A DNA stretch of 64,000 nucleotides from NCBI RefSeq assembly GCF_006716785.1, contig NZ_VFPQ01000001.1:806001-870000 (forward strand). The letters run 5' to 3'. The DNA is from Thermopolyspora flexuosa. GTDB lineage: Bacteria; Actinomycetota; Actinomycetes; Streptosporangiales; Streptosporangiaceae. Within the stretch, counting starts at the first letter, position 1, and the number at the start of each line of letters is the position of its first letter. Positions 1 through 64,000 of this stretch are shown one piece after another. A model generated the notes under the pieces. That model saw nothing but the letters and a program-made list of their open reading frames with translations, did no database searches and had not been told where the DNA came from. The position numbers and the translations under genes were made by a program.

Positions 1-522
1 GTGTTCGTGCCGTACCTGACCGGGCTCGGCTCGCCGTCCGGAGCCGGGCTGGTGCTCGCCGCCACCGCCGCTGGCATGGGGCTGGGCAATCTCGTGGTGG
101 GCCGGTTCGTCTCGCCCGACGGGCGCGAGCGGCTGGTCTTCCCGCTCATGCTGCTGAGCGGGGTGCCGCTGGTGGCGTTCGCCGCGCGGCCGGGCGTCGC
201 CGTCGCCGCGGTGCTCGCCGCGGCGGGCTGCGCCTGCCTCGCCTACAACCTCGGCCTGCAGCGCCCGTTCGTGGACGCGGTGCCGCCCGACCGTCTCGGC
301 CAGGCGTACGGCCTGCAGAACTCCGGGATGATGACCGCGCAGGCGGTGGGCGCGATGCTCGTCGGCGCCCTCGCCGAGGTGGTGCCAACGCACCACGCGA
401 TCGCCTGGGCGGGCGTCGCCGCGGTCGGCTGCGCGCTCGCGCTGCGGGCGACCGTGCGCAACGGGCTCGCCGTCAGGCGGCCCGGGCCGGTGGCGGGATC
501 TCCCCGGACCCGCGCACGATGA
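1..522 (+). CDS. MFS transporter, C-terminal part (5' end outside window)
   Basis: The frame is open from base 1, so the gene starts upstream and only about the last 173 residues are visible. They hold alternating hydrophobic segments (roughly residues 12-32, 45-65, 68-88, 105-130 and 133-150) separated by short basic loops such as GRFVSPDGRERL, the usual layout of the second half of a major facilitator permease. The substrate cannot be read. It runs tail-to-tail into the LacI regulator, and the two coding regions share about 50 bases. The basic tail after the last helix is low complexity and lies inside the overlap. The regulator next door may control it, but this is inference. Confidence 0.75.
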   Translation: MFVPYLTGLGSPSGAGLVLAATAAGMGLGNLVVGRFVSPDGRERLVFPLMLLSGVPLVAFAARPGVAVAAVLAAAGCACLAYNLGLQRPFVDAVPPDRLGQAYGLQNSGMMTAQAVGAMLVGALAEVVPTHHAIAWAGVAAVGCALALRATVRNGLAVRRPGPVAGSPRTRAR

Positions 523-1507
523 GCCGGGTGGGCAGCAGCACCCGCTGGGCCGGGCCGCGATCGCCGGCGAGCCGCCGGAACAGCAGCTCCGCGGCGGTCC
601 GGCCGAGCCCGGCCGGGTCCTGGGCGACCACGGTCACCCCCGGCACGAGCAGGTCGGCGAGCTCGAGGTCGTCGAAGCCGACGAGCGCGGGCCGGTCCGG
701 GCCGGGGCGCGCGGCGAGCGCCCGCAGCACGTGCGTGGTGATCAGGCCGTTCGCGGTGAACAGCGCGGTGGGCGGGTACGGCAGCGCGGCCATCGCGGCG
801 AGCGCGGCGCGCAGCCGGTGCGGATCCGGGCGGCCCAGGCTCACCAGCGCCTCGTCGTACGGCAGGCCCGCGGCGGCGAGCGCGTCGCGGTAGCCGCGCA
901 GCCGCTCCCGCGCGGTGAAGATCGCCGGCGAGTCGCCGAGGAACGCGATCCTGCGGTGGCCGTGCCGGATCAGGTGGGCCACGCCCTGCGCCGCGCCGCC
1001 CGCGTTGTCGCTGAGCACGGTGTCGGCCTCCAGGCCGGACCCGGGCGGCCGGTCGGCGAACGCGACCGCGACGCCCGCCTCCAGCTCGGGCCGCAGGTGG
1101 CCGTGGTCGGTCCCGGCCGGGACGATGACGAGCCCGTCGACCCGGCGGGCGCAGAACGCCGTCACGATGTCCCGCTCCAGGGCCGGGTCCTCCTCGGAGA
1201 TGCCGGTGAACAGCAGGTGGCCGTGGCTCCGGGCGACCGCCTCGACCGCCCGGCTGAGCCCGGAGTAGAACCGGTCGCTGACGTCCCCGATCACCAGGCC
1301 GATGCTCGCGGTCCGGCCCGCGCGCAGCAGCCGGGCGCTGTCGTTGCGCCGGTAGCCGAGCCGCCGGATCGCCTCGCGTACCCGTTCGGCGGTGGCGGGG
1401 TTGACGCCGGGCTCGCCGTTCACCACCCGGGACACGGTCTTGAGCGCCACCCCCGCCGCGGCGGCCACGTCGCGCATGGTCGGCCGGCCGCGTCTGGTGT
1501 CCGTCAC
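473..1507 (-). CDS. LacI-family transcriptional regulator
   Basis: A 344-residue protein from the chosen GTG (VTDTRRGRPTMRDVA). The N-terminal HTH is classical: TMRDVAAAAGVALKTVSRVVNGEPGV followed by the hinge-helix segment AIRRLGYRRN. Residues from about 65 onward form the periplasmic-binding-protein-like effector domain, with SIGLVIGDVSDRFYSGL at the start, RRIAFLGD in the middle and PALVGFDDLELADLLVPGVTVV near the end. The open frame extends further upstream but would read through an 18-bp palindrome, so that extension is rejected. The palindrome sits 27 bp upstream of the start and suggests autoregulation. The divergent decarboxylase/exporter pair is the other likely target. The effector is unknown, probably a sugar or small acid. 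Confidence 0.9.
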   Translation of the reverse strand: MTDTRRGRPTMRDVAAAAGVALKTVSRVVNGEPGVNPATAERVREAIRRLGYRRNDSARLLRAGRTASIGLVIGDVSDRFYSGLSRAVEAVARSHGHLLFTGISEEDPALERDIVTAFCARRVDGLVIVPAGTDHGHLRPELEAGVAVAFADRPPGSGLEADTVLSDNAGGAAQGVAHLIRHGHRRIAFLGDSPAIFTARERLRGYRDALAAAGLPYDEALVSLGRPDPHRLRAALAAMAALPYPPTALFTANGLITTHVLRALAARPGPDRPALVGFDDLELADLLVPGVTVVAQDPAGLGRTAAELLFRRLAGDRGPAQRVLLPTRLIVRGSGEIPPPARAA

Positions 1508-1534
1508 GTGGAGATCATCCCGCAGAACATGGGG

Positions 1535-1552
1535 CTTGACAACGTTGTCAAG
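1535..1552. promoter_or_regulatory. LacI-type operator, 18-bp perfect palindrome
   Basis: CTTGACAACGTTGTCAAG is identical to its reverse complement and has the central CG typical of LacI-family operators. Each half contains a TTGACA, so the site can overlap a -35 box on either strand. It lies between the LacI gene and the divergent decarboxylase gene, so the regulator probably controls itself and that operon. Confidence 0.75.
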
Positions 1553-1624
1553 ATCTCGATCAGGGGTGGCGCCCCTGGAATGACCACTCCGTGCCACGCG
1601 GACTTCCGCACGATATAAGCCTGT

Positions 1625-1654
1625 TTGACCCCAAGTGGTCATGGGACATACGTT
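1625..1654 (+). promoter_or_regulatory. possible promoter of the decarboxylase operon
   Basis: TTGACC, an 18-base spacer and TACGTT form a plausible sigma-70-type promoter about 185 bp before the decarboxylase start and 73 bp after the LacI-type palindrome. This is a motif match only. Confidence 0.3.
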
Positions 1655-1838
1655 CTGACTGGTCGTCCCGTCGACCGGAACGGTCCGAAGTCACCGTCCC
1701 GGATCGCCGAGGCGACCTCGTGACGAGCGTTCCGGGTAGCGCGGCCGGGTCGGGTGGCCGGTGCGGGCGGTGGGTGAGGCGGACCCGCCGCGTCACGAAG
1801 TCGGCGATCACCCCTGGCACCGGGAAGGACGGGCGAGT

Positions 1839-3443
1839 GTGAGGACGGTACGGGACGCGGCGTTCGACGTGCTGCGCCGCACCGGCATGACCACGATCTT
1901 CAGCAACCCCGGATCCACCGAGATCCCGCTGCTCGCCGGGCTCCCCGACGATTTCGCGTTCGTGCTCGGGCTGCACGAGGGCGCCGTGGTCGGCATGGCC
2001 ACCGGCTGGGCGATCGCGCACAACAGGCCCGCGCTCGCGCTGCTGCACACCACCGCCGGGCTCGGCAACGCGGTCGGCGCGATCGCCACCGCGCGGTCGA
2101 ACCGCGCCCCGGTGGTGATCGTCACCGGCCAGCAGGACCGCCGCCACCTCGCGCTCGAGCCGTTCCTCGCCGGGCACGGGCTCACCGCGCTCGCCGGGCC
2201 GTACCCGGTGTGGACGGCCGAGCCGGTGCGCCCCCAGGAGGTGCCCGGCGCGATCGCCCGCGCCTGCCACGAGGCGGCCACCCGGCGCGGCCCCGCGATC
2301 GTCGTGGTGCCCCAGGACGACTGGGCGCAGCCCGCCGAGGAGGCCGTGCTCGCCGCCCCCGGCACCGTGCTGCGGCCCGCCGCGGTGACCGACGCCGACG
2401 TCGCCGAGCTCGCCCGGCTGCTCGCCGGGGCGCGCTCGCCCGCGCTCGTCACCGGCGCGGGCGCGGACTCGCCCGAGGCGTGGCGCGCGCTGGTCGCGCT
2501 CGCCGAGCGGCTGCGCTGCCCGGTCTTCGCCGAGCCGTTCGGCTCCCGGGCCGGGTTCCCGCAGGACCACCCGCAGTACGGCGGGCTGCTCCCGGCCGAA
2601 CGCGAAGGGCTGCGCGAACGGCTGCGCGGCCACGACGTGGTGCTCGCCGTGGGCGCGGCCGCGTTCCGCCAGTACGTCTACCGGCCCGGCCCGCTGGTGG
2701 CCGCGGGCACGGTCGTGGCGGTCGTCTCCGACGACCCGGACGAGGTGCACCGCAGCGCGGCCGAGCTCGCCGTGCTCGCCCCGCCCGCCGCGGTCTGCGA
2801 ACGGCTCGCCGCGCTCGTGCCCGAGCGGACCGGCGTGGCCGCGCCCTCGTTCGCCCGTGACACCGCTCCGCCGTACACCCCGGGCGAGCCGCTGCGGGCG
2901 GTGCACGTGCTCGGCGAGCTCGCGGCGCGGCTCGCGCCCGAGACGATCCTCGTGGAGGAGACCCCCTCGTCCCGGCCGGACCTGGTCCGGCTGATCCCGG
3001 CCCGGCGGCCGCTCGGCTTCCTCGCCGCGGGCATGGGCGGGCTGGGGTTCGCGCTGCCCGCCGCGGTCGGGCTGCGCATGGCCGCGCCGGACCGGCCCGT
3101 GGTTGCGGTGACCGGGGACGGCGCGGCGCTGTACGGCATACAGGCGTTGTGGAGCGCGGCGCACTACCACGTGGGCGTGTTGTTCGTCGTGCTCGCCAAC
3201 GGGCGGTACGCGGTGATGGACCGGCTCGCCGAGGGCATCGGCGCCGGCAAGGCGCCGTGGCCGCCGTTCCCCGAGGTGAGCGTGGCCGGGCTGGCCCGCT
3301 CGCTCGGGTGCCCGGCACGCCGGGTGGAGGACCTAGCGGACCTCACCGCCGTGCTGGACGAGGTCATCCCGGCACTCGGCCGGCGTGACGAGCCGCTGCT
3401 GCTCGACGTCGCCGTGGTGCCCGACACGGAGTACCGGTTGTGA
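1839..3443 (+). CDS. mdlC: benzoylformate decarboxylase-like ThDP enzyme
   Basis: A 534-residue thiamine-diphosphate enzyme, close to the roughly 528 residues of benzoylformate decarboxylase. Ser26 in FSNPGSTE, Glu47 in GLHEGA and His70 in LLHTTAGLGN fall at the same numbers as the catalytic residues I recall for the Pseudomonas putida enzyme. The ThDP/Mg motif is GDGAALYG through LANGRY near the C-terminus. The second catalytic His (281 in P. putida) appears replaced by Tyr279 in FRQYVY, so the substrate may differ. The GTG at 1839 was chosen because AAGGA lies 9 bases upstream; the frame extends further but without signal. Its stop overlaps the next start (GTGA), so it is coupled to the exporter gene. 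Probable role: non-oxidative decarboxylation of a 2-oxo acid. Confidence 0.82.
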   Translation: MRTVRDAAFDVLRRTGMTTIFSNPGSTEIPLLAGLPDDFAFVLGLHEGAVVGMATGWAIAHNRPALALLHTTAGLGNAVGAIATARSNRAPVVIVTGQQDRRHLALEPFLAGHGLTALAGPYPVWTAEPVRPQEVPGAIARACHEAATRRGPAIVVVPQDDWAQPAEEAVLAAPGTVLRPAAVTDADVAELARLLAGARSPALVTGAGADSPEAWRALVALAERLRCPVFAEPFGSRAGFPQDHPQYGGLLPAEREGLRERLRGHDVVLAVGAAAFRQYVYRPGPLVAAGTVVAVVSDDPDEVHRSAAELAVLAPPAAVCERLAALVPERTGVAAPSFARDTAPPYTPGEPLRAVHVLGELAARLAPETILVEETPSSRPDLVRLIPARRPLGFLAAGMGGLGFALPAAVGLRMAAPDRPVVAVTGDGAALYGIQALWSAAHYHVGVLFVVLANGRYAVMDRLAEGIGAGKAPWPPFPEVSVAGLARSLGCPARRVEDLADLTAVLDEVIPALGRRDEPLLLDVAVVPDTEYRL

Positions 3444-4630
3444 ACCACAGCACGCTCAAACGCGCCCTGCTCGTCGTCGCGTTCACCCTCGCGGCGCTCA
3501 ACCTGCGGCCCGCGCTCGCCAACGTCTCGCCGCTGCTCAACGAGATCCGCGCCGATCTCGGGCTGAGCGCGGCCGCGGCCGGGGCGATCACCACGGTGAT
3601 GGTGCTCTGCCTCGGCGTGCTCAGCCCGGCCGCGCCGGTGCTGGTCCGCCGCTTCGGGCTCGACCGCACGCTGCTGATCGCCCTGGTGGTGCTCACCACC
3701 GGGATCGCGCTGCGCAGCGCCGACGGGGTGCTGTGCCTCTACGCCGGCGCGGCGGTGGCGGGCACCGCGATCGCGGTGATGAACGTGATCATGCCGGGCG
3801 TGGTGAAGGAGCGCTTCCCCACCCGGATCGGGCTGTTCACCGGCATCTACACCTCGGCGCTCGTCGCCGGGGCCGCGGCCGGATCCGCGCTCATGGTGCC
3901 GCTGGAGGAGGAGTACGGCTGGCGCCTGGCGGCGGGATCCGCGGCGGCGCTCGCGTTCCTCGCCGCGGTGCTGTGGTACCCGCACGTCCAGCGCGGCCCG
4001 GCCCCGATCCAGCCGGTCGAGCCCGGGCGGTACCGCAGGCTGCTCGGCCGCCGGGTGACCTGGTACGTCACCGGGTTCCTCGGCGTGCAGTCGATGACCT
4101 TCTACCTCATGCTCGCCTGGCTGCCCACGGTGTTCCGGGACGCCGGGCTGTCCGCGGTGGACGCCGGGAACCTGCTCGGCCTCACCAACTTCGTGCAGAT
4201 CGCCGCGACGCTCGCCATGCCGCAGATCGCGGCGCGCGCCCGGAGCCAGGCGCCGCACGCCGTACTGTCCACGATGCTCACCCTCACCGGGTTCGCCGCG
4301 GTGATGGTCGCCCCCGCCACGGTGCCCTGGCTGTGGATGATCATCCTCGGCCTGGGCCAGGGGTCGACGATCTCCCTCGCGCTGCTCATCATCACCCTGC
4401 GGGCGCCCGACCCGACCTCGGTCACCGCGCTGTCCGCGGTCGCCCAGTCGGTCGGGTACGTGTTCGCCGCGGCCGGGCCGGTGCTCATCGGCATGATCCA
4501 CGAGCTCACCCACGGCTGGACCGTGCCGCTCGGGGTGGCGGTCGGCCTCAGCGTGGTCCAGCTCGGCTTCGGGTACCTGGCGGGCCGCCCGGTGCCGCAG
4601 CGTGCGCGGCCCGTCCCGGTTTCGTCATAG
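3440..4630 (+). CDS. CynX/NimT-type MFS transporter
   Basis: A 396-residue, roughly 12-helix permease. The opening stretch, with AALNLRPALANVSPLLNEI, is the signature of the CynX/NimT subfamily (cyanate and nitroimidazole transport proteins). Helices follow at regular spacing, with a hydrophilic mid-loop around residues 180-200 (QRGPAPIQPVEPGRYRR). The GTG start overlaps the decarboxylase stop by four bases, so the two proteins are probably made together. A reasonable reading is transport of the substrate or product of the decarboxylase. The true substrate is not visible from sequence. Confidence 0.85.
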   Translation: MNHSTLKRALLVVAFTLAALNLRPALANVSPLLNEIRADLGLSAAAAGAITTVMVLCLGVLSPAAPVLVRRFGLDRTLLIALVVLTTGIALRSADGVLCLYAGAAVAGTAIAVMNVIMPGVVKERFPTRIGLFTGIYTSALVAGAAAGSALMVPLEEEYGWRLAAGSAAALAFLAAVLWYPHVQRGPAPIQPVEPGRYRRLLGRRVTWYVTGFLGVQSMTFYLMLAWLPTVFRDAGLSAVDAGNLLGLTNFVQIAATLAMPQIAARARSQAPHAVLSTMLTLTGFAAVMVAPATVPWLWMIILGLGQGSTISLALLIITLRAPDPTSVTALSAVAQSVGYVFAAAGPVLIGMIHELTHGWTVPLGVAVGLSVVQLGFGYLAGRPVPQRARPVPVSS

Positions 4631-4791
4631 CGTTTCCGGTTCGGCACAGTTTTTCGTCATGGCTCGGCGGGCGACCGGCGTGGCGTCGCGGCGCGCGCCG
4701 GTGCGCGCGGTAGACATCCAGACACACATCCGGGCCGCCGCGATGATTCCGGCGCCCGGTTCGGTACCCGGCGGGGTACCGGAATTCGGGG

Positions 4792-5649
4792 ATGTCGCCT
4801 TTTGTGCCGGATCACGCCATGTCCATGCCTTCGTACGCTCTTTTCACGGCCGGATCGCTCGCCGTGAGCCTCGTTTCCGGGCTCGTCGCCGGCGTCGCGC
4901 CGGCCGCGGACGCCGTCGCGCGCAAATCCGGGAAAGGGTGCCGGATCGGCTCGTTCTGGAAAATAGATAACTTTCGGCCGCGTAATTTCTATATTCCCGG
5001 CACTCGCTATATCGACGGCCCGGGCGGCGTGATGCGGGTGTGGGTGATGCGCGCCTACACCATCAGGTCCGAGTTCGAGATCGAGGACTGGCACGAGCGG
5101 GAGCGGCGCCGTACCCGCTTCGGCCCGGTCCGCCCCGGCGACGGCCCCGCCGAGATCACCCGGGAGGTCGAGCGGGAGGTGGAGCGCGAGCGCGGGCGCT
5201 CGGTACGGCGGGCGGGCGGCGAGGACCCCGGCCGGGCCGCCGACCAGGTCACCGGCCGGGTCGACGGCACTGCCGGCGGCGCGGACGACGCCGAGCGCGA
5301 GGTGACGCACGCCTCCAAGATCAAGATCAAGGACGGCCGGGCCGTGCTGACCAGGGCCGACGAGCGCGAGCTGATCCGGACGATCCGCCACATGGTGAGC
5401 CCGCTGATCAGCGACGACCACACGGTGGAGGTCGGGCACGAGTACACCCGGAAAATCTCGCCGGGTAAATACGGATATGCGCGGTATCGTGTGTTCGGTT
5501 ATCGGGTGAAGTTCTCGAAATGGTGGCGTGGCGACGACTGCCGGGTGCACTGGGCCGCATCCGGTGTGGCCGGGGTTCCGGCCCGGGTCGAGGGCTGGGT
5601 GTATCGGGAGAGCAAACGCCCCGACCCCAAATGGCTGCGCGGCCGATAG
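4792..5649 (+). CDS. putative secreted protein, unknown function
   Basis: A 285-residue protein that I do not recognise. A hydrophobic segment near the N-terminus (PSYALFTAGSLAVSLVSGLVAGVAPAADA) ends in an AxA-like site and looks like a signal peptide; ATG 4819 is an alternative start that would shorten the leader. The mature part is strongly charged: a central arginine/glutamate-rich stretch (residues about 100-160) is flanked by two parts rich in aromatic residues, ending with RVFGYRVKFSKWWRGDDCRVHW. Two cysteines (CR near residue 50, DDCR near 245) could pair. Parts of the coding region are less GC-rich than the surroundings, notably the codons around 4970-5010 and 5450-5520. Confidence 0.7.
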   Translation: MSPFVPDHAMSMPSYALFTAGSLAVSLVSGLVAGVAPAADAVARKSGKGCRIGSFWKIDNFRPRNFYIPGTRYIDGPGGVMRVWVMRAYTIRSEFEIEDWHERERRRTRFGPVRPGDGPAEITREVEREVERERGRSVRRAGGEDPGRAADQVTGRVDGTAGGADDAEREVTHASKIKIKDGRAVLTRADERELIRTIRHMVSPLISDDHTVEVGHEYTRKISPGKYGYARYRVFGYRVKFSKWWRGDDCRVHWAASGVAGVPARVEGWVYRESKRPDPKWLRGR

Positions 5650-5670
5650 CCATTTCCTGTATTCACCGCA

Positions 5671-5717
5671 CTTTCTCCGGTCCATCGGGTTAATGTGCCC
5701 CGTGGTACCGGAGAAAG
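5671..5717. repeat. 11-bp inverted repeat touching the glpQ ribosome binding site
   Basis: CTTTCTCCGGT at 5671-5681 and ACCGGAGAAAG at 5707-5717 are perfect inverted copies separated by 25 bases. The right arm includes the GGAG/AAAGG purine run just before the downstream ATG at 5730. It may be a terminator for the upstream gene, an operator, or a hairpin masking the ribosome binding site. Confidence 0.5.
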
Positions 5718-5729
5718 GGGTGGGCGGAA

Positions 5730-6866
5730 ATGACGAACCGGTTGCTGGCCGGGACGCTGGCCGTGCTCGCGGGAGGGGTGCTCGCGACCCACGCCGACGC
5801 GAGCGGCGCGGTCGCCGAGCGGGCCACCGAACGGGCCACGGTGAAGCCCGCGCGGGCCACGGCGACCCACGTCGTGATCGCGCACCGGGGCGCGAGCGCG
5901 TACCGGCCGGAGCACACGCTGCTCTCCTACGAGACCGCGATCCGCATGGGCGCCGACTACATCGAGCCCGACCTGGTGTCGACCAAGGACCACGTGCTCG
6001 TCGCCCGCCACGAGAACGAGATCTCCGCCACCACCGACGTGGCCGAGCGTCCCGAGTTCGCCGACCGCCGCACCACCAAGATCATCGACGGCAAGCGGGT
6101 GACCGGCTGGTTCACCGAGGACTTCACCCTCGCCGAGCTGCGCACGCTGCGCGCCCGGGAGCGGGTGCCCCACCTGCGCCCCGGCAACACCGCCTACGAC
6201 GGCCTGGCGCGCATCCCCACCTTCGACGAGGTCGTGCGGCTCGCCAAGCGGTACGGCGTGGGCGTCTACCCGGAGACCAAGCACCCCACGTACTTCGACT
6301 CGATCGGGCTGTCGCTGGAGGAGCCGCTGCTCGAGGTGCTGCGCCGGCACGGCTGGACCGACCGGGACGACCCGGTGTACATCCAGTCGTTCGAGACCCG
6401 TAACCTGCGCGAGCTGCGGCGGCGCACCCGGGTCCGGCTCGTCCAGCTCATCGGCGCCGAGGGCGCGCCGTACGACCTGGTCGCCGCGGGCGACGACCGC
6501 ACCTACGACGACATGGTCACCCCCGAGGGCCTGCGCGCGATCGCCGCCTACGCCGACGCGATCGGCCCGTCCACGGCGCGCATCTACCCGGTGGGCCCGG
6601 ACGGGCGGCTGCGCCCGCGCACCACGCTCGTGCGCGACGCGCACCGCCGCGGCCTGACCGTGCACGCCTGGACGGTGCGCGGCGAGAACGCCTTCCTGCC
6701 GCCGGACTTCCGGCAGGGCGACGCGAACAGCCCCAGCTACCGGCGGGCGATCGGCGACGTCGCGGGCTGGCTGGAGAAGCTGCGCCGGGCGGGGGTGGAC
6801 GGCGTGTTCGCCGACGACCCGGCGATCGCCCGGGCGACGCTCGACCGGGCGGCCCGCCGTACCTGA
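5730..6866 (+). CDS. glpQ: secreted glycerophosphodiester phosphodiesterase (GlpQ type)
   Basis: Hydrolyses glycerophosphodiesters to glycerol 3-phosphate and an alcohol, probably outside the cell. The first 25 residues (MTNRLLAGTLAVLAGGVLATHADA) are a signal peptide. The GDPD core follows: HRGASAYRPEHT, then the metal and acid-base residues in DYIEPDLVSTKDHVLVARHE, matching the order in E. coli GlpQ (HRGAS, EQDLVMTKD). A later ETK and the C-terminal DGVFADDPA are also family features. Length is 378 residues, normal for the secreted type. The start is supported by a purine-rich GGAGAAAGGGG followed by GGGCGG just before the ATG. Confidence 0.9.
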   Translation: MTNRLLAGTLAVLAGGVLATHADASGAVAERATERATVKPARATATHVVIAHRGASAYRPEHTLLSYETAIRMGADYIEPDLVSTKDHVLVARHENEISATTDVAERPEFADRRTTKIIDGKRVTGWFTEDFTLAELRTLRARERVPHLRPGNTAYDGLARIPTFDEVVRLAKRYGVGVYPETKHPTYFDSIGLSLEEPLLEVLRRHGWTDRDDPVYIQSFETRNLRELRRRTRVRLVQLIGAEGAPYDLVAAGDDRTYDDMVTPEGLRAIAAYADAIGPSTARIYPVGPDGRLRPRTTLVRDAHRRGLTVHAWTVRGENAFLPPDFRQGDANSPSYRRAIGDVAGWLEKLRRAGVDGVFADDPAIARATLDRAARRT

Positions 6867-6967
6867 CCAACGGGCCGCCGGCGCCGCGCCGGTGTGCACG
6901 TTTCACTACAGGTCACCACGGGCCCGGTGCCGCTCGTCCCGGGCCGCGCGGACGGGCGGCGTCCGGC

Positions 6968-7339
6968 TCAGTCGTCGCCCAGGACCAGGTTGAGCAGCCA
7001 GCTGATCACGCCGACGATGATCGCGCCCCAGAACGCCGCGACGAAGCCCTCGACGTGGAACGGCACGTCGATCTGCTGGGCGATCCAGCCGGTGAGCAAC
7101 AGCAGCAGCGCGTTCACCACCAGCGCGATCAACCCGAGGGTGAGCACGTAGAACGCGCAGCCGACGGTCTTGATGATCGGCTTGAGCACCGCGTTCACCA
7201 GCCCGAAGATCAGGGCGACCACGAGCAGCGTGCCGACCTGGCCGGCGGTGTCCTCGGCGGTGACGGTGATGCCGTCCACGAGCTGGGTCGCGGCCCACAG
7301 CGCGGCGGCGACGATCAGGATCTTGATGATGACCTTCAC
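6968..7339 (-). CDS. small four-helix membrane protein, phage-holin-like family (PF04020)
   Basis: A 123-residue integral membrane protein with four hydrophobic segments: VIIKILIVAAALWAATQLV, LLVVALIFGLVNAV, VLTLGLIALVVNALLLLLTGW and GFVAAFWGAIIVGVISWLLNLVL. The NAVLKPIIK segment after helix two is diagnostic of the conserved family often annotated as mycobacterial-type phage holin. It is a chromosomal membrane protein rather than part of a phage here, since no phage genes surround it. The GTG start at 7339 follows a GAGGG purine run; a longer frame to 7420 lacks hydrophobic character and is rejected. Function unknown. Confidence 0.85.
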   Translation of the reverse strand: MKVIIKILIVAAALWAATQLVDGITVTAEDTAGQVGTLLVVALIFGLVNAVLKPIIKTVGCAFYVLTLGLIALVVNALLLLLTGWIAQQIDVPFHVEGFVAAFWGAIIVGVISWLLNLVLGDD

Positions 7340-7484
7340 GCCCTCGATCCTGTCACCTCGATCGCGAACCCGCGAGGATTCGCCCAGGTGGCCGAGTCCG
7401 CTATCGGACGAACGCCGCACACGTGCGGTGCGTTTCGTGTAGAGACATCAGGTGTGAGTCCCTGACGCGGTTTGAGGAGAGTGC

Positions 7485-8528
7485 ATGGTGTTCACCCGGC
7501 CCGAGTCCGTTACCACGTGGGGATCCCTCGGTGGTCCGCTCCTCGCCCGTGAGATCCATCTCGCCGCTCTCCCGGCAGGGCTGCCCGAACCCGGTGATTT
7601 CGCCGTGGTGACCGTGGAGCTCGCACCGCCCGGCCCCGGCCAGGTCCTCATCCGCAACCTCTGCATGGCGGTCGAGCCGTACCCGCCGTCTCCCGCGCAC
7701 CCCGGCGCGCCGCCCTTTCCGGTCGGCCAGCCGCTCGACGGCCCCGCGGTCGGCGAGGTCGTCGAGTCGATGGACGACGAGCTGCGTCCCGGCGACCTCG
7801 TGCTCCACGGGTACGGCTGGCGCGACCAGGTGGTGCTCGACGCGCGCAGCGTGCTCCGCATCGACCCGGTGCCCGGCGTGGACCCCTCGGCGTACCTGGG
7901 CGCGCTCGGCATGTCCACGCTCGCCGCGTACGTGGGCCTCCTCGACATCGCCGGACTCCGGCCGGGCGAGGTGGTGTTCGTCTCCGGCGCGGCGGGGGAG
8001 ATCGGCGTCATGGCGGGGCAGATCGCCCGGCTCAAGGGCGCCGCGCGGGTGATCGGCACCGCCGGCTCGCAGGCGAGGGCGGACCAGCTCACCCGGCGGT
8101 TCGGCTTCGACGCCGCGTTCGCCGACGCCGAGGGAGAGGTCGCCGAGCGGCTCGCCGCGGCCGCGCCGGACGGCATCGACGTCTGCTTCGACAACGTGGG
8201 CGGCGAGCACCTGGAGGCGGCGATCGCCGCGCTCCGGCCGCACGGCCGGGTCGCGCTCTGCGGGGTCGCGCCGCAGAACGCCACCGAGACCGCGCCCGGC
8301 CCCCGCAACCTCGCCCTCGCCATCGGCAAGCGCCTCACCCTGCGCGGGTTCAGCGTGTACGACCACCTGTGGCGCATGCCGGACATGCTCGCCGAGGTGG
8401 GCGCCTGGGTGCGGGAGGGCCGGATCGTGTTCCAGGAGACCGTGGTGCACGGGCTGGAGTTCGCCCCCGCCGCCTACGTGGGGCTGCTGCGCGGCGAGAA
8501 CACCGGCAAGATGATCGTGCGGATCTAG
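7485..8528 (+). CDS. NADP-dependent MDR oxidoreductase (CurA/PTGR-like)
   Basis: A 347-residue medium-chain reductase without the zinc-ligand pattern of alcohol dehydrogenases. It has the family opening ending in VLIRNLCMAVEPYPP, the coenzyme loop VFVSGAAGEIGVMAGQIARLKGA and the ICFDNVGG-type motif (VCFDNVGGEHLEAAI). The GenBank-style names for this group are NADP-dependent oxidoreductase, leukotriene B4 dehydrogenase-like or curcumin reductase. It would reduce the alpha,beta double bond of enones. The start has GAGGAG seven bases upstream. It is transcribed away from the membrane-protein gene, and a short unrecognised gene follows closely. Confidence 0.88.
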   Translation: MVFTRPESVTTWGSLGGPLLAREIHLAALPAGLPEPGDFAVVTVELAPPGPGQVLIRNLCMAVEPYPPSPAHPGAPPFPVGQPLDGPAVGEVVESMDDELRPGDLVLHGYGWRDQVVLDARSVLRIDPVPGVDPSAYLGALGMSTLAAYVGLLDIAGLRPGEVVFVSGAAGEIGVMAGQIARLKGAARVIGTAGSQARADQLTRRFGFDAAFADAEGEVAERLAAAAPDGIDVCFDNVGGEHLEAAIAALRPHGRVALCGVAPQNATETAPGPRNLALAIGKRLTLRGFSVYDHLWRMPDMLAEVGAWVREGRIVFQETVVHGLEFAPAAYVGLLRGENTGKMIVRI

Positions 8529-8566
8529 CGCGACATAACGCCCACCCTGCAGGGAACAGGGCGGGC

Positions 8567-8836
8567 ATGACCGATCCGGAGGAGCTCTCCACCCGCGAGC
8601 TGCACGACCGCGCCGTGGCCCACGCGGTACGGCACGGCGACGTGGCGTTCCTGTGGCGGCTGCTGCGCACGATCCCCGTGGCGTGGGCGGCCGCCGGGCA
8701 CGCCGAGGAGGCCGCCGGCGACCTGAGCCGGATCTCCGCGCTGGTCAGCGACGCGCTCGGCGCGGGCGAGGGCGAGCTGGGGGAGGCGCTGCGCCCGGTC
8801 TACCTGGACTACCTTCGCAGGCATCCGGAGGCCTGA
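8567..8836 (+). CDS. conserved small hypothetical protein
   Basis: An 89-residue soluble protein beginning MTDPEELSTRELHDRAVAHAVRHGD, predicted almost entirely helical. It holds the segment FLWRLLRTIPVAWAAAGHAEEAAGDL and ends LRPVYLDYLRRHPEA. I do not recognise a function. It sits 38 bases after the oxidoreductase and 31 bases before the response regulator, in the same direction, so it could share a transcript with either. A longer open frame upstream of the ATG overlaps the preceding gene and is a shadow. Confidence 0.65.
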   Translation: MTDPEELSTRELHDRAVAHAVRHGDVAFLWRLLRTIPVAWAAAGHAEEAAGDLSRISALVSDALGAGEGELGEALRPVYLDYLRRHPEA

Positions 8837-8867
8837 ATACCCTGGAATCATCCCCCGGACAGCAAAG

Positions 8868-9569
8868 GTGCCGAAGATCGATACCCCCGTCCGCGTGCTC
8901 GTCGTCGAGGACGAGCCGCAGCTGCGCAACGCCGTGTCGCGCGCCCTCCGCATGGAGGGCTACGCCGTCGAGGTCGCCGAGGACGGGCCCGCCGGCCTCG
9001 CCGCCATGGCGAGCGAGCGCCCGGACCTCGTCGTGCTCGACGTCATGCTGCCGCGGATGGACGGGCTCGAGGTGTGCCGCCGCATGCGCCGCAACGGCGA
9101 CACCACGCCGGTGCTCATGCTCACCGCGCTCGACAGCGTGGGGGACCGGGTGGCCGGGCTGGACGCGGGGGCCGACGACTACCTGGTGAAGCCGTTCGCG
9201 CTGGAGGAGCTGTTCGCCCGGATCCGGGCGCTGCTGCGCCGCGCCGGGCCGGGGGAGTGCGACGCCCCGCTCACCTTCGCCGACCTCACGCTCTACCCGC
9301 GCAGCCGCCAGGGCAAGCGCGGCGACCGCCGGTTCGACCTCACCCGCACCGAGTACGCGCTGCTCGAGCTGCTCATGCGCAACGCCGGCCAGGTGCTCAC
9401 CCGGGAGGTGATCCTCGAGCGCATCTGGGGCTACGAGTTCACCCCGGGCTCGAACTCGCTCGAGGTCTACATCGGGTACCTGCGGCGCAAGACCGAGGCG
9501 GGCGGGGAGGTCCGGCTGATCCAGACCGTGCACGGGCTCGGCTACGCGCTGCGGGAGCCGACGACGTGA
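8868..9569 (+). CDS. OmpR/PhoB-family response regulator
   Basis: A 233-residue two-domain regulator. The receiver domain (residues 8-122) has the acidic pocket VVEDE, the phospho-acceptor Asp58 in VVLDVMLPRMDG, the TALDS switch and the conserved lysine in DYLVKPF. The C-terminal winged helix (about 135-230) reads RFDLTRTEYALLELLMRNAGQVLTREVILERIWG and ends with the wing RLIQTVHGLGYALRE. It is closest in style to the actinobacterial MprA/TcrA group. The sensor kinase gene follows 28 bases later. The start is GTG, with a short purine run (AAAGG) directly before it. Confidence 0.95.
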   Translation: MPKIDTPVRVLVVEDEPQLRNAVSRALRMEGYAVEVAEDGPAGLAAMASERPDLVVLDVMLPRMDGLEVCRRMRRNGDTTPVLMLTALDSVGDRVAGLDAGADDYLVKPFALEELFARIRALLRRAGPGECDAPLTFADLTLYPRSRQGKRGDRRFDLTRTEYALLELLMRNAGQVLTREVILERIWGYEFTPGSNSLEVYIGYLRRKTEAGGEVRLIQTVHGLGYALREPTT

Positions 9570-9597
9570 CCGGGAGCGACGCGGGGGGAGGCGCGGC

Positions 9598-10740
9598 ATG
9601 AAGCGGTTGCCGCTGGTGTGGCGGCTCGCGCTCTGCGCGGGCGTGGCCGCCGCGGGCAGTGTGATCACGGTGCTGGCCGGGGCCTACGTGCTCGCCTGCC
9701 GCCGGGTGGAGGACCTGGGCAGGGCGGGCGCGCTCGGCCCCTACTACGGCGACCACGGCCCGTACCCGCCGGTCGGCCCGGCCGGCGTGCTCGACAAGGT
9801 GGCCGGGCTGCAGGCCGAGCTCGGCTGGCCGTTCGTCGTGGTGGCGCTCGGCGGCCTGGTGCTCGCCGCCGTGCTCGGCTACATCGCCGCCCGCACCGCG
9901 CTGCGCCCGGTGGCCACGCTCACCTCGCTCGCCGAGCGGGTGGCGGCCACCCGTGACCTCGGCACCCGCATCGAGGTGGACCGCGACGACGAGCTGGGCA
10001 GCCTGGCGCGTAGCTTCAACACGATGCTCGACGCGCTCGAGCGCTCGGCGAAGGCGCAGCGCAGGCTCGTCGCCGACGCCTCCCACGAGCTGCGCACCCC
10101 GCTCGCCGCGCTGCGCACGAACGTGGAGCTGCTGCGCCGCGCGGACCGGCTCGACCCCGCCGAGCGCGCCGAGCTGCTCCAGGAGACCCTCGACGGGCTG
10201 GAGGAGCTGAGCGCGCTCGTCTCCGACGTGGTGGAGCTCGCCCGCGACGAGGAGCCGTCGGTGCTGCTCGAGGACGTGCGGCTCGACGAGATCGTGGAGC
10301 GCGCGGCGGCCCGCGCCCGGGCGTACTGGCCGCGGGTGCACTTCCACGTGGACGTCGAGCCCGCCGTGGTGCGCGGCGTGCCCGACCGGCTCACCCGGGC
10401 GGTGGCGAACCTGCTCGACAACGCGGGCAAGTACAGCCCGGCGGGCGGCGTCGTCGAGGTACGGCTGCGCGGCGGCGAGCTGACCGTGCGCGACCACGGG
10501 CCGGGCATCGCCGAGGAGGACCTGCCGTACGTGTTCGACCGGTTCTACCGGGCGCCGAGCGCGCGCTCGATGCCGGGCTCCGGGCTCGGCCTCGCCATCG
10601 TGCGGCAGGTGGTGGAGGGCCACGGCGGCACGGTCGCGGCGGGGAACGCGCCGGGCGGCGGCACGGTCGTGCGCATGCGGCTGCCGCTGCAGCAGGCCCC
10701 GTCGCGGCCGTCGCGGGCCCGGCAGCCGGTGCGGGCCTGA
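9598..10740 (+). CDS. sensor histidine kinase (MprB-like)
   Basis: A 380-residue membrane kinase that partners the preceding regulator. TM1 is at about residues 8-33 and TM2 at 80-100, enclosing a short extracellular loop of roughly 45 residues with glycine and proline. HAMP (about 100-153) leads to the dimerisation/phospho-acceptor helix with His163 in ADASHELRTPLAAL. The ATP-binding domain carries NLLDNAGKYSP (N box), VRDHGPGI (G1), FDRFYR (F box) and GSGLGLAIV (G2). The short sensory loop suggests an envelope or membrane signal. The gene is followed by a large non-coding region holding a small RNA candidate. Confidence 0.95.
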   Translation: MKRLPLVWRLALCAGVAAAGSVITVLAGAYVLACRRVEDLGRAGALGPYYGDHGPYPPVGPAGVLDKVAGLQAELGWPFVVVALGGLVLAAVLGYIAARTALRPVATLTSLAERVAATRDLGTRIEVDRDDELGSLARSFNTMLDALERSAKAQRRLVADASHELRTPLAALRTNVELLRRADRLDPAERAELLQETLDGLEELSALVSDVVELARDEEPSVLLEDVRLDEIVERAAARARAYWPRVHFHVDVEPAVVRGVPDRLTRAVANLLDNAGKYSPAGGVVEVRLRGGELTVRDHGPGIAEEDLPYVFDRFYRAPSARSMPGSGLGLAIVRQVVEGHGGTVAAGNAPGGGTVVRMRLPLQQAPSRPSRARQPVRA

Positions 10741-10934
10741 CCGGCGCGGCGTGCCGTACTCGGCGGGTAACGCCCGGCCTGGGGCTCTCTCGACCTGACC
10801 TGGCAGGTCATCGGCGGATGTATGCGATAGTTCCACCTGGCCATGACGCACTCATGACGTGCGTCTCGATAGTGTTGAGGCAGGTCATGGGACCTGGGGC
10901 GCAACCGGCGCACCACAGGACTTCTTTCCGATAG

Positions 10935-11047
10935 GGACGTGGAGGGGGGAACCACGTCCGGAGCGGGACCCGTGGCGCTTTGGGGGAGGCGCCGAAACGG
11001 GCCGCGTGAGTCGGGGCCGGGCAGCAGGGGGAACTGCCCGGCCCCGA
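10935..11047 (-). ncRNA. candidate 6C small RNA (two C-loop hairpins)
   Basis: On the minus strand two perfect hairpins occur in order: arms 11047-11034/11024-11011 (14 bp, loop TTCCCCCTG) and arms 10959-10952/10942-10935 (8 bp, loop TTCCCCCCT). A pair of stems whose loops hold runs of five or six C is the defining feature of the actinobacterial 6C RNA. The linker contains CACGGGTCCCG-like sequence, also fitting. No protein-coding frame is convincing here. The exact 5' and 3' ends are not determined; a plus-strand transcript with G-rich loops is the alternative. Confidence 0.65.
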
Positions 11048-11266
11048 CGTATGTCCGGAAACGGTGGCCGGGGGGACAGGGGGACGCCCGTGGGAGGTCC
11101 GTCCGCCCGGCCCTCCGGCCTTTACCGCCCGTCGACGCCGTCGCCACCCGTCCGGGCCGCTCGGAACGCCGCCCGGGAAGGCGGTTCGGGGTCGTTCGAC
11201 CGCCGCCACCCGGCCCCGCGCGGGTCTCCCAGGGGTAGATCTTTTTGGGTGTTTTGGGTGGTTATC

Positions 11267-11296
11267 TTGGCATTTGGGTGACTTAGGCACTAGTGT
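11267..11296 (+). promoter_or_regulatory. promoter of the riboswitch transcript
   Basis: TTGGCA, an 18-base spacer and TAGTGT lie in a locally T-rich segment about 55 bp before the riboswitch aptamer. Position and spacing fit a housekeeping sigma promoter for the c-di-AMP riboswitch leader. Confidence 0.55.
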
Positions 11297-11347
11297 CTTG
11301 TTCCGTTATCCGATGGAGACCTGGCCTCCGCCAGGAGGCCGGCCATC

Positions 11348-11510
11348 CGACGCCGAATCCCACGGGCGCCCAGCGCCCCGGGAGCCGGGGACCCAGTCGC
11401 GCGGGCGGCGCAGTGCAGGCCGTACCCGCGAGGGGTGAATCCAGCGGCGCGTGGCGCGCTGGTAGGGCACTCCTAGCCCGAACCCGTCAGCTAACCCGGT
11501 AGGCGAGATA
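11348..11510 (+). promoter_or_regulatory. c-di-AMP riboswitch (ydaO-yuaA type)
   Basis: The conserved blocks of the ydaO-yuaA aptamer appear in the right order: GCCGGGGACCCAG, then GGGGTGAATCC, then GGTAGGGC, then AGCCCGAACCCGTCAGCTAACC followed closely by GTAGGCG. P1 can form between the CGCC near 11351 and the GGCG near 11501. In actinobacteria this element precedes cell-wall hydrolase and resuscitation-factor genes, and high c-di-AMP lowers expression. Here the next large gene is a secreted barrel-domain protein about 410 bases further on. Confidence 0.92.
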
Positions 11511-11525
11511 GGAGAGGAGAACCAG

Positions 11526-11633
11526 GTGGAGAACCCCGACTCCACGGCCTCGCCCCGCCGGCGGGCGCCGTCCCATGACCAGGGCGACGGCCGCGACAGC
11601 ACGCGGCGGCCACGCACCCGAAGCACAGGCTGA
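11526..11633 (+). CDS. possible short leader ORF after the riboswitch
   Basis: A 35-codon frame, GTG to TGA, encodes an Arg/Pro/Asp-rich peptide starting VENPDSTASPRRRAP. It is preceded by the strong purine run GGAGAGGAG at a good distance. The composition does not look like a folded protein, and the frame could be chance in GC-rich DNA. It is listed because the ribosome binding site directly after the aptamer is unusually good, whereas the main downstream gene has a weak one. Confidence 0.25.
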   Translation: MENPDSTASPRRRAPSHDQGDGRDSTRRPRTRSTG

Positions 11634-11649
11634 CCGCCCTCTGCTTCGC

Positions 11650-11686
11650 CCGAGGCCGATCGGATGACCTCCATCTCGGCCCTCGG
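11650..11686 (+). terminator. stem-loop in the riboswitch leader
   Basis: CCGAGGCCGA at 11650-11659 pairs with TCGGCCCTCGG at 11676-11686 (10 bp with one bulged C; 16-base loop). There is no U-tract. It may act as an attenuator in the leader between aptamer and coding region; direct evidence is only the inverted repeat. Confidence 0.4.
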
Positions 11687-11921
11687 CCCCAGGTAACGGC
11701 CCCGGCGGACATCCGCGCCGTCACCTGCACATCCTCGCACAACCCCGCCGCGTCGTGGTGCGGCGTGTCTCATATCGCTTTCGCTGCGGGCGCCACCACG
11801 TTCCGTCTTCCGGCCGGCGTCCTCCGGCCGCAGGCGCCCCGTCCACGTGCCTTGTGCTCTGCCCTAGAGGTGCCGAGGTCGACGTGGAAGTCCTGTCCCC
11901 TCACGGAAGACCTCCCGTTCG

Positions 11922-12662
11922 ATGAAGTTCCCCTTTGGCCTGAACAAGAACGATGTCAAGACGAAGTACGCCCCCCTCGCCGCCGGCCTCGTCGGCATCA
12001 CCATGGCGGGCCTGACCATCGCGGGCGTCACCGACGACGCGAACGGCACCGCCGCGAAGGCCAAGACCGTCGCCGCCGACGTCCAGCCGCTCGCGATGAC
12101 CGCGGGTGCGCGCGCCGCCGAGGGCCTCGCCGCCGCCGCGGCCGAGGCGAAGCAGAAGGACGAGGCGAAGAAGCGGGCCGCCGAGGCGCAGCGCAAGGCC
12201 GAGGCGAGAAAGGCGGCGGCGGCGAAGAAGAAGGCGGCACAGGCCGAGCGGCGGCTGCTCGTCGGCACGACCAAGGCCTCCTACTTCTGGGACGACGGCT
12301 CCGGCCGCCAGGGCGACACCGGTATGCCCGCCTCCGGCAAGCCCATGCAGAAGGGCCTGTTCGCCTCCCCGAGCTGGCCGCTCGGCACCGAGGGCTACGT
12401 GATCTACAAGGGCAGGAAGGCGAAGTTCTTCATCGGCGACCGCGGCCCCGGCGTGCCCTCCAACCACGGCGTCATGCTCGACATCGACGGCAAGACCTTC
12501 GCCGAGCTCACCGGCGGCACCTGGGACCCGAACACGCTCACCGTGCGCGGCAACGGCGGCCTCGGCCACATCCACGTGACGTACGTCATCACCAAGTGGG
12601 GCAACGGCCCCGGCCGCCCCGGCAAGCCGGTCCCGTTCTCCACCGGCGCCTGGCGGGAGTGA
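11922..12662 (+). CDS. secreted double-psi barrel (RlpA-like) cell-wall protein
   Basis: A 246-residue exported protein. A signal/anchor segment (YAPLAAGLVGITMAGLTIAGV) follows a short basic N-terminus. Residues about 60-115 form an Ala/Lys/Glu-rich, probably coiled-coil linker, and the C-terminal 130 residues form the conserved domain. That domain has features of the RlpA/double-psi beta-barrel fold: TGMPASGKPMQKGLFASPSW, then PLGT, then FFIGDRGPGVPSNHGVMLDID and FAELTGG. Such domains bind or cleave peptidoglycan. The ribosome binding site is weak (GGAAG 13-17 bases upstream). The gene lies downstream of the c-di-AMP riboswitch, which fits cell-wall remodelling. Confidence 0.75.
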   Translation: MKFPFGLNKNDVKTKYAPLAAGLVGITMAGLTIAGVTDDANGTAAKAKTVAADVQPLAMTAGARAAEGLAAAAAEAKQKDEAKKRAAEAQRKAEARKAAAAKKKAAQAERRLLVGTTKASYFWDDGSGRQGDTGMPASGKPMQKGLFASPSWPLGTEGYVIYKGRKAKFFIGDRGPGVPSNHGVMLDIDGKTFAELTGGTWDPNTLTVRGNGGLGHIHVTYVITKWGNGPGRPGKPVPFSTGAWRE

Positions 12663-12792
12663 TCCGGCCCTCCCGACGCCGCCGCGACGCCCGGGCACGC
12701 CCGCGACGACCTCGCCGGCCGGATGCCCGGGCCGGTATCCGATTCCGATGTGCGCAGACGCCTCGGGACTGCTATGGTTACGAACGTCGCTC

Positions 12793-12865
<73 letters not shown>

Positions 12866-12870
12866 CCCGA

Positions 12871-12916
12871 AGACGCGATCTGGGCACCGTCCACCGGCGG
12901 TGCCCAGATCGCGTTT
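12871..12916 (+). terminator. intrinsic terminator of tRNA-Lys
   Basis: CGCGATCTGGGCACCG at 12874-12889 pairs perfectly with 12898-12913 (16 bp, 8-base loop) and is followed by TTT. It starts six bases after the tRNA. Confidence 0.93.
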
Positions 12917-13057
12917 GGCGCTCATGTCTCCGGCCGGTCCGGTTCGCCTCCCTGCGGACGCCGGAGGGAGGTCCGACCCGCGGGCGGAAGGCGTGCTCCC
13001 GCCCGCGGAACGGCGCTCGTCACCGGCGGTCGCTCCGGGCGCCCACCCGCGGCCCGC

Positions 13058-14344
13058 TCACGTGAAGTAGCGCAGCCACACGTACACCCACGCCATCACC
13101 ATGCTGAGCACGGTGACGAGCGCGCCGTACTTGGTGAACTCCCAGAAGCTGATGCGGTGGCCGGTGCGCGCCGCGATGCCGATGGCGACGACGTTCGCGC
13201 TCGCCGCGACCGCCGTGCCGTTGCCGCCGAAGTCGGCGCCGAGGGCGAACGCCCACCACAGCGCCTGCCCGATCTCCGGGGCCGGGGCCTCGGCGACCAG
13301 CCCTTCGACGATCGGGGCCATCGTGGCGACGTAGGGGATGTTGTCGAAGAAGGCGCCGAGCACGCCCGAGCCGAACAGCAGCGTGGTCGCCGACAGGAAG
13401 GGCGCGTCACCGAGCAGGTTCACCGCCCAGGTGCCGATCGTCTCGATCACGCCCGTGTGCACGAGCCCCGCGACCATCACGAACAGGCCCATGAAGAACA
13501 CGAGCGTCGGCCACTCGACCTCCTCCATCGTCTCCGCCACGTCGGCCTTGGCCACCAGCATCATCACGCCGGCGCCGACGAGCGCGACGATCGACGGGGC
13601 GACGTGCAGGACCGAGTGGAGTGCGAAGCCCGCGATCACGCCGGCGAGGACGATCAGGCAGCGGGCGAGCAGCCTGGGATCGGTGATCGCCCGCCTCTCC
13701 TGCAGCGCCATCACCTCGGCCACGTGCTCGGGGTTGTACCGGAAGCTCCGGGCGAACAGCACGCGGGTGAGCAGCACGAAGACCGCGAAGATGATGACCA
13801 CGATCGGGGTCATGTGCACGAGGAAGTCGTTGAACGTCAGCCCCCCGCGGCTTCCGATGATGATGTTCGGCGGGTCGCCGATGAGCGTCGCCGCGCCGCC
13901 GATGTTGGAGGCGAGAACCTCGGCGATGAGGTACGGCTGAGCCGGGATCTGCAGGCGGTTGCACACGACTACCGTGACCGGCGCGACCAGCATGATCGTG
14001 GTCACGTTGTCGAGCACGGGGGACGCGACCGCGGTGATGATCATCAACATCACCATCAGCCGGTACGGCCGGCCCTGGGAGCGTTTCGCCGCCCAGATGG
14101 CCAGGTAGTCGAAGACGCCCGTCCGCTTGATGATCCCGACGATGATCATCATGCCGAAGAGCAGGAAGATGACGTTCCAGTCGATGCCCTCGTGCTCGGA
14201 GTAGAACACCTCCTCTCCGGGGATCAGCCCGAGGACGGCCATCAGCCCCGCGGCGATGAGAACGGTCTTGACCTTGTCCGCTTTCTCGGTGGCGATGAAG
14301 AAGAACGCCACGCAGAAGATGGTGAGGGCGAGGAATGCGGTCAT
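13058..14344 (-). CDS. ArsB/NhaD-superfamily ion permease
   Basis: A 428-residue membrane protein with about eleven hydrophobic segments. The ion-transporter-superfamily motifs are clear: ASPVLDNVTTIMLVAPVTV in the first half, SNIGGAATLIGDPPNIIIGS after it, and the mirror motif FFDNIPYVATMAPIV with ALGADFGGNGTAVAASANVV in the second half. Proteins of this group include arsenite exporters, Na+/H+ antiporters (NhaD) and anion permeases; the ion cannot be chosen from sequence. No ars genes are nearby. The CBS-domain gene lies upstream in the same direction, 228 bases away, and may form a functional pair with it. Confidence 0.87.
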   Translation of the reverse strand: MTAFLALTIFCVAFFFIATEKADKVKTVLIAAGLMAVLGLIPGEEVFYSEHEGIDWNVIFLLFGMMIIVGIIKRTGVFDYLAIWAAKRSQGRPYRLMVMLMIITAVASPVLDNVTTIMLVAPVTVVVCNRLQIPAQPYLIAEVLASNIGGAATLIGDPPNIIIGSRGGLTFNDFLVHMTPIVVIIFAVFVLLTRVLFARSFRYNPEHVAEVMALQERRAITDPRLLARCLIVLAGVIAGFALHSVLHVAPSIVALVGAGVMMLVAKADVAETMEEVEWPTLVFFMGLFVMVAGLVHTGVIETIGTWAVNLLGDAPFLSATTLLFGSGVLGAFFDNIPYVATMAPIVEGLVAEAPAPEIGQALWWAFALGADFGGNGTAVAASANVVAIGIAARTGHRISFWEFTKYGALVTVLSMVMAWVYVWLRYFT

Positions 14345-14572
14345 GCACCAGGCCTCGGCGGTGCGGCTCCATGGAGGATGGCGGTCGGGTCGGTGTGGTG
14401 GGCGGGGCCACCGAACTCAGCGCGCGGCCGCCCCGGTGATCGAGGCACGCGGTGTTCTGCGCAGGCCGAACCAAGGCACACGAAGATCGCCTCCGATCCA
14501 GTGACGTGAAATGAGAAGCGAGAAACGAAACGATCAGGGCTCCGGGGAGCGGAGGGGACGCCCACCCGGAGG

Positions 14573-15031
14573 TCAGTCGCCGAGGCCCGACAGGACCAGG
14601 TGGGTGAGCAGCCGTTCCAGGGTGATCACGCCGATCAGCGAGTCGCCGGCGTCGACGACCCCGACCAGCGGCCGTTGGGAACGTGCCATCAGCGCGGCGA
14701 CCTCGAGCAGGGTGGCGTCGGCGGGCACGGTCACCGGCCGCTCCACCTGCCGTGGCATACAGTCCTCGAGGGTCAGGTCACCGAGCTCGTGCCAGAACCG
14801 GTCCGCGTGGGCCTCGTCGACCGCCCGTGCGAGCTGCGGGTCCTCCTGGTAGGCTCCGGGAATTCCCATCCGGAGCACCTGGGTGCCGGGAAGCACCTTC
14901 CGGGGCCTGCCCTCGTCGTCGACGAGGATGAGGCCGGGCAGTCTCCCCAGCGCCATCACCCGGATGGCCTTCACGACCGGGTCGCGGGCCGTTACCGTCG
15001 GCAGGCTTACGGCGATATCGCTGGCTTGCAT
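14573..15031 (-). CDS. CBS-domain protein
   Basis: A 152-residue stand-alone CBS pair. The first domain covers residues 1-60 ([43 protein letters not shown]) and the second about 88-150 ([37 protein letters not shown] ... [15 protein letters not shown]). CBS pairs bind adenine nucleotides and often gate transporters. The ATG at 15031 has GGAAAGGA at ideal spacing, so the much longer open frame around it is discarded. It is the upstream neighbour of the ArsB/NhaD permease on the same strand, which suggests that it senses nucleotide levels for that permease. Confidence 0.88.
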
Positions 15032-15395
15032 GAATCCTTTCCGGTGGCGGGGCAAGCGGGTCGTTTCCGATACGGTCACGGCACCTCCCCGCGGCTCGGT
15101 GACGACAGGGCTAATCGACGACGTCAGCTGGGGAAAATGGCTTACGTCGCCGCACCGCCAGTCTTGCCCGGTTTGCCGGAATGCGGCTATTGGGGTCAGG
15201 CCCCATTTGTGATGGGTGTGAACATGCAGACGCATGGGCCGGCCGCCGGCGACGGCGGCCCAGGGGAGCGGTGGCGTCCGCCGCGGCCAGGGGCGGGCCG
15301 GCCGTACCACGCGGGCACCGGACGTGGAGATGAACGACCCGGGGAGGGCCTGCGTTCCCGGGTACGGCCGGGCGGGGTTTCCGGAAACGGAAAGG

Positions 15396-15441
15396 CCCCT
15401 GACGGCCTGCCGGGGTGATCCCCGGGACAGGCCGCCAAGGG
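15396..15441 (-). terminator. terminator of the UGSC/IlvD operon
   Basis: On the minus strand, 19 bases after the dehydratase stop, CCCTTGGCGGCCTGTCCCGGGG folds on CCCCGG-CAGGCCGTCAGGGG around an ATCA loop and is followed by CCTTTCC. It would close the five-gene operon. Confidence 0.85.
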
Positions 15442-15459
15442 CCGGGCTGCGGGTGTCCT

Positions 15460-17130
15460 TCAGCCGCCGAGCGTCGCGCCCTCGGTGAGCGGGCGGACGG
15501 TCCGCGCGTAGACCGAGAGCCAGCCGCAGCCGGGCGGGGCCGGGGTCTCGGGCATGGCCGCCCGCCGCCTGGCGAGCTCGTCCTCGTCGACCTCGAGGTC
15601 GATCGTGCGCGCGTCCACGTCGATGCTGATCATGTCGCCGTCCCGGACGAGCCCGAGCGGGCCGCCGACCGCGCCCTCCGGGCTCACCTCGGCGACCACG
15701 AGGCCCTTGTTCACCAGGCCGGACATCTGGCCGTCGGTGACCACGGCGACCTCCGGGCCGAGGCCGGCGCCGTCGAGCGCGAACACGAACGCCGAGGTGA
15801 GCCCCATGCCGGGCGAGCCGCGCAGGCCCAGGCCGGTGAGCACGAGCACCTGGCCGGGCTCGACCTCGCCGTTCCGGATGGCCGCGATGCCCTCCTCGCG
15901 GGAGCGGAACACCTTGGCCGGGCCGCGGAAGCGGCGCGGGGCCTCGTCGGCGACGGTGCGCTTCACCACCGCGCCGTCGGGCGCGAGCGAGCCGCGGATC
16001 ACCACGATGCCGGGGTGCCGGGCGAGCGGGTCGTCGAGCGGGCGGATCACGTCGGACTCGGGCGGGGTGACCGACGAGACGATCTCCCGCACGGTACGGC
16101 CGGACACCGTGGGCCGGTCGAGGTCGAGCATGGGGGCGAGCCGGTGCATGAGGGCGAGCGCGCCGCCCGCCGCCTCGAACTCGTCGATGCGCCGCGGGCC
16201 GTTCGGCTTCACCCCGGCGAGCAGCGGCACCTGCGGGGCGAGCTCCTCGAACAGCGCGTACACGTCCACGTCGCAGCCCGCCTCGACGGCGACCGCCTGC
16301 AGGTGCTTGAGGGTGTTCACCGAGCCGCTGATCGCGAGCACGGCGGTGACCGCGTTGCGGAACGCGCCGGGGGTGAGGATGTCGCGGGGCCGTACGTCCT
16401 CGGCGACGAGCTCGACGATGCGGCGGCCGGCCTCCTTGACCGTCCGCCACATCTTCTCGCTGCGGGCGAGCACCGGGGTGCTGCCCGGCAGCGCCATGCC
16501 GAGCACCTCGGCGGTGATGTGCATCGAGTTCGCGGTGCCCATGCCCGCGCACACCCCGGGGCCGGTGATCGCGCAGGCGCTCATCTCGGCGAGCTCCTCG
16601 ACGGTCATCTTCCCGGTGGCGACGTGCCCGGCGTACAGGAACACGTCCTCGAAGTCGACGTGCTCGCCGCGGTAGACGCCGGACGGCTGGTAGCCGCAGG
16701 CGACGATGATCGTCGGAATGTTGAGGCGGGCCGCCGCCATCAGGTGCGCGGGCGTGGTCTTGTCGCACGACGACAGGCAGATCATGCCGTCGAGCAGCGC
16801 GCCCTCGGCCGCCACCTCGATGTCGGCCGCGATCAGGTCACGGGACGGGAGGATGTACTGCCCGGCCGCGCCCGCGCTGGTGATCGCGTCGCTCGGCGCC
16901 GCGGTGCGAATCTCGAAGCCGACGCCGCCCGCCTCCCGGATCGCCTGCTTGAGCGGGCCGACGATCTCGTCGAGGTGGGCGAAGCAGCTCGCCAGGTCGG
17001 ACGAGGTGTTGACGATGGCGATCTTCGGCTTCTCCATGTCCTCGGGGGTGAGCCCGAGGGCGGTCCACTGGGCGCGGCGCATCGCCCAGCGGGTGGTGCC
17101 CGGCTCGAAGTTGCTGCGCAGCGGCCTCAC
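15460..17130 (-). CDS. IlvD/Edd-family dehydratase
   Basis: A 556-residue Fe-S dehydratase of the dihydroxy-acid / phosphogluconate / sugar-acid dehydratase family. Cluster-type cysteines are seen in [24 protein letters not shown] and [15 protein letters not shown]. The C-terminal barrel contains GLRGSPGMG and VVTDGQMSG. The GTG start overlaps the upstream oxidoreductase stop (GTGA), which fixes the start and shows coupling. Its context is not a branched-chain amino acid locus, and the [10 protein letters not shown] segment differs from canonical CDK(x)PG, so a sugar-acid or other dihydroxy-acid substrate is more likely than the valine/isoleucine intermediate. It is the last gene of the operon. 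Confidence 0.88.
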
Positions 17131-18488
17131 TTGACCTCCCGGCCGAGGTAGACGCCGTGGTTCTCCAGCCTGCGCTGCAGCTCCGGCACGTCGATGTCGG
17201 CACAGTCCACGCCCGCGTCGAGCGCCATGCCCGCCGCCATGCCCGCGGCCTCGCCCATCGCGAAGCACGGCCCGGTCACCCGGGCGGCCGACTGGGCGTC
17301 GTGGGTCATCGACGCGCACCGGCCGGTGACGTACAGGTTGCGCACCTTCTGCGGCAGCAGCATGCGGAACGGCAGCTGGTTGAACCCGCGCGGGTTCTCG
17401 CCGCGCGGCCAGCGGAACTCGACCGTGCCCGCCACGTGGGCCTCCACCGGCCAGCCGTTCACGCCGATCGTGTCCGGGAAGTCGGCGCAGTCGCGCACGT
17501 CGTCCTCGGTGAGCATGTACCGGCCGATGATGCGGCGGGTCTCCCGGATGCCGATCTGCGGGGCGATGTCGACGATGTACGAGTCGCCGAAGCCCGGCGT
17601 GTTGTCGCGGATGAACGCGAACGCGTCGAACACCTGCCGGCGGCCCTGCAGCTCGCCCCGGGTGAGCTGGTCGACGTCGGTGCCGTCGATCGCGCTGCCG
17701 TCCGGGTTGCTGAGCTGGGTGAGGTTCGCCCGCCACTCCAGCGGGTTGCGCTGCGGCCGCACGATCGGCTTCTTGCGCGGGAACTTGTGCGTGCCGGCCC
17801 GCTCCGCCTCCTCCATCAGCCGCTCGACGGTGCGCCACGGCTTCTCCCCGGCCGCGGCCGCGTCCACGCCGTTGATACGGAACATCAGCGACGGGTAGAG
17901 CATGCCGTTGATGCCCGGCGACTTCTCGTACGGCACGCCCGCCCACGCGGCCACGTCGCCGTCGCCGGAGGCGTCGATGAAGATCCGGCCGCGGACCGCG
18001 GCACGGCCCGACTTCGACTCGATGAGCACGGCGTCGATCGTGTCCTCGTCGGCCATGACGAGGCCGACCGCGAGGGCGTGGAAGAGGATGCGGGCGCCGT
18101 GGCCGGTCACCAGCTCGTCGGCGGCGAGCTTGTAGGCGGAGATGTCGAACGCCTGGGCCTGGATGCCGTCGTTGATGGTCAGGTGCGGCTTGGACAGGCC
18201 GTCGAGCTTCTCCAGGCGTTCCAGCAGCTCGTCGGCGAGGCCGTGGATCACCCGGCGGTGCTCGCCGTACACCTTGGCGTGCAGGCCGCAGAACGTGCTG
18301 AGGCCGCCGGCGGTGCCCGCGCCGCCGAGGAAGCCGTAGCGTTCGAGCAGGATCACCGAGTGCCCGGTGCGGGCAGCGCTCGCCGCCGCCATGATGCCCG
18401 CAGGTCCGCCGCCCACGACGACGACGTCGAACTCGCCGTACACGGGGGTCTTGCGGCTGGGCTCAATGATCACTGGGCGCTGTTCCAC
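17127..18488 (-). CDS. FAD-dependent oxidoreductase (FAD_oxidored family)
   Basis: A 453-residue flavoprotein. The Rossmann ADP-binding motif is FDVVVVGGGPAGIMAAASAARTGHSVILLER; next comes the family segment YGFLGGAGTAGGLSTFCGLH. A second family motif IFIDASGDGDVAAWAGVPYE and the C-terminal FAD segment NLYVTGRCASMTHDAQSAARVTGPCFAMGEAAGMAA complete it. Such proteins oxidise or reduce small organic acids or sugars. It overlaps the dehydratase gene by four bases and lies 23 bases after the small CxxC gene. Substrate unknown. Confidence 0.88.
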   Translation of the reverse strand: MEQRPVIIEPSRKTPVYGEFDVVVVGGGPAGIMAAASAARTGHSVILLERYGFLGGAGTAGGLSTFCGLHAKVYGEHRRVIHGLADELLERLEKLDGLSKPHLTINDGIQAQAFDISAYKLAADELVTGHGARILFHALAVGLVMADEDTIDAVLIESKSGRAAVRGRIFIDASGDGDVAAWAGVPYEKSPGINGMLYPSLMFRINGVDAAAAGEKPWRTVERLMEEAERAGTHKFPRKKPIVRPQRNPLEWRANLTQLSNPDGSAIDGTDVDQLTRGELQGRRQVFDAFAFIRDNTPGFGDSYIVDIAPQIGIRETRRIIGRYMLTEDDVRDCADFPDTIGVNGWPVEAHVAGTVEFRWPRGENPRGFNQLPFRMLLPQKVRNLYVTGRCASMTHDAQSAARVTGPCFAMGEAAGMAAGMALDAGVDCADIDVPELQRRLENHGVYLGREVK

Positions 18489-18511
18489 GGGACGTTCCCT
18501 CTTCCTCTATG

Positions 18512-18760
18512 TCAGTGGCCCGGGGTGTCCGCGGGCAGCTCGATCCGATCCAGCGAGTACGGCGTGCCGGCCAGCGCGTCCGACAGGATGGCCTGCATCA
18601 CCGGCAGCGGCACCAGGCAGTCGGCGCACGCGTCCGGCCCGGCCTCGATCCGCACCACGACCTTGTCACCCTCGCCGACCTGCCAGTCGAGGCTGTAGCC
18701 GTCGGAGGCGAGCATCTCCTTGAAATGGCCGAACGCCGCATCCAGGGTCTTTTGCGTCAT
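18512..18760 (-). CDS. small CxxC protein in the UGSC operon
   Basis: An 82- or 83-residue protein beginning TQKTLDAAFGHFKEMLASDGYSLDW. Its core VVVRIEAGPDACADCLVPLPVMQAILSDAL carries two cysteines in C-A-D-C and vaguely resembles the NifU C-terminal/thioredoxin-like scaffold pattern; this resemblance is weak. The start is either ATG 18760 or the in-frame GTG 18763; both overlap the stop of the upstream gene (GTGATGA), so translation is coupled. With its vicinal cysteines it could serve as a redox or persulfide carrier for the operon; this is inference. Confidence 0.7.
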   Translation of the reverse strand: MTQKTLDAAFGHFKEMLASDGYSLDWQVGEGDKVVVRIEAGPDACADCLVPLPVMQAILSDALAGTPYSLDRIELPADTPGH

Positions 18761-19854
18761 CACACATCCCTCACCGGCGCGATCGAAGGGGCGTCCCCCC
18801 GCGGCCCGAAGGTCTCGATGATCGTCGACACCCCGGCGTTGTTCGCCCCGGCCACCGCGATCAGGATCGCCTCGGGGCTGTTGAGCGCCGGCACCCGCTC
18901 GGGGGTTTCGGAGGCCGAGGCGGTGTCGGGGATGGCGTCGGGGTGGTCGGACGGCAGGCGCCAGCGGCTCAGCCGGGAGATGGCGTCCTTGCCCACCGCC
19001 TTGAGCTCCTCGCGGGTGTTGACCGCGTTCTCATAGACAAAGCGGCGCACGTCCTGCTTGCTCCAGCCGCAGGAGGCGAACATCTTCGCATGCTCGGGGC
19101 CGAGCACGATCAGCACGCTGGTGGTCTCGTGGATCAGCGCGCCGGTGCGGCGCACGCTGTCGGCAAGGTCGCGGCCGAGCTGTTCGGGGATGCGGGTGTG
19201 GCGGGCCTCGATGTGCATGCACGAGCGGATGGTCAGCCCGGTCACCGCGCTGGTCTCAGCATCCAGGCCGTGTTCGACGTGGAACGGCTCCCAGGGGGAG
19301 TCCTCTTCGTTTTCGGCGATGCAGGCGCTGTATTTGCCGAAGGTGGCCTGGGTGGCCTGGTCCAGCTGGTGGGGGCGCACCCCGAACACGTTGATCGCGG
19401 TCAGCCGGATCGCCCGCCCGATCGTGGCATTCGCCCGAAAGCCCGAGCCGAAGACGTTGCCTTTACTGTTGAGCCCGATCTTGCCGCGGATGGGGCCGTT
19501 GACCATCAGCAGCGGGGCGGTGCCGGTGGTCGACTGCCAGATGCCCTTCTTCGGGTAGGGCTCTTTGGCCAGGGCGTCCCAGCCGGCGAGCACGACGGGG
19601 AAGTACTCGGGCAGGCATCCGGCCAGGGCGGCGTTGATCGCCGCCAGGCGGACGGTGAGCTTGCGGTTGAGGTGCGGCATGACAAACAGCACCTCATCGG
19701 GGTCCCGGCCGGTGGTGGCGAGGAACTCGGCCAGGTAGGACTCGGTGACCGGGACGACCGGCAGGCCGTCGGTCCAGCCGTTTCGGGCGTAGTGTTCCAT
19801 GGCCGCGCGGATGGCGGCGGCGTCGACGGCCGGGGTGTCGAGCTTGGTGCTCAT
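18760..19854 (-). CDS. 364-aa protein of the UGSC cassette, unknown function
   Basis: A soluble 364-residue protein that I cannot name. Visible segments are NGWTDGLPVVPVTESYLAEFL near the N-terminus, MPHLNRKLTVRLAAINAALAGC, PLLMVNGPIRGKIGLNSKGNVFGSG, a histidine/acid-rich middle (SPWEPFHVEHGLD, CMHIEARHTRIPEQ) and VLIVLGPEHAKMFASCGWSKQDVRRFV. The C-terminal SPEAILIAVAGANNAGVSTIIETFGPRG has a glycine-rich loop. Four cysteines are spread through the protein. Its fixed place between a UGSC protein and a CxxC protein implies a common enzyme complex, possibly with the UGSC protein as the redox-active subunit. The ATG is 76 bases after the preceding stop. Confidence 0.75.
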   Translation of the reverse strand: MSTKLDTPAVDAAAIRAAMEHYARNGWTDGLPVVPVTESYLAEFLATTGRDPDEVLFVMPHLNRKLTVRLAAINAALAGCLPEYFPVVLAGWDALAKEPYPKKGIWQSTTGTAPLLMVNGPIRGKIGLNSKGNVFGSGFRANATIGRAIRLTAINVFGVRPHQLDQATQATFGKYSACIAENEEDSPWEPFHVEHGLDAETSAVTGLTIRSCMHIEARHTRIPEQLGRDLADSVRRTGALIHETTSVLIVLGPEHAKMFASCGWSKQDVRRFVYENAVNTREELKAVGKDAISRLSRWRLPSDHPDAIPDTASASETPERVPALNSPEAILIAVAGANNAGVSTIIETFGPRGDAPSIAPVRDV

Positions 19855-19930
19855 GATCTGCGATCAGCCCTCGTAGTCGATCAGGGGGTCAGGAAAGGGA
19901 CGGGTCGGGGGTGGGAGCCGGGGTGGGGGG

Positions 19931-20470
19931 TCAGTTTTCCAGGCCGAGGATGCGCTGGATGTCCGGCAGCACCTCCAGCACGCGCTGGCGCAGCTCGGTC
20001 TCGTCGCAGCTGGCCACGGGGTGGCGTACGGCGACGAACTCGTAGCCGGAAAAGCCTTGGAGCTGGGCCATGGCGCGGCCGGAGACGAGGAAGGAGTCGG
20101 AGACGATGGCGACGGCGGGGATGCCGGCGCGTTCGAGCATGATGCCGTCGGCGACGGTGGCGGCGCTGCAGGAGCCGCAGTCGCCGACGGCGGTGATGAC
20201 CAGGTCGCATTCGGCGGTGAGCTTGTTGAGGACCTGCTCGGTCATGGGGGTGCCGAAGTAGTCTTTGGCGTATTCGCGGACCTGGCCGGTGCCGTGGCGG
20301 GCCTGGAGTTCGCGTGCCACGTGCCGCAGCAGGTTGGTGGCGTTGGGTTTGGTGTTGTCGAGCAGGCCGATGGTCAGGCCCTGCAGGGTTCCGGGCCTGG
20401 GGGCGAGGGTGGTGTCGGCGGCCTGGTCGGCGTTGCCGGTCGGGTCGAGCAGGTGTTCGAGTTCGGGCAT
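19931..20470 (-). CDS. UGSC-family protein (cysteine form, CGSC)
   Basis: A 179-residue protein of the UGSC family, in which a U/C-G-S-C motif carries selenocysteine in some members. Here Cys98-Gly99-Ser100-Cys101 lies in VITAVGDCGSCSAATVADGIML, and the first position is a TGC codon, so no Sec is needed. The N-terminal half has GLTIGLLDNTKPNATNLL, and the C-terminal half AVAIVSDSFLVSGRAMAQLQGFSGYEFVAVRHPVAS, resembling the loop-rich sheet of glycine-reductase-type or sulfur-handling proteins. The start has AGGAGG 12-13 bases upstream. It is the first gene of the operon. A redox or sulfur/selenium chemistry role is suggested by the motif only. Confidence 0.82.
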   Translation of the reverse strand: MPELEHLLDPTGNADQAADTTLAPRPGTLQGLTIGLLDNTKPNATNLLRHVARELQARHGTGQVREYAKDYFGTPMTEQVLNKLTAECDLVITAVGDCGSCSAATVADGIMLERAGIPAVAIVSDSFLVSGRAMAQLQGFSGYEFVAVRHPVASCDETELRQRVLEVLPDIQRILGLEN

Positions 20471-20542
20471 GTCCCCGGACGCCTCCTGGGTTGGGTCATG
20501 GGGGTGCTTGGTGGTCAGCTAAGCACGACCCCGGATGGATGA

Positions 20543-20562
20543 CAAGATTGTGCACAATATTG
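20543..20562. promoter_or_regulatory. operator-like near-palindrome upstream of the UGSC operon
   Basis: The 12-bp palindrome ATTGTGCACAAT at 20547-20558 is flanked by CAA and TTG, giving a 20-bp site with one mismatched pair. It lies 73-92 bases before the UGSC gene. The TTGTGCACAA core resembles GntR-type operators. No regulator gene adjoins it, so the factor is unknown. Confidence 0.55.
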
Positions 20563-20617
20563 CCAATCAGATGTGTGACCGGGGCCACGCGAAGGCCGAC
20601 GCCCCTTCACCGTGCGC

Positions 20618-21061
20618 TCAGGCTCCGGTGAGCCGCTCCAGCACGTCGAGCAGCTCGGGCGGCTCCACGTGCTCGGTGAGGGCGGCGAGCTCCGCGCGGG
20701 AGAACCAGGCGAAGCCCAGCAGGTTGCCCGTCTCCTCCGTGGTGAGCGCGGCCGGAGCGACCCGCGGCCGCTCGGCGAAACGGGCGAGGTAGAACGGCTC
20801 GGTCTTGACGTAGTGCACGCCCAGCCACATGTAGTCGCGTGGCACGGGCACCCAGCGGTCGAGCACGGCGTCGCCGGGCAGCCCGGTCTCCTCGGTGAGC
20901 TCACGGCGGGCGGCCTCGAGCGGCGTCTCGCCGGGATCCACCCCTCCACCGGGCGGCTCCCAGAACACGAGCCCGCTCACCGGGTCCCGCCACCGCAGCA
21001 GCAGCACGTGGCCCGCGTCGTCCACGCAGAGCACCCGCGCTGCGGGTCGATCGCTCGTCAC
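20618..21061 (-). CDS. Nudix hydrolase
   Basis: A 147-residue protein with a full Nudix box, GGGVDPGETPLEAARRELTEETGL (residues about 38-61). The fold opens with RVLCVDDAGHVLLLRWRDP and ends in a helical WFSRAELAALTEHVEPPELLDVLERL. It should hydrolyse a nucleoside diphosphate linked to some moiety; substrate unknown. The GTG at 21061 was chosen because the longer frame adds only arginine/glycine-rich sequence typical of non-coding GC-rich DNA. It is separated from the UGSC operon by that operon's promoter region. Confidence 0.88.
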   Translation of the reverse strand: MTSDRPAARVLCVDDAGHVLLLRWRDPVSGLVFWEPPGGGVDPGETPLEAARRELTEETGLPGDAVLDRWVPVPRDYMWLGVHYVKTEPFYLARFAERPRVAPAALTTEETGNLLGFAWFSRAELAALTEHVEPPELLDVLERLTGA

Positions 21062-21130
21062 CCTTCGATCGTGCCCTCCGCCCCGCCGTACGGTGCGGCC
21101 GACCCCTCGGTTACGGACCCCGCACACACG

Positions 21131-21232
21131 CGCGGGCCGGGGTCGCGTCGCCTGTCGTATCCGGTACCCGCGAGGACGACATGCGTCGCACGGATACGTA
21201 TTGAACGACCGAGGCGACGACCCCGGCCCGCG
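21131..21232. repeat. nested inverted repeats downstream of the ATPase-receptor gene
   Basis: An outer stem pairs 21131-21152 with 21213-21232 (20 bp with a two-base bulge, core CGGGCCGGGGTCG). Inside it CGTATCCG at 21156-21163 pairs perfectly with CGGATACG at 21191-21198. It lies 12 bases after the ATPase-receptor stop on the minus strand and may be its terminator, although the 60-base loop with its own stem is unusual. Confidence 0.6.
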
Positions 21233-21243
21233 CCGACGCCGGG

Positions 21244-24200
21244 TCAGCGGCGGAGTTTCGCGCTGTCGTACAGGCCGAGGAGTTCGGGCTCCTCGCCGGG
21301 CCGGAACCGCAGCACCGGGAGGAGCTGCGAGATCCGGTTACCGGTGGCGGAGTCGATCCGGATCTCGCCGGACGCCCCCGGCACGCTGTTCGCGGCCGAG
21401 GTGATGAGGTAGATCTGGTTGCGCACCGCGGCCGGCTCGGGCAGCTCGCCGGAGAGCGCGGCGCGCCGTACCGCGTGGGCGGCGGTGAGCACGGCGTCGT
21501 GCGCCATGATCGCCCAGCCGGTGGACAGGTCGGCGGTGGCGAAGCCGAGCCCCTGGAAGGACTGCTCGAACTTCAGGTACTGCGCCGCCGCCGGGTTCTT
21601 CGACGGGTCACGCAGCACGGACGGCTCGGCGAGCGGCACGTACAGCAGCGAGATGGGGTTGTGCGACGACCGGAGCGCGGCGATGCCCGGCGCGTTCTCC
21701 GCGGTGTCGCTCATGAGCCGGACCGCGTCGGAGCCGGTGAGGACCGTGATCCGCTCCGGGTGGCAGTTCCGGTTGCCGAGGTAGGCGAGGAACAACGGCA
21801 GGTCCTTGCCCCGCCCGGCGTACAGCACGGTGTCCGGGGCGTTCTCGCTGCACAGGTTGCCGATGATGGTCCGGAACTCGTTGGCGGGGTCCTCGCCGAA
21901 CGGGTTGTTGATCCTGCCGCCGCGTCGCCACAGGTCGGCGAAGTGCCTTTCGAACCCGCGGACCAGGGAGCGGGTGTAGAGATCGTTCTCCTGGCTGTAA
22001 CTCACCATCATCGCCCGGCGCAGGCGGCTCTTCTCCGGTACGTACCGGCCGAGCGCCGCCAGCTCCTCGTCGGTCGTCGGGCTCACCCGGGCGATGCCGT
22101 TCACCGCGTTCTTGTCGATCTCCTCGGAGGTCACGATGTCGACCACCATCGGCAGCTTGACTCCGCTCAGCCGTTCGGCCGCCCACCTCGTCTCGTCCTG
22201 GCTGAGCCCCATGCTCGCCACCGCCACGAGCCGGTCCTGCTCTTTGGTCATGTCCACGAGGTCGTCGGTCACCTTCCGCCAGTGGGCCGCAGTGCTGCTC
22301 GTGTTCGCCAGCACCATCCGGATGCGCGGCCGGTCGCCGACGAGCGCCTCCCGGTTGCTGCGGTGCTGCGCGGTCACCGCGCCCTCAAGCTGGTGAACGA
22401 CCCGCGGGTCCGGGTTGGTGAGCGGGCCCAGGAACGCGATCGTCACGTAGCTGCCCGGGCCCCCCTCGGTGGCGTACGCGTTCTCCTTGGCCAGCGTGTC
22501 GACGACGTGCCGGAATCGCGGCTCGAACGCGAAGGAGTCCGTCACCCCCACGCACTCCTCGCGGGTCTCCCCCTTGGCCACCTCGACCTCGACCTTGGGC
22601 ACGCCGGATGCGCACGTGGGAGCGAAGATCCCACAGCCGCGAATCCAGCAGATGATCAGCGGCGCCACCACTATCAGCACCAGGGCCACGATCAGCGCGA
22701 CCAGCCACCGGCGGCGTCGGCGCGGCGGCGACCACGGGTTCCGCGGGCCGCCGATGTCGCGCAGGTGGCCCTCCTCGCCCTGCACCCGGCGGAGGAACTC
22801 GGTCTTCGCCTCCATCATCGCGCCGGTTTTCGGGCACTCGATCGCCACCTTCTCGAAGGCGTCGTTGACAAGGGTGAGGAGTGCGGTCCGGTCGCCGCGG
22901 GCAAGCGGCTCGTTGGCCACCCACAGCGCGGTGAGCAGGCGTGCGACCTGTACGGTGAGCTCGTCGGTGGGGGTGACGCCGCGAGCCAGTTCCTGCGCGT
23001 GGTCCACCGGCGCCTTCTTGAACGGCTCGCGATGCGGGGCCGTCGCCACCTTCTCGAGGAGGGTGAGCCAGGCCTTGACCCCCATGCCGGGATCGCGCAG
23101 GCGCCGGGTCAGCTCGTCGACGACCTCCTCCACCTTGCCCAGGGCGAGGGCGTGGTGGAGCTCCCCGGCCTTGTTCGCGGCCCGGGAGCGCAGCAGCTCG
23201 TGCACGGCCGTCCAGCCGTTGGGCGCCTGGGGGTGCCGCCTGGCGAGGCGGTCGAGCAGCAGCCGGCGCAGCACGGGGTGCATCCTCGCCGGGCCTGCGG
23301 TGACCCCGGGAAGCCAGATCGTGGTCTCACTCAGTACCGCGGCGCCGTCCCTGCCGATCGGTCTTCCCGGGCCGACCAGCTCACCCGCCTCGCGATGGTC
23401 CCGCGCCGCCGCGCACGTGATCAGATGGTCCCGCGTCTTCGCCGGGAGGCCGTCGAGGAACATGTCGAGCAGCCGTTCCCGTACGGCCCTGCCGCCGTCG
23501 ACCCCGAAAGGCACGTGGTCGACCACCTTACGCAGGTCGACCGCGTGGTCACCCAGCCGGTCGCGCATCTCCTTGATCGCGCGGACCACCTCGGCCGTCG
23601 CCCCGGCGTGCCCCCGGGTGAACCGGTGTACGGCGGGCGCGATCTTCTCGGGGTCGCCGGCGTCGGCCTTTCTTACCATGGCCTTGACCTGGTCCACGGT
23701 GAGGTCGGTGAGCCGTACCGGGTAGCACCAGCGCCCTTTGCCGAGATAGTCGGCGACGCTCGCCTCGTCCGTCGTCGGGAACGGCTCGTCCGACGTCGCG
23801 TACGGCGCCACGAGAGGGCCCCGGCTGGTGGCCACCACCGTGATGGGGCTGTCCTCGTCAGAGTCGTGAAAGGCGTTTCTGAGCAGTTCGAGGAACGCTC
23901 TTCCGGACGGTGTGTCCGCGTTGTCGAGAAGTATCAGGCAATTGGAACCGCGGTCCCGGCCGTGGCGTTCGAAGTCGTCACGCAGGTCGGCGAGGAACGC
24001 CCGGAGCATGACCGCGTCGACCTGCCTTCCGCCCTGGTCGGCCGACTGCGCCAGGCGGTTGAGCTTGCGCAGCTCATCCAGGTAGTCCCTCGCGGGCCCG
24101 TGGTCCTGATGGGAGTACCACTTCGCGCCCTTCCCCAGGAGCGCGCCGGTTCGGATCCACCGGGATGCGACGCTCTTGACGAGCAGGTCGATGGCGGTAC

Positions 24201-24689
24201 GCAAGGCCGCGTCGCCGATGCCCGGAGTGAGCGCCTTGAGCATCTGGGCGATGGAGTCCTCGAGCGTGTGCAGGTTTCTGTGCCGCGCCAGAAGGTCGCG
24301 GATCTGGGCACGGGCCGAGTCCGGGTCGGTGTGGTCGATCTCGGCTTGCAGGACCAGGCTGCCGACGATGAAACGCGGGAAGGCGATGCGGCGGCCGTAG
24401 GCGGCGCAGTGCGCCGGCGGCCGTAGGCGGCGCAGTGCGCGTTCAGGTCCTGCACCAGGAGGCTGAGCACCTTGGGGATCGGCCATTTGTCATCGGCCGG
24501 GAAACGGAGGTGCGCGTAGGGGACGTTCTGATCGAGAACTTCCACCAGCAGCTCGAGCAGGGTCGACTTTCCGCTGCCCCGGTGCCCCACGAATATGATC
24601 ACGGGTGCGGGCTGCGGTGCGCTGCCGTCCCGGACCGAGAATCGGTGAACGAGTTCGATCGCCCTGCCCCGACCGTACGGCATTGGCAT
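21244..24689 (-). pseudogene. P-loop ATPase / TM / ligand-binding receptor fusion, frameshifted by a 26-bp duplication
   Basis: Two frames form one gene. The first gives MPMPYGRGRAIELVHRFS, Walker A VGHRGSGKSTLL (residues 34-45) and LNAHCAAYGRR. The second continues IAFPRFIVGSLVLQAEID, Walker B-like NCLILLDNAD, a helical AAA/STAND-like region, a basic stop-transfer RRRRR with a TM helix at about 652-675, and an extracellular domain of about 450 residues resembling type-I periplasmic binding proteins (YVTIAFLGPL, MVVDIVTSEEI, RAMMVSYSQENDLYTRSLVRGF). The break coincides with a perfect 26-bp tandem duplication. Removing one copy restores a continuous 1,139-residue protein exactly (3,420 bases). 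The ATG at 24689 has GGTGGGGGA before it. It probably senses an external ligand and signals inside. Confidence 0.8.
24389..24440. repeat. perfect 26-bp tandem duplication
   Basis: Bases 24389-24414 and 24415-24440 are identical (unit begins CGGCGGCCGTAGG and ends CAGTGCGC). 26 is not a multiple of three, so the second copy shifts the frame of the gene that contains it. The unit encodes AHCAAYGRR-type sequence on the minus strand. Confidence 0.97.
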
Positions 24690-25053
24690 TCCCCCACCCT
24701 GATAACAGCAAGCCGGTGCCCAGGTCTTTCGGCCGATCAAGCGCCCGATAGGCGAATTGTGGGGGAACAGGTTAGTCAAAAGCCATGGGAATGTATAGCT
24801 CTAACATTACGGGGGTCACGCGGTGAAAGTCGTAATCGGTTATCGGGGTTACACGGAGACCGTAAAGTGGTATTATGGATATTTCGGTAATGTGCAGTTT
24901 TGTTTATTTTTATCCGATATAAGCAGGTTTGGTGCAATATTAACCGAGGGCTGCGTGGGTAACCGTGCCCGGTGGCCGGATCGGCGGGAAGGGCGGCGCC
25001 GCCTTCCGGCGGGCAGCCGCCCCGGTCGAGCCGGGTACGGCACGGCCCGCGCG
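24690..25053. other. AT-rich intergenic region with likely promoter
   Basis: No credible gene. The segment from about 24780 to 24960 is far richer in A and T than the rest of the window (for example TTTTGTTTATTTTTATCC). A TATACAT on the minus strand near 24795 could be the -10 of the ATPase-receptor gene. The 3' ends of the two flanking minus-strand genes do not face it, so it is upstream DNA of the ATPase gene. Confidence 0.45.
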
Positions 25054-25518
25054 TCAGCCGTACAGGTAGACGGCCCGGCCCTGCTTGCGGGCGTCACGGG
25101 CGGCGAGCAGCCGTGGCCGGACCGGCTCGGGGAGCAGCTCGGCCGCCTGTGACCAGGGGAAGAAGCCGTACTCGTCCAGCTCCTCCTCCTGCAACGTGAC
25201 CTTCGCGTCAGGAGGGAGCGTGCCGCCGTCGAAGACGAAGGTGACGAGGCTGCGCGGACGGTTGCCGTCGGGCAGCTGCCAGTGCACGACGAGCAGCTCG
25301 CCGGGGGTCACGCGCAGGCCCAGCTCCTCGAAGACCTCGCGCTCGGCGGCCTGATGGGGAAACTCGGCGGCCTCCATCACGCCGCCGGGGATCGACCAGC
25401 CGGGGCGGTAGTTGGGCTTCACCAGCAGGACGCGGTCGTCGGCGTCGGTGAACAGCACGCTCGCCGAGGCGAAGTGGGCGGGCAGGGACGCGAACCAGGC
25501 GGCGGGATCGAGGGTCAT
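25054..25518 (-). CDS. Nudix hydrolase
   Basis: A 154-residue Nudix protein. The box is GGVMEAAEFPHQAAEREVFEELGL (about residues 46-69), preceded by SASVLFTDADDRVLLVKPNYRPGWSIP. The second half has VTFVFDGGTLPPDAKVTLQEEELDEYGFFPW, typical of the substrate-side loop in small actinobacterial Nudix enzymes. The ATG at 25518 is preferred over the in-frame GTG at 25524, though both are possible. It stands alone, on the same strand as the GH3 gene upstream of it. Substrate unknown. Confidence 0.88.
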   Translation of the reverse strand: MTLDPAAWFASLPAHFASASVLFTDADDRVLLVKPNYRPGWSIPGGVMEAAEFPHQAAEREVFEELGLRVTPGELLVVHWQLPDGNRPRSLVTFVFDGGTLPPDAKVTLQEEELDEYGFFPWSQAAELLPEPVRPRLLAARDARKQGRAVYLYG

Positions 25519-25598
25519 CGGCACAACCGTACCGCCCGGACGGCGGCCCCCGGAGGGAGCCGGGCCGCCGCCCGGGCTGCCTGTGGCGGTACGGAGGA

Positions 25599-27971
25599 TC
25601 AGGCGTTCGGGTCCGTCACCGTGGCGGTGGCGGTCATGACCCGGTCGAAGCCGACCTCACGCCGCGGACCGGTCATCGTGACCTGCAGGGTCTTGCGGAT
25701 GTCCGCGCTGGAGGCGCCGACCCGCAGCTCCACCTGGCCGGGGTCGACCTGGCGCACGCCGGCCACGCCGGTGTACGAGGTCTGGTCGGCGTGCAGGGTG
25801 ATGGTGACCTCACGGGTGGCGCCCGCCGGCAGCTCCACCCGCTGGGCGGCGACGAGCGCCTGCACCGGCCGCGCCACCTCGGCCACCGGGTCGTGCAGGT
25901 AGATCTGGACCACCTCGGAGACCGGGACGTCGGCCTCGTTGCGCAGCACCACCCGCACGTCGTACGTGCCGTCGGTCGCCCACTCGCCGGTCGGGCCGCC
26001 GGAGACCTCCACCCAGGTGGCGGGGTGGTACGACAGGCCGTGGCCGAACGGGAACAGCGGGGAGGGGTCGCTCGAGCTCACCTGGCTGCGCTGCCCCAGC
26101 GGCGCCGCGAGGTACGTCGACGGCTGCACCGGGCACTTGCCGGGGAACGAGACGGGCAGGCGGCCGGAGAAGTCGACCCGGCCCGCGAGCAGGTCGGCGA
26201 GCGCGGCCGCGCCCTCCTCGCCGGGGTAGAAGGCGCACACGGCGGCGGCGAGCCGGTCGATCTGCCGCGCCAGCTCGTACGGCCGGCCGGACATGAGCAC
26301 GAGCACCACGGGCGTGCCGGTGGCGAGCACGGCCTCCAGCAGCTCCTCCTGGCGCCCGGGCAGGCGCAGGTCGGCGACGTCGCAGCCCTCGCCCGAGGTG
26401 CCGCGGCCGAACAGCCCGGCCTCGTCCCCGAGCACGGCGAGGCAGACGTCGGCATCGGCGGCCGCCCGGGCCGCGGCCGCGATGCCCTCGTCGTCCCCGC
26501 CGACCACCGGGACGCCCTGCTCGTACCGAACGTCGTAGCCGTTGGGGTCGGCGCGCAGCGCGTCGACCACGGTGGGCACCTCGATGCCGAGCTCCACCTC
26601 GGGGTGGTGCACGCCCACGTGCAGCGGGAACGAGTAGCAGCCCATCATCGCGTTCGGGGTGTGCGCGCGCGGGCCGACCACGGCGATCCGCTGCCCGGGC
26701 CGCAGCGGCAGGCCGCCGTTGTTCGCGAGCAGCACGATGCCGCGGCGGGCGATCTCACCCGCGATCGCGCGCGCCTCGGCGTCGTCGAGCGCGATGTCCT
26801 CGAAGTTCTCGTCCGCCTTGGCGGCCTCGGCGGCCTCCCGCAGTACCGCGGGCTCGGGGTCCCAGTCGGCGTCGAGCAGGCCGAGCCGGCACTTCTGCAG
26901 CAGCACCCGGCGCAGCGCGCGGTCGATGAGGGCGATGTCGATCTCGCCCGCCTGCACGGCCTGCACGAGGTCCTTGCCGAAGCAGTTGACGGTGGGCAGC
27001 TCGACGTCGATGCCCGCCTCGAGGGCGAGCCGCGCCGCCTCGGTGGGCGAGCCCGCGACGTTGTGCAGCGTCTGCAGGAACGGGATGGAGAAGTAGTCGG
27101 CGACGACCGTGCCGGTGAAGCCGTAGGTGTCGCGCAGCAGCTCGGTGAGGAGCCGGCGGTCGGCGGCGACGGGAACGCCGTCGATGTCGGCGTAGGAGTT
27201 CATCACCGAGTCCGCCCCGGCGCGCAGCGCCATCTCGAACGGCGGCAGCAGGATGTCGGCGAGCTCCCGGGGCCCGGCCGAGACGGGGGCGAGGTTGCGC
27301 CCGGCGCGCGAGGCAGAGTAGCCGACGAAGTGCTTGAGCGTGGCGATCACGCCCGCCGACTGCACGCCGCGCACGTACGCGCTGCCGATCAGGCCGACGA
27401 GCAGCGGGTCCTCACCGATCGTCTCCTCGACCCGGCCCCAGCGCAGGTCGCGGGCGACGTCGAGCACGGGGGCGAGGCCCTGGTGCACGCCGAGGCGGCG
27501 CATGGTCGAGCCGATCTTCGCGCCCATACGCTCGATGAGGTCGGGGTCGAAGGTGGCGCCCCAGACCAGCGGGTTGGGGAAGACCGGGGCCTTCCAGGCG
27601 GCGAGCCCGGTGAGGATCTCCTCGTGCACCAGGGCGGGGATGCCCCAGCGCCCGGACTCGACGATCGACCGCTGGGCCGCGGCGAGCGATGCCGCGCCCT
27701 TCACCACCGAGACGGGCCGGGTGCCGAAGGGTCGGGTGAGCTGCCCGATGCCGTCACGCACCAGCTCTTCCCAGCTCACCGTGAGCACGCCGAACTCGTG
27801 CTGGTGGGGGGCCATCTCGCCGTCTTCGTTGTCGATGCCCACCCACACTCCGTAGAGCTGGGCGACCTTTTCGGCCACGCTCATGCGGGACATGAGCGCC
27901 TCGACGCGGGCCTCGTCCGGCACGCTCGCGTCCTTCCACACCTCCGGCGACGTGCCGGTTTCTACAGCCAT
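25599..27971 (-). CDS. GH3 beta-glucosidase/beta-xylosidase
   Basis: A 790-residue family 3 glycoside hydrolase with no signal peptide, so probably intracellular. Domain order: the TIM barrel (about 20-370) carries the nucleophile Asp292 in GFTGTVVADYFSIP and KHF in IATLKHFVGYS. The alpha/beta sandwich (about 400-620) has RGIVLLANNGGLPL and LVLMSGRPYEL. A fibronectin-III-like C-terminal domain includes PLFPFGHGLSY and TRPVQALVAAQRV-type sequence. It would release glucose or xylose from short beta-linked oligosaccharides. GGAG lies 8-11 bases before the ATG; an upstream extension of the frame is arginine-rich noise. A CelR-type operator was not found in its immediate upstream DNA. Confidence 0.92.
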   Translation of the reverse strand: MAVETGTSPEVWKDASVPDEARVEALMSRMSVAEKVAQLYGVWVGIDNEDGEMAPHQHEFGVLTVSWEELVRDGIGQLTRPFGTRPVSVVKGAASLAAAQRSIVESGRWGIPALVHEEILTGLAAWKAPVFPNPLVWGATFDPDLIERMGAKIGSTMRRLGVHQGLAPVLDVARDLRWGRVEETIGEDPLLVGLIGSAYVRGVQSAGVIATLKHFVGYSASRAGRNLAPVSAGPRELADILLPPFEMALRAGADSVMNSYADIDGVPVAADRRLLTELLRDTYGFTGTVVADYFSIPFLQTLHNVAGSPTEAARLALEAGIDVELPTVNCFGKDLVQAVQAGEIDIALIDRALRRVLLQKCRLGLLDADWDPEPAVLREAAEAAKADENFEDIALDDAEARAIAGEIARRGIVLLANNGGLPLRPGQRIAVVGPRAHTPNAMMGCYSFPLHVGVHHPEVELGIEVPTVVDALRADPNGYDVRYEQGVPVVGGDDEGIAAAARAAADADVCLAVLGDEAGLFGRGTSGEGCDVADLRLPGRQEELLEAVLATGTPVVLVLMSGRPYELARQIDRLAAAVCAFYPGEEGAAALADLLAGRVDFSGRLPVSFPGKCPVQPSTYLAAPLGQRSQVSSSDPSPLFPFGHGLSYHPATWVEVSGGPTGEWATDGTYDVRVVLRNEADVPVSEVVQIYLHDPVAEVARPVQALVAAQRVELPAGATREVTITLHADQTSYTGVAGVRQVDPGQVELRVGASSADIRKTLQVTMTGPRREVGFDRVMTATATVTDPNA

Positions 27972-28748
27972 GATGTACTCCGTTCGGTCGGTCCAGCCGT
28001 CCGCCGTCGGGCGGGCGGGCGCCGGTGGCGGGCCGGCATCACCGCGCCGCCAATGCCAGCTCCGCCGACGCCGGTACGGCGCGGCGGTGGGCCTTGACCA
28101 GCGGGAGCGCACCGGCGGCGCCCGGCGGGGTCTGCGCGGCGGGGACGGCATGCCGTCGGCGCAGGTGCCGGACGCCGACCGGCCAGGTCACGGGCCGGTA
28201 CGACGGGGCGTATTCGGAATTTGTGATCGTGTGCTGCCCGGCGCCATGCCGACCATCGCCGAGAGCCGGGCCGGGCCGGGGACGGCGGCGGGCGGCCGTG
28301 CTCGGCGAGGGTCTCGGACGCACCCGGACGCCTCGGCCGTCGGGACGGACGGTCGACGGCCGCGGAACGGTGACCGGAAGGCCGCGCCCGTGGGCTGGAC
28401 GGGGCGCGCTCGTCGCGGGCGCCGGTGACGACTCGTGGTACATCGACGCGATGCCGAAGCGGACGCGCGGGCGGCGACGGCCGGGCGGCGATGCGGGGAA
28501 TGCCGTGACCGCCGCGCGGTGGGCCACCGCGTCACGTGCGGTGACAGGGGGCGGCGGGGCCTGCGGTGACGGCGGACGCCGGGCGGGCCCGCGCGTTTCG
28601 CGGACACGACTCAACGGCCCGACCCGCTGGGCCGAGCCGATCGCTCCGGTACCGCCAAGGTGGACGACGCTCACCGCCGGGCCGTGACCTCGCGGGTTGC
28701 GGCGACCGCCCTCCGGAGGTCCTGACGAAACGTCCGGCGGTCTTCGTT

Positions 28749-28760
28749 CGAAAATTTTCG
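28749..28760. promoter_or_regulatory. CGAAAATTTTCG palindrome
   Basis: A perfect 12-bp palindrome in an AT-rich pocket. It resembles the CGAAA-N-TTTCG sites described near actinomycete xylanase and xylosidase genes. A related TTTTGAAAA lies 9-17 bases away. It would lie within the transcribed leader of a minus-strand promoter at 28794-28823. Confidence 0.45.
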
Positions 28761-28793
28761 GCATTCTTTTGAAAACTTCAGCATCGCGGGAAC

Positions 28794-28823
28794 ACCGTAG
28801 AACGGCACGTCGCCGGGCGTCAA
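28794..28823 (-). promoter_or_regulatory. possible minus-strand promoter toward the GH3 gene
   Basis: Reading the minus strand, TTGACG, an 18-base spacer and TACGGT form a plausible promoter. Transcription would run through the CGAAAATTTTCG palindrome and reach the GH3 start after roughly 800 bases. Confidence 0.35.
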
Positions 28824-28839
28824 GCGGCCAAACCCTCCG

Positions 28840-28857
28840 GTTGACAGCGATGTCATG
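28840..28857. promoter_or_regulatory. second LacI-like operator
   Basis: GTTGACAGCGATGTCATG shares the frame TTGACA-N-CG-N-TGTCA with the perfect palindrome at 1535-1552. The arms TGACA/TGTCA are inverted repeats. It sits directly upstream of the candidate minus-strand promoter and 182 bp before the DedA gene. Confidence 0.45.
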
Positions 28858-29038
28858 CCCGGCACCGGCCGGGCCGCGGATCCGAAACACACTCGCCTCC
28901 GCCGCGTGGCTTTTCGCCCGGCTCGCCCTGCGGCGGCGCCGGCCGTCCGCCGGGACGTCACGGTGTGGGGTCAGGGGGCCTTACCCGCATTGCGGAGTGC
29001 ATCCGGTTTCCGGTGTTCCCCCAGTGGAAGTTTCAGGT

Positions 29039-29728
29039 ATGGACGCCGACGTGCACGAGCCGCCGCCGGATGGCATCGAGGGCTGGGTGATCGGGCTGAT
29101 GGAGGCCCTGGGCGAGCCCGGCGCCGCCATCGCCGTCGCCTTGGAGAACCTCTTCCCGCCGATCCCCAGCGAGGTGATCCTCCCGCTCGCGGGCTTCGCC
29201 GCGAACCGGGGCCACCTCAACCTGTACGCCGCGATCGCCTGGACGACGGCCGGCTCGGTCGCCGGGGCGCTCGTGCTCTACGGCCTGGGCGCGCTGTTCG
29301 GCCGCGAGCGCCTGCTCGCCGTGGTCGAGCGCATGCCGTTGCTCGGGGCCGACGACCTGCGCAAGGCCGAGGCGTGGTTCGCCCGGTACGGCCCGGCGAG
29401 CGTGTTCTTCGGCCGCATGGTGCCGCTGATCCGCAGCGCCATCTCGGTGCCCGCCGGAATCGAGCGCATGCCGCTGCCCGTCTTCCTGGTCTTCACCACC
29501 CTGGGCAGCCTCGTCTGGAACACGCTCTTCGTCCTCGCGGGCTACCTGCTCGGCGCGAACTGGCCCCTCGTGGAGCGGTACGTCGCCCCGCTCTCCACGT
29601 TCGTCCTCGTCGCCTGCGCGACGGCGCTCACCGCCTTCGTGGCCGTACGGCTCCGCCGCCTGCGCCGCGAACGACGTGCCAGACGTGCCCGGGAGGAGGC
29701 CGAAAGCGGCCCTCGGGCACATGGCTAG
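29039..29728 (+). CDS. DedA-family membrane protein
   Basis: A 229-residue SNARE-associated/DedA protein. The signature reads ALENLFPPIPSEVILPLAGFAANRGHLN, followed by the glycine-rich helix TTAGSVAGALVLYGLGALFGRERL. The second motif is FFGRMVPLIRSAISVPAGIERMPLPVFLVFTTLGSLVWNTLFVLAGYLLG. DedA proteins take part in envelope homeostasis, and several flip polyprenyl or phospholipid carriers. A short acidic N-terminus (MDADVHEPPPDG) precedes the first helix and a basic tail ends the protein. GGAAG before the start supports the ATG at 29039. A terminator follows 50 bases after the stop. Confidence 0.92.
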   Translation: MDADVHEPPPDGIEGWVIGLMEALGEPGAAIAVALENLFPPIPSEVILPLAGFAANRGHLNLYAAIAWTTAGSVAGALVLYGLGALFGRERLLAVVERMPLLGADDLRKAEAWFARYGPASVFFGRMVPLIRSAISVPAGIERMPLPVFLVFTTLGSLVWNTLFVLAGYLLGANWPLVERYVAPLSTFVLVACATALTAFVAVRLRRLRRERRARRAREEAESGPRAHG

Positions 29729-29778
29729 CGGACCGCTTTCGTCCGTGCCGGGAGCGTTCGCCGAACGGATGGGCCACG

Positions 29779-29816
29779 AGACGCCTGCGGTTCCGGCACA
29801 TGCGGTGCAGGCGTCT
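29779..29816 (+). terminator. terminator between dedA and the XRE gene
   Basis: AGACGCCTGC at 29779-29788 pairs with GCAGGCGTCT at 29807-29816 (perfect 10 bp, 18-base loop) and is followed by TGCC. It lies between two convergent genes and could serve both. Confidence 0.7.
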
Positions 29817-29839
29817 TGCCGGTGAGCCCGCCTGACGAT

Positions 29840-31132
29840 CTATGTAGTGGGTCGTCGGCGCAGCAGCTCGCGGAGTTCGGTGACCTCCGGCCACTCCTGC
29901 TGCGTCGGCGGCACGGCGCGCAGCACGAGCCGTCCGGTGTGCATGATGTGGTGGCTGCGATAGGCGGGTTCGAGGTCGTCGATGACCTTTGCCGCGTGGC
30001 GCGCTCCTTCGGCCGTTCCGCCGTTGACGATCATGCAGAGCGCTTCATGGAGCTGGACGTTCGCCCGATATTGGTAATCGCGGGTGCGGGCCAGCACGTC
30101 GTCGCGCGCGATATCCGCTTTCCGCTCGTCGCCCATGGCCGCGTAGACCCAGCTCTTGGCGAAGTGAATTTGGCTGGGTGACCAAAAGCCGAGAGGGTCT
30201 GGAGTGACGCCCTTATCCGCGACGTCGAGAAGGGTCTCGATGGTTTTCTGTGCCTGGTCGTGCCGACCGAGCACCGACAGCGCTTTGGCCTCGGTGGTCA
30301 GCAGATCAACGGAGGGCCGATCGGGACCCAGAAGTTGTTGTGCCTCCCGGACAAGGCCGAGCACGGATTGCGGTTCGCGCTGGCCGTACAAACCGTGGCC
30401 CGCCTCCTCGGCGCGGACGAGGACGCGCAGCTCGAGGTCTCCGGACGCGTCGGCGGCCTGGCGCGCCGTGTGCCACCAGCGCAGTGCCGCGCCGTGGTCG
30501 CCGAGGCGGGTGAGCGCGTTCGCCTGCACGCTGGCCAGCGCGGCGGTCACCCGCTCCAGCTCCAGCGTCTCGGCCGGTGAGGAGGCCTCCTTCTGCCGCT
30601 TGACCGTGAACAGATCGATGAGGAGATCGGCGGCCACCTGCGCGGGCGGGCGGGTGCGCAGCGCGTACAAATGATCGACGCATGCCCGTTCCCAGTCGGT
30701 GATGCTCCGAAAATCATTCGCATAAGACGCGGCGATTGCCTGGCGCACGGATTCACCGGAGATACCGAGCGCGCCGATTCCGGCGCCCACCGCGGCGAGC
30801 CGTAAAACCTGGCGGCGTTCCGTGGCGGCCTCCTTTCCCCCGGAGCCTTCCTTGACCAGGGTACGCAGCCGCTCCACCTCCATCGCAAGAGCGTGGAGGG
30901 CGACAATTCTGCCCCCGGCCCCATAGAAATCGTCGAGCCGCCGTACGTTGTCCGGATGGGGACGGGTGATACCGCGTTCCCATTTCGACAGGTCGCCGTC
31001 GTCGCAGTAGACCTGGCGCGCGACCTCGCGCAGGCTGAGGCGGTGGACCTGCTCGCGCTGGTGGCGCAGTTCCGCGCCGAGCAGGTGCCAGGGCGATCGT
31101 GCCGGGTCGACGTGCTCGGAGATGAAACGCAC
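29840..31132 (-). CDS. XRE-family regulator with TPR-like C-terminal region
   Basis: A 430-residue regulator. The N-terminal HTH is GAELRHQREQVHRLSLREVARQVYCDDGDLSKWERGITRP, where recognition-helix residues DGDLSKWE match the actinobacterial Streptomyces-type XRE/TPR group. The following 300 residues are helical repeats (for example ELERVTAALASVQANALTRLGDHGAALRWWHTARQAA and LTTEAKALSVLGRHDQAQKTIETLLDVA). It ends WPEVTELRELLRRRP. GTG 31132 was chosen because GGGAGG stands five bases upstream; the nine-codon longer frame from 31159 has no such signal. The divergent HATPase gene at 31389 is a frequent partner of this regulator class. Ligand unknown. Confidence 0.86.
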   Translation of the reverse strand: MRFISEHVDPARSPWHLLGAELRHQREQVHRLSLREVARQVYCDDGDLSKWERGITRPHPDNVRRLDDFYGAGGRIVALHALAMEVERLRTLVKEGSGGKEAATERRQVLRLAAVGAGIGALGISGESVRQAIAASYANDFRSITDWERACVDHLYALRTRPPAQVAADLLIDLFTVKRQKEASSPAETLELERVTAALASVQANALTRLGDHGAALRWWHTARQAADASGDLELRVLVRAEEAGHGLYGQREPQSVLGLVREAQQLLGPDRPSVDLLTTEAKALSVLGRHDQAQKTIETLLDVADKGVTPDPLGFWSPSQIHFAKSWVYAAMGDERKADIARDDVLARTRDYQYRANVQLHEALCMIVNGGTAEGARHAAKVIDDLEPAYRSHHIMHTGRLVLRAVPPTQQEWPEVTELRELLRRRPTT

Positions 31133-31388
31133 CGCTGCCTCCCGTCCGCTGCCGATCACTGGGTGCCGCCACCCCAGATGTGAGGCTCTTTGCGGTTCCG
31201 GAGCCTCACCCGATGATGACTCTCCGTAAAGGCATGTTCACGATACTCACTCGATCGGGTCTGCGGGCCGTAAACGACCATCCGTACGCCCTCGGCGTAG
31301 CCCCGGCCGGATCGGGTGGATCGGCAGCGCAGTGAGCCGAGGTGCACGTTCCGCGCCACGTGCCCTCACTACCGATAGGGAGAACCGA

Positions 31389-31874
31389 ATGCCCCTGGTG
31401 CCCCCGCATGACGCGGAGGATCCGGCCGGCGCGACCTCACCGGCGGGCGGCGGCAGGCGTACGGCCTGCTGGGACCTGCCCGCCGAGCCGTCCATCGTGC
31501 GCAAGGCCCGCGAACTGACCCGGACCACACTCCTCGGCTGGGGCCATCCCCGCCTGATCGGCGACGTCGTGCTCATGGTCGACGAGCTCGTCGCGAACGC
31601 GGTCACCCACGGACGGCCACCGGTCCGCCTGTCGCTACGCCTCGAACCCCGCCCCGCCCCCGGGCACGCCGTCGTGGTCGGCGAGGTCACGGACGGCGAC
31701 CCGCGCCTGCCCGAGGTGCGCGAGGCCGATCACCTCGGCGAGGGCGGCCGCGGCCTGTGGATCGTGCGCCACCTCGCCGACGAGTTCGGCGTCCGCCCGA
31801 CGCCCCAGGGGAAGGCGGTGTGGTTCGCCCTCGCGGTCCACGCCGGGCCGTCCGGCGAGCGGCCGGGCCGCTAG
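31389..31874 (+). CDS. HATPase-domain regulator (anti-sigma/RsbW-like)
   Basis: A 161-residue stand-alone GHKL ATPase. The N box is VVLMVDELVANAVTHG, the G1-like segment is VVGEVTDGDPRLP, and the G2 region is LGEGGRGLWIVRHLADEFGVRPTPQGKAVWF. About 40 N-terminal residues are Pro/Gly-rich and probably disordered. In actinomycetes such proteins act as anti-sigma factors or phosphorylate anti-anti-sigma proteins, often as partners of XRE/DUF397 systems. GGGAGA lies seven bases before the ATG. It is divergently arranged to the XRE gene, and two further proteins of this family occur in the window. Confidence 0.87.
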   Translation: MPLVPPHDAEDPAGATSPAGGGRRTACWDLPAEPSIVRKARELTRTTLLGWGHPRLIGDVVLMVDELVANAVTHGRPPVRLSLRLEPRPAPGHAVVVGEVTDGDPRLPEVREADHLGEGGRGLWIVRHLADEFGVRPTPQGKAVWFALAVHAGPSGERPGR

Positions 31875-31990
31875 CTGGTTCGGCGATCCGGAGGAGGAAC
31901 CCCGGCCGGACGCGCCCGGTGTGCGGCGGTACGGCGACGCGCCGCCGTGCCGTACCGGCCGCCGAGGGCGTGCGGTGTGGACCGGCCGGG

Positions 31991-32978
<988 letters not shown>

Positions 32979-33043
32979 CGGCCCGCCGTACCGACAAAGC
33001 CGCCTCCCGCCGCGGCGCGTGCCACGGCGGGAGGCGTACGGCG

Positions 33044-33328
33044 TCACACCTGGCGGGTGAGGCGGAAGGACGGCCTGCCCTGGGTGCTCACGTCGGCGTC
33101 GAGGGTCTTGTCCTCGACGATGCGCGCGGCCTCCGGGGAGAGGAAGACGCGCACGTCCTCGCGCGCGACCACCTCGTCGCCGGCCTGCGGTCCGCTGGTC
33201 AGCGACAGCTCGAGCGACCCGGGGTCGCTCTCCACGGCGGCTATGCGCATCCCGGCGTTCTGCGGGAGGTCCTCACCGACCAGAAGGTCGCGAATGGCCT
33301 GAACGGCGTCATCGGTCAGCGTCAGCAC
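33044..33328 (-). CDS. HesB/IscA-like protein lacking cysteines
   Basis: A 94-residue protein with the HesB/IscA fold pattern: MLTLTDDAVQAIRDLLVGEDLPQNAGMRIAA at the start, LSLTSGPQAGDEVVAREDVRVFLSPEAARIVEDKTLD in the middle. The C-terminus should contain CGC in true A-type carriers but reads STQGRPSFRLTRQV. There is no cysteine anywhere, so it cannot carry a cluster in the usual way. Such degenerate members are common in actinobacteria, function unknown. AAGGAG lies nine bases before the GTG start. It faces the CsoR-family gene tail-to-tail. Confidence 0.85.
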   Translation of the reverse strand: MLTLTDDAVQAIRDLLVGEDLPQNAGMRIAAVESDPGSLELSLTSGPQAGDEVVAREDVRVFLSPEAARIVEDKTLDADVSTQGRPSFRLTRQV

Positions 33329-33603
33329 TACTGACTCCTTCGAGCTTGGTTGCGGGTTGCGGATCTCGGAATCGGTCGCCGTGTTCGGGCGGTCGCCGGT
33401 CCCGTGGCGAACGGCGTGATCGTGATGGATCGTGCGGCCCTTCGCCGTCGTTCCTTATTTCTGTGTCCCCCTCCGCGTGCCCCCAGGGCGGCGGGGCAAA
33501 CACCCTCGCCGGGGCTCCGTACGGCACGGCGTCCGGCCGCGCGGGCCGTTACGAACGGGGCGGCCCGGGCAGATGGCGGTTGACCGAAGCTCGGGGAGAC
33601 GTC

Positions 33604-34146
33604 GTGAGCAGGAACATGCCGGAGCCCGATCCGCACTCGCGGTTCGAGGACGAGGGCATCCCGGATCTGCAGAGCGGGACGCCGGAGCAGCAGTGGGCGG
33701 TCGACCCGCAGGAGGAGCCGATCCCCGCCGACCGGCCGATCGCCGTCGACGACTTCGGGCTCACGGCCGAGGAGCAGCGCGAGGGGGAGCCGCTCGGGGC
33801 GCGGCTCGCCCGCGAGGTGCCGGAGGAGCAGCCGATGTTCGGCCCGGACGAGGTGGGCGGCGGCATGCGGCTGCCGGAGGAGACCGGGGAGGGCGAGGAG
33901 GAGCGCAGCCCCTGGTCCGACGAGATCGAGCTTGAGCCCGGCGAGGGCCGCGAGGACGAGTGGCCCGCCCAGCCCGAGGAGCCGTCGGGCGCGGTCTGGG
34001 ACGAGCCGCGGCGCGCCGGCCGCCTCGTCGCCCCCGACGAAGGGGTGCGCGGCGACGACGAGCCGGACGAGATCGCCGCGGAGGTCGGGCCGGACGCGGG
34101 CGGCTTCAGCGCCGAGGAGGCGGCGATGCGGGTGGAGCCGGAGTAG
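33604..34146 (+). CDS. acidic DUF5709-like protein
   Basis: A 180-residue, very acidic protein (long Glu/Asp/Gly/Pro stretches, almost no hydrophobic core). Visible pieces: EDEGIPDLQSGTPEQQWAVDPQEEP, DDFGLTAEEQREGEPLGARLAREVPEEQP and a C-terminal SAEEAAMRVEPE. This is the pattern of the actinobacterial DUF5709 family, presumed disordered and without known function. GGGGAGAC before the GTG gives a good start; ATG 33616 is an alternative. It precedes the radical SAM gene by 187 bases. Confidence 0.78.
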   Translation: MSRNMPEPDPHSRFEDEGIPDLQSGTPEQQWAVDPQEEPIPADRPIAVDDFGLTAEEQREGEPLGARLAREVPEEQPMFGPDEVGGGMRLPEETGEGEEERSPWSDEIELEPGEGREDEWPAQPEEPSGAVWDEPRRAGRLVAPDEGVRGDDEPDEIAAEVGPDAGGFSAEEAAMRVEPE

Positions 34147-34333
34147 AGCCCTGTCACGGGACGGCCCCGGCGGACGAGCGCCGCCGGGCAGGCCCGCGGC
34201 CCGGCCGGATCCGGCCCGTTGTGGCCGGTCACGGCCGCCGCGGGCCGTGCCGTACCTGGGGTTCTCCGCTGTCGCGGCCTGGTCGCGGCGGCGCGGGCTG
34301 CGCGGGGCGGCCACTACCCTTCCCTGTGTGGCA

Positions 34334-35623
34334 ATGGACGTGACGGTGGTGGTCCGCTATCGCAAGGCCGTGACGTACGGCGTGCACGCGCTGCTCGCCG
34401 CGATGGACACCGCCGGGCTGGACTGCGAGACGCTCCTCGGCGAAACGGTCGAGCAGACCGCGGCGCACATCGCGTCCGCCAAGGCCGACCGGGTGCTCGT
34501 GCTGTGGTCGTTCTACTCGCCCGACGCCGAGAAGATGGCCGAGGAGCTCGCCGCGGTCCGCGCGCTCGCCGACGGCGACCACGTGCTGCACATCGCCGGG
34601 GGCGTGCACGCGACCGCCGAGCCGCAGCACGTCCTCGACCTCGGCTGGGACCTCGCCGCGATCGGCGAGGGCGAGTCCACGATCATCTCGCTCGTCACCG
34701 CGCTGCGCGAGGACACCCCGCTCACCAAGGTGCCCGGGCTGGCCCTGCGCGACTCCGACGGCGTCGCCCTGCGCACCCCGCCCGCCCCGCAGCCGCCGCT
34801 CGACACGTTCCCGTCCTTCCCCAACCGGCGCCGCCACTTCGGCCCCATCGAGATCACCCGCGGCTGCCGCTATACGTGTCGCTTTTGTCAGACACCGTTC
34901 ATGTTCGGCGGGAAATTCCGCCACCGGTCGCCCGCGAGCGTGCGCGAACACGTGCGCTGGATGGCCGAGCACGGGCTGCGCGACGTCCGCTTCATCACGC
35001 CCACCTGCCTGTCGTACGGCTCGCCCGGTCCCGACCCGGACCTCGACGCGGTCGAGGAGCTGCTCGCCACGGTCCGCGAGGAGCTGCCCCCGAACGGCCG
35101 CATCTTCTTCGGCAGCTTCCCGTCCGAGATCCGCCCCGAGCACGTCACCCCCGAGGCGATGCGGCTGCTCAAGCGCTACGTCGCCAACGACAACGTGATC
35201 ATCGGTGCGCAGTCCGGCTCCGACCGCCTGCTCACCGCGGCCGGCCGCGGCCACGGCACCCGGCCGGTACGCGACGCGGTGCGCATCGCCGTGGAGCACG
35301 GGTTCCGCGTCAACGTCGACTTCATCTTCGGCATGCCCGGCGAGACCGAGGAGGACCTGCAGGCCTCCCTCCGCTTCGCCGCCGAACTGGCCGACCTCGG
35401 CGCCCGCATCCACACCCACACCTTCATGCCGCTCCCCGGCACCCCCTGGCGCGACGCCGAGCCCGCCTTCATCCCCCTCCACGCCATGCGCGAACTCGAC
35501 CGCCTCGCCCAGCGCGGCTCCGCCTACGGCCACTGGCGCCGCCAGGCCGACCACGCCGTCCGCCTCGCCGAAACCGCCAAGGCCTACCCCCGGCGGATAC
35601 GGCGCCGCCGTACCCAGGGCTGA
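34334..35623 (+). CDS. B12-binding-type radical SAM protein
   Basis: A 429-residue radical SAM enzyme. The N-terminal 130 residues form a cobalamin-binding-like Rossmann region (DHVLHIAGGVHATAEPQHVLDLGWDLAAIGEGE, the usual GGVHAT and GEGE segments). The SAM barrel begins IEITRGCRYTCRFCQTP with CxxxCxxC for the [4Fe-4S] cluster. Later family features are IIGAQSGSDRLL, VNVDFIFGMPGETEEDL and THTFMPLPGTP. It resembles the MJ_1487-type group of unknown reaction. GTG 34328 is an alternative start two codons earlier. It is a single gene; the downstream XRE gene is convergent. Confidence 0.87.
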   Translation: MDVTVVVRYRKAVTYGVHALLAAMDTAGLDCETLLGETVEQTAAHIASAKADRVLVLWSFYSPDAEKMAEELAAVRALADGDHVLHIAGGVHATAEPQHVLDLGWDLAAIGEGESTIISLVTALREDTPLTKVPGLALRDSDGVALRTPPAPQPPLDTFPSFPNRRRHFGPIEITRGCRYTCRFCQTPFMFGGKFRHRSPASVREHVRWMAEHGLRDVRFITPTCLSYGSPGPDPDLDAVEELLATVREELPPNGRIFFGSFPSEIRPEHVTPEAMRLLKRYVANDNVIIGAQSGSDRLLTAAGRGHGTRPVRDAVRIAVEHGFRVNVDFIFGMPGETEEDLQASLRFAAELADLGARIHTHTFMPLPGTPWRDAEPAFIPLHAMRELDRLAQRGSAYGHWRRQADHAVRLAETAKAYPRRIRRRRTQG

Positions 35624-35665
35624 GCCGTACCGCGAGCCCGCTCCGGCCGGCGACGAGCCCGGATG

Positions 35666-36860
35666 TCAGCGGAGCCGCTCGCCCAGCTCGATCACCTCCG
35701 GACGCTTCGGCCATCTGCGGAGCATCCGCAGATGTAGCCCGCCGAGCCGTGCCAGCAGCCGGTGCCGCACCCGTCCGGTGCGCGATCGCCGCCGCCTGCC
35801 CGGCCGCGTCACACGCCTGTCCGGCCTCGCCCGCCTGGAACAGGGCGAACGCGAGGTGATAGAGGTACTCGGCCGCCCACGCCGACTCCCGTGCGTCCCC
35901 AAGCCCGGCGAGCCCGGCGGACAGGTGGCGGATCGCCTCGGCGTTGAGCCGCTCGTCGTCGCGGCCGAGCAGCCGGTACACCCATCCGCGCTCGAGCAGG
36001 TAGAACGGCGCGGAGTAGTAGTAGATCCACGGCGGCGTGTCATCCCGATGGTCCTCGACCGCGGCGGCGAGTTCGGCGGCCTCGGCGAGCAGGCGCTCGG
36101 CCATCGGGTCGCCGATCACCGCGAGGGCGCGCGCCTCCTGGTGGGCGTCGTACGCGCGCTGCCCGATCCACACCGCCGGAGACCGGCGGGCCGCGCGGGA
36201 AAGGCCGGCGGCCGGACCCATCCGGCCGAGCAGGAACGCGAGGTGGCCCTTGAAGCTGAGCACGGTGGCCGCCATCGTCGGGTTCCCGGACTCGGCGGCC
36301 CACTCTGCGGCCCGGTCGAACCACCGCCGCGCCTGCTCGGCGTCACCGGTGCTGGTGTGCAGCCACCCGAGGAACTCCGCCCACTGGGAGGCGACGTCGA
36401 CGAGCGGGAGCCGTACCGGGCCGCGGGCGTCGACGACAAGGCCCTCGATGGTGCCGAGCTGGGCGGCGACCGGTGCGAGCAGCGGACCGGACCCGATGGC
36501 GTCCTCCGCCCGGCGCTGCGCGGCGAGGATCTTCGCGAGCGCGTCCACCACCGCCCCATCGAGGCGGGAAGGACGGCGTACGGCGAGCATGAGGCGTTCC
36601 TCGTCGTCCGGAGTGAGCCCGCCGTCGGACGCGTCGTCCGGCACTCTCCACCGGCCGTCGGGCGGGACGAGGGCGACCGGCTCTCCGTCCGCCCCCAAGG
36701 CCGCGTCGACGCGCTCGGCCAGGTGAGGGGTGGCGCGTTTCCGCCCATTGAGGACCTTGGACAGATACCCGGGGTCGTAATTGATCTGCTGTGCGAGCCG
36801 ACGCAGGGAGATCCCACGCTCACGCATGAGGGCACGCGCACGCTTGCCGAAGGTCTCCAT
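35666..36860 (-). pseudogene. XRE regulator with TPR-like C-terminal region, likely frameshift near the 3' end
   Basis: From ATG 36860 the frame gives METFGKRARALMRERGISLRRLAQQINYDPGYLSKVLNGRKRATP (HTH), then helical repeats up to QACDAAGQAAAIAHRTG. After that the frame becomes Gly/Arg-rich and runs on to 35469 inside the opposite radical SAM gene. A neighbouring frame instead gives VRHRLLARLGGLHLRMLRRWPKRPEVIELGERLR and stops at 35666. This matches the WPEVTELRELLRR ending of the XRE regulator at 29840-31132. One base too many around 35765-35785 explains the switch, giving a 397-residue original. It is either a true mutation or a sequencing error. If the long form is real, the tail is non-native. 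Confidence 0.75.
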
Positions 36861-37612
36861 CCACCTGCCCTGCCTGACGCGGGTGTTGCCCTCCGACCGT
36901 TGCCGATGAGAGGCCAACGGTCAACGGCTCCACCGTAGCCCACGACGTAGCTGCCTGCAGTCAATCGATTACGAACGCGGAATCGGTTCTCCGGCGACGA
37001 CCGCCCGGCGCGCGCACCACCGGCCGAAGCCTCGACCTTCCGCCTGCACCGCCCTCGTGTTTCGACCGCCGCCGATAGGCGGCCGGCGGTCAAAGCGGGA
37101 AAGTTTCATCGGCCCGGCCAATCCACGCCATCGAATTCGCACATGTGGCCGAATGCAACCGGCGATGCGTAGGGCTTCATCCCGGCCACGGCTTCGATGC
37201 CCCTTACGGGCGTTGGATCTGCGTGACGTCGGGCCGTCACCGCCTGATCCCGGATCGTGCCCTTTGTTGAGGCTACGGCCATTGCTGAAACTTTAGGAGA
37301 TCTCCCCCGAATGGGGGTACCAAGATCTGTGGTGGGTCGGCTGGATGAGCAAGATCACTTTCGCGTAAAGGTCATTGCCCGGGTTGATCGCAATGCTTAG
37401 ACTCAAGATTAAAGATCTTGATCAATGGTGCCAACCATGTCGAACGACTTCAGATGGTGCTCTTGGAGCTGTCGGGCAAAAAACCGATCGTCGCCGTATA
37501 AGTCGTTACAAATAAGTCGGTGTGGCACAACCTTATATCGGACGAACATTGTCCTTGCAGGCCATTATGTGTACGGTTGAATTGTAAGGTCAGGCGAACG
37601 CGAGGATTTCGT
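36861..37612. other. divergent intergenic region, AT-rich
   Basis: No supported gene in about 750 bases. The right half is unusually AT-rich for this genome (stretches such as CAAGATTAAAGATCTTG, an inverted repeat, and TTATATCGG). It probably holds promoters for the XRE gene and for the three-gene NB-ARC cassette. A CCCCC-GAAT-GGGGG hairpin occurs near 37305. Confidence 0.45.
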
Positions 37613-37888
37613 ATGGACACACCCCGCGCTTGGGAGGCGAACGCCTCGGCATCCTTCTTACAGCGGCTGGGTAAGTCACCCGAGGAGCTTGGTGTCACGG
37701 GAGGCCGTGACGGCTGTCCCGACATCTGGGAACTGGACAACGGCGACATCGCCGTAATCGGTCGCGACCTCACCGAGGCCTACCGATCCCGGCTGCCCTC
37801 CGGCGTGCACATCGCCGCCGACGAGAGGCTCGTGGTCATGCCGCGCCAGACGATCGTAGCGGCCAAGAGGGATATTCCCGATGCCTAA
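37613..37888 (+). CDS. small protein paired with a DUF6879 protein
   Basis: A 91-residue soluble protein: MDTPRAWEANASASFLQRLGKSPEELGVTGGRDGCPDIWELDNGDIAVIGRDLTEAYRSRLPSG, ending VMPRQTIVAAKRDIPDA. I recognise it as the small companion usually found directly before DUF6879 genes in actinomycetes; its role is unknown. GAGGA precedes the start. Its stop overlaps the next start by eight bases, so the pair is co-translated. Confidence 0.75.
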   Translation: MDTPRAWEANASASFLQRLGKSPEELGVTGGRDGCPDIWELDNGDIAVIGRDLTEAYRSRLPSGVHIAADERLVVMPRQTIVAAKRDIPDA

Positions 37889-38492
37889 GTCACCGGCGCT
37901 CGACAGGTCCCTGGGGTCACGCCTGTCGCTCGACGCCTATCGCCGGGAGTTCCGGACGCGGCAATGGGAGATCCGCGGCCAGGAGTCGTGGAAACTCGAG
38001 CGACAGCAGCATTTCAAGGAGCCGGGTTTTCCCAGTTGGGAGGCGTTCAACCGAGGCGATTGGAGTGAGGCGCTCACTCTGATCGAGGCGGAACGCGACT
38101 ATCTCTACGAGTTCTCCGCACAAGCCGCGCGTCTGGGGATCGACCTTTACCGCGTGCGTGTGGTGGAGGAGCCACTCGATCCCTACCTCCAATGGGAGCT
38201 CCATCTCCTTCGCCTACGTGAAGAATGCGGAGAGCTCATCAGAGTCGTGGGTCCGGAGGACGTCGCGCCGTACGAAAGCGCCGGACGCCTGCCGGAAGTG
38301 GTCACGCTGGGCGACTCCCTCCTTTACGAGGTGCTCTACGACGATGACGGCGTTCTTGACGGCGCCATCAGATACTCCGACCGTGAAACCGTGAACCGCT
38401 GGACCTCGTTCATACGTGATCTCTATGCAAAGGGCGAGGAGCTGCATCTGTACTTCGACCGCAAGATCGCAGCCCTGACCCCGCCGGTCTGA
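37881..38492 (+). CDS. DUF6879-family protein
   Basis: A 203-residue protein with the DUF6879 pattern: FRTRQWEIRGQESWKLERQQHFKEPGFPSWEAFNRGDWSEALTLIEAERDYL near the N-terminus, then GIDLYRVRVVEEPLDPYLQWELHLLRLREECGELIRVV and a C-terminal DSLLYEVLYDDDGVLDGAIRYSD. Function unknown; in actinobacteria these proteins often accompany HTH regulators or HATPases and are suspected to act in signalling or conflict. It overlaps the small gene upstream and is followed 28 bases later by the NB-ARC/TPR gene, so the three form one unit. Confidence 0.85.
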   Translation: MPKSPALDRSLGSRLSLDAYRREFRTRQWEIRGQESWKLERQQHFKEPGFPSWEAFNRGDWSEALTLIEAERDYLYEFSAQAARLGIDLYRVRVVEEPLDPYLQWELHLLRLREECGELIRVVGPEDVAPYESAGRLPEVVTLGDSLLYEVLYDDDGVLDGAIRYSDRETVNRWTSFIRDLYAKGEELHLYFDRKIAALTPPV

Positions 38493-38520
38493 GGAATGCG
38501 GTCACGGAGGAGACCAGGAG

Positions 38521-40938
38521 GTGCGGACAGACGAACGATCCCAGGAAGAACCGGATCGGTCACTTAGCCCGATGACCCGTTCCGAGATGTCGGGATCGGC
38601 GAGCAACGTGGTGCAGGCGGGCACGATCGATGGCGGTATTCACTTTCACCATGCCGGCCCCGCCGTACCGCCGACGCCGCGGCAGCTCCCCGGCGGCGTA
38701 CGAGGTTTCGTCGACCGGTTATCCGAGTCCCGGCGTCTGGATGCGGTGCTGTTTTCCAACACCGCCACGGACCCGCCTTCGGTGTCGCTGGCGGTGATCG
38801 CGGGCACCGCGGGTGTGGGCAAGACGACCTTCGCCCTGCACTGGGCGCATCAGGTAAAGGATTGCTTTCCTGACGGGCAGCTCTATGTGAACCTTCGGGG
38901 CTACGACCCGGGGGAGCCGGTGAGCCCGCAGCAGGCCCTTGGACGATTTCTCGTCGCGCTCGGTGTCTCCCCGCAGGCGATCCCGACCGATGTCGACGCG
39001 GCCGCCGCGCTGTACCGGTCACTGCTCGCTGGACGGCGCATGCTCATCGTGCTGGACAACGCGGCGACCGCTGCGCAGGTCAGGCCACTGCTGCCGGGAG
39101 CGCCGGGCTGCCTCGTCCTGGTGACCAGTCGAAGCCGCCTCTCCAGCCTCGTGGTCCGCGAGGGCGCACACCGGGTCACCTTGGGCGTGCTGCAGGAGGA
39201 CGACGCCGTCGAGCTGCTCCGTGTGGTCACCGCCGGTTATCGCTCCCAGGACGATCCGGCGAAGCTGGCCGAGCTCGCGCGGCTGTGCGCCCGGCTACCG
39301 CTCGCCCTGCGCATAGCCGCCGAGCGGGCCGCCAGCCGGCCGTGGATGCAGCTCGACGAACTCATCGCCGACCTGCGCAGCGAGTCGGGGCGCTGGGACG
39401 CGCTCACCGCCGAGGAGAGCGAAGGGGAGGCGGTGCGAACCGTGTTCGCCTGGTCCTACCGCGCGCTCCCGGCGGACACCGCGCGCCTGTTCCGGCTACT
39501 GGGTTTGCATCCCGGAGCGGAATTCGGCGCTCCCGTCGTCGCCGCCATGGTCGGCACGAGCGTGACCTCGGCCCGACACAAATTGGACACATTGGTCGGA
39601 GCGCATCTGTTGGAAAATCACTCGTCTGGCCGTTATCAGTTCCACGATTTGCTACGCAGTTACGCCACGGATCAGGCCAACCTCGAGGAGACTGCGGAGG
39701 ACCGTCGCGCCCATCTGCGCCGGGCACTGGAGTGGTATCTGCGGACGATGGACGCCGCGCAAGGTTTCCTCAATCCGGGCGAGGCCCATGTTCCGCTTGA
39801 TCCACCGGAACCAGGGTTGGAGCCGCTGCGGTTCGACACCTACCGGGATGCGCTGGAGTGGTACGAGACCGAGCGGCCGAACCTCGTCGCCGCAACGCGG
39901 GCTGCCGCGGCGAACGGAATGCCCGACATCGCATGGAAGCTCGCGGTCGCGCTGCGTGCGGCCTACATGCGCTTCAATCCCTTCGACGACTGGATCACCA
40001 CGTCAACGATCGGCTTGGACGCCGCGAGGCGGCTGGGCGACCGGGAGGCCGAAGCCGAGTTATTGGAAAGCCTGGGCATGGCCTACACCCAGTCGCACCG
40101 GCTGGCGAAAGGGCTCGAATACCACACCGCGGCCCTCGAGCTGCGCCGTGAGCTGGGCAACCGCATGGCCGAAGGGCTGTCCCTGAACGCCATCGGGCTT
40201 ATCCACCTCAGAAGCCGCGATCTGGTGCAGGCGGGCGCCATGTTCGAGAGCGGCATGGCGATCTTCCGAGACCTCGATGAGCCCTTCTGGGCGGCGGTGA
40301 CCGCCGCCAACCTCGCCGAGGTGCGCGCCGAACTCGGCATGCCGGACGAGGCCGAGCCCTTGGTACGGCAGGCGCTGGATCTGTTCGTCGCACGCGGCGA
40401 CCGGGGTGGGGAGGGGAACGCGTTACGCATCCTCTCGCTGATCGCTCGGCAACGCGGCGAACTCGAGAGGGCGCAGGAGCATATCGACCGGGCCGTCGCC
40501 ATCGCACGGGAACATCAGAACGCCGTCTGGGAGGGTTACTGGCTGCTCGAACTCGGCATGGTGCACCTTGCACGCGGCAACGCGCCGGACGCCCTTGTAG
40601 CTCTCCGGCGTTCCGCCCAGCTGCACCGAGAACTCGGAGACCGGGCACGTGAGGCGCAGGCGTGGAACGCGACCGGCCGTGCCTACCGCGAGATGGGACG
40701 GCCGGAGGAGGCGATCGAATTTCATCGGCGTGCCGCGGCCGTGCACAACGAGCTGGGCGACCAATGGCGGCTCGGGGTGGCGTTGGGGGATCTCGCCATC
40801 GCCCAGCACCTCGCGGGCGAGGTGGATGCGGCCGTGGAAAACGGGCGTCGCGCCTTGGAGATACTCGCCTCCTACGAGGATCCGCAGACGCGATCCGTTC
40901 GCTCCCGGGTGGCGGAGCTGCTCGGGGAGGCGTCATAG
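38521..40938 (+). CDS. NB-ARC ATPase with TPR repeats (STAND protein)
   Basis: An 805-residue STAND ATPase. The N-terminus contains NVVQAGTIDGGIHFHH (residues 29-44), a motif seen before NB-ARC modules in actinobacterial signalling proteins. NB-ARC: Walker A GTAGVGKT (95-102), Walker B RRMLIVLDNAA, VTSRSRL, CARLPLALRIAAERAA and MHD-like FHDLLRSYA. The C-terminal half consists of TPRs (for example EYHTAALELRRELGNRMAEGLSLNAIGLIHLRSRDL and EHIDRAVAIAREHQN). There is no SARP DNA-binding domain, unlike AfsR, so it is not a classical antibiotic regulator. GGAGGA nine bases before the GTG supports the start. It should oligomerise on ligand binding; the effector may be the DUF6879 neighbour. Confidence 0.9.
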   Translation: MRTDERSQEEPDRSLSPMTRSEMSGSASNVVQAGTIDGGIHFHHAGPAVPPTPRQLPGGVRGFVDRLSESRRLDAVLFSNTATDPPSVSLAVIAGTAGVGKTTFALHWAHQVKDCFPDGQLYVNLRGYDPGEPVSPQQALGRFLVALGVSPQAIPTDVDAAAALYRSLLAGRRMLIVLDNAATAAQVRPLLPGAPGCLVLVTSRSRLSSLVVREGAHRVTLGVLQEDDAVELLRVVTAGYRSQDDPAKLAELARLCARLPLALRIAAERAASRPWMQLDELIADLRSESGRWDALTAEESEGEAVRTVFAWSYRALPADTARLFRLLGLHPGAEFGAPVVAAMVGTSVTSARHKLDTLVGAHLLENHSSGRYQFHDLLRSYATDQANLEETAEDRRAHLRRALEWYLRTMDAAQGFLNPGEAHVPLDPPEPGLEPLRFDTYRDALEWYETERPNLVAATRAAAANGMPDIAWKLAVALRAAYMRFNPFDDWITTSTIGLDAARRLGDREAEAELLESLGMAYTQSHRLAKGLEYHTAALELRRELGNRMAEGLSLNAIGLIHLRSRDLVQAGAMFESGMAIFRDLDEPFWAAVTAANLAEVRAELGMPDEAEPLVRQALDLFVARGDRGGEGNALRILSLIARQRGELERAQEHIDRAVAIAREHQNAVWEGYWLLELGMVHLARGNAPDALVALRRSAQLHRELGDRAREAQAWNATGRAYREMGRPEEAIEFHRRAAAVHNELGDQWRLGVALGDLAIAQHLAGEVDAAVENGRRALEILASYEDPQTRSVRSRVAELLGEAS

Positions 40939-40993
40939 CCACGGCATGGGCCCGGGGGATGGGTGTGGGCTGTGCGGTACGGCCGTGCCGGGG

Positions 40994-41506
40994 TCACGTG
41001 GACGCGCCGAGGCGGGTCGGGGGTTGGTCGTGGGCTGCGCCGGCGGGTGGGGCAGGGGTGGGGCAGGTCAGGCGGGCCCAGACGATCTTGCCGCCGGTCG
41101 GGGGCCAGCGGACGCCCCAGGCGCGGCTCAGGGACTCGACGAGCCAGAGGCCGCGGCCGCCCTCGTCGAAGAGGTCGACGTCTCGTCGCTTGGGGATCTC
41201 GTAGCGGGGGTCCCAGACCTCGACGACGAGTTCGCCGTCGTCGAGGAACAGGCAGAGGCACACGTGATCGGGGCGGTCGGATGGCTCCGGGGCGTCGCCG
41301 TCGCAGGGCAGTAAGGTTGTCGCCTTTATCGCGTTGGTGAGTATTTCGCTGACGACCACTTCGGCGTCGTCCACGACGGCCGGCACTTCCCATTTCTGCA
41401 TGAGGGTGCGCGTATGGACACGCGCGGTCGCGACCGATGACGTCATCGCCGGGAGGGCGACACAGCTCACGAATTGACCGTTGACGTCCCCACCGAACCC
41501 GTTCAC
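40994..41506 (-). CDS. HATPase-domain regulator (anti-sigma/RsbW-like)
   Basis: A 170-residue GHKL protein. The N box is DDAEVVVSEILTNAIKAT, the G1 region VVEVWDPRYEIPKRR, and the G2 region FDEGGRGLWLVESLSRAWGVRWPPTGGKIVWARL. The N-terminus contains SCVALPAMTSSVATARVHTRTLMQKW, typical of the class. It should act by binding a sigma factor or by phosphorylating a partner. AGGAG seven bases before GTG 41506 supports the start. It is convergent with the NB-ARC gene, so shared function is not implied. Confidence 0.87.
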   Translation of the reverse strand: MNGFGGDVNGQFVSCVALPAMTSSVATARVHTRTLMQKWEVPAVVDDAEVVVSEILTNAIKATTLLPCDGDAPEPSDRPDHVCLCLFLDDGELVVEVWDPRYEIPKRRDVDLFDEGGRGLWLVESLSRAWGVRWPPTGGKIVWARLTCPTPAPPAGAAHDQPPTRLGAST

Positions 41507-42063
41507 GAGATCTCCTACCTGAGACGCCGGGCCGCAACCGGGCCCGGCAACCCGCTGCTCGCGGTCATGCGGCCACTATGGGGTGATCGCCTCTTTTGGT
41601 GGCCCGCTAACCTCGGATCTGGGCCTGCGGATACGAAATTTGGGTAAGTTATCCATACGTCTCAGGAATTGGCGCGCAGGATGAAATGCGGTTTCCGGCC
41701 GCCGCCGGCAATATACGCGCCAGTGGCGCGGATGTTCGGCGTACAGGGCAGGGCATTGTTTTTCAGCGGAAGGTCAGCCGCGGTTGAGCCGTGGGTCCGG
41801 ATGACGAGACAGGCGGTCCACGAAGGTCAAGACTTGGCTTTCATGACGATGCCGCCGGCGCTCGTCGAGCCACCGGCGGAGCGGCCGCGGGGATCGGCGG
41901 CACCGGCTTGTGCCGGGGAAGGCTCCGGCTTGTCTCGGGGAAGACGTGTCGTTTGGGCGAAGGACGCGGTCGGCCGCTCATCGTGACGTGAAGGTCATGC
42001 CGATCTCGACGTGGTCGGCCGGACGACGCTGGGCGGCTCGGGGCGCCGGTCGGCTTCGTTGGG
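41507..42063. other. intergenic region without a clear gene
   Basis: About 560 bases. Some short frames exist but none shows family features or a ribosome binding site. The left part holds the upstream DNA of the HATPase gene, with an AT-rich patch near 41630-41660. I see nothing else that I can support. Confidence 0.5.
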
Positions 42064-42615
42064 TTACCGAGGCGACGCCGCCGCGTCGTACCTCTCCAGG
42101 ACCTGGCGGCAGAAGTGGGCGAGGTTCGGCCGCAACGCCTCGTCGGGCGTGAAGGCCGCCAGTTCCTCTCCCTCGGTCAAGGTCGGCTGCTCGGGCGTCA
42201 GCGGCGTGTGCACCTCGAAGAGCGTCAGCAGTCGGCCGTCGCCGCAGGTGTCCACGAGCCGCCAAAGCGGGCGGGCATCGAACTCGACCAGTCCGAGCTC
42301 CTCCTCGAGCTCGCGTATGAGCGCCTCGGCGGGGGACCCGCCGTCTTCGATCGCGCCGCCGAACAGCGACCAACGGCCTGGATTCGGAATGCCGGGCTTG
42401 TCGTCCCGGAGATGGAGCACGATGCCGGAAGGGCTGATGACCAGGGCCACGGCACCCTCGGCGGTCGCCGCGCGGGCGGCTTCCTCATGTTCCGGCCCAA
42501 GGAAGGGCGGCGGGACAAGGTCCTGCACGGCGTCCTCCGGTCGAAGATCGGCCGAGGGTGTGGCGGTTCGGCTCGGCTGCGCGCCAGGCCGTGGCCTCGC
42601 GAGCAAATCGATCAT
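42064..42615 (-). CDS. Nudix hydrolase
   Basis: A 183-residue Nudix protein. The box FGGAIEDGGSPAEALIRELEEELGL is complete and is preceded by AVALVISPSGIVLHLRDDKPGIPNPGRWSL. The N-terminal 45 residues (MIDLLARPRPGAQPSRTATPS) are variable. The later segment LLTLFEVHTPLTPEQPTLTEGEELAAFTPDEAL is typical of small actinobacterial Nudix enzymes acting on nucleotide-like substrates. ATG 42615 was chosen; the ribosome binding site is weak, and longer frames add unconvincing sequence. Substrate unknown. Confidence 0.82.
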   Translation of the reverse strand: MIDLLARPRPGAQPSRTATPSADLRPEDAVQDLVPPPFLGPEHEEAARAATAEGAVALVISPSGIVLHLRDDKPGIPNPGRWSLFGGAIEDGGSPAEALIRELEEELGLVEFDARPLWRLVDTCGDGRLLTLFEVHTPLTPEQPTLTEGEELAAFTPDEALRPNLAHFCRQVLERYDAAASPR

Positions 42616-42834
42616 CGGCGATAGAACGTCTGGCGCATGTGGCCCGCGCCGTCGGAAGAATGTGAGCTTCTGTCCCGGTATCGCCGCGTTGTATCTCGGG
42701 CCGCGAACCCGGGACGTATGGCCGATGACAGGTGAGTACGGCCCCACCATGTGCCGGGCGGAGGAGTGCGCTGATCGGCCGGGCAGGCCGTCCCGGCGGC
42801 GGGTCCCCGGCACGCGGAGGTCCGGCCGAGGACA

Positions 42835-42868
42835 CGGAAGGCCGCCCCCACGCGGGGACGGCCTTCCG
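42835..42868 (-). terminator. terminator of the sulfurtransferase gene
   Basis: CGGAAGGCCG at 42835-42844 pairs with CGGCCTTCCG at 42859-42868, and the stem extends inward by CCCC/GGGG. It lies 18 bases after the rhodanese stop on the minus strand. Confidence 0.8.
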
Positions 42869-42886
42869 GGTGGATCTAAGTGACGA

Positions 42887-43750
42887 TCAGCCGGTCTCCA
42901 TGGGGAGGGACGGGTCGGACGTCCAGTCGTTCAGGGAGCCGTCGTAGACGGCCACGTCGGTACGGCCGAGCCGGGCGAGGTCGAAGGCGACGAAGGTGGC
43001 GGCGATGCCTCCGCCGCAGTAGGTGATGACGCGCTTGCCCTCGTCGAGGGTGCCCTTCTCGGCGAACAGGTCGCGGACCTCGTCGGTGCCGCGGATGCGG
43101 CCGCTCTCGTCGGCCAGGTCGAGGAACGGGATGTTGACGCTCGACGGGATGCGGCCCCGGCGCGGGTAGGCGTTCGACTCGCCGCGGAAGGTGGCGGGGT
43201 CGAGCGCGTTCACCAGGACGACGTTCTCGTCGTTGATCGCCTTGGCGACGGTGTCACGGTCTGCGAGCAGCTCGGGACGCCGCCGGGCGACGAACGTGGC
43301 CGCGGGGCGGGTCTCCACGCCGCTGCGGGTGGGGTAGCCGGCCGCCTTCCAGGCGGGCAGGCCGCCGTTGAGGACCGACACCGCGTCGAAGCCCTCCAGG
43401 CGGAGGTTCCACCACAGCCGGGTCGCCCACATGTTGGCGCCCTGGTCGTACACGACGACGTGCACGTCCGGGCCGACGCCGAGCGCGCCGATCCGGGCGG
43501 CGAAGGTCTCGCTGTCGAGCACGGTCATCGGCACGGCCGCGTTCGGGTCGGAGAAGTCGTTGAGCAGGTCGGCGAAGACCGCGCCGGGGATGTGCTCCTG
43601 CTCGTACGTGGCGCGACCCGAGGTGAGCCTGTGGTCCGTGCCCTCCGGGTCCATGTGCAGGAACGTGGTGGCGTCGATGATCACAAGCCGCGGATCGTCG
43701 AGCCGGGCGTGCAGCTCCTCGGGCTCGACCAGGAGCGAGGGTACGGTCAA
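42887..43750 (-). CDS. sseA: 3-mercaptopyruvate/thiosulfate sulfurtransferase (tandem rhodanese)
   Basis: A 287-residue two-domain rhodanese. The inactive N-terminal domain has VIIDATTFLHMDPEG and HIPGAVFADLLNDFSDP. The catalytic C-terminal domain has Cys245 in VITYCGGGIAATFVAFDL (CxGGxxA loop). It transfers sulfane sulfur from thiosulfate or mercaptopyruvate to an acceptor, in the cytosol. The start is TTG (TTG-ACC-GTA) with AGAAGTGGG upstream, since no ATG or GTG fits the family N-terminus. It is monocistronic, with its own terminator. The nearest sulfur-type regulator is the CstR-like protein 10 kb away. Confidence 0.9.
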   Translation of the reverse strand: MTVPSLLVEPEELHARLDDPRLVIIDATTFLHMDPEGTDHRLTSGRATYEQEHIPGAVFADLLNDFSDPNAAVPMTVLDSETFAARIGALGVGPDVHVVVYDQGANMWATRLWWNLRLEGFDAVSVLNGGLPAWKAAGYPTRSGVETRPAATFVARRRPELLADRDTVAKAINDENVVLVNALDPATFRGESNAYPRRGRIPSSVNIPFLDLADESGRIRGTDEVRDLFAEKGTLDEGKRVITYCGGGIAATFVAFDLARLGRTDVAVYDGSLNDWTSDPSLPMETG

Positions 43751-44025
43751 TTTCCCACTTCTTTCTGGAACGAACGGTGGTCGGGCGGCCGATCACGGGA
43801 CGTGCTCGGCCCAGCTGGTGCGTGGACGCTAAGGCTGTACCCAGCTAAAACTGTATAACCTACCAATTTGGTGGATATATCGCAGGGGGTGAAAAGCCGC
43901 CTACGCCCTGATCGTATGTGGTGACCTGGACGGCGGGTATGCGAGCCTCCGATCCCGGTCGAGGCGACGCGGCCCCGCGCCGGGGCCGCCGGGCGGCGGT
44001 CTGCCGGGTCCGAGGTGATCTGTGA

Positions 44026-44295
44026 CCATCCGCGGGCCGGTGCCGTCTTCTGGGGCGTGTACGTTTCACCTCGCACGCGGAGGCGATCATCCGCACCGGC
44101 ATCGAAGAGCTGTACCGGGACCACTGGCCCCTGGTGTGCGGTTACCCGCTGCGCCGTACCCGAGACCCCCACCTCGCCGAGGATCTCGCGCAGGAGACCT
44201 TCGTCAAGGCCACCCGTGCGCTGCTCGGCCGGTGCGGCGGGTCACCGGCCGCCTGGCTGCTCAGTCGCGCGGTCCTCGCCAGGCTGTCCGAGGCC
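44026..44295 (+). pseudogene. sigma-70 (ECF) region 2 remnant without start codon
   Basis: The frame encodes HAEAIIRTGIEELYRDHWPL, then VCGYPLRRTRDPHLAEDLAQ, then ETFVKATRALLG and GGSPAAWLL. This is a clear sigma region 2 (YRDHWP, AEDLAQETFVKA, AWLL). But the frame contains no ATG, GTG or TTG before that motif, and after AWLL the rest of a sigma factor (regions 2.4-4) is missing. A GTG at 44022 in another frame would need a frameshift to reach it. It looks like the left part of a decayed ECF sigma factor gene. Confidence 0.6.
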
Positions 44296-44724
44296 ATGAA
44301 CGCGCTCGTCGTCGTGGAGTTCGCCACCCCGCTCGACGCCTCCCGGCTCGCCGATTTCGCGCGCCGGTACGGCTCGTGCCCGGAGCTCGTGGTCTACGAG
44401 AGGCGGCCCCGCGCGACCCCCATCACCTGGGGCGGCCACATGACGCCGAGCACCTCCGAGCCGCGGAGCGGCGCCTGCCACGGGCTCGTGCCGCACGAGC
44501 TGGAGAACTTCCGGCGCTGGACGGCGTCCCTGCGCGAGCACGACGACGCCAACCTGCGCCGGTTCGGCCTCGACCTGAGCAGGCTGCGCGCCGCCGCAAC
44601 CGCGGGCCGGGCGTACGGGTACGTGGACCGGACCGTCTCGGTCGCCCGGGCGCGGAAGATGCTCGACGATCCGTCGGCCGCGACCGTCCGGGTCGTGGAC
44701 GTCGCCTTCGATCTGGAGCTCTGA
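44296..44724 (+). CDS. hypothetical protein after the sigma remnant
   Basis: A 142-residue reading frame from ATG: MNALVVVEFATPLDASRLADFARRYG, then CPELVVYERRPRATPITWGG, a Gly/His-rich middle, then RRFGLDLSRLRAAATAGRAYGYVDRTVSVARARKMLDD and VRVVDVAFDLEL. I do not recognise it. It continues in frame with the sigma-factor remnant, and translation could also start at GTG 44134, which would fuse them. The ribosome binding site is poor (CCGAGG). It may be a real small gene or the degraded right part of the same locus. Confidence 0.5.
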   Translation: MNALVVVEFATPLDASRLADFARRYGSCPELVVYERRPRATPITWGGHMTPSTSEPRSGACHGLVPHELENFRRWTASLREHDDANLRRFGLDLSRLRAAATAGRAYGYVDRTVSVARARKMLDDPSAATVRVVDVAFDLEL

Positions 44725-44763
44725 GCGGCGGCCGCGCCCGAGCACGCCGCCCGGGAACGGCAA

Positions 44764-44798
44764 CGAGGGCCCCGCCATTGGTTGTCGCGAGGCCCTCG
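44764..44798 (+). terminator. stem-loop after the hypothetical gene
   Basis: CGAGGGCC at 44764-44771 pairs perfectly with GGCCCTCG at 44791-44798 around a 19-base loop, 39 bases after the stop. No T run follows. Confidence 0.55.
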
Positions 44799-45088
44799 AC
44801 GCGTGTGCACCGGTGTGCGTGTCGCCTCGCGGCGAAGGCTCAACGCGGCTCCAGCCGAACGGTATTCCGCGAAGGCAAATGGGTGAGGCCCGGGGACACT
44901 GGGCACACCGGCCACGATGTAGAGAACCAACGACGGCGGCCCGATGTTCCCGAGCCGCCATGAATTTTTTGGGCCGCCCGGTACGGCAGGGCCGTCCGGG
45001 CCGTGGGCGGCAGGTTTGCGGGCCGTACCGGGGATAGGGGGAGGGCGCCGAGCCGAGCGCCGGGAGCCGGCGCCGAAAGGAGCCCGAG

Positions 45089-45481
45089 ATGCCCGCGAGG
45101 GAAGAGTTGCCGTCCACGCTGCGACGGTCGCCGAAGAAGGCCCAGGACACCTGGATCAAGGCGCACGACTCCGCCGTGGAGACCTACGGCGAGGGGCAGC
45201 GCGCCCACCGCACCGCGTTCGCCGCGCTCAAGCACTCGTTCGAGAAGGTGGGCGACCACTGGGAGCCCAAGGCCGCGAAGGGCCCGTCCGACGCCCAGGC
45301 GCGCCGGGGCACGCCGCGCCAGGGCAGGACGGCCGAGGGCGTGAACGCGAACGCCACCAAGGAGCACCTCTACAAGACCGCCGCCCGCCTCGGCGTGAAG
45401 GGCCGCTCGAGGATGACGAAGGGCGAGCTCGTCGAGGCGATCAAGAAGGCGAACCGCCGGGCCACCGCCAAGGCCCGCTGA
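45089..45481 (+). CDS. ChaB-family protein
   Basis: A 130-residue basic protein. The N-terminal ChaB domain is visible as MPAREELPSTLRRSPKKAQDTWIKAHDSAVETYGEGQRAHRTAFAALKHSFEKVGDHW, the standard 60-residue module. The C-terminal 45 residues (TKEHLYKTAARLGVKGRSRMTKGELVEAIKKANRR) look like a Rho-N/SAP-type nucleic-acid binding helix pair. ChaB was named from the E. coli cation-transport locus, but its function is unclear. GAAAGGAG before the ATG gives a strong start. It is convergent with the transketolase gene. Confidence 0.87.
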   Translation: MPAREELPSTLRRSPKKAQDTWIKAHDSAVETYGEGQRAHRTAFAALKHSFEKVGDHWEPKAAKGPSDAQARRGTPRQGRTAEGVNANATKEHLYKTAARLGVKGRSRMTKGELVEAIKKANRRATAKAR

Positions 45482-45574
45482 GCCCCGCCCGACGCGCGGC
45501 GGTCGCGACCGGGGCGAACCACGTGCCGCCCACCGGTGGCTCACTGACGGCCCCGGCCGTACGGCGCGACGCGG

Positions 45575-47416
45575 TCAGCGGGCCGCCAGGGCGTACAGGT
45601 CGTGGACCGCCCGGCGGATCGCACCGCGGTCGATGCCGGCGTCCTCGAGCTGCTCGCGGCTCGTGGCCGAGCCGGGCATCGCCCGTACGGCGAGCCTGAC
45701 CACCTTGGCGTCGGTCTCCGCGAGGGCCTCGAGCACGGCGTCGCCGAGGCCGCCCTCGGGCCAGTGGTCCTCCACGGTGAGGACGCGGCCGGTGTGCTCG
45801 GCGGCGGTGCGGATCGTGGCCGCGTCGATCGGCTTGACCGAGTACGCGTCGATCACCCCGGCGGCGATGCCGTCCGCGGCCAGGGCGTCGGCCGCGGCGA
45901 GCGCCTCGTGCACGGTGATCCCGGCGGCGACGATCGTCACCGCGTCCCGGCCGGAGCCGCGGAGCACCCGGCTGCCGCCGACCGGGAACCGCGTGCCCGG
46001 CGGGTAGATCACCGGCGTGGGGTTGCGGGTGGTCCGCAGGTAGCACACCCCGGAGAGGCCGGCCATCGCGGCGGTGAGCGCCGCGGCCTGGTTGGCGTCG
46101 CACGGGTACAGCACCGTGCTGCCGTGGACCGCGCGGAACGCGGCGAGGTCCTCCAGGCCCATCTGGGACGGGCCGTCGGGCCCGATGGAGACGCCCGCGT
46201 GTGAGCCGACCAGCCGCAGGTCGGCCCGGCTGACCGCGGCCATCCGCACGAAGTCGTACGCACGCGCCCAGAACGCCGCGAACGTCGCCGCGAACGGGAT
46301 CCACCCCCGCCGCTGCATGCCGACCGCGGCGGCCGTCATCTGCTGCTCGGCGATGTAGAACTCGAAGAACCGCTCGGGATGGGCGGCGGCGAACGCCTCG
46401 GTGCGGGTCGAGTCGGCGACCTCGCCGTCGAGCGCGACCACCTCGCCGCGCGCCGCCCCGAGCGCCGCCAGCGCCGCCCCGAACGCGTCCCGCGTCGCCA
46501 CCTGGGCGCCGACCTCGTACTCGGGCGGCCGGTACGGCCCGCCGGGGAAGCGGTGCGGCTCCCGCGACGACCGCGGCGGCGCCACGGACACGGTGAGGTG
46601 CCGCTCCCCGCCGAGCTCGGCGACCGCCTGCCCGGCGTCCTCGAGCGGCTTGCCGTGGAAGCCCTCGCGGTCCTCGACCGCCGCCACGCCCCGGCCCTTG
46701 CGGGTGCGGGCGAGCACCACGGCCGGCCTGTCGCTCCGCGCGGCCTCCCGGTAGGCGTGGTCGATCGCGTCCAGGTCGTGGCCGTCGATCTCGATCGTGT
46801 GCCAGCCGAACGCGCCGAACCGGGCCGCGTACGCGGCGGTGTCCCACCCGTGGCGGGTGGGCCCGCGCTGGCCGAGCCGGTTGACGTCGACGATCGCGGT
46901 GAGGTTGCCCAGCCCTTCGTGCCCGGCGTGCTCGGCGGCCTCCCACATCGAGCCCTCGGCGAGCTCGCCGTCGCCGCACAGCACCCACACCCGGTACGGC
47001 AGGCGGTCGAGCCGCCGCCCGGTGAGCGCGAGCCCCACCCCGACCGGCAGCCCGAAGCCGAGCGAGCCGGTGGCCACGTCCACCCAGGGCAGCCGCGGCG
47101 TGGGATGCCCCTCCAGCCGGCTGTGCCGGGCGCGGAAGGTGAGCAGCTCCTCCTCGCCGATCGCCCCGGCCGCCTTGAGCATCGCGTACAGCAGCGGCGA
47201 GGCGTGGCCCTTGGAGAACACCAGGTGGTCGTTGCCGGGATCACCGGGGTCGTGGACGTCGTACCGCAGGTGCCGGGCGAGCAGCACGGCGATCAGGTCG
47301 GCGGCCGACAGCGAGGAGGTGGGGTGGCCCGAGCCCGCGGCGGCGGACGCGCGCACCGCGTCCACGCGGAGCTGCGCCGCGAGCTCGCTCGGCCGGTGCG
47401 GGTCCTGGACGGCCAT
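45575..47416 (-). CDS. tkt: transketolase
   Basis: A 613-residue ThDP enzyme. The N-terminal domain has SGHPTSSLSAADLIAVLL, SKGHASPLLYA and the ThDP motif CGDGELAEGSMWEAA followed by VDVNRLGQRG. The PYR domain has EVADSTRTEAF and FIAEQQMTAAAVGM-type sequence (EFYIAEQQM). The C-terminal domain has VTIVAAGITVHEAL and TVEDHWPEGGLGDAVLEAL. It interconverts pentose and sugar phosphates and supplies sedoheptulose 7-phosphate. AAGGAG stands 10 bases before the ATG. It lies in the same direction as and downstream of GmhA and HldE, so it may be a dedicated precursor enzyme for heptose rather than the central one. Confidence 0.92.
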   Translation of the reverse strand: MAVQDPHRPSELAAQLRVDAVRASAAAGSGHPTSSLSAADLIAVLLARHLRYDVHDPGDPGNDHLVFSKGHASPLLYAMLKAAGAIGEEELLTFRARHSRLEGHPTPRLPWVDVATGSLGFGLPVGVGLALTGRRLDRLPYRVWVLCGDGELAEGSMWEAAEHAGHEGLGNLTAIVDVNRLGQRGPTRHGWDTAAYAARFGAFGWHTIEIDGHDLDAIDHAYREAARSDRPAVVLARTRKGRGVAAVEDREGFHGKPLEDAGQAVAELGGERHLTVSVAPPRSSREPHRFPGGPYRPPEYEVGAQVATRDAFGAALAALGAARGEVVALDGEVADSTRTEAFAAAHPERFFEFYIAEQQMTAAAVGMQRRGWIPFAATFAAFWARAYDFVRMAAVSRADLRLVGSHAGVSIGPDGPSQMGLEDLAAFRAVHGSTVLYPCDANQAAALTAAMAGLSGVCYLRTTRNPTPVIYPPGTRFPVGGSRVLRGSGRDAVTIVAAGITVHEALAAADALAADGIAAGVIDAYSVKPIDAATIRTAAEHTGRVLTVEDHWPEGGLGDAVLEALAETDAKVVRLAVRAMPGSATSREQLEDAGIDRGAIRRAVHDLYALAAR

Positions 47417-47498
47417 GCGCCGTCACTCCTTCGTCAGGTGTGCCCCGGGCGTCACGGCGCGCCCCGGCGGCGACCGGTGCGCGCGTGCGGCCCGCGGG

Positions 47499-47753
47499 TC
47501 ATTCGAGGCCTTCGGGGCTGCCGCCGAGGCGGCGCTGGCGCCGTACCGCGAGCACGATGTCGACGATCGTGCCGATCGCGATCAGGTAGAGCAGGATGCC
47601 GAGCACCGTGACCCCGAGCACGAACGCCAGCGTGCCGAAGGCGAGGGTGAACAGCAGGATGAACGAGCCGATGCGGATGTGCAGCACGTCGCGCGGGGTG
47701 GCCGGGACCATCGGCTTGCCGGTCGGGGAACGCTCCTCGGGAATCCGCTTCAT
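47499..47753 (-). CDS. small two-helix membrane protein (DUF6343-like)
   Basis: An 84-residue protein: MKRIPEERSPTGKPMVPATPRDVLHIRIGSF followed by two close hydrophobic stretches, ILLFTLAFGTLAFVLGVTV and LGILLYLIAIGTIVDIVLAV, and a short basic tail RRQRRLGGSPEGLE. The hydrophilic start with LHIR before the helices resembles small actinobacterial DUF6343 proteins; family assignment is tentative. GGAGGC six bases before the ATG supports the start. It sits between HldE and transketolase in the same direction, spaced 74 and 82 bases. Confidence 0.7.
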   Translation of the reverse strand: MKRIPEERSPTGKPMVPATPRDVLHIRIGSFILLFTLAFGTLAFVLGVTVLGILLYLIAIGTIVDIVLAVRRQRRLGGSPEGLE

Positions 47754-47827
47754 GGTCGCCTCCGGTGTCGGCCGGGTCGGGTGGACGTCCTGCCCGGACC
47801 GTGCCTCACTACCCGGGCCGGGGCCGG

Positions 47828-49237
47828 CTATGCCTGGGTGCGGATGCGGTTGACGATCGCGGTGGTCGACCGGTCCGGCACGTAGTCGAGCACCCGCACC
47901 TCGCCGCCGAGCTCGCGCACCAGCGCGGCCTCGGGGAGCAGCTCGGGGTGGTAGTCCCCGCCCTTGACGTACACGTCGGGGCGGACGAGCCGGATCAGCT
48001 CGCCCGGGTCGTCCTCCTCGAACACCACCACGTAGTCGACGCAGTCGAGCGCGGCGAGCACGGCCACCCGGTCCTCGCAGGCGTTGATCGGCCGCCCCGG
48101 CCCCTTGAGCCGGGTGACGCTCGCGTCGCCGTTCACCGCGACCACGAGTACGTCGCCGAGCGCCCGCGCCTCCTCCAGGCACACCACGTGCCCGCGGTGC
48201 AGCACGTCGAAGCAGCCGTTGGTGAACACGATGCGGTCGCCCCGCCTGCGGTGCTCGGCGATGTGCCGGGCGAGCACCTCGGGCGGTACGGCCCGGCCGC
48301 CGGTGCCGAGCTCCTGGACGAGCTCGTGCCGGGTGCAGGCGACCGTGCCGGGGCGGCGCACCACGACCCGGGCGGCGGCCTGCCCGATGTCGGCGGCCTG
48401 CTCGGGGCTCGCGCCCGCGGCGAGGGCGAGCGCGAACGCGGCGGTGAAGGTGTCCCCGGCGCCGGTGCTCATGTGGTCGGGCGCGGGCACCGCGTGGGTG
48501 CGGTACGGCGGGCGGCCGGGCCGGTGCAGCAGCGTGCCCTCGCCGTCGAGCGTGGTGACCACCATGCGGGCCCGGGCGGCGTCGAGGATGCGCCGGGACG
48601 CGGCGGTCAGGTGGGCGACCCGGTCGCCGCCGTCGCCGGGCTCGCCGAGCATGCGGCACACCTCGGCGTAGTTCGGCAGCACGGCGTCCGGGCGGCACTC
48701 GGCCCAGGGCCGCACGTCGTGCGCGTCGACCACGAGCAGCGGCAGGCCGCGCAGCGCGTGCCGTACCGCGTCGGTGCACACGCCCGCGCCGTAGTCGCAG
48801 GCGATCACGACGTCGGCGCGCGGGGCGAGGCGGCGCAGCCGGGCGATGAGCCGCCGGATCAGGTGGTCGCCGATCGGGGCGCGGTCCTCCTCGTCGTAGC
48901 GGGCGACGAGCTGCCCGCCGGCGAGCAGGCGGCGCTTCACCGCGGTGCGGCGCTCGCCGGTGAGCAGCCCGGTCACGCCGTGGCGGCGCAGCAGCCGGGC
49001 GAGCAGCCGTCCCGGCCGGTCGTCGCCGATCACGCCGAGCAGGTGCACGGTCGCGCCGAGCGCGGCGAGGTTCACCGCGGTGTTCGCCGCGCCGCCGGGG
49101 GACTCCTCGGTGCGCTCCACGCGCACCACGGGTACGGGGGCCTCCTGCGCCATGCGGGTGGCCGGGCCCTGTAGCCAGGAATCGAGCATCACGTCCCCGA
49201 CGACCACGGCCCGCAGCCTGGCGAAGCGCTCGATCAT
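47828..49237 (-). CDS. hldE: bifunctional heptose-7-phosphate kinase / heptose-1-phosphate nucleotidyltransferase (HldE-type)
   Basis: A 469-residue fusion. The PfkB-type kinase (1-310) has GDVMLDSWLQGPATRMAQEAPVPV, GGAANTAVNLAALGA and the catalytic STGAGDTFTAAFA. The nucleotidyltransferase (330-465) has VFTNGCFDVLHRGHVVCLEEARALGD with the HxGH motif, and RPINACEDRVAVLAAL. It phosphorylates heptose 7-phosphate at O-1 and later couples heptose 1-phosphate to a nucleotide. Gram-negatives use ATP to give ADP-heptose; the nucleotide here cannot be told. It starts 10 bases after gmhA, so the two are one transcript. Confidence 0.93.
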   Translation of the reverse strand: MIERFARLRAVVVGDVMLDSWLQGPATRMAQEAPVPVVRVERTEESPGGAANTAVNLAALGATVHLLGVIGDDRPGRLLARLLRRHGVTGLLTGERRTAVKRRLLAGGQLVARYDEEDRAPIGDHLIRRLIARLRRLAPRADVVIACDYGAGVCTDAVRHALRGLPLLVVDAHDVRPWAECRPDAVLPNYAEVCRMLGEPGDGGDRVAHLTAASRRILDAARARMVVTTLDGEGTLLHRPGRPPYRTHAVPAPDHMSTGAGDTFTAAFALALAAGASPEQAADIGQAAARVVVRRPGTVACTRHELVQELGTGGRAVPPEVLARHIAEHRRRGDRIVFTNGCFDVLHRGHVVCLEEARALGDVLVVAVNGDASVTRLKGPGRPINACEDRVAVLAALDCVDYVVVFEEDDPGELIRLVRPDVYVKGGDYHPELLPEAALVRELGGEVRVLDYVPDRSTTAIVNRIRTQA

Positions 49238-49247
49238 GCCCGGGCCG

Positions 49248-49838
49248 CTACCCAGAGAAGTAGCACGAGAACGGATCGGAGCCGCTTCTTCCCGCCGCTT
49301 GGTCCAAAACAGAACAAAGAGTGTGAACTAAGACGAGGTGCACTTCCTGGATGGTGGCGGTGCCCGCCGCCTCGACCGCGATCGCGTCGTCGCAGACCAG
49401 GCCGAGCGGGTTCGGGGCCGGGCCGGTCAGCGCCCAGGTGATCATGCCGAGCTCGCGGGCGGTGCGCGCCGCGGCCACCACGTTCGGGCTCGACCCGCTC
49501 GTCGACAGGCACACCAGCACGTCGCCGCGCCGGCCGTGCGCCCGCACCTGGCGGGCGAACACCTCGTCCGGCCGGTAGTCGTTCACCAGCGCGGTGAGCG
49601 ACGAGGTGTCGGCGTGCAGCGGGATCGCGGAGAACGGCCGCCGCTCCTTCTCGAACCGCCCCACCAGCTCGGCGGTGAGGTGTTGCGCCTGGGCCGCGCT
49701 GCCCCCGTTGCCGCACGCGAGCAGCCGCCCCCCGGCGTGCAGCACCGACGCCAGACGGTCACCCCACGCGCCGATCGTGGCGAGCGCCGGGCGGACGCGC
49801 TCGAGTGCCGTCTGCAGCCGATCGATGCACTCGTCCAT
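49248..49838 (-). CDS. gmhA: phosphoheptose isomerase (SIS domain)
   Basis: A 196-residue SIS-domain protein with GmhA features: LLACGNGGSAAQAQHLTAELVGRFEKERRPFSAIPLHADTSSLTALVNDY, then LVCLSTSGSSPNVVAAARTARELGM and the C-terminal AGTATIQEVHLVLVHTLCSVLD. It isomerises sedoheptulose 7-phosphate to D-glycero-D-manno-heptose 7-phosphate. It is the first gene of the heptose operon (gmhA, hldE, small membrane protein, transketolase). The last residues (SDPFSCYFSG) are slightly unusual. A divergent glycosyltransferase gene starts 83 bases upstream, so both use the same intergenic region. Confidence 0.93.
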   Translation of the reverse strand: MDECIDRLQTALERVRPALATIGAWGDRLASVLHAGGRLLACGNGGSAAQAQHLTAELVGRFEKERRPFSAIPLHADTSSLTALVNDYRPDEVFARQVRAHGRRGDVLVCLSTSGSSPNVVAAARTARELGMITWALTGPAPNPLGLVCDDAIAVEAAGTATIQEVHLVLVHTLCSVLDQAAGRSGSDPFSCYFSG

Positions 49839-49921
49839 GGCGCGTTAGTACCGCCCGGTATGTTCGGCAAACATCGCGTTTGCCCAGGTGGTGCCGGGGT
49901 AGCCGGGGCGTTGTGTGCGCG

Positions 49922-50809
49922 ATGGCCCAGCCCTGGCCGGACGGCCGCGACGTGGGGCCGGCCGGCGCTTCGAACGGTGCCTTTGGGGGCGCCGCCCTCG
50001 ACGTGGACGTGCTCGTGCCGACCAAGGACCGGCCCGCGGCGCTCGCGGTCACCCTCACCGGCCTCGCCGCGCAGACCGCGCCCGGCTTCCGGGTGATCGT
50101 CTCCGACCAGTCGGCGACCCCGGTGGCGGACGAGCCGATCGTCGCCGCGGCGATCCGCATCCTGCGGCACCATGGGCACCCGGTCCAGGTGCACCGCCAC
50201 GTGCCGCCGCGCGGCATGGCCGAGCAGCGGGCGTTCCTGCTGTCCAAGGCCGAGCGGTCCGCCGTGCTCTTCCTCGACGACGACGTCTGGCTCGACGTGC
50301 ACGGCGTCGCCGTGCTCGCGCACGCCCTCGCCACCCTGCGCTGCGGTTTCGTGGGCTTCGCCGTACAGGGGCTGTCGTACCGGGACGACGTGCGGCCGCA
50401 CGAGCTGGCGCCGTACGAGGAGTGGCGGGGCCGGGTGCGGCCCGAGCGGGTACGGCGCGGCGGCCCGGCCTGGGCCCGGCACCTGCTGCACAACGCGGCC
50501 AACCCGCTCCACCTCGCCCACCGGCACCGCCGCCGCGGCCGGGCCTGGTGGCCGTACAAGGTCGCCTGGATCGGGGCGTGCGTGCTCTACGACCGGCGGC
50601 GGCTGGTCGAGTGCGGCGGGTTCGACTTCTGGCCCGCGGTGCCGCCCCGGCACGCGGGGGAGGACGTGGTCGCCCAGCTCCGGCTCATGGAGCGGTACGG
50701 CGGGGCCGGCCTGCTGCCGAGCCGCGCCTACCACCTGGAGCTGCCCACCACGATCCGGGACCGCGACGCCGAGTGCTACGACTACGTGATCGCGGACGAG
50801 GCGCCATGA
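49922..50809 (+). CDS. GT2-family glycosyltransferase
   Basis: A 295-residue GT-A enzyme. The nucleotide-sugar fold opens VDVLVPTKDRPAALAVTLTGLAAQTAPGFRVIVSDQS. The metal motif is AVLFLDDDVWLDV (DDD). The later acceptor loop has AWIGACVLYDRRRLVECGGFDFWP with a catalytic-type GED (HAGEDVVAQLRL). It would extend a sugar chain. It is divergent from gmhA and coupled to the next gene through an ATGA overlap. A GTG three codons earlier (49913) is an alternative start. Confidence 0.87.
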   Translation: MAQPWPDGRDVGPAGASNGAFGGAALDVDVLVPTKDRPAALAVTLTGLAAQTAPGFRVIVSDQSATPVADEPIVAAAIRILRHHGHPVQVHRHVPPRGMAEQRAFLLSKAERSAVLFLDDDVWLDVHGVAVLAHALATLRCGFVGFAVQGLSYRDDVRPHELAPYEEWRGRVRPERVRRGGPAWARHLLHNAANPLHLAHRHRRRGRAWWPYKVAWIGACVLYDRRRLVECGGFDFWPAVPPRHAGEDVVAQLRLMERYGGAGLLPSRAYHLELPTTIRDRDAECYDYVIADEAP

Positions 50810-51864
50810 CCAGTGATTCCGGCCGGGTGCCCGGCGTGCGGCGGATCGCGGTGCTGCGGGCGAACGCGATCGGCGACCTGCTGCTCGCCTACCCGGCGCT
50901 GGAGGCGGTCAAGGCCGCCTACCCGGAGGCCCGGCTCACCCTGCTCGGCCGCCCCTGGCACGCCCGCTTCCTGCGCGGCCGCCCCGGACCGGTCGACGAG
51001 GTGGTGGCGCTGCCGCCGGTGAAGGGGGTGTCGCTGCCGGACACCGAGGAGGGCGAGGCGCCCGAGGAGTTCTACGCGGCCCTGCGCCGCCGCCGGTTCG
51101 ACCTGGTGCTGCAGATGCACGGGGGCGGGCGGTACTCGAACCCGTTCGTGCGCCGCACCGGCGCCCGGGTCACCGCCGGGCTGCGCACCCCCGACGCCGA
51201 GCCGCTCGACCGCTGGGTGCCGTACGTCTACTACCAGCACGAGATCCTGCGCTACCTCGAGGTCGCCGCGCTCGTCGGCGCCCGGCCCAAGGGCACGCCC
51301 GAGCCCCGGCTCGCGGTCACCGACGCCGACCGGGCCGAGCTCGCCCGGGTGCTCGGCACCCCGCCGCGCGGGCTCGTCGCGATCCACCCCGGCGCGAGCG
51401 ACCCGCGCCGCCGCTGGCCCCCGGAGCGCTTCGCCCGGGTCGCCGACGACCTCGGCCGGCCCGTCGTGGTCACCGGCACCCGGGACGAGCGCGACGTGGT
51501 CGACCGGGTGATCGCCGCGATGCGCCGCCCGGCCCGGGCGGTCGTGGACGAGCTGAGCGTCGGCGGGCTCGCCGCCCTCTACGCCGCCTGCGACCTGGTG
51601 ATCGCGAACGACACCGGCCCCCGGCACCTCGCCGCCGCCGTGGGCACCCCCACGGTCGGCATCTACTGGTGCGGCAACCTCATCAACGCCGGGCCGCTCA
51701 CCCGCGCCCGGCACCGGCCCCTGCTCTCCTGGACGATCGCCTGCCCGGCGTGCGGGGGCAACCGCGTGGACATCGGCATGAAGGACTGCGGGCACCGGGT
51801 GTCGTGGGTGGCCGACATCCCGGTGGACGCGGTGGCACAGGAAGCGGCGGACCTGCTGAAATGA
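50806..51864 (+). CDS. GT9-family (heptosyltransferase-type) glycosyltransferase
   Basis: A 352-residue GT-B enzyme of family 9, the family of LPS heptosyltransferases WaaC/WaaF. Motifs: RRIAVLRANAIGDLLLAYPALEAVKAAYP, FDLVLQMHGGG, GLVAIHPGASDPRRRWPPERFARVADDL and LVIANDTGPRHLAAAVGTPTVGIYW (nucleotide-binding DTG). It carries a small cysteine-rich C-terminal part (SWTIACPACGGNRVDIGMKDCGHRVSW), not usual for WaaC. It overlaps GT2 and topoisomerase genes (ATGA both). Together with the neighbouring heptose pathway it probably uses an activated heptose. Confidence 0.87.
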   Translation: MTSDSGRVPGVRRIAVLRANAIGDLLLAYPALEAVKAAYPEARLTLLGRPWHARFLRGRPGPVDEVVALPPVKGVSLPDTEEGEAPEEFYAALRRRRFDLVLQMHGGGRYSNPFVRRTGARVTAGLRTPDAEPLDRWVPYVYYQHEILRYLEVAALVGARPKGTPEPRLAVTDADRAELARVLGTPPRGLVAIHPGASDPRRRWPPERFARVADDLGRPVVVTGTRDERDVVDRVIAAMRRPARAVVDELSVGGLAALYAACDLVIANDTGPRHLAAAVGTPTVGIYWCGNLINAGPLTRARHRPLLSWTIACPACGGNRVDIGMKDCGHRVSWVADIPVDAVAQEAADLLK

Positions 51865-52907
51865 CCGACCCTGACCTGATCGAGCCGTTCGCCCCGGACC
51901 AGATCGAGCTGCGGCCGAGCAACCCGGCCGAGCCGGGCATCACCCGGCGCCGCCGCGGGCGGCACTTCAGCTACCACGACGCGCGCGGCCACCGGATCCG
52001 CGACCGCGCGACCCTGCACCGGGTCAAGGCCCTCGCCATCCCGCCCGCCTGGACCGACGTGTGGATCTGCGCCGACCCGGCCGGGCACATCCAGGCCGTC
52101 GGCACCGACGCGGCGGGCCGCCGCCAGTACCGGTACCACGACGAGTGGCGGCGGCAGCAGGACGAGGCGAAGTTCGACCGCGTGCTCGCCCTCGCCGAGC
52201 ACCTCGACGCCTTCCGCGAGCGCGTGTCGGCGCACCTGGAGGGCCGCGGGCTCACCCGGCTGCGGGTGCTCGCCACCGCCGCCCGCATGCTCGACGTCGG
52301 CTTCTTCCGGGTGGGCGGCGAGGAGTACACCGACTCGTACGGCCTGGCCACGCTGCGCGTCGAGCACATCACCTGCCACGACGGCATCGTCACCTGCTCC
52401 TACCCGGCCAAGGGCGGCAAGCAGCGCGAGCAGGTCCTCGCCGACGAGCAGGTGTGCGCGGTGGTGCGCGCGCTGTGCTCCCGGGGCGAGGGCGAGCTGC
52501 TCCGCTACCGGGAGGACGGCGTCTGGCGGGACGTGCGCAGCGCCGACATCAACGCCTACCTGAAGGAGACCTTCGGCGAGGAGGTCAGCGCCAAGGACTT
52601 CCGCACCTGGCACGCGACCGTGCTCGCCGCGGTCGGGCTCGCCGTGTCCGGGGCGGCCCGCGGCGGCCACGGCCAGAAGCGCGCGGTCTCCCGGGTGATG
52701 AAGGAGGTCGCCGAGTACCTCGGCAACACCCCGGCCGTGGCCCGCGCCTCCTACGTCGACCCGCGGGTGATCGAGCTGTACGAGCACGGCCACACCATCG
52801 CCCCGATGCTCGGCCACCTCGGCTCGGACGTCGAGTCCCTCGCCACCCACGGCGAGGCCGAGAAGGCCGTCATCAAGCTGCTGCGCCGTACCCGCCGCCG
52901 GGGCTGA
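51861..52907 (+). CDS. type IB DNA topoisomerase
   Basis: A 348-residue poxvirus/bacterial-type topoisomerase IB. N-terminal: GITRRRRGRHFSYHDARGHRIRDRATLHRVKALAIPPAWTDVWI, then QYRYHDEWRRQQDEAKFDRVLALA. The catalytic domain has FFRVGGEEYTDSYGLATLRVEHI, SAKDFRTWHATV (conserved Arg and His) and the nucleophile Tyr in VARASYVDPRVIELY. It relaxes supercoils by nicking one strand. Its start overlaps the stop of the GT9 gene (ATGA), an odd partner, since the gene is unrelated to glycan synthesis. Confidence 0.93.
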   Translation: MTDPDLIEPFAPDQIELRPSNPAEPGITRRRRGRHFSYHDARGHRIRDRATLHRVKALAIPPAWTDVWICADPAGHIQAVGTDAAGRRQYRYHDEWRRQQDEAKFDRVLALAEHLDAFRERVSAHLEGRGLTRLRVLATAARMLDVGFFRVGGEEYTDSYGLATLRVEHITCHDGIVTCSYPAKGGKQREQVLADEQVCAVVRALCSRGEGELLRYREDGVWRDVRSADINAYLKETFGEEVSAKDFRTWHATVLAAVGLAVSGAARGGHGQKRAVSRVMKEVAEYLGNTPAVARASYVDPRVIELYEHGHTIAPMLGHLGSDVESLATHGEAEKAVIKLLRRTRRRG

Positions 52908-52954
52908 CGCCGGCGGACGACGGCACCGGCCGGGGCCGGAAACCGCCATCCCCG

Positions 52955-53326
52955 TCAGGGTTTCGGCGAATTACCCTCGGGTTTCGTCGACGAACGGATG
53001 TTGATGGCGAGACACACGGAGTAATTGAAGATCCGGGTCCCCCGGCCCGACCAGTGGTGGTAGACCTTGTCGGTGCCCGGGACGTCCCGGCACCAGCGGT
53101 CCTCGTCGTCCTCCTGAATGGCGATCACCCGATAAAAGGCGTCCGGACTCGAGCAATCCACCTTTCGGAGCGAGTTTTCCCGTATATCGGCACAGTCGCC
53201 GACGTCCGGGCGGGTGCAGGCGGCGAGCGAGACGACAAGGGCGATGGCGGAGGCGGCCGGGAGAAACAGGCGCCCGTGTTCCCGGCGTCCGCGTGACCGC
53301 CCGCGGAAGCGTTCCGAACCGGCCAT
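52955..53326 (-). CDS. putative lipoprotein, unknown function
   Basis: A 123-residue exported protein. The basic N-terminus (MAGSERFRGRSRGRREHGR) and hydrophobic LFLPAASAIALVVSLAAC end in a lipobox LAAC, so Cys37 would be lipidated. The mature part has cysteines in DVGDCADI, RKVDCSSPDAFYRVIAI, RWCRDVPG and FNYSVCLAI, which can form two disulfides. The pattern DC...VDCSSPDAFYRVIA is seen in small actinobacterial lipoproteins of unknown role. It is convergent with the topoisomerase gene. Confidence 0.8.
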   Translation of the reverse strand: MAGSERFRGRSRGRREHGRLFLPAASAIALVVSLAACTRPDVGDCADIRENSLRKVDCSSPDAFYRVIAIQEDDEDRWCRDVPGTDKVYHHWSGRGTRIFNYSVCLAINIRSSTKPEGNSPKP

Positions 53327-53421
53327 GTCCGTCCCTTACATCAGGCGGTGACGGAAATCACATTGCCGAGTGTAGTTTTGGCTCGTTCGGCAGGGCGAGT
53401 GAATTTCGCGCCGCCGAGGGC

Positions 53422-54288
53422 CTATCCGGTCGCGGCGGCGATTACCTCCTCGACGGTGACGGCCCGGGGGTCGGGGCCGCGGTGCAGGACCCGGTGCCTG
53501 GGGCGGCCGGGCGGCGGGCCCCAGCGCGACGGCGGGACCGGGCCGAAGATCACCACCGAGGGCGTGCCGTACGCGGTGGCGAGGTGGGCGACGCCGGTGT
53601 CGGCGGCGATGAGCAGGCGGGCGCCCGCGACCAGGGCGCACAGGTCGCGCAGCGGGGTACGGCCGGCGAGCACCGCGTCCCGCGGCAGCCCGGCCGTGGC
53701 GGCGACCTGCGCGGCGAGCGGCCGCTCGGCGGCGCTCCCGGTGACCACGACGGGGTGGCCGCGGCGGCGCAGCTCGCGGGCGACCGCGGCGAAGCGCTCC
53801 GGCGGCCAGCGGCGGGCGGGGTCCTTGCCGCCCGGGTGGACGATCACGGTGCCGGGCGCGGGGCGCGGCCCGGGCGGCACCGGCAGCGCCAGGTCCTCCG
53901 GGTCGGGCCGCAGGCCGTACCAGGCGAGCAGGCGGCACCAGCGCGCCACCTCGTGCTCGTCCTCGTCCCAGCCCGGCCCGGTCACGGGCACGGCCGGGTG
54001 CGCGTACGCCCACAGCCGCCGCGGGCCGAGGGCGAGCAGCTGCTCGTGGCTGATCGGCCCCTTGCCGTGCAGGTTGACCGCGAGCTCGACCGGCCCGCGC
54101 CAGGCGATCCGGCCGAGCCCGGCGGTGGGCAGCAGCCGGTCGACCGCGCCGGTGAGCGCGGCCACCTCGCCGAGCCACGCCGGGGCGGCGAGCACCGTGC
54201 GCAGCCCGGCACGGCGCAGCGCGCGCAGGGCGGGCACCGCGGTGAGCAGGTCGCCGAGCCCGAGCGCGCGCAGCACCAGGGCGGTCAC
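53422..54288 (-). CDS. GT9-family (heptosyltransferase-type) glycosyltransferase
   Basis: A 288-residue family 9 enzyme, a little short for the family. Motifs: VTALVLRALGLGDLLTAVPALRALRRAG, ELAVNLHGKGPISH, GTVIVHPGGKDPARRWPPERFAAVAREL and LLIAADTGVAHLATAYGTPSVVIFGP. The GTG start overlaps the SDR stop (GTGA). It is the last gene of a five-gene chain in which each start overlaps the previous stop. The N-terminal part is reduced compared with the GT9 at 57114-58139, so its acceptor is probably different. Confidence 0.87.
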   Translation of the reverse strand: MTALVLRALGLGDLLTAVPALRALRRAGLRTVLAAPAWLGEVAALTGAVDRLLPTAGLGRIAWRGPVELAVNLHGKGPISHEQLLALGPRRLWAYAHPAVPVTGPGWDEDEHEVARWCRLLAWYGLRPDPEDLALPVPPGPRPAPGTVIVHPGGKDPARRWPPERFAAVARELRRRGHPVVVTGSAAERPLAAQVAATAGLPRDAVLAGRTPLRDLCALVAGARLLIAADTGVAHLATAYGTPSVVIFGPVPPSRWGPPPGRPRHRVLHRGPDPRAVTVEEVIAAATG

Positions 54289-54980
54289 GGCCACGAGGTC
54301 TCGGTGTCCGGGCAGACCACCAGCTCGCGCACCTCGCAGCCCGCGGGCCGGGTGAGCGCGAACGTGATCGCCTCGGCGACCTCGCGCGGGTCGTTGAGCC
54401 GCATGTCCGGCGGCGGCTTGTAGCGGTCGTCGCGGTCGTCGAAGAACGCGGTGCGCATGCCCCCGGGGATGACGAGCGTCACCCCGACCCGCCCGGCGAG
54501 CTCCGCGGCGAGCGCCCGGGTGAACCCCACCACCCCGAACTTGGAGGCGCAGTACGCGGTGGCGTCGCTCACCGCGCGCAGCCCCAGCGTGGAGGCGACC
54601 GTGACCACCCGGCCGTGCGAGGCGAGCAGGTACGGCAGCGCCGCCCGCACCACCGCGGCGGTGCCGAGCAGGTTCACCTTGATCACCCGCTCCCACTCGG
54701 CGCCGGGCACGTCGGCGAGCCGCCCGCAGGCGTCGATGCCCGCCGCGGTCACCACCGCGTCGAGCCCGCCCGCGGCACGGGCGAGGTCGGCCACGGCCCG
54801 CTCGACCGCGAGCCGGTCGGCGACGTCGGCCTGCACGTGCTCCACGTCGGACACCCCGGATGCGGGGGACGACGGCAGCGGGGAGCGGTCGATGACGAGG
54901 GGACGCCCGCCCTCCTTCGCCACCGCCTCCACGACGGCGGCGCCGAGGCCGGACGCGCCCCCGGTGATCAGTACCTTCAC
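54285..54980 (-). CDS. short-chain dehydrogenase/reductase
   Basis: A 231-residue SDR. Cofactor motif VLITGGASGLGAAVVEAVAKEGG, then VVTAAGI (NNAG-like), and the catalytic Tyr and Lys in DATAYCASKFGVVGFTRAL, with Ser in VTVASTLGL. It is smaller than HldD epimerases (about 310 residues) and lacks their extended pattern, so it is a classical SDR and not the heptose epimerase. It overlaps genes on both sides (GTGA). In the chain it could oxidise or reduce a sugar or a lipid carrier precursor; this is inference. Confidence 0.87.
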   Translation of the reverse strand: MKVLITGGASGLGAAVVEAVAKEGGRPLVIDRSPLPSSPASGVSDVEHVQADVADRLAVERAVADLARAAGGLDAVVTAAGIDACGRLADVPGAEWERVIKVNLLGTAAVVRAALPYLLASHGRVVTVASTLGLRAVSDATAYCASKFGVVGFTRALAAELAGRVGVTLVIPGGMRTAFFDDRDDRYKPPPDMRLNDPREVAEAITFALTRPAGCEVRELVVCPDTETSWP

Positions 54981-56191
54981 GATGCCCTCCGTTCCGGCGC
55001 GCGCCCGCGCGCGGCCAGCACTCGGTCGTAGGCGGCGAGGGTCTCGGCGGCGATGCGCGGCCAGCCGTACCGGGAGCGGGCCCGGTCGGCGCCCGCGATG
55101 CCGTACGCGGTGCGCTGCAGCGGCTCGTCGAGGAGGCGGCGGGCGGCGCGGGCCACGGCGGCGGGCTGCCGGGGCGGCACGAGAATGCCGGTCACCCCGT
55201 TGATCACGGTCTCCTTCTGGCCGCCGACCGCGGTGGCGACCACGGGCACGCCGCACGCCATCGACTCCAGGGCGACCATGCCGAACGGCTCGTACCACGG
55301 CACGCACAGCGTGACCGCGGCCGAGCGCAGCAGCTCGGGCACCCGCTCGCGGGGGATGCGGCCGAGGAACCGCACCCGGTCGGCGACGCCCTTCGCCGCG
55401 GCGAACCGGCGCAGCCGGATCACCTCCGGGTCGTCGTCGAGCCGGTCCGGCGGCGGCCCGCCCGCGATGACGAGCTCGGCGTCCCGGATGGCGCACAGCG
55501 CCTCGATCGCGGTGTCGAGCCCCTTGCGCGGCACGAGCCGGCCGACGCTGACCAGGCGGCGCGGCTTGCGGGTGGTCGCCGCGACCGGCTCGGGGGTGAA
55601 CAGGTCGGTGTCCACCCCGCACGGCACCACGCAGGCGCGGCGGCGCGGCACCCGCATGCGCAGCAGCTCGGTCACCTCGTCCCCGCAGGTGGCGATGATC
55701 GCGTCCACGCTCCGGCCGATCATCGCCTCGGCGTTGATCCGCTCCGGCGGGCTGGTGTCCGCGTCGCCCTGGTGGCGGCGCTTCACCACGCCGAGCGCGT
55801 GGTAGGTGTGCACGACCGGCAGGTCGAGGTCGCGGGCGGCGGCGAGCGCGGCGAGCCCGCTCATCCAGAAGTGGCTGTGCACGATGTCCGGCGGGTCGGC
55901 GGCGAGGTCGGCGGCGAGCCACCGGCCGAACTCCGGCATGTACGGCAGCAGCTCGTCCTTGGGAATCGGCTCGGGCGGGCCCGCGGGCACGTGCACCACG
56001 GTCACCCCCTCGCCGAGCGGCACCCGCTCCGGCAGGCCGGGGTCGTCGCGGCGGGTGTAGACGGAGACCTCGTGCCCCTTGCCGGCGATCGCCCGGGCGA
56101 GCGAGGCGACGTGCACGTTCTGGCCGCCGGCGTCCACGCCGCCGAGCGCGGCGAGCGGGCTGGCGTGTTCCGACACCATCGCGATCTTCAA
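54977..56191 (-). CDS. GT4-family glycosyltransferase
   Basis: A 404-residue retaining GT-B enzyme. N-terminal LKIAMVSEHASPLAALGGVDAGGQNVHVASLARAIAGKGHEVSVYTRRDDPGLPE, then HSHFWMSGLAALAA, is the form of sucrose-synthase/mannosyltransferase-like GT4 enzymes. The catalytic half has VPCGVDTDLFTP, RLVSVGRLVPRKGLD and VTLCVPWYEPFGMVALESMACGVPVVATAVGGQKETV (EX7E). The TTG at 56191 was chosen because it overlaps the preceding stop as TTGA and gives the family N-terminus; ATG 56179 is an alternative. Cytosolic face of the membrane. Confidence 0.88.
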   Translation of the reverse strand: MKIAMVSEHASPLAALGGVDAGGQNVHVASLARAIAGKGHEVSVYTRRDDPGLPERVPLGEGVTVVHVPAGPPEPIPKDELLPYMPEFGRWLAADLAADPPDIVHSHFWMSGLAALAAARDLDLPVVHTYHALGVVKRRHQGDADTSPPERINAEAMIGRSVDAIIATCGDEVTELLRMRVPRRRACVVPCGVDTDLFTPEPVAATTRKPRRLVSVGRLVPRKGLDTAIEALCAIRDAELVIAGGPPPDRLDDDPEVIRLRRFAAAKGVADRVRFLGRIPRERVPELLRSAAVTLCVPWYEPFGMVALESMACGVPVVATAVGGQKETVINGVTGILVPPRQPAAVARAARRLLDEPLQRTAYGIAGADRARSRYGWPRIAAETLAAYDRVLAARGRAPERRAS

Positions 56192-57117
56192 CGGGCTACC
56201 TCCTCGAGCAGCCGGTCCCAGTCGCCCAGGAATCGGTGGAGCGAGTAACGTTCCAGGGCCGCGGCCCGGGCAACCTTGCCCGCCTGCCGGGCGAGGGCCG
56301 GGTCGGCGAGGTACGTGCGCACCGCCTCGGCGAGCACCTCGGGCCGGGTGGACACCACGCCCGCCTCCGGCGGCACCGCCTCGACGACCTCGGTGGCCGC
56401 GAGCGCGACCACCGGCATGCCCATCGCCATCGCCTCCAGGAGCGCCAGCCCGAGCGAGGTCCACCGGTACGGGTGCACGTAGACGCGGCGGCGGGCGAGC
56501 TCGCGGTGCATGCGCCACTGCGGCAGGTCGCCGTGCGGGGTCACGCCGTCCGCGGCGAGCCGGGCGGTGCCCATGCCGTACACGTCGATGGGCGCGAAGC
56601 GGGGGAGCAGGTCGGTGCCCGCGACCCGGGTGCGCCGGACCGGCTCGTTGATCACGGCGGCGGCGCGCGGCAGCTCGCCGGTGTAGAGGTGGCCGGGGTC
56701 GGGCACGCCGTGCTCGATCACCACGGTCCGGGTGCGGCCGGTGTCCCAGAACAGCCGGTTGAAGTGGGTGACGTGCACCAGGACGAGGTCGTCCCGGTCG
56801 GCGAGCGGGTGCCGGGTCTCCGGCACGTCGCCCTTGGGGGTGTTGTGCTCGACGTAGATCATGGGCACGTCGCCGCGGCCGAGCCAGCGGCGGGCGAGGT
56901 CGATCTCGTGCGGCCGCTGCAGCACGACCACGTCGACGTGCTCGTCGCGCAGCCGGTCGGGGGAGACCTCGATCGCGTTGTCCGGCCACTCGTAGGTGGT
57001 GGCGCGGCCGAGCCCGTTGGGGCCGCGGTTCGGGGTGACCGGGACGAGGTACTCGTGCCGGCCGTGCACGAACGCGGTCATCCAGGATCCGTGCACGTGC
57101 CAGACCAGGATTCTCAC
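56188..57117 (-). CDS. glycosyltransferase (GT-B type)
   Basis: A 309-residue enzyme. The start VRILVWHVHGSWMTAFVHGRHEYLVPVTPNRG matches a group of actinobacterial GT-B transferases, followed by VVVLQRPHEIDLARRWLG, VPMIYVEHNTPKGDVPET and IEHGVPDPGHLYTGE. The C-terminal donor region is RVYVHPYRWTSLGLALLEAMAMGMPVVALAATEVVEAVPPEAGVVSTRPEVLAEAV. The GTG start overlaps the preceding GT9 stop (GTGA). Donor and acceptor are unknown. Confidence 0.83.
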   Translation of the reverse strand: MRILVWHVHGSWMTAFVHGRHEYLVPVTPNRGPNGLGRATTYEWPDNAIEVSPDRLRDEHVDVVVLQRPHEIDLARRWLGRGDVPMIYVEHNTPKGDVPETRHPLADRDDLVLVHVTHFNRLFWDTGRTRTVVIEHGVPDPGHLYTGELPRAAAVINEPVRRTRVAGTDLLPRFAPIDVYGMGTARLAADGVTPHGDLPQWRMHRELARRRVYVHPYRWTSLGLALLEAMAMGMPVVALAATEVVEAVPPEAGVVSTRPEVLAEAVRTYLADPALARQAGKVARAAALERYSLHRFLGDWDRLLEEVAR

Positions 57118-58139
57118 GCGGCCTCCTTGACCAGACGGATAACGGCGCGGACCACCTCGCCCGGGGTCACGGAGCTCAGGCAGGGATGGCCGGGCACCGG
57201 GCAGACGCGCGCCCGGGACCCGGCGCACGGCGCCTCGGGATCGCCGAGGAGCACGTGCGGCACGCCGTACGGCGCCCAGCGCGCGGCGGGCACCGTCGGC
57301 GCGAACAGCGACACCACCGGCGTGCCCACCGCCGCGGCGAGGTGGGCCGGGCCGGTGTTGCCGGCGATGAGGACCGACGCCCTCGCGAGCACGGCGGCGA
57401 GCTCGGCGAGGCTCGTCCGGCCGCCCAGGTCGAGGCCGTCGTCCCCGGCCACGCGCGCGGTCAGCGCACGGTCGGCCGGAGAGCCGGTGACGACGACCCG
57501 GAACCCCGCCTCGGCGAGCAGGCGTACGGCCCGCGCGCAGTGGCCGGGCGGCCAGGCCCGGGCCGGTACCGACGTACCAGGATGAATCACCACATACCCG
57601 TCATCTCTCACGAGATGTTCTACTTCAGGTAGGGGTTTGCGCACGGCGAGTAAACCGTCGTCGCGCGGCGGGAACCCGGCCGCCGCGGCGAGCGAGAGCG
57701 CCCGCTCCGCCTCCGGCGGGTCGCCGTCGACGCGGTGCCGCAGGTCGAGCAGTGATCCCGGGTAGTCCTCGCAGATCGCCCCGATCCACGCCACCCCGGC
57801 GAGGCGCAGCAGCAGCGCGAGCGGCAGCGGCGACTGGTGGTACGAGGTGAAGATCAGCGCGCTGCGCACGCCCTCCGCCGCCACCGCGGACACCAGGGCG
57901 TCCACCGCCTCGGCGCGCACCGGCTCGGGCTCCGGGTCGATCCACGGGGCGTGCCAGGCCAGCACGCGGTCCACGCCGGGCAGCAGCTCGGCCGCGGCGC
58001 GCCCGCGCGGCCCGGCGAGCATCACCACCCGGCACGCGCGCGCGGCGACCGCGCGGATCGCGGGCCCGGTGAGCAGCACGTCGCCCACGCTGTCGAGGCG
58101 GGCGACGAGGACCGGTGAGCCGAGATCGATGTCGGGCAC
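57114..58139 (-). CDS. GT9-family (heptosyltransferase-type) glycosyltransferase
   Basis: A 341-residue family 9 glycosyltransferase. Motifs: PVLVARLDSVGDVLLTGPAIRAVAARA (the typical RLDSVGD opening), SALIFTSYHQSPLPLALLLRLAGV, YVVIHPGTSVPARAWPPGHCARAVRLL and VLIAGNTGPAHLAAAVGTPVVSLFAPTVPAARWAPYG. It ends with RVCPVPGHPCLSSVTPGEVVRAV. It heads the five-gene overlapping chain and probably uses nucleotide-activated heptose made by the nearby pathway. The ATG has GGGGAG a few bases upstream. One of three GT9 proteins in the window. Confidence 0.89.
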   Translation of the reverse strand: MPDIDLGSPVLVARLDSVGDVLLTGPAIRAVAARACRVVMLAGPRGRAAAELLPGVDRVLAWHAPWIDPEPEPVRAEAVDALVSAVAAEGVRSALIFTSYHQSPLPLALLLRLAGVAWIGAICEDYPGSLLDLRHRVDGDPPEAERALSLAAAAGFPPRDDGLLAVRKPLPEVEHLVRDDGYVVIHPGTSVPARAWPPGHCARAVRLLAEAGFRVVVTGSPADRALTARVAGDDGLDLGGRTSLAELAAVLARASVLIAGNTGPAHLAAAVGTPVVSLFAPTVPAARWAPYGVPHVLLGDPEAPCAGSRARVCPVPGHPCLSSVTPGEVVRAVIRLVKEAA

Positions 58140-58325
58140 CGCACACTCCCCTCAGGCGAGACGAGGCCGAGGGAGGTACCTGCGTCACTGCACCGGCTCT
58201 CTGCTGCCCGTTATTCCGGTTTTCGCACGTTGGAAAACGCGAACCTCCGGTCCGGGCCGGTTTGGGCGGCCGGGCAGAGGGCAGGCGGCTCGCCGTACCG
58301 CAACGGGAGGGGAAAGGGGGAGCAC

Positions 58326-58607
58326 ATGCCGGAGCAGACGCACCAGGAGATGCTGCACGACGCGCCGCACTACGTGGCCGCGCGCGTGCGGGAGGCGCTC
58401 GCGGCCGACGAGCGCACCAACGAGCTGGGGATCCGGGTCGACGTGCACGGCGACCAGGTCTACCTGCGCGGCAGCGTCGGCTCCGCGGAGCGGCGCAGGT
58501 ACCTCACCGAGGTCGCCCAGGAGGCGGCCCCGGGCACGACCGTGCACAACGAGTGCGACGTGGTGAGCGTGCGCACCGCGCAGGTGGAGGAGGACGAGCG
58601 GTTGTGA
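58326..58607 (+). CDS. BON-domain protein
   Basis: A 93-residue small protein made of one BON domain: HYVAARVREALAADERTNELGIRVDVHGDQVYLRGSVGSAERRRYLTEVAQEAAPGTTVHNECDVVSV. No signal peptide, so cytosolic. BON domains bind membranes or phospholipids. AAAGGGGGAG before the ATG is a strong ribosome binding site. Its stop overlaps the GTG of the phosphoesterase gene, so the pair is co-translated. Confidence 0.9.
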   Translation: MPEQTHQEMLHDAPHYVAARVREALAADERTNELGIRVDVHGDQVYLRGSVGSAERRRYLTEVAQEAAPGTTVHNECDVVSVRTAQVEEDERL

Positions 58608-59374
58608 GCCCCGTCCGGATCGCCGCGGTCGGCGACGTGCACCTCGGTACCGACGCCCGGGGGTGGTACCGGCCCAGCCTCGACGGCATCGAGGAGCGCG
58701 CGGACGTCCTCCTCCTCGCGGGCGATCTCACCCGGCACGGCACGCTCGAGGAGGGCCGGGTCGTCGTGGACGAGTTCCGCGACCTGCCCGTCCCCGTCGT
58801 CGCCGTGCTCGGCAACCACGACTACCACTCCGACGTGCAGCGGGAGATCGCCTCGATGCTGCGCGACGCCGGGATCACGGTGCTGATGAACGACTCGGTC
58901 GTGGTCAAGGCCAACGGGACCCGGCTCGGCATCGTGGGCGGCAAGGGCTTCGGCGGCGGCTTCGCCGGGAAGTGCGCGAGCGAGTTCGGCGAACGGGAGA
59001 TCAAGGACTTCGTCGGCCACACCAAACGCATCGCCACCGAGTGGCGCGAGGCGCTCAAGAATGTCGTGGCCGACCGGCGCATCGTGCTCAGCCACTACTC
59101 GCCGGTGAAGGACACGCTGCTCGGCGAACCCCCGGAGATCTACCCGTTCCTCGGCAGCTACCTGCTCGCCGAGGCGGTCGACGCGGTCGGGGCCGACCTC
59201 ATCATCCACGGCCACGCGCACGCCGGCGTCGAGAAGGGCCTCACCCCCGGCGGTATCCGGGTACGGAACGTCGCCCTGCCGGTGCTCAAGCGCGCCTACG
59301 CGGTCTACCTCCTGCACGAGGAGGACGAGGAGGCCGAGCCGGAGTACGCCCGCGAGTCCGTGGGCGCGTACTAG
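58604..59374 (+). CDS. calcineurin-like metallophosphoesterase
   Basis: A 256-residue phosphoesterase. Metal-binding blocks in order: GDVHLG (D-x-H), LLLAGDLTRHG (GD), VVAVLGNHDYH (GNHD), VLSHYSP and IIHGHAHAG (GHxH). This is the full set of a dinuclear enzyme. The GTG start overlaps the BON-protein stop. Substrate unknown; related proteins act on nucleotides or phosphoproteins. The C-terminal 20 residues are acidic. Confidence 0.92.
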   Translation: MSPVRIAAVGDVHLGTDARGWYRPSLDGIEERADVLLLAGDLTRHGTLEEGRVVVDEFRDLPVPVVAVLGNHDYHSDVQREIASMLRDAGITVLMNDSVVVKANGTRLGIVGGKGFGGGFAGKCASEFGEREIKDFVGHTKRIATEWREALKNVVADRRIVLSHYSPVKDTLLGEPPEIYPFLGSYLLAEAVDAVGADLIIHGHAHAGVEKGLTPGGIRVRNVALPVLKRAYAVYLLHEEDEEAEPEYARESVGAY

Positions 59375-59441
59375 GTTCCGTTCCGGTACGGCCGGGCGGT
59401 GACGGTGGCCACGCAGGGACCATTGCGGCCGGACAAGCGGG

Positions 59442-59984
59442 TCAGACGCGGGCGCGGTGACCGAGCGCGAGGGCGACGGCGGCCGGCAGGTCGGGGGCGA
59501 TCTCGGGGGCGGCCGCGATCTCCGCGGGGAGGGTGACCGGGGTCGGGACGAGGATGCCGCGGGCGCCGGCCCGCGCCGCGGCCTCGATGTCGCGGCCGAT
59601 GTCGCCGATGACGACGCAGTCGCGCACGTCGACGCCGAGGCGGCGCGCGGCGCGCAGGATCAGGCCGGGGCGGGGTTTGCGGCACGGGCAGCCGTCGGCC
59701 TCGCCGTGCGGGCAGATCTCCCACACGTCGAACGGGCCGAGCAGCTCCTCCACCCGGCGGTTCACCGCGGCGAGCTCCGCGGGCGTGACGAGCCCCCGGG
59801 CCACCCCGGACTGGTTGGTGACGATCCCCGTGCGCACCCCGGCGCGCCGTACCCGGGCGAGCGCGGCCGCGGCGCCCGGCATGGGGCGGACCGCGTCCGG
59901 GTCCCGGTTGTACGGCACGTCCGTCACGAGGGTGCCGTCGCGGTCGAACAGGATCGCGGCGGGCGGGGACGGCCGGTCGGTCAT
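59442..59984 (-). CDS. gmhB: D,D-heptose 1,7-bisphosphate phosphatase (HAD)
   Basis: A 180-residue HAD phosphatase of the GmhB type. Motif I is LFDRDGTLVTDVPYNRDP (nucleophile and acid Asp); the Zn loop is CPHGEADGCPCRKP, the GmhB mark; motif II is IVTNQSGVARG; motif IV is VVIGDIGRDIEAA. It removes the 7-phosphate so that the nucleotidyltransferase can act. The ATG overlaps the stop of a tiny membrane-protein gene (ATGA), so they are coupled. It stands 9.6 kb from gmhA/hldE but completes their pathway. Confidence 0.9.
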   Translation of the reverse strand: MTDRPSPPAAILFDRDGTLVTDVPYNRDPDAVRPMPGAAAALARVRRAGVRTGIVTNQSGVARGLVTPAELAAVNRRVEELLGPFDVWEICPHGEADGCPCRKPRPGLILRAARRLGVDVRDCVVIGDIGRDIEAAARAGARGILVPTPVTLPAEIAAAPEIAPDLPAAVALALGHRARV

Positions 59985-60130
59985 ACGTTGAAGATGCTCA
60001 CACCACCGGGCCCGATGAGCAGCCCGACGACGATCAGGACGATCCCCCAGAGGATGTCCCGGCGGGCGAGGAGTACGTAGACCCCCGCGATGACGAGTAC
60101 GACGGCGAGTATCCACAGCAAGGTTGCCAT
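59981..60130 (-). CDS. 49-residue membrane protein upstream of gmhB
   Basis: A small frame, ATG to TGA, encodes MATLLWILAVVLVIAGVYVL, LARRDILWGIVLIVVGLLIG and PGGVSIFNV. It has two transmembrane helices with a short basic loop between. The GPGGVSIF ending is the pattern of very small actinobacterial membrane proteins of unknown role. Its TGA overlaps the gmhB ATG by four bases, which argues that it is translated. It is too short to be found by the usual size limits. Confidence 0.75.
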   Translation of the reverse strand: MATLLWILAVVLVIAGVYVLLARRDILWGIVLIVVGLLIGPGGVSIFNV

Positions 60131-60269
60131 GCCAGGGCCCCTGCCCTCGGCCGCCCCTTTTTAACGTTGATTTTTCCGTCTTGACCCTGACGTTGACATT
60201 TTTCCCAGGTGGGCGGCCGTACGGCGGGGCCGGGCGTTTGCCCGCCCGTTCTCGGGTCACTGGGAGCAG

Positions 60270-61223
60270 ATGACGAAAATCGGCTATTTCCTCGCGTCCG
60301 AGGAGCACGGCCCGAACGAGCTGGTACGGCAGGCCCGGCTCGCCGAGGAGGCCGGCTTCGACGGGCTGTGGATATCGGACCACTACCACCCCTGGATCGA
60401 CGAGCAGGGCGAGAGCCCGTTCGTGTGGGCGGTGATCGGCGCGCTCTCCCAGGTGACCTCGCTGCCCGTCACCACCGCGGTGACCTGCCCGATCATCCGC
60501 ATCCATCCGGCGATCATCGCCCAGGCCGCGGCCACCGCCCAGGTTATGCTCGACGGCCGCTTCCGCCTCGGCGTCGGCACCGGCGAGGCGCTCAACGAGC
60601 ACGTGGTCGGCGCGCCGTGGCCGCCCGCGGGCGAGCGGCTGGCGATGCTGGAGGAGGCGATCGGCGTCATGCGGCGGCTGTGGACCGGCGAGGTGGTCAC
60701 CCACCGCGGCGTTTACTACGACGTCGACACCGCCCGGATCTACACGCTCCCGGACGAGCCGCCGCCCATCTACATGTCGGGCTTCGGCCCGCGGTCGATC
60801 GCGCTCGCCGCGCGCGTCGCCGACGGCTACGTCTCCACCGCACCCGACCCGGAGATGGTCGAGCGATTCCACAAGGAGGGCGGCCAGGGCAAGCCGGCCC
60901 AGGCCGGGTTCAAGGTGTGCTGGGACGAGGACGCGGCCGAGGCCCGCCGTACCGCGCACCGGATCTGGCCGAACCAGGGCATCCCGGGCGAGGCCGCGCA
61001 GCTGCTGCCGATGCCGCGGCACTTCGAGCAGCTTTCCGCCCTCGTCGCCGAGGAGCACGTGGCGCAGAACGTGGCGTACGGGCCCGACCCGGACGCCCAC
61101 GTCGAGATGATCCGCCGGTACGCCGACGCCGGGTACGACGAGGTGTACGTCTCCCAGATCGGCCCACGGCAGGAGGAGTTCTTCGCCTTCTACGCCGAGC
61201 AGGTGCTGCCCCGGGTCCGGTAG
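60270..61223 (+). CDS. F420-dependent LLM-class oxidoreductase (TIGR03557-like)
   Basis: A 317-residue luciferase-like TIM barrel. It opens MTKIGYFLASEEHGPNELVRQARLAEEAGFDGLWISDHYHPWIDEQGESPFVWAVIGAL, with the SDHYHPW motif of the F420-dependent glucose-6-phosphate-dehydrogenase-like subfamily. Later: VTCPIIRIHPAIIAQAAATAQVML, GVGTGEALNEHVVG and MSGFGPRSIALAARVADGYVSTAPDPEMV. It should transfer hydride between F420 and an organic substrate. The presence of such a protein suggests that the host makes F420. Confidence 0.9.
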   Translation: MTKIGYFLASEEHGPNELVRQARLAEEAGFDGLWISDHYHPWIDEQGESPFVWAVIGALSQVTSLPVTTAVTCPIIRIHPAIIAQAAATAQVMLDGRFRLGVGTGEALNEHVVGAPWPPAGERLAMLEEAIGVMRRLWTGEVVTHRGVYYDVDTARIYTLPDEPPPIYMSGFGPRSIALAARVADGYVSTAPDPEMVERFHKEGGQGKPAQAGFKVCWDEDAAEARRTAHRIWPNQGIPGEAAQLLPMPRHFEQLSALVAEEHVAQNVAYGPDPDAHVEMIRRYADAGYDEVYVSQIGPRQEEFFAFYAEQVLPRVR

Positions 61224-61327
61224 CCGGACGGCCGGGCGAGCGCCGGGCGGCACGGGTGCGCGCGGCGCCGGGTTTGCCGTGGCCGGGCGCGGGTAGTCAC
61301 GCGTCCGCCGAGGTCAGGAGGCCGGGG

Positions 61328-61927
61328 ATGGGCAGTCACAGCCACGAGGTGACCGACGCGATCCTTGACACGCTCAAGCGCGCCGGCACCGGGCTCAAGG
61401 ACGTCGGCGTGCGGTTCGCCCTCGCGGGTGGCTGCGCCGCCTACGCGCGGGGCGCGGCCCCGTCACTGCACGACGTCGACTTCGTGCTGCCCGAGGACGA
61501 GGTGCCCGCGGCCCTGGAGCGGCTGCGCGAGCTCGGCTTCCGCACCGTCAAGCCGCCCGAGGACTGGCTGGTCAAGGCGTACGACGAGAGCGGCCACCTG
61601 GTCGACCTCATCTTCCGGATCGCCGAGCGGCCGATCACCACCAAGGTGATCGAGCGGGCCGAACTGCGGTCCGCGGCCGCGGTGAACCTGCCGGTGCTCG
61701 AGGCGACCGACCTGGTGGTGAGCTGGCTGCTGCCGCTGTCCGAGCACGGCTGCGACTTCGGCGCCCTGCTGCCGATGGTGCGGGCGATGCGCGAGCAGGT
61801 GGACTGGGACCGGGTGGCCGCGGTCACCGCGGGCTCGCCGTACTGTTACGCGTTCCTCACCCTGCTCGACCGCCTCGGCGTGGCGAACCCCAAACTGCCG
61901 CCGCCGTACCAGGAGGAATGGCCCTGA
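61328..61927 (+). CDS. nucleotidyltransferase-fold protein
   Basis: A 199-residue protein of the minimal-nucleotidyltransferase type. The core is FALAGGCAAYARGAAPSLHDVDFVLPEDEVPAALERLRELGF, with GG and the metal-binding DVD. Then VKAYDESGHLVDLIFRI (third acid) and LEATDLVVSWLLPLSEHGCDF. Such proteins include antibiotic nucleotidyltransferase-like and AbiEii-like members; this one lacks an obvious resistance context. GAGG lies 10 bases before the ATG. Function unknown. Confidence 0.8.
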   Translation: MGSHSHEVTDAILDTLKRAGTGLKDVGVRFALAGGCAAYARGAAPSLHDVDFVLPEDEVPAALERLRELGFRTVKPPEDWLVKAYDESGHLVDLIFRIAERPITTKVIERAELRSAAAVNLPVLEATDLVVSWLLPLSEHGCDFGALLPMVRAMREQVDWDRVAAVTAGSPYCYAFLTLLDRLGVANPKLPPPYQEEWP

Positions 61928-62029
61928 CACGAGGCTGCGAACGATTGTCAGCGATTTCCGGCGGCCTCGTTTTCCGTGGCAATTTCGTTTCGAAACGTGC
62001 ACAACCGGTGGACGATTGGGTAGCATTTT

Positions 62030-62045
62030 GTGGGAGCGCTCCCAC
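62030..62045. promoter_or_regulatory. CelR/CebR-type operator
   Basis: GTGGGAGCGCTCCCAC is a perfect 16-bp palindrome whose 14-bp core TGGGAGCGCTCCCA is the operator of the cellobiose-responsive LacI repressor (CelR in Thermobifida, CebR in Streptomyces). It lies 17 bases before the start codon of the HATPase gene and five bases before its ribosome binding site. Confidence 0.85.
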
Positions 62046-62061
62046 TCCAAAGGAGGAGCAG

Positions 62062-62604
62062 GTGTCCCACTTTCTGGCGGCGGAGCGGGCGCAGCGGGTC
62101 GGCTGCGGTGGTTTCGAGTACGGCGCCGAGCGCGGGGCGGCGTACGACGACGGCGTGTGCCGCGGGGTCCCCGATTTCGTCGCGAATCCCGCCCCGGCTC
62201 CCGCGCGCACCTACGACTGCCCGCTCGCGCCCGACGCCGGGAGCGCGCGCACGGCCCGCGCCGCGGTACGGCGTGAGCTCGCCGCCTGGGGCGCGGCCGA
62301 GCTGGTCGAGGACTGCTGCCTGATCGTCACCGAGCTCGTCACCAACGCGGTACGGCACGGCGCCGGCGCGATCCACCTGCGGCTCGGCACGAACGGCCGG
62401 TGGGTGTACGGCGAGGTGTACGACGGGGGAGAGCACCTGCCGCGGGTGCGCCCCGGCGACCCGGACGCGACCGGGGGACGGGGGCTGCTCATCGTCGACC
62501 GGGTGGCCGACGACTGGGGCTGGGCCCGGATGCCGGGCGGCGGGAAGATCGTCTGGTTCCTGCTCGGCGCGCGCGGCGAGCCGCCACCGGTCACAGGGGC
62601 TTGA
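62062..62604 (+). CDS. HATPase-domain regulator under a CelR-type operator
   Basis: A 180-residue GHKL protein. The N box is CCLIVTELVTNAVRHG, the G1-like region VYGEVYDGGEHLPRV, and the G2 region ATGGRGLLIVDRVADDWGWARMPGGGKIVWFLLG. The N-terminal 65 residues (VSHFLAAERAQRVGCGGFEYGAERG) have no family match. The protein should act as an anti-sigma factor or a partner-switch kinase. AGGAGGAG before the GTG is the strongest ribosome binding site in the window. The perfect CelR/CebR palindrome just upstream implies control by cellobiose. Its end overlaps the convergent membrane-protein gene by 14 bases. Confidence 0.87.
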   Translation: MSHFLAAERAQRVGCGGFEYGAERGAAYDDGVCRGVPDFVANPAPAPARTYDCPLAPDAGSARTARAAVRRELAAWGAAELVEDCCLIVTELVTNAVRHGAGAIHLRLGTNGRWVYGEVYDGGEHLPRVRPGDPDATGGRGLLIVDRVADDWGWARMPGGGKIVWFLLGARGEPPPVTGA

Positions 62605-63136
62605 ACAGCACGATCAGCACCTGCGGCAGCAGCGGCACGGCGACCGCGGCGTAGGCGACGCACCCGGCGGCCACGATGGTCCGCGTCGCCCATCGGGCGC
62701 CGGGCGCGGTGAGCGCCGCCACGAGCGCGTAGGCGGGGATGCCGCCGAACAACGAGAACCAGAGGAGAAAGCCGGGGTACGGCAAGGGATCCGCGTGCGC
62801 CGCGGCCAGCTCCCAGATCAGGACCAGGAGGGCCGCGCCACCGAGGGCGACCGGGAAGGCCGGCCGTACCCGCAGCAGGTGGAGCAGCGGCCAGGCGAGC
62901 ACGAGCGCGGCCCAGCGTCCGCCCTCCCAGGCGAGGAACACGTAACCCAGGCAGCCGAAGAGGCCGCACGCGCGGTCGGACGGGACGACCATCGCCACCG
63001 CCGCCATCCAGAACAGCAGGCTGACCGGAAGCGCCAGCCCGGCGGAACCGGCCAGCATCGCCCGTAGGCTCACCTCGGTGAGCCGTCCGGAATGCACCTC
63101 CGCGGATCGCTTCACGACCGCATGGTGATGCGCCAC
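62591..63136 (-). CDS. four-helix membrane protein (paralogue A)
   Basis: A membrane protein of up to 181 residues. Helices: LAGSAGLALPVSLLFWMAAVAMVV, WAALVLAWPLLHLL, VALGGAALLVLIWELAAA and FLLWFSLFGGIPAYALVAALTAPGARWATRTIVAAGCVAYAAVAV. The arrangement and the FGGIPAYALVAALTAPGARW segment match the neighbouring gene at 63218-63745, so the two arose by duplication. Start uncertain: GTG 63136, 63115 or 63073 are possible. Function unknown. Confidence 0.7.
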   Translation of the reverse strand: MAHHHAVVKRSAEVHSGRLTEVSLRAMLAGSAGLALPVSLLFWMAAVAMVVPSDRACGLFGCLGYVFLAWEGGRWAALVLAWPLLHLLRVRPAFPVALGGAALLVLIWELAAAHADPLPYPGFLLWFSLFGGIPAYALVAALTAPGARWATRTIVAAGCVAYAAVAVPLLPQVLIVLFKPL

Positions 63137-63217
63137 TGTCCTTCGGTAAATACTTGTTTCACGTTATTTGCATATCATCTCGGTCACCGCAGGTTGCCGT
63201 GGGACGAAAGCATCCGG

Positions 63218-63745
63218 TCAACGGAGTCCCACCACCATCTGCAGCAGCTGCACGACCCCCACGCCGCACGCGAGCGATGCGACGGCGACGACGGCCCGCG
63301 CCACCCATCCGACGTCCGGTGTGGTGACCGCCGCCGTGAACGCGTAGACCGGGATCGCGCCGAACGCGGCGAACTGCAGGGGCCACCAGGGAACCTCCGA
63401 TATCGCCATCGCCCAGGATCCCAGCATGACGGCCCCGCTGCCGAGGACGACCGGGGCGACCGGCCGTACCTTCAGCCCGCGGAGCAGCGGCCAGGAGAAA
63501 ACGAATCCGAGGATGTATCCGGCGATCAATCCGTAGAAAAGAAACTGCAGCTGGAGCGCGAACCTGCGTTCGTCGGCAAAGGGAATGCCCGGGTCGTCCG
63601 GGACGGCGAAGCCCGCCAGCCACGCCACCAGCAGGGCCACGGGTGGGACCCATGCGATCGACAGCAACCCGGCGAGACCGGCGCGAAGGGCCCGCCCGGC
63701 CGTTTTGACGATCTGTTTCGACGTCGGTGGCACGCCTTCGTTCAT
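63218..63745 (-). CDS. four-helix membrane protein (paralogue B)
   Basis: A 175-residue membrane protein, MNEGVPPTSKQIVKTAGRALRAGLAGLLSIAWVPPVALLVAWLAGFAV followed by hydrophobic stretches (LFYGLIAGYILGFVFSWPLLRGL, VLGSGAVMLGSWAMAI, LQFAAFGAIPVYAFTAAVTTPDVGWVARAVVAVASLACGV). The AAFGAIPVYAFTAAVTTPDVGW segment parallels paralogue A. Function unknown. It lies 82 bases upstream of it on the same strand. The upstream DNA near 63130-63200 is locally AT-rich. Confidence 0.75.
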   Translation of the reverse strand: MNEGVPPTSKQIVKTAGRALRAGLAGLLSIAWVPPVALLVAWLAGFAVPDDPGIPFADERRFALQLQFLFYGLIAGYILGFVFSWPLLRGLKVRPVAPVVLGSGAVMLGSWAMAISEVPWWPLQFAAFGAIPVYAFTAAVTTPDVGWVARAVVAVASLACGVGVVQLLQMVVGLR

Positions 63746-63909
63746 GCGTCAATCGTGGCGGGGGTCACCGGCCGGACCGGGGTGTTTCACATCGGTTACA
63801 TATCGTTTGGGGTGCGGGGCCACGCCGGGCTCCGGGCCACGGCCGGACAACGCTCCGGATGATCGGCCGGCGGCCCGTTCTGTCCGGTCGCGGGCGTGTC
63901 ACGCTCCGG

Positions 63910-64000
63910 TCAGCGGCGGCCCCGGCCGGAGAGGCGGCGGGTGATGCGGTCCCATTCGCTGCCGAACGGGTTCTCCTGGACGAGGTAGGTCCAGGTCGCG
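63910..64000 (-). CDS. 3' end of an unrecognised gene
   Basis: The last 29 codons of a minus-strand gene that continues beyond the window: ATWTYLVQENPFGSEWDRI followed by a basic tail TRRLSGRGRR and stop TGA at 63910-63912. The sequence is aromatic and regular, so it looks coding, but I cannot assign a family from so little. Confidence 0.5.
   Translation of the reverse strand, partial: ATWTYLVQENPFGSEWDRITRRLSGRGRR

Follow-up and report, generated by a model that had tools for sequence, protein, structure and literature searches.

A frame-broken actinobacterial gene joining a STAND-like ATPase to a membrane-anchored, receptor-like domain of predicted periplasmic-binding fold, and its mostly two-gene relatives

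Background

For NLR-like STAND proteins, the main known role is the sensing of intracellular events. The window analysed here (a 64-kb stretch of actinobacterial DNA) carries on its minus strand a gene in which an ATPase of this general kind is followed by a transmembrane (TM) helix and a domain resembling periplasmic binding proteins (PBPs). In the explanation we prefer, to which we assign a joint probability of roughly 0.55 as a whole, the window copy belongs to an actinobacterial receptor pair and was broken recently; such a pair consists of an NLR-like STAND ATPase in the cytosol and a LivJ-type extracellular receptor that spans the membrane once. Chance is ruled out as an account of the gene, since homologues at E ≤ 1e-20 are present in 79 of 297 genomes of the family.

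Results and discussion

Layout of the gene in the window

The long open reading frame (21244-24486, minus strand; 1080 aa) encodes the remainder of the STAND ATPase, including its Walker B region, then the RRRRR-TM segment and a predicted outward-facing type I PBP. The Walker A motif GHRGSGKS (24564-24587), already recognized in the first-pass annotation, lies in a separate N-terminal ATPase segment (24423-24689, minus strand; AAA_16 E = 7.2e-5, under the cut-off of that family). This segment is opened by an ATG at 24689, with a TTG further up at 24779 as a possible alternative start, and its reading continues into the wrong frame downstream. Between the two lies an exact tandem duplication of 26 bp (24389-24440, minus strand; copies 24389-24414 and 24415-24440), and because 26 is not divisible by three, Walker A is split off from the remainder of the gene. 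Hence the single protein of 1,139 aa proposed earlier has no single frame. No other break was seen along the gene.

The remaining landmarks also lie on the minus strand, an assignment that the first-pass annotation did not give. The Walker B-like NCLILLDNAD occupies 23914-23943 and has Asn in the second acidic position; VVATSRG, which we take to be RNBS-B-like, lies at 23818-23838; and GHAGAT, presumably a GxP-like motif, is found at 23596-23613. The stretch of about 600 residues postulated ahead of the arginine run is borne out, extending to RRRRRW at 22705-22722, and the single TM helix said to follow it was recovered at 22645-22707 (22645-22722 together with RRRRRW; positive side inwards). 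The TM and extracellular PBP half as a whole comprises 492 aa (21247-22722), an assignment based on the structure model, Pfam and conserved cysteines.

The ATPase half

The homologues have in common the motifs G-x4-GK[ST], hhLLDN, VVATSRG and GHPGAT, the last being altered in the window by the replacement of Pro with Ala. We assume hhhTSR and GxP to be motifs of STAND NTPases of the NB-ARC/AP-ATPase type. By pattern, GK[ST] or GR[ST] is present in 33 of the 36 full-length ATPase loci, and Lys is replaced by Arg in eight, both fusions outside the window included. In the Walker B motif hhhLLDN the first Asp is kept and the second acidic residue is mostly Asn (36 loci). Owing to these two substitutions hydrolysis may be weak or absent, and some members may not need to be good ATPases.

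Sequence profiles gave weak AAA_16 and AAA_22 matches and a NACHT match beneath its cut-off. As neither NB-ARC nor NACHT was found above its Pfam cut-off for the ATPase, our claim is limited to a STAND-like fold and does not extend to membership of a Pfam family. A PDB sequence search with the ATPase profile returned P-loop-only matches. An intact split homologue (L189, Actinoallomurus soli; pLDDT 81.0, 8 sequences) was modelled, and its best matches are plant NLRs, CED-4, an archaeal ATPase and Dark (WRR4A Z = 13.9, RPP1 13.5, NRC4 13.1, CED-4 12.3, PAB2304 12.2 and Dark 11.5). About 290-330 residues align to NLRs and CED-4 over the NBD-HD-WHD fold with Z of 12-14, values that are close to the warning level for helical models and that belong to the homologue and not to the window protein. 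Foldseek with the same model ranked the STAND protein 6mfv first and Avs3 third; a family's absence from the fold lists was not read as evidence against it. The model thus places the ATPase, at moderate Z, with NB-ARC-type STAND ATPases. The membrane STAND-like switch envisaged in the first-pass annotation is supported in its anatomy (an NLR/CED-4-like model of an intact homologue, a ligand-binding fold in the C-terminal half and an orientation from cytosol through membrane to outside), and the switching is treated below as a proposal.

The receptor half

The receptor half corresponds to residues 589-1080 of the long frame and starts with RRRRRW, followed by a hydrophobic stretch of 19 residues (mean Kyte-Doolittle hydropathy 3.38, the best 19-aa value). 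According to the positive-inside rule the positive flank of a TM helix faces the cytosol; hence the ATPase is predicted to be cytosolic and the C-terminal half to be outside.

At the sequence level, Pfam gave Peripla_BP_6 alone for the whole frame (E = 1.2e-4, 22.3 bits) and a slightly better match for the C-terminal half alone (E = 1.6e-5, 25.2 bits), both under the gathering score of 31.7 bits; NCBIfam gave no match for the whole frame, and four of 14 relatives matched Peripla_BP_6 at E ≤ 0.01. A PDB sequence search returned one irrelevant weak match for the 1080-aa frame and none for the PBP profile. The PBP-like character proposed earlier for this half was instead settled by a structure model (AlphaFold2, 14 sequences; pLDDT 89.1), which predicts a type I PBP fold and resembles LivK/LivJ-type amino-acid receptors over about 345 residues (3td9 Z = 35.4, 4n0q 35.3 and 4gnr 34.8; rmsd 2.6). 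Its Foldseek hits also include the ectodomains of mGluR, calcium-sensing and ANF receptors. The fold is common to LivJ/LivK-type PBPs and to mGluR and ANF ectodomains, but the window family differs from them in having an N-terminal TM helix and, ahead of the fold, an additional segment that carries Cys.

When 101 relatives were aligned (numbering from RRRRRW), a TM-like segment lies close to the start in 97, and Cys37, Cys57, Cys291 and Cys320 are kept in 96, 94, 99 and 97, respectively, a pattern that would suit an extracellular location. Arg304 of the YAGR motif is invariant (101/101) and belongs to the window family, setting it apart from the receptors named above. Positions 174 and 198 are each Ser or Thr in 99 of the 101, and both align in MAFFT with Ser/Thr of a LivJ-type protein from the same genome, the alignment from which pocket residues were assigned. 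The acidic position 332, a candidate holder of the ligand amine, is variable. Positions 174 and 198 are taken to be pocket-like from the presumed residue roles of LIVBP.

The receptor module behind other domains

Within the class, the PBP profile found matches in 56 of 296 genomes and, in a phylum-wide sample, in six of 296, all six from the window's own class. Of 102 PBP frames, and setting aside that of the window, 69 are preceded by 99 or more residues; 66 of these were scanned, L145, L152 and L160 being left out for runs of X, and several of the 66 N-termini are upstream over-extensions of the frames. At E ≤ 0.001 the scan found TIR_2 in five, Pkinase, DUF4062 and EAD1 in three each, HTH_31 in two and NB-ARC in one. 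Most of the N-termini have no Pfam match, and the effector-linked forms are consequently a minority.

Several arrangements precede the TM-PBP unit: TIR (L034 and L162), TIR with kinase (L117 and L118), kinase (L161), DUF4062 (L154, L165 and L168), HTH_31 (L081 and L082), EAD1 (L156, E = 6.9e-6; L159, 7.3e-14; and L160, 2.9e-9, which was scanned separately) and TIR with NB-ARC (L166). As far as the sequences go, the same module is reused behind TIR, kinase, EAD1, DUF4062 and HTH domains. PADLOC reported no families in the window, and the kinase-fused relatives match its kinase models PD-T4-6 and mad6, which shows kinase homology and nothing further.

L166 (5374-9024, minus strand) is a single chain of 1216 aa with the order TIR, NB-ARC (GMGGVGKT), TM and PBP, that is, a TIR-NLR whose sensor end is a predicted extracellular receptor. 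Within the matches listed for 35 family genomes, it is matched at full length in its own genome alone, and its two parts match apart elsewhere. In a further 20 single chains, the PBP is preceded by part of an ATPase-like region with no credible Walker A, and in 12 of these one or two additional hydrophobic stretches lie ahead of the TM helix of the PBP. L028, L030, L032 and L037, each one chain and about 870-1020 aa long, combine a degenerate ATPase-like region with a PBP; by eye they sit between citrate synthase-like and serC-like genes.

Proposed mechanism and the nature of the signal

Starting from the fold, the anchoring and the pairing, which sequences and models supply, we infer the ligand, the exchange, the oligomer and the output as follows. 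A small ligand, perhaps amino-acid-like, would close or pair the outer domains, and the one TM helix of each chain would relay this event to the ATPase. The receptor would thereby occupy the C-terminal sensor position held by LRR, WD40 or TPR repeats in other STAND proteins. The ATPase may then swap its nucleotide or oligomerise at the membrane and recruit an output protein whose gene lies elsewhere. No effector domain was found.

Our reading is that an outside-sensing receptor module has been plugged into NLR-like or conflict-type signalling, with its TIR, EAD1 and NB-ARC companions pointing towards conflict. The main rival concerns what the receptor reports: the pair may instead inform metabolism or development about amino acids, or solutes related to them, outside the cell, and be unrelated to immunity or cell death. 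The LivJ-like fold leans this way, the nearest folds being branched-chain amino-acid binders, as do the conserved Ser/Thr at positions 174 and 198 with their counterparts in the LivJ-type protein, the kinase-fused forms and, by eye, a kinase-like gene beside the PBP gene in L025. There is also a precedent, the GlnH-GlnX-PknG system, in which actinobacteria wire a PBP to a cytosolic kinase (PMC9769921). However, an NLR-like ATPase and TIR, EAD1 and NB-ARC partners would be unusual in a nutrient sensor, position 332 varies, and the LIVBP residue roles are presumed; we regard nutrient sensing as somewhat unlikely. A broader version of the receptor-switch reading, in which actinobacteria possess outside-sensing NLRs (STAND ATPases whose C-terminal sensor is membrane-anchored, extracellular and metabotropic-receptor-like, in two-gene or fused form, the module being swapped among TIR, kinase, EAD1 and STAND outputs) that mount conflict or death responses to extracellular cues, is offered tentatively, as a possibility with odds rather short of even.

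One gene or two

The single chain of the first-pass annotation does not hold as a rule. Of the 36 full-length ATPase loci, 33 have the halves as adjacent genes, with the TM/PBP domain starting 27-184 nt past the ATPase stop on the same strand, and three are fused (the window, L071 and L073); L150 counts as full-length under a looser criterion (37 loci) and is excluded by the stricter filter. The halves of the homologues are thus mostly separate genes, yet adjacent and co-directional rather than unrelated, an outcome that does not refute the first-pass annotation by its own criterion. As these loci were partly selected through the PBP, pairing among them is biased upward, and a search with the ATPase alone provides a less biased count: of 296 genomes of the class, 16 gave a long match, and the PBP is joined to the ATPase or lies beside it in 15, the other (G369) having a locus without PBP. 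ATPase and PBP distances are correlated over 35 loci (Mantel r = 0.76, reached by none of 9999 permutations; L086, with its broken PBP, left out), a correlation that could come from common species history. Judging from gene order, the ATPase appears to be near-obligately paired with the receptor, and the neighbouring halves in most relatives suggest a bacterial route by which outside signals are wired into NLR-like switches.

Individual loci depart from the simple pair. The PBP partner is absent from the locus of the ATPase gene L214 (3489-5774, plus strand); two tandem PBP genes (9565-11118 and 11456-13012, plus strand) follow one ATPase gene in L022; and in L086 the PBP gene (8890-10154, plus strand) that follows an ATPase is broken into pieces, representing a second decaying locus.

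The other two fusions share 91% identity, their identity to the remaining ATPases in the alignment is 23-29%, and neither belongs to the nearest relatives of the window. Because of this distance, fusion probably arose at least twice, to judge by the sequences. In both, the Walker A Lys is replaced by Arg (GERGSGRS), and the window gene is frame-broken; none of the single chains seen is both intact and equipped with a canonical Walker A. The window fusion could be mere decay, in which the stop between two genes was lost in a dying locus, and would then be functionally uninformative. The broken frame fits this, and so does the nearest relative at the PBP (L177, 57% identical), which is split. 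Nevertheless, the receptor half retains its conserved residues, the 26-bp duplication is the only break seen, and the independent fusion of L071 and L073 is open end to end, and we therefore hold decay to be an unlikely explanation.

State and surroundings of the window copy

The receptor-encoding frame is without Walker A, and the window copy is therefore probably inactive. No second copy of the gene was found in its own genome at the sensitivity of the searches used. The duplication might be an artefact of assembly or sequencing and the gene really intact, as a lone break in an otherwise open gene could suggest; but it has the top score among the 37 tandem-repeat rows of the 64 kb, and a perfect 26-bp tandem copy does not resemble common sequencing errors, which makes an artefact unlikely.

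On either side of the broken gene lies a NUDIX gene (20618-21127 and 25054-25524, both minus strand). They were considered as partners and dropped, since no such neighbour is common to the relatives. The run at 17127-20470 (minus strand) includes genes for an FAD-dependent oxidoreductase and a UGSC-family protein and is adjoined by an open reading frame that is IlvD-like by eye. Although the PBP fold and the weak Peripla_BP_6 match would suit an ordinary substrate-binding protein of an ABC importer with an ATPase gene adjacent by accident, this is extremely improbable, as the ATPase is STAND-like and not an ABC ATPase, the seven neighbours scanned (NUDIX, GH3 and UGSC genes included) contain neither a permease nor an ABC ATPase gene, no conserved third gene was found near the pairs when looked for among the relatives, and cytosolic domains are attached to the TM helix in relatives.

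Relation to known systems and implications

Parts of this arrangement are already in print. In Kaur et al. 2020 (PMC7159879), EACC1 systems are described as two-gene membrane conflict systems prevalent in actinobacteria, with TM helices and a downstream extracellular PBP among up to 50 variable C-terminal domains; a PBP behind a TM segment occurs there in caspase proteins. The TM segment with extracellular PBP and the actinobacterial prevalence are shared with the window family, whereas the constant parts of that system as given there, EACC1 and usually a caspase domain, were not found here: no EACC1 gene lies 5' of the window gene, where the upstream gene is NUDIX, and no caspase was detected in the 1080-aa frame or, among the 25 matches listed, for the N-terminal piece. 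Ser/Thr kinases with solute-binding domains, one of them from Streptomyces coelicolor, are likewise known (PMC1262709); they combine cytosolic signalling with a solute-binding domain as here, homology of the binding domains not being implied, but have a kinase where the window family has a STAND ATPase. In the GlnH-GlnX-PknG system (PMC9769921), an actinobacterial PBP signals to a cytosolic protein, as is proposed here, but that PBP is a lipoprotein in its own right and GlnX contains four TM segments.

With STAND NTPases (plant NLRs, CED-4, Apaf-1 and 6mfv) the window family shares Walker A, a Walker B-like LLDN and putative TSR and GxP-like motifs, as well as the NBD and helical domains by model match and the C-terminal sensor position. 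It differs in that the sensor is a predicted extracellular PBP behind a TM helix, usually encoded by a separate gene, and in that no N-terminal effector and no repeat array were found. In the open-access literature we found no account of a STAND ATPase that has a PBP as its gene partner or fusion partner, which does not imply that none is in print.

If the receptor-switch reading is true, outside sensing of the mGluR/ANF type would be joined to NLR-like switches, and two classes of receptor kept apart in animals and plants would be connected. The compact two-gene form would make ligand, nucleotide state and output testable in laboratory Streptomyces, and the shared receptor module may offer a way to find out what these bacteria detect with their TIR, EAD1 and kinase proteins.

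Follow-up and report, generated by a model that had tools for sequence, protein, structure and literature searches.

A 26-bp tandem duplication has probably inactivated an accessory gene for a putative membrane-anchored sensor/P-loop ATPase in Thermopolyspora flexuosa

Reversible sequence duplications within capsule genes are reported for pneumococcal serotypes 3, 8 and 37 (PMC4243769, citing Waite et al. 2001, 2003). As at the locus reported below, a spontaneous short tandem duplication in a reading frame abolishes the product there, and loss of a copy could restore it; for the capsule genes reversible loss is reported, whereas here a single assembled state is known and the affected gene is an accessory actinobacterial sensor gene. 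Phase variation has been defined by a change at a single locus, reversible switching and variant numbers detectable without selection (PMC11868660). In animal cells, small tandem duplications arise through Ku80-dependent end joining of staggered breaks (PMC8355091); these are short exact doublings, mostly without microhomology at the junction, which resembles the present case, in a genome that encodes Ku. That mechanism was seen in eukaryotic cells, and its application to this bacterium is by analogy. Literature searches turned up no study surveying duplications of this kind in actinobacteria. With respect to gene content, the closest known loci are the pairs of ATPase and membrane-anchored periplasmic-binding-protein genes of related actinobacteria, for example Actinoallomurus spadix and A. 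soli, which share with our gene the same domains, their order and full-length homology. In these pairs the two genes are kept apart by a stop codon, whereas here there is one frame, broken by a duplication.

The window, a stretch of 64,000 nucleotides of the genome of T. flexuosa, a soil-type actinobacterium, carries two identical, adjacent copies of the 26-bp unit CGGCGGCCGTAGGCGGCGCAGTGCGC, for which TRF reported a period of 26, 2.0 copies and 100% identity (Table 1). The unit is 85% G+C, and the pair lacks terminal microhomology, with zero additional matching bases on either side. The window holds no other exact duplication of adjacent sequence above 12 bp, and no further site with up to two mismatches to the 26-mer was found across the 5.77-Mb genome, which makes the unit unique; the probability that two adjacent 26-mers are identical by chance is negligible. 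Sequence comparison and the uniqueness search thus agree with the preliminary description, which had noted the two identical copies side by side.

The duplication sits between the parts of a minus-strand gene that code for Walker A and Walker B. When one copy is removed, the frame from the ATG at 24689 encodes 1,139 amino acids plus a stop, that is, the 1,140 codons stated earlier. Because the extra 26 bp is not a multiple of three, the frame is shifted after about codon 97; as sequenced, the N-terminal frame stops at 23934 (251 amino acids), and the remainder is open only in a different frame, from 24489 to 21244, whose first in-frame ATG (24486) has a weak ribosome-binding site. Both frames are simultaneously open over about 555 nt around the duplication. 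An alternative start, the ATG at 24683, has a ribosome-binding site as good as that of the ATG at 24689, both candidates being preceded by the Shine-Dalgarno-like sequence GGTGGGGG. The region upstream of the gene is rich in A+T (Table 1). Elsewhere in the window, A+T content peaks at 37150-37500, where GC falls to 47%; this stretch precedes two small genes (37520-38492) that adjoin a helix-turn-helix-like gene.

Table 1. Coordinates of the features described at the locus, in positions of the window
Feature	Position	Strand	Remarks
Stretch absent from sister species	21154..25034		Flanking genes shared, with another cassette between them (sister L084:722-4544)
A+T-rich region upstream of gene	24690..24980		51% GC vs 72% for the window
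Repeat copy 1	24389..24414		Exact 26-bp direct repeat; TRF
Repeat copy 2	24415..24440		Exact 26-bp direct repeat; TRF
Disrupted gene, fused form	21244..24689	-	N-terminal P-loop ATPase, one transmembrane segment, periplasmic-binding-protein-like domain
N-terminal fragment as encoded now	23934..24689	-	ATPase residues up to the repeat plus out-of-frame tail, 251 aa
Walker A GHRGSGKST, residues 35-43	24561..24587	-	In N-terminal fragment; G35, G38 and G40 invariant
Walker B-like LILLDN, residues ~244-248	23920..23934	-	In a frame other than that of Walker A; L246, D247 and N248 invariant
C-terminal open frame	21244..24489	-	First in-frame ATG at 24486, weak ribosome-binding site
Predicted transmembrane segment LVALIVALVLIVVAPLIICW	22645..22704	-	Follows an Arg-rich stretch; relatives have a matching segment where their second gene starts
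Peripla_BP_6-like (type I periplasmic binding protein) domain	21343..22446	-	Pfam E=1.4e-5, under the curated cut-off; fold search with a low-confidence model

The product is a putative sensor, anchored in the membrane and bearing a P-loop ATPase on its cytoplasmic side, for which receptor-ATPase is a fair working name. The earlier reading as a receptor plus an ATPase holds up. Walker A and Walker B-like residues of the N-terminal part are invariant in nine aligned sequences, and the C-terminal part has one predicted transmembrane segment followed by a periplasmic-binding-protein-like domain that scores below the profile's cut-off (Peripla_BP_6, 25.4 bits with E=1.4e-5, under the curated cut-off of 31.7). 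The top PDB matches in the fold search were LivK/leucine-binding and substrate-binding proteins (E ~1e-6), obtained with a low-confidence model (pLDDT 53, TM ~0.25); the fold model of the ATPase, with a pLDDT of 39.5, was left out of the interpretation. Two relatives (L037 and L035) pass the AAA_22 cut-off, and the combination of Walker A and Walker B expected of AAA/STAND-type ATPases is present. The NACHT profile gave 13.4 bits on the window fragment against a cut-off of 26.7, and neither NACHT nor NB-ARC matched above cut-off in relatives; since NACHT falls far below its cut-off, membership in the STAND class is not claimed. With defence-system profiles, nothing beyond weak matches to the P-loop was obtained, and the sequence search found no matching solved structure.

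Among relatives, the ATPase and the transmembrane/binding-protein part are encoded by two genes, with a stop codon between them in all nine inspected at the junction, some of the pairs being in the same frame and some overlapping. The named Actinoallomurus loci likewise have two genes; the single-protein scan of named genomes, which may leave out the window's own, gave three named relatives. Since a stop codon splits the two genes in relatives, the 1,140-codon frame of the window is itself a fusion, a point that the preliminary description had missed while correctly stating that the frame is uninterrupted with one copy. The two parts are joined in one frame within 22600-22850 of the window. 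In Streptosporangium canum (L033), an HTH-type-looking segment stands in frame before the binding-protein domain, so that this receptor domain may pair with different cytoplasmic partners.

Of 199 genomes, the window's own included, 48 gave matches, many of them to the binding-protein domain only; for the ATPase alone, 42 of 343 family members match, again counting the window's own genome. The alignment at the repeat site comprised 37 distinct sequences. Each homologue covering the site has a single copy with the frame open through it, the 26-bp repeat being absent from all of them, and wherever the start is intact it lies upstream of the site, with Walker A. Homologues that all carry both copies and start downstream of them, which had been named earlier as a finding that would speak against a broken gene, are thus not what the alignment contains; compared with these intact homologues, the frame in the window is interrupted and the gene broken, as had been claimed. 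Read with a single copy, the window carries one Arg codon more than the nearest relatives (YGRRIAF vs YGRIAF). This codon lies at the edge of the duplication, in the region of 24386-24391, as a second small in-frame change there, hinting that more than one event may have occurred at this spot.

One further genome of the genus exists, that of the sister species, which is only 78% complete but covers the locus itself. It matches both flanks (20427-21153 at 91% and 25035-29693 at 88%) and has no such gene at the syntenic place, where a different cassette carries ABC-transporter genes, a histidine kinase and a response regulator. This cassette has only paralogues in the genome of the window, the longest matches being 73-74% identical. 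Judging from the two assemblies, the site is a replacement locus and the gene is accessory, or optional. Since the gene is absent from the syntenic sister locus and another cassette stands there, its loss would likely be tolerated.

We further surveyed 2.46 Mb of the genome (~43%) for exact adjacent duplications of at least 14 bp and found 33. Where such a duplication lies in a gene and one reading frame continues across it, its length is nearly always a multiple of three. Clear frame-breaking cases numbered two, the 26-bp repeat and a 23-bp unit in 2.0 copies at G000:C1:520341-520386 (L091:341-386), which interrupts a DUF6461 gene whose homologues read straight through in at least four other genomes. 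Because this gene is broken by a like event, the duplication is not specific to one locus; neither this counterpart nor the replacement locus had been noticed in the preliminary description. Both gene-breaking duplications consist of exactly two copies without terminal microhomology. A duplication at 61629 was rejected as gene-breaking, its palindromic unit containing a stop codon and its position being judged intergenic from the sequence only, and those at 743671, 1246207, 3270932 and some further sites were set aside for flanks that are not clearly coding or the same frame on both sides. At ~522.8-523.5 kb there is another DUF6461-like stretch, which is interrupted by stops.

The best explanation, to which we give a probability of roughly 0.64, is that a recent short tandem duplication disabled the gene for this membrane-anchored sensor/P-loop ATPase, a gene the strain can do without. 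Among the options offered earlier, a fresh loss-of-function mutation is the best supported, given an accessory gene, intact single-copy homologues and a second gene broken in like manner. The extra 26 bp shifts the frame, so that translation would yield a fragment of 251 amino acids that keeps the Walker A loop and loses Walker B, the membrane anchor and the receptor domain, and the downstream remainder lacks a good restart site near its beginning. As Walker A is separated from these other parts, we infer that function has been lost; the duplication is probably recent and present in the living strain. The identity of the copies fits a recent event and gives no date. With regard to its origin, the duplication could have arisen without homology, from a staggered break that was filled in and rejoined, or by slippage. 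The presence of a Ku gene makes end joining available, and the exact doubling without microhomology in both broken genes fits homology-free duplication by this presumed mechanism. A hairpin as the cause found no support, with no strong structure on either strand (z -1.9 on one and 0 on the other). Precise loss of one copy would be expected now and then, in principle, as a low-rate reversal and the simplest way back rather than as an evolved switch.

The most serious alternative, which we consider unlikely at a level that still deserves attention, is an assembly artefact in which a 26-bp overlap of contig ends was joined unmerged, or a G+C-rich spot was mis-assembled, in which case a single copy and an unbroken gene would be present in the living strain. 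The exact doubling of an 85% G+C unit with zero leftover bases is what such an error could produce, and the presence in the same assembly of a second exactly doubled, gene-breaking repeat of 23 bp is compatible with a shared assembly error; it is because such an error would explain both repeats that this alternative retains its weight. Against it, the assembly consists of three contigs and is 99.99% complete, and short repeats are collapsed by most assemblers. Moreover, neither broken gene has an orthologue found in the sister genome, as expected of real mutations that passed a filter of selection, whereas errors would strike core genes equally often; for the DUF6461 gene the missing orthologue is suggestive only, the sister genome being incomplete.

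A phase-variation switch, in which gaining and losing one 26-bp copy would toggle the receptor between on and off and the switching itself is selected, appears improbable. One of two identical neighbouring copies could in principle be removed precisely, the product is a predicted surface-exposed sensor, and the capsule duplications reported in PMC4243769 offer a precedent for reversible in-gene duplication. A change at a single locus is indeed present, with one state known; a hypermutable repeat that persists across the gene family, a criterion that we add here to the definition of PMC11868660, was not seen in the homologues covering the site. That there are two copies only, that the repeat is absent from every such homologue, and that an unrelated DUF6461 gene was struck by a like event all argue for ordinary mutation and make an evolved switch unlikely, so that the on/off option raised in the preliminary description finds no positive support. 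Finally, it is very improbable that the full product is still made by ribosomal frameshifting across the duplication, or that two halves cooperate, as might be thought from the two open frames and from the existence of ATPase and receptor as two proteins in relatives, since the break falls inside the ATPase and away from the point where ATPase and receptor naturally meet, a good start is missing near the beginning of the C-terminal frame, and at 72% GC it is normal for long open frames to overlap.

Taken alone, the 26-bp duplication answers no open question. With inactivation by a recent duplication as the preferred reading, the locus would represent a clean example of gene loss through short tandem duplication, and it brings a little-described ATPase/receptor gene pair to notice. 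The second case in the same genome would provide a small test bed for the formation of duplications in high-GC actinobacteria. As a speculation to which we attach low odds, the lineage may be prone to homology-free exact tandem duplications of ~23-26 bp, which would silence accessory genes reversibly and keep them as a recoverable reserve.

Follow-up and report, generated by a model that had tools for sequence, protein, structure and literature searches.

A conserved CebR/CelR-type operator in front of a single-domain GHKL ATPase gene in Thermopolyspora flexuosa

The HATPase locus and its promoter

The window analysed here, i.e. the whole stretch of 64,000 nucleotides from the Thermopolyspora flexuosa genome, carries near its end a short gene for a GHKL ATPase, preceded by a perfect palindrome with the sequence of a CebR (CelR) operator. 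The features of this locus are as follows.

61998-62003, plus strand: -35-like hexamer TGCACA (TTCACA in most relatives), read from the sequence
62021-62026, plus strand: -10-like hexamer TAGCAT after a spacer of 17 nt, read from the sequence; TANNNT-like hexamers stand at the matching place in relatives
62030-62045, no strand assigned: CebR/CelR operator GTGGGAGCGCTCCCAC, a perfect 16-base palindrome read from the sequence, holding the 14-mer TGGGAGCGCTCCCA at 62031-62044
62049-62058, plus strand: ribosome-binding site AAAGGAGGAG, read from the sequence; many relatives have a similar site
62062-62604, plus strand: gene for a single-domain GHKL ATPase (HATPase_c_2), 180 aa, GTG start; the same start is found in the congeneric genome G057
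62332-62358, plus strand: N box E91-L-V-T-N95-A-V-R-H99 of the ATP site; across the orthologue alignment E91, L92 and N95 each reach a conservation of 97% or more
62422-62430, plus strand: D-x-G box (D121, G123), from the orthologue alignment
62476-62487, plus strand: G2 box GRGL (residues 139-142), from the orthologue alignment

The first-pass annotation had reported a perfect cellobiose-repressor operator in front of this gene, 17 bases from the start codon, and both statements agree with the sequence: three T separate TAGCAT from the palindrome, and 17 bases lie between the 14-mer and the GTG at 62062. The 5' neighbour, a nucleotidyltransferase-like gene (61328-61927), is on the same strand and the 3' neighbour (62591-63136, no Pfam family) is convergent, so that the HATPase gene looks like a one-gene transcription unit, as far as can be predicted from this arrangement. 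An earlier in-frame start at 61918, with which the operator would fall inside the gene, is not favoured, because the GTG start, the ribosome-binding site and the N-terminus recur in G057, where the reading frame is closed shortly upstream.

A strict sigma-70 promoter scan returned no promoter in the region 61998-62026, and the promoter was assigned by comparison with relatives, which share the layout TTCACA, TANNNT, operator, ribosome-binding site and start. A TTCMCA motif precedes the 14-mer by 31-41 nt in 77 of 84 orthologue promoters, which places the operator where transcription should start; in the window, too, the palindrome is thus expected to lie over the transcription start. We also noted a recurring AACAATCTTGTTTC-like element about 55-42 bases 5' of the 14-mer in HATPase promoters (e.g. 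L027 and L085).

The HATPase protein and its possible partner

The protein matches the Pfam domain HATPase_c_2 with an E-value of 1.2e-12, and the N, D-x-G and G2 boxes are almost invariant in an alignment of the query with 80 orthologue proteins, i.e. the domain and the intact ATP-site motifs of the RsbW/SpoIIAB type are both there. A structure model built from three sequences has a mean pLDDT of only 59.7, so that the fold match rests on its good core (approximately residues 50-120); all 11 PDB matches of this low-confidence model at E of 0.001 or below are to UsfX, SpoIIAB, RsbW or the RsbW domain of Rv1364c, most of the best-ranking structural alignments having an identity of 13-18%. A sequence search against solved structures yielded nothing useful. 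The top NCBIfam match, RsbA (NF041045), scores 58.8 bits, far short of the curated cut-off of 210; it comprises the C-terminal ATPase part and leaves model positions 1-164 of 303 unmatched. At its N-terminal side the window protein is about 45 residues longer than two Acrocarpospora orthologues. The domain, the intact boxes and the PDB matches together suggest that the protein plausibly acts like an anti-sigma kinase, of which it is a candidate member, and the domain and, more tentatively, the modelled fold agree with the initial description of the target as a GHKL regulator of anti-sigma type.

For the partner switch proposed along with that description, which would link the gene to a sigma factor or to development, no candidate partner gene turned up: neither the neighbours of the HATPase gene nor the operator-side genes scanned in the window genome (G000) and in the genomes G039 and G138 include one for a sigma factor, a STAS protein or a PP2C protein. 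It is therefore worth considering, as a possibility we hold to be real if rather doubtful, that the protein is an orphan GHKL ATPase with some other client, for instance as a substrate or inhibitor of a co-regulated Ser/Thr kinase. Besides the lack of these partner genes and the RsbA score below cut-off, such a role would fit the co-inheritance of the HATPase gene with a pair of genes for a Ser/Thr kinase and a second CebR-like LacI protein (laci2), found in 39 of the 43 genomes of a 150-genome sample whose HATPase match reaches 96 bits or more (HATPase genomes). Fold and motifs, however, point to the RsbW/SpoIIAB group, and actinobacterial anti-sigma kinases are frequently unlinked to their partners.

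The operator and its candidate readers

The window genome has 17 LacI-type genes. The CebR gene (C1:2952738; L003:12703-13728, plus strand) is preceded by genes for a solute-binding protein, two permeases and a GH1 enzyme and followed by a second GH1 gene, an arrangement equal to that described in the main text of PMC3377646; the CebR 14-mer is likewise the same in the relevant passages of PMC4898821 and PMC5332605. The first-pass annotation depended on a CelR/CebR homologue being encoded in this genome, and one is, together with a cellobiose-type ABC uptake operon, while the consensus operator TGGGAGCGCTCCCA lies in the promoter region of the HATPase gene. In the 150-genome sample, a CebR protein of at least 77% identity occurs in all 43 HATPase genomes and in 14 of the 107 others, a co-occurrence whose Fisher values overstate independence because the genomes are related. 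Given the presence of CebR in the window genome and in every HATPase genome of the sample, it is very likely that CebR represses the HATPase gene and that cellobiose lifts this repression.

A different reader, laci2 itself, appears rather improbable. The laci2 gene (L001:4358-5359, minus strand), whose product is 43% identical to CebR, is encoded together with the Ser/Thr kinase; its own promoter has the exact 14-mer in 30/30 loci, and its distribution (39/43 HATPase genomes versus 7/107 others) follows that of the HATPase gene. In addition, exact sites are few in three genomes without laci2 (three in G147, two each in G034 and G095) compared with 10-18 in same-genus genomes that have it, but these low counts coincide with the absence of GH48. 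What speaks against laci2 is that G022, G103 and G143 combine the HATPase gene and an exact operator with the absence of a laci2 orthologue (the same holds for G057, a genome 78% complete), and that the hinge motif AARxL, intact in 30/30 CebR proteins, is gone in 30/30 laci2 proteins, which differ in this mark from CebR orthologues. In the LacI family, the hinge helix is required for tight operator binding. From these comparisons CebR is the likelier reader and laci2 is probably another of its targets. The laci2 protein of the laci2/kinase pair (L001:2583-5395; G000:C1:51582-54394) may sense cellobiose without acting as a conventional repressor any more.

Orthologues of the HATPase protein (E of 1e-24 or below) were found in 86 of 345 genomes, representing 20 of the 70 genera of the order. 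Upstream DNA covered 85 of the 86 matched genomes and two further loci that repeat others by their flanks, giving 87 loci; G252 was left out because its match begins 19 bases from a contig end. The exact 14-mer is present upstream in 83 of these 87 loci, i.e. in 81 of 85 distinct ones, and a further locus (L112) has it with one mismatch. The operator is absent upstream of L124, L126 and L127, best-hit loci that we read as putative paralogues. None of 20 lower-scoring HATPase paralogue loci, taken as a control, has a match within three mismatches (L143 was covered for only about 240 bases upstream). The conservation is confined to the operator: the best-kept flanking base is common to 55 of 79 distinct flanks, no flanking position being higher, and the orthologous proteins are mostly 41-60% identical to that of the window while the 14-mer stays fixed. 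Outside the family, 394 genomes of the class gave five protein matches at E of 1e-22 or below, none with the operator at up to two mismatches in 450 upstream bases; one of the five has a three-mismatch sequence 406 bases upstream.

Within the window, the 14-mer at 62031-62044 is the sole match at up to two mismatches, with 0.59 expected by shuffling, and the window by itself is therefore not decisive. The genome scan that the first-pass annotation had proposed returned eight exact 14-mers in 5,765,274 bases and none with one mismatch; a reversed-pattern control gave no exact match and two at up to one mismatch. At up to three mismatches there is no enrichment (422 for the 14-mer versus 551 for the control), so that only the exact 14-mer is informative. 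At least one exact copy occurs in 113 of 150 family genomes, the control giving single hits in seven. The operator at the HATPase gene is, on this comparative evidence, more than chance; that the palindrome is accidental or non-functional, a view for which the missing enrichment at three mismatches and one exact site without an evident gene might be cited, has a negligible probability in the light of exact conservation in 81/85 distinct loci amid variable flanks and of 0/20 controls.

Genes behind the operator and the proposed role of the ATPase

The other exact sites of the window genome lie before cebE (two sites), the second GH1 gene (the one 3' of the CebR gene), an aldose epimerase gene, the LacI/Ser-Thr-kinase operon and a YcaO operon, and one is intergenic. 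The two sites before the uptake operon are 131 bases apart (G000:C1:2947634 and 2947765; L003:7635 and 7766), and pairs 120-130 bases apart occur in all eight relatives compared, which may mean looping. The intergenic operator (G000:C1:2750175; L002:6176) has no evident adjoining gene. The site at G000:C1:5017594 (L004:6595) stands before a thiazole/oxazole-type RiPP pair encoding a ThiF-like maturation protein (a weak match) and a SagD-type YcaO cyclodehydratase (L004:4510-6609 and 2547-4517, both minus strand), and suggests that peptide production might be under cellobiose control.

Operators in G138 and G039, whose genes were assigned by position and Pfam, extend to cellulases. In G138 they adjoin genes for GH48, GH6 (two), GH9 and LPMO, a polysaccharide lyase-like region and the laci2/kinase operon, and also epimerase, dehydrogenase and condensation-domain genes and a regulator-like region; the condensation-domain genes, of NRPS type, adjoin exact operators at L205 and L213 (G138:C1:1317727 and 7022876). 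G039 has nine perfect sites; they include sites in front of GH48, of two GH6 genes and of the laci2/kinase operon, and the operator stands at the HATPase locus of this genome as well. Both genomes also have paired sites near CebR; these, and a further site in G039, are assigned by position only to the uptake operon and to a gene for a beta-glucosidase.

The window genome is different, as no GH48 gene was found in it and its one GH6 match (C1:3522659) has no operator of zero or one mismatch nearby. In the 150-genome sample, GH48 is present in 37/43 HATPase genomes versus 39/107 others; the six HATPase genomes without it belong to the window genus (two genomes) and to the genus g23 (four), and GH6 is also absent from G022, G103 and G143. 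Since the HATPase gene persists in genomes without GH48 or GH6, it appears to go with the uptake of cellobiose and not solely with these cellulases. The original proposal that cellulose degradation products release a partner-switch regulator thus holds in part: the CebR homologue with its uptake operon, a perfect operator conserved in about 20 genera and an anti-sigma-type GHKL product all agree with it, but “cellulose degradation” is too strong for a genome with no GH48 and a lone GH6 match lacking an operator.

Our preferred reading, to which we assign a probability of roughly 0.7, is that the HATPase gene is a single-gene unit of the CebR (CelR) regulon and that its product passes an RsbW/SpoIIAB-type signal to a partner encoded elsewhere. 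The analysis shows the operator, its conservation, the regulator gene, the domain, the intact ATP-site motifs and a resemblance in fold; that CebR binds, that cellobiose relieves repression, that the product has anti-sigma activity and what its partner is are inferred. Without cellobiose, CebR would sit on the 14-mer over the transcription start and block the promoter; imported cellobiose would free CebR, and the GHKL ATPase would be made alongside the genes for cellobiose uptake and hydrolysis. The ATPase would then bind or phosphorylate its partner and so convey to another circuit that cellobiose is present; should the ATPase be an anti-sigma factor, inducing it would restrain a sigma factor for as long as cellobiose lasts. 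More speculatively, the three genes may form a cellobiose signalling branch, in which CebR represses both the GHKL ATPase and the Ser/Thr kinase with its hinge-less CebR-like sensor and which informs a sigma factor (of development, stress or antibiotic production) of cellobiose from any source; we mention it because the genes are mostly co-inherited and the ATPase persists in lineages without GH48 and GH6.

The HATPase gene probably reports cellobiose use to another control circuit. As a conserved one-gene target that CebR very likely represses and whose product resembles anti-sigma factors, it is a tangible candidate for a coupling between sugar supply and development in filamentous actinobacteria. 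In its main text, Anderson et al. 2012 (PMC3377646) list among CelR-regulated genes Tbis_2744 and Amir_1390, weakly similar to histidine-kinase ATPase domains, as well as two Ser/Thr kinases adjoining LacI genes, and suggest morphological development as a target; a CelR site before a HATPase gene and a possible developmental role have thus been in print since 2012. The same text cites Marushima et al. 2009 for the sparse aerial hyphae of a Streptomyces griseus cebR mutant, an observation with which the anti-sigma model would agree in direction, if loosely. The open-licence literature searched has no second paper that mentions Tbis_2744, and neither in it nor in the main text of PMC3377646 did we find an account of family-wide conservation of the operator at the HATPase gene. 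New here are this deep conservation, the co-inheritance with the operator-bearing pair of CebR paralogue and Ser/Thr kinase, and the persistence of the gene without GH48 or GH6.

Among known systems, the RsbA family (NF041045) shares with the window protein the C-terminal ATPase part and differs in the first 164 of its 303 positions and in the score (58.8 versus 210 bits). RsbW, SpoIIAB and UsfX share HATPase_c_2, the intact N, D-x-G and G2 boxes and perhaps, judging from the low-confidence model, the fold core, whereas neither a sigma factor nor a STAS antagonist is linked to the window gene and the identity is mostly 13-18%. Tbis_2744 of Thermobispora bispora and Amir_1390 of Actinosynnema mirum are similar as HATPase-domain genes listed as CelR-regulated; the main text of PMC3377646 names them in single genomes and does not cover family-wide conservation, promoter layout or fold. 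The closest parallel in regulation is the CebR/CelR regulon of Thermobifida fusca and Streptomyces, with the same 14-mer, uptake and beta-glucosidase genes and LacI-family regulator. Unlike that regulon, the window genome is without an operator-bearing (zero or one mismatch) GH48 or GH6 gene, and what is conserved as a target is the gene for a small signalling ATPase, not a catabolic gene.
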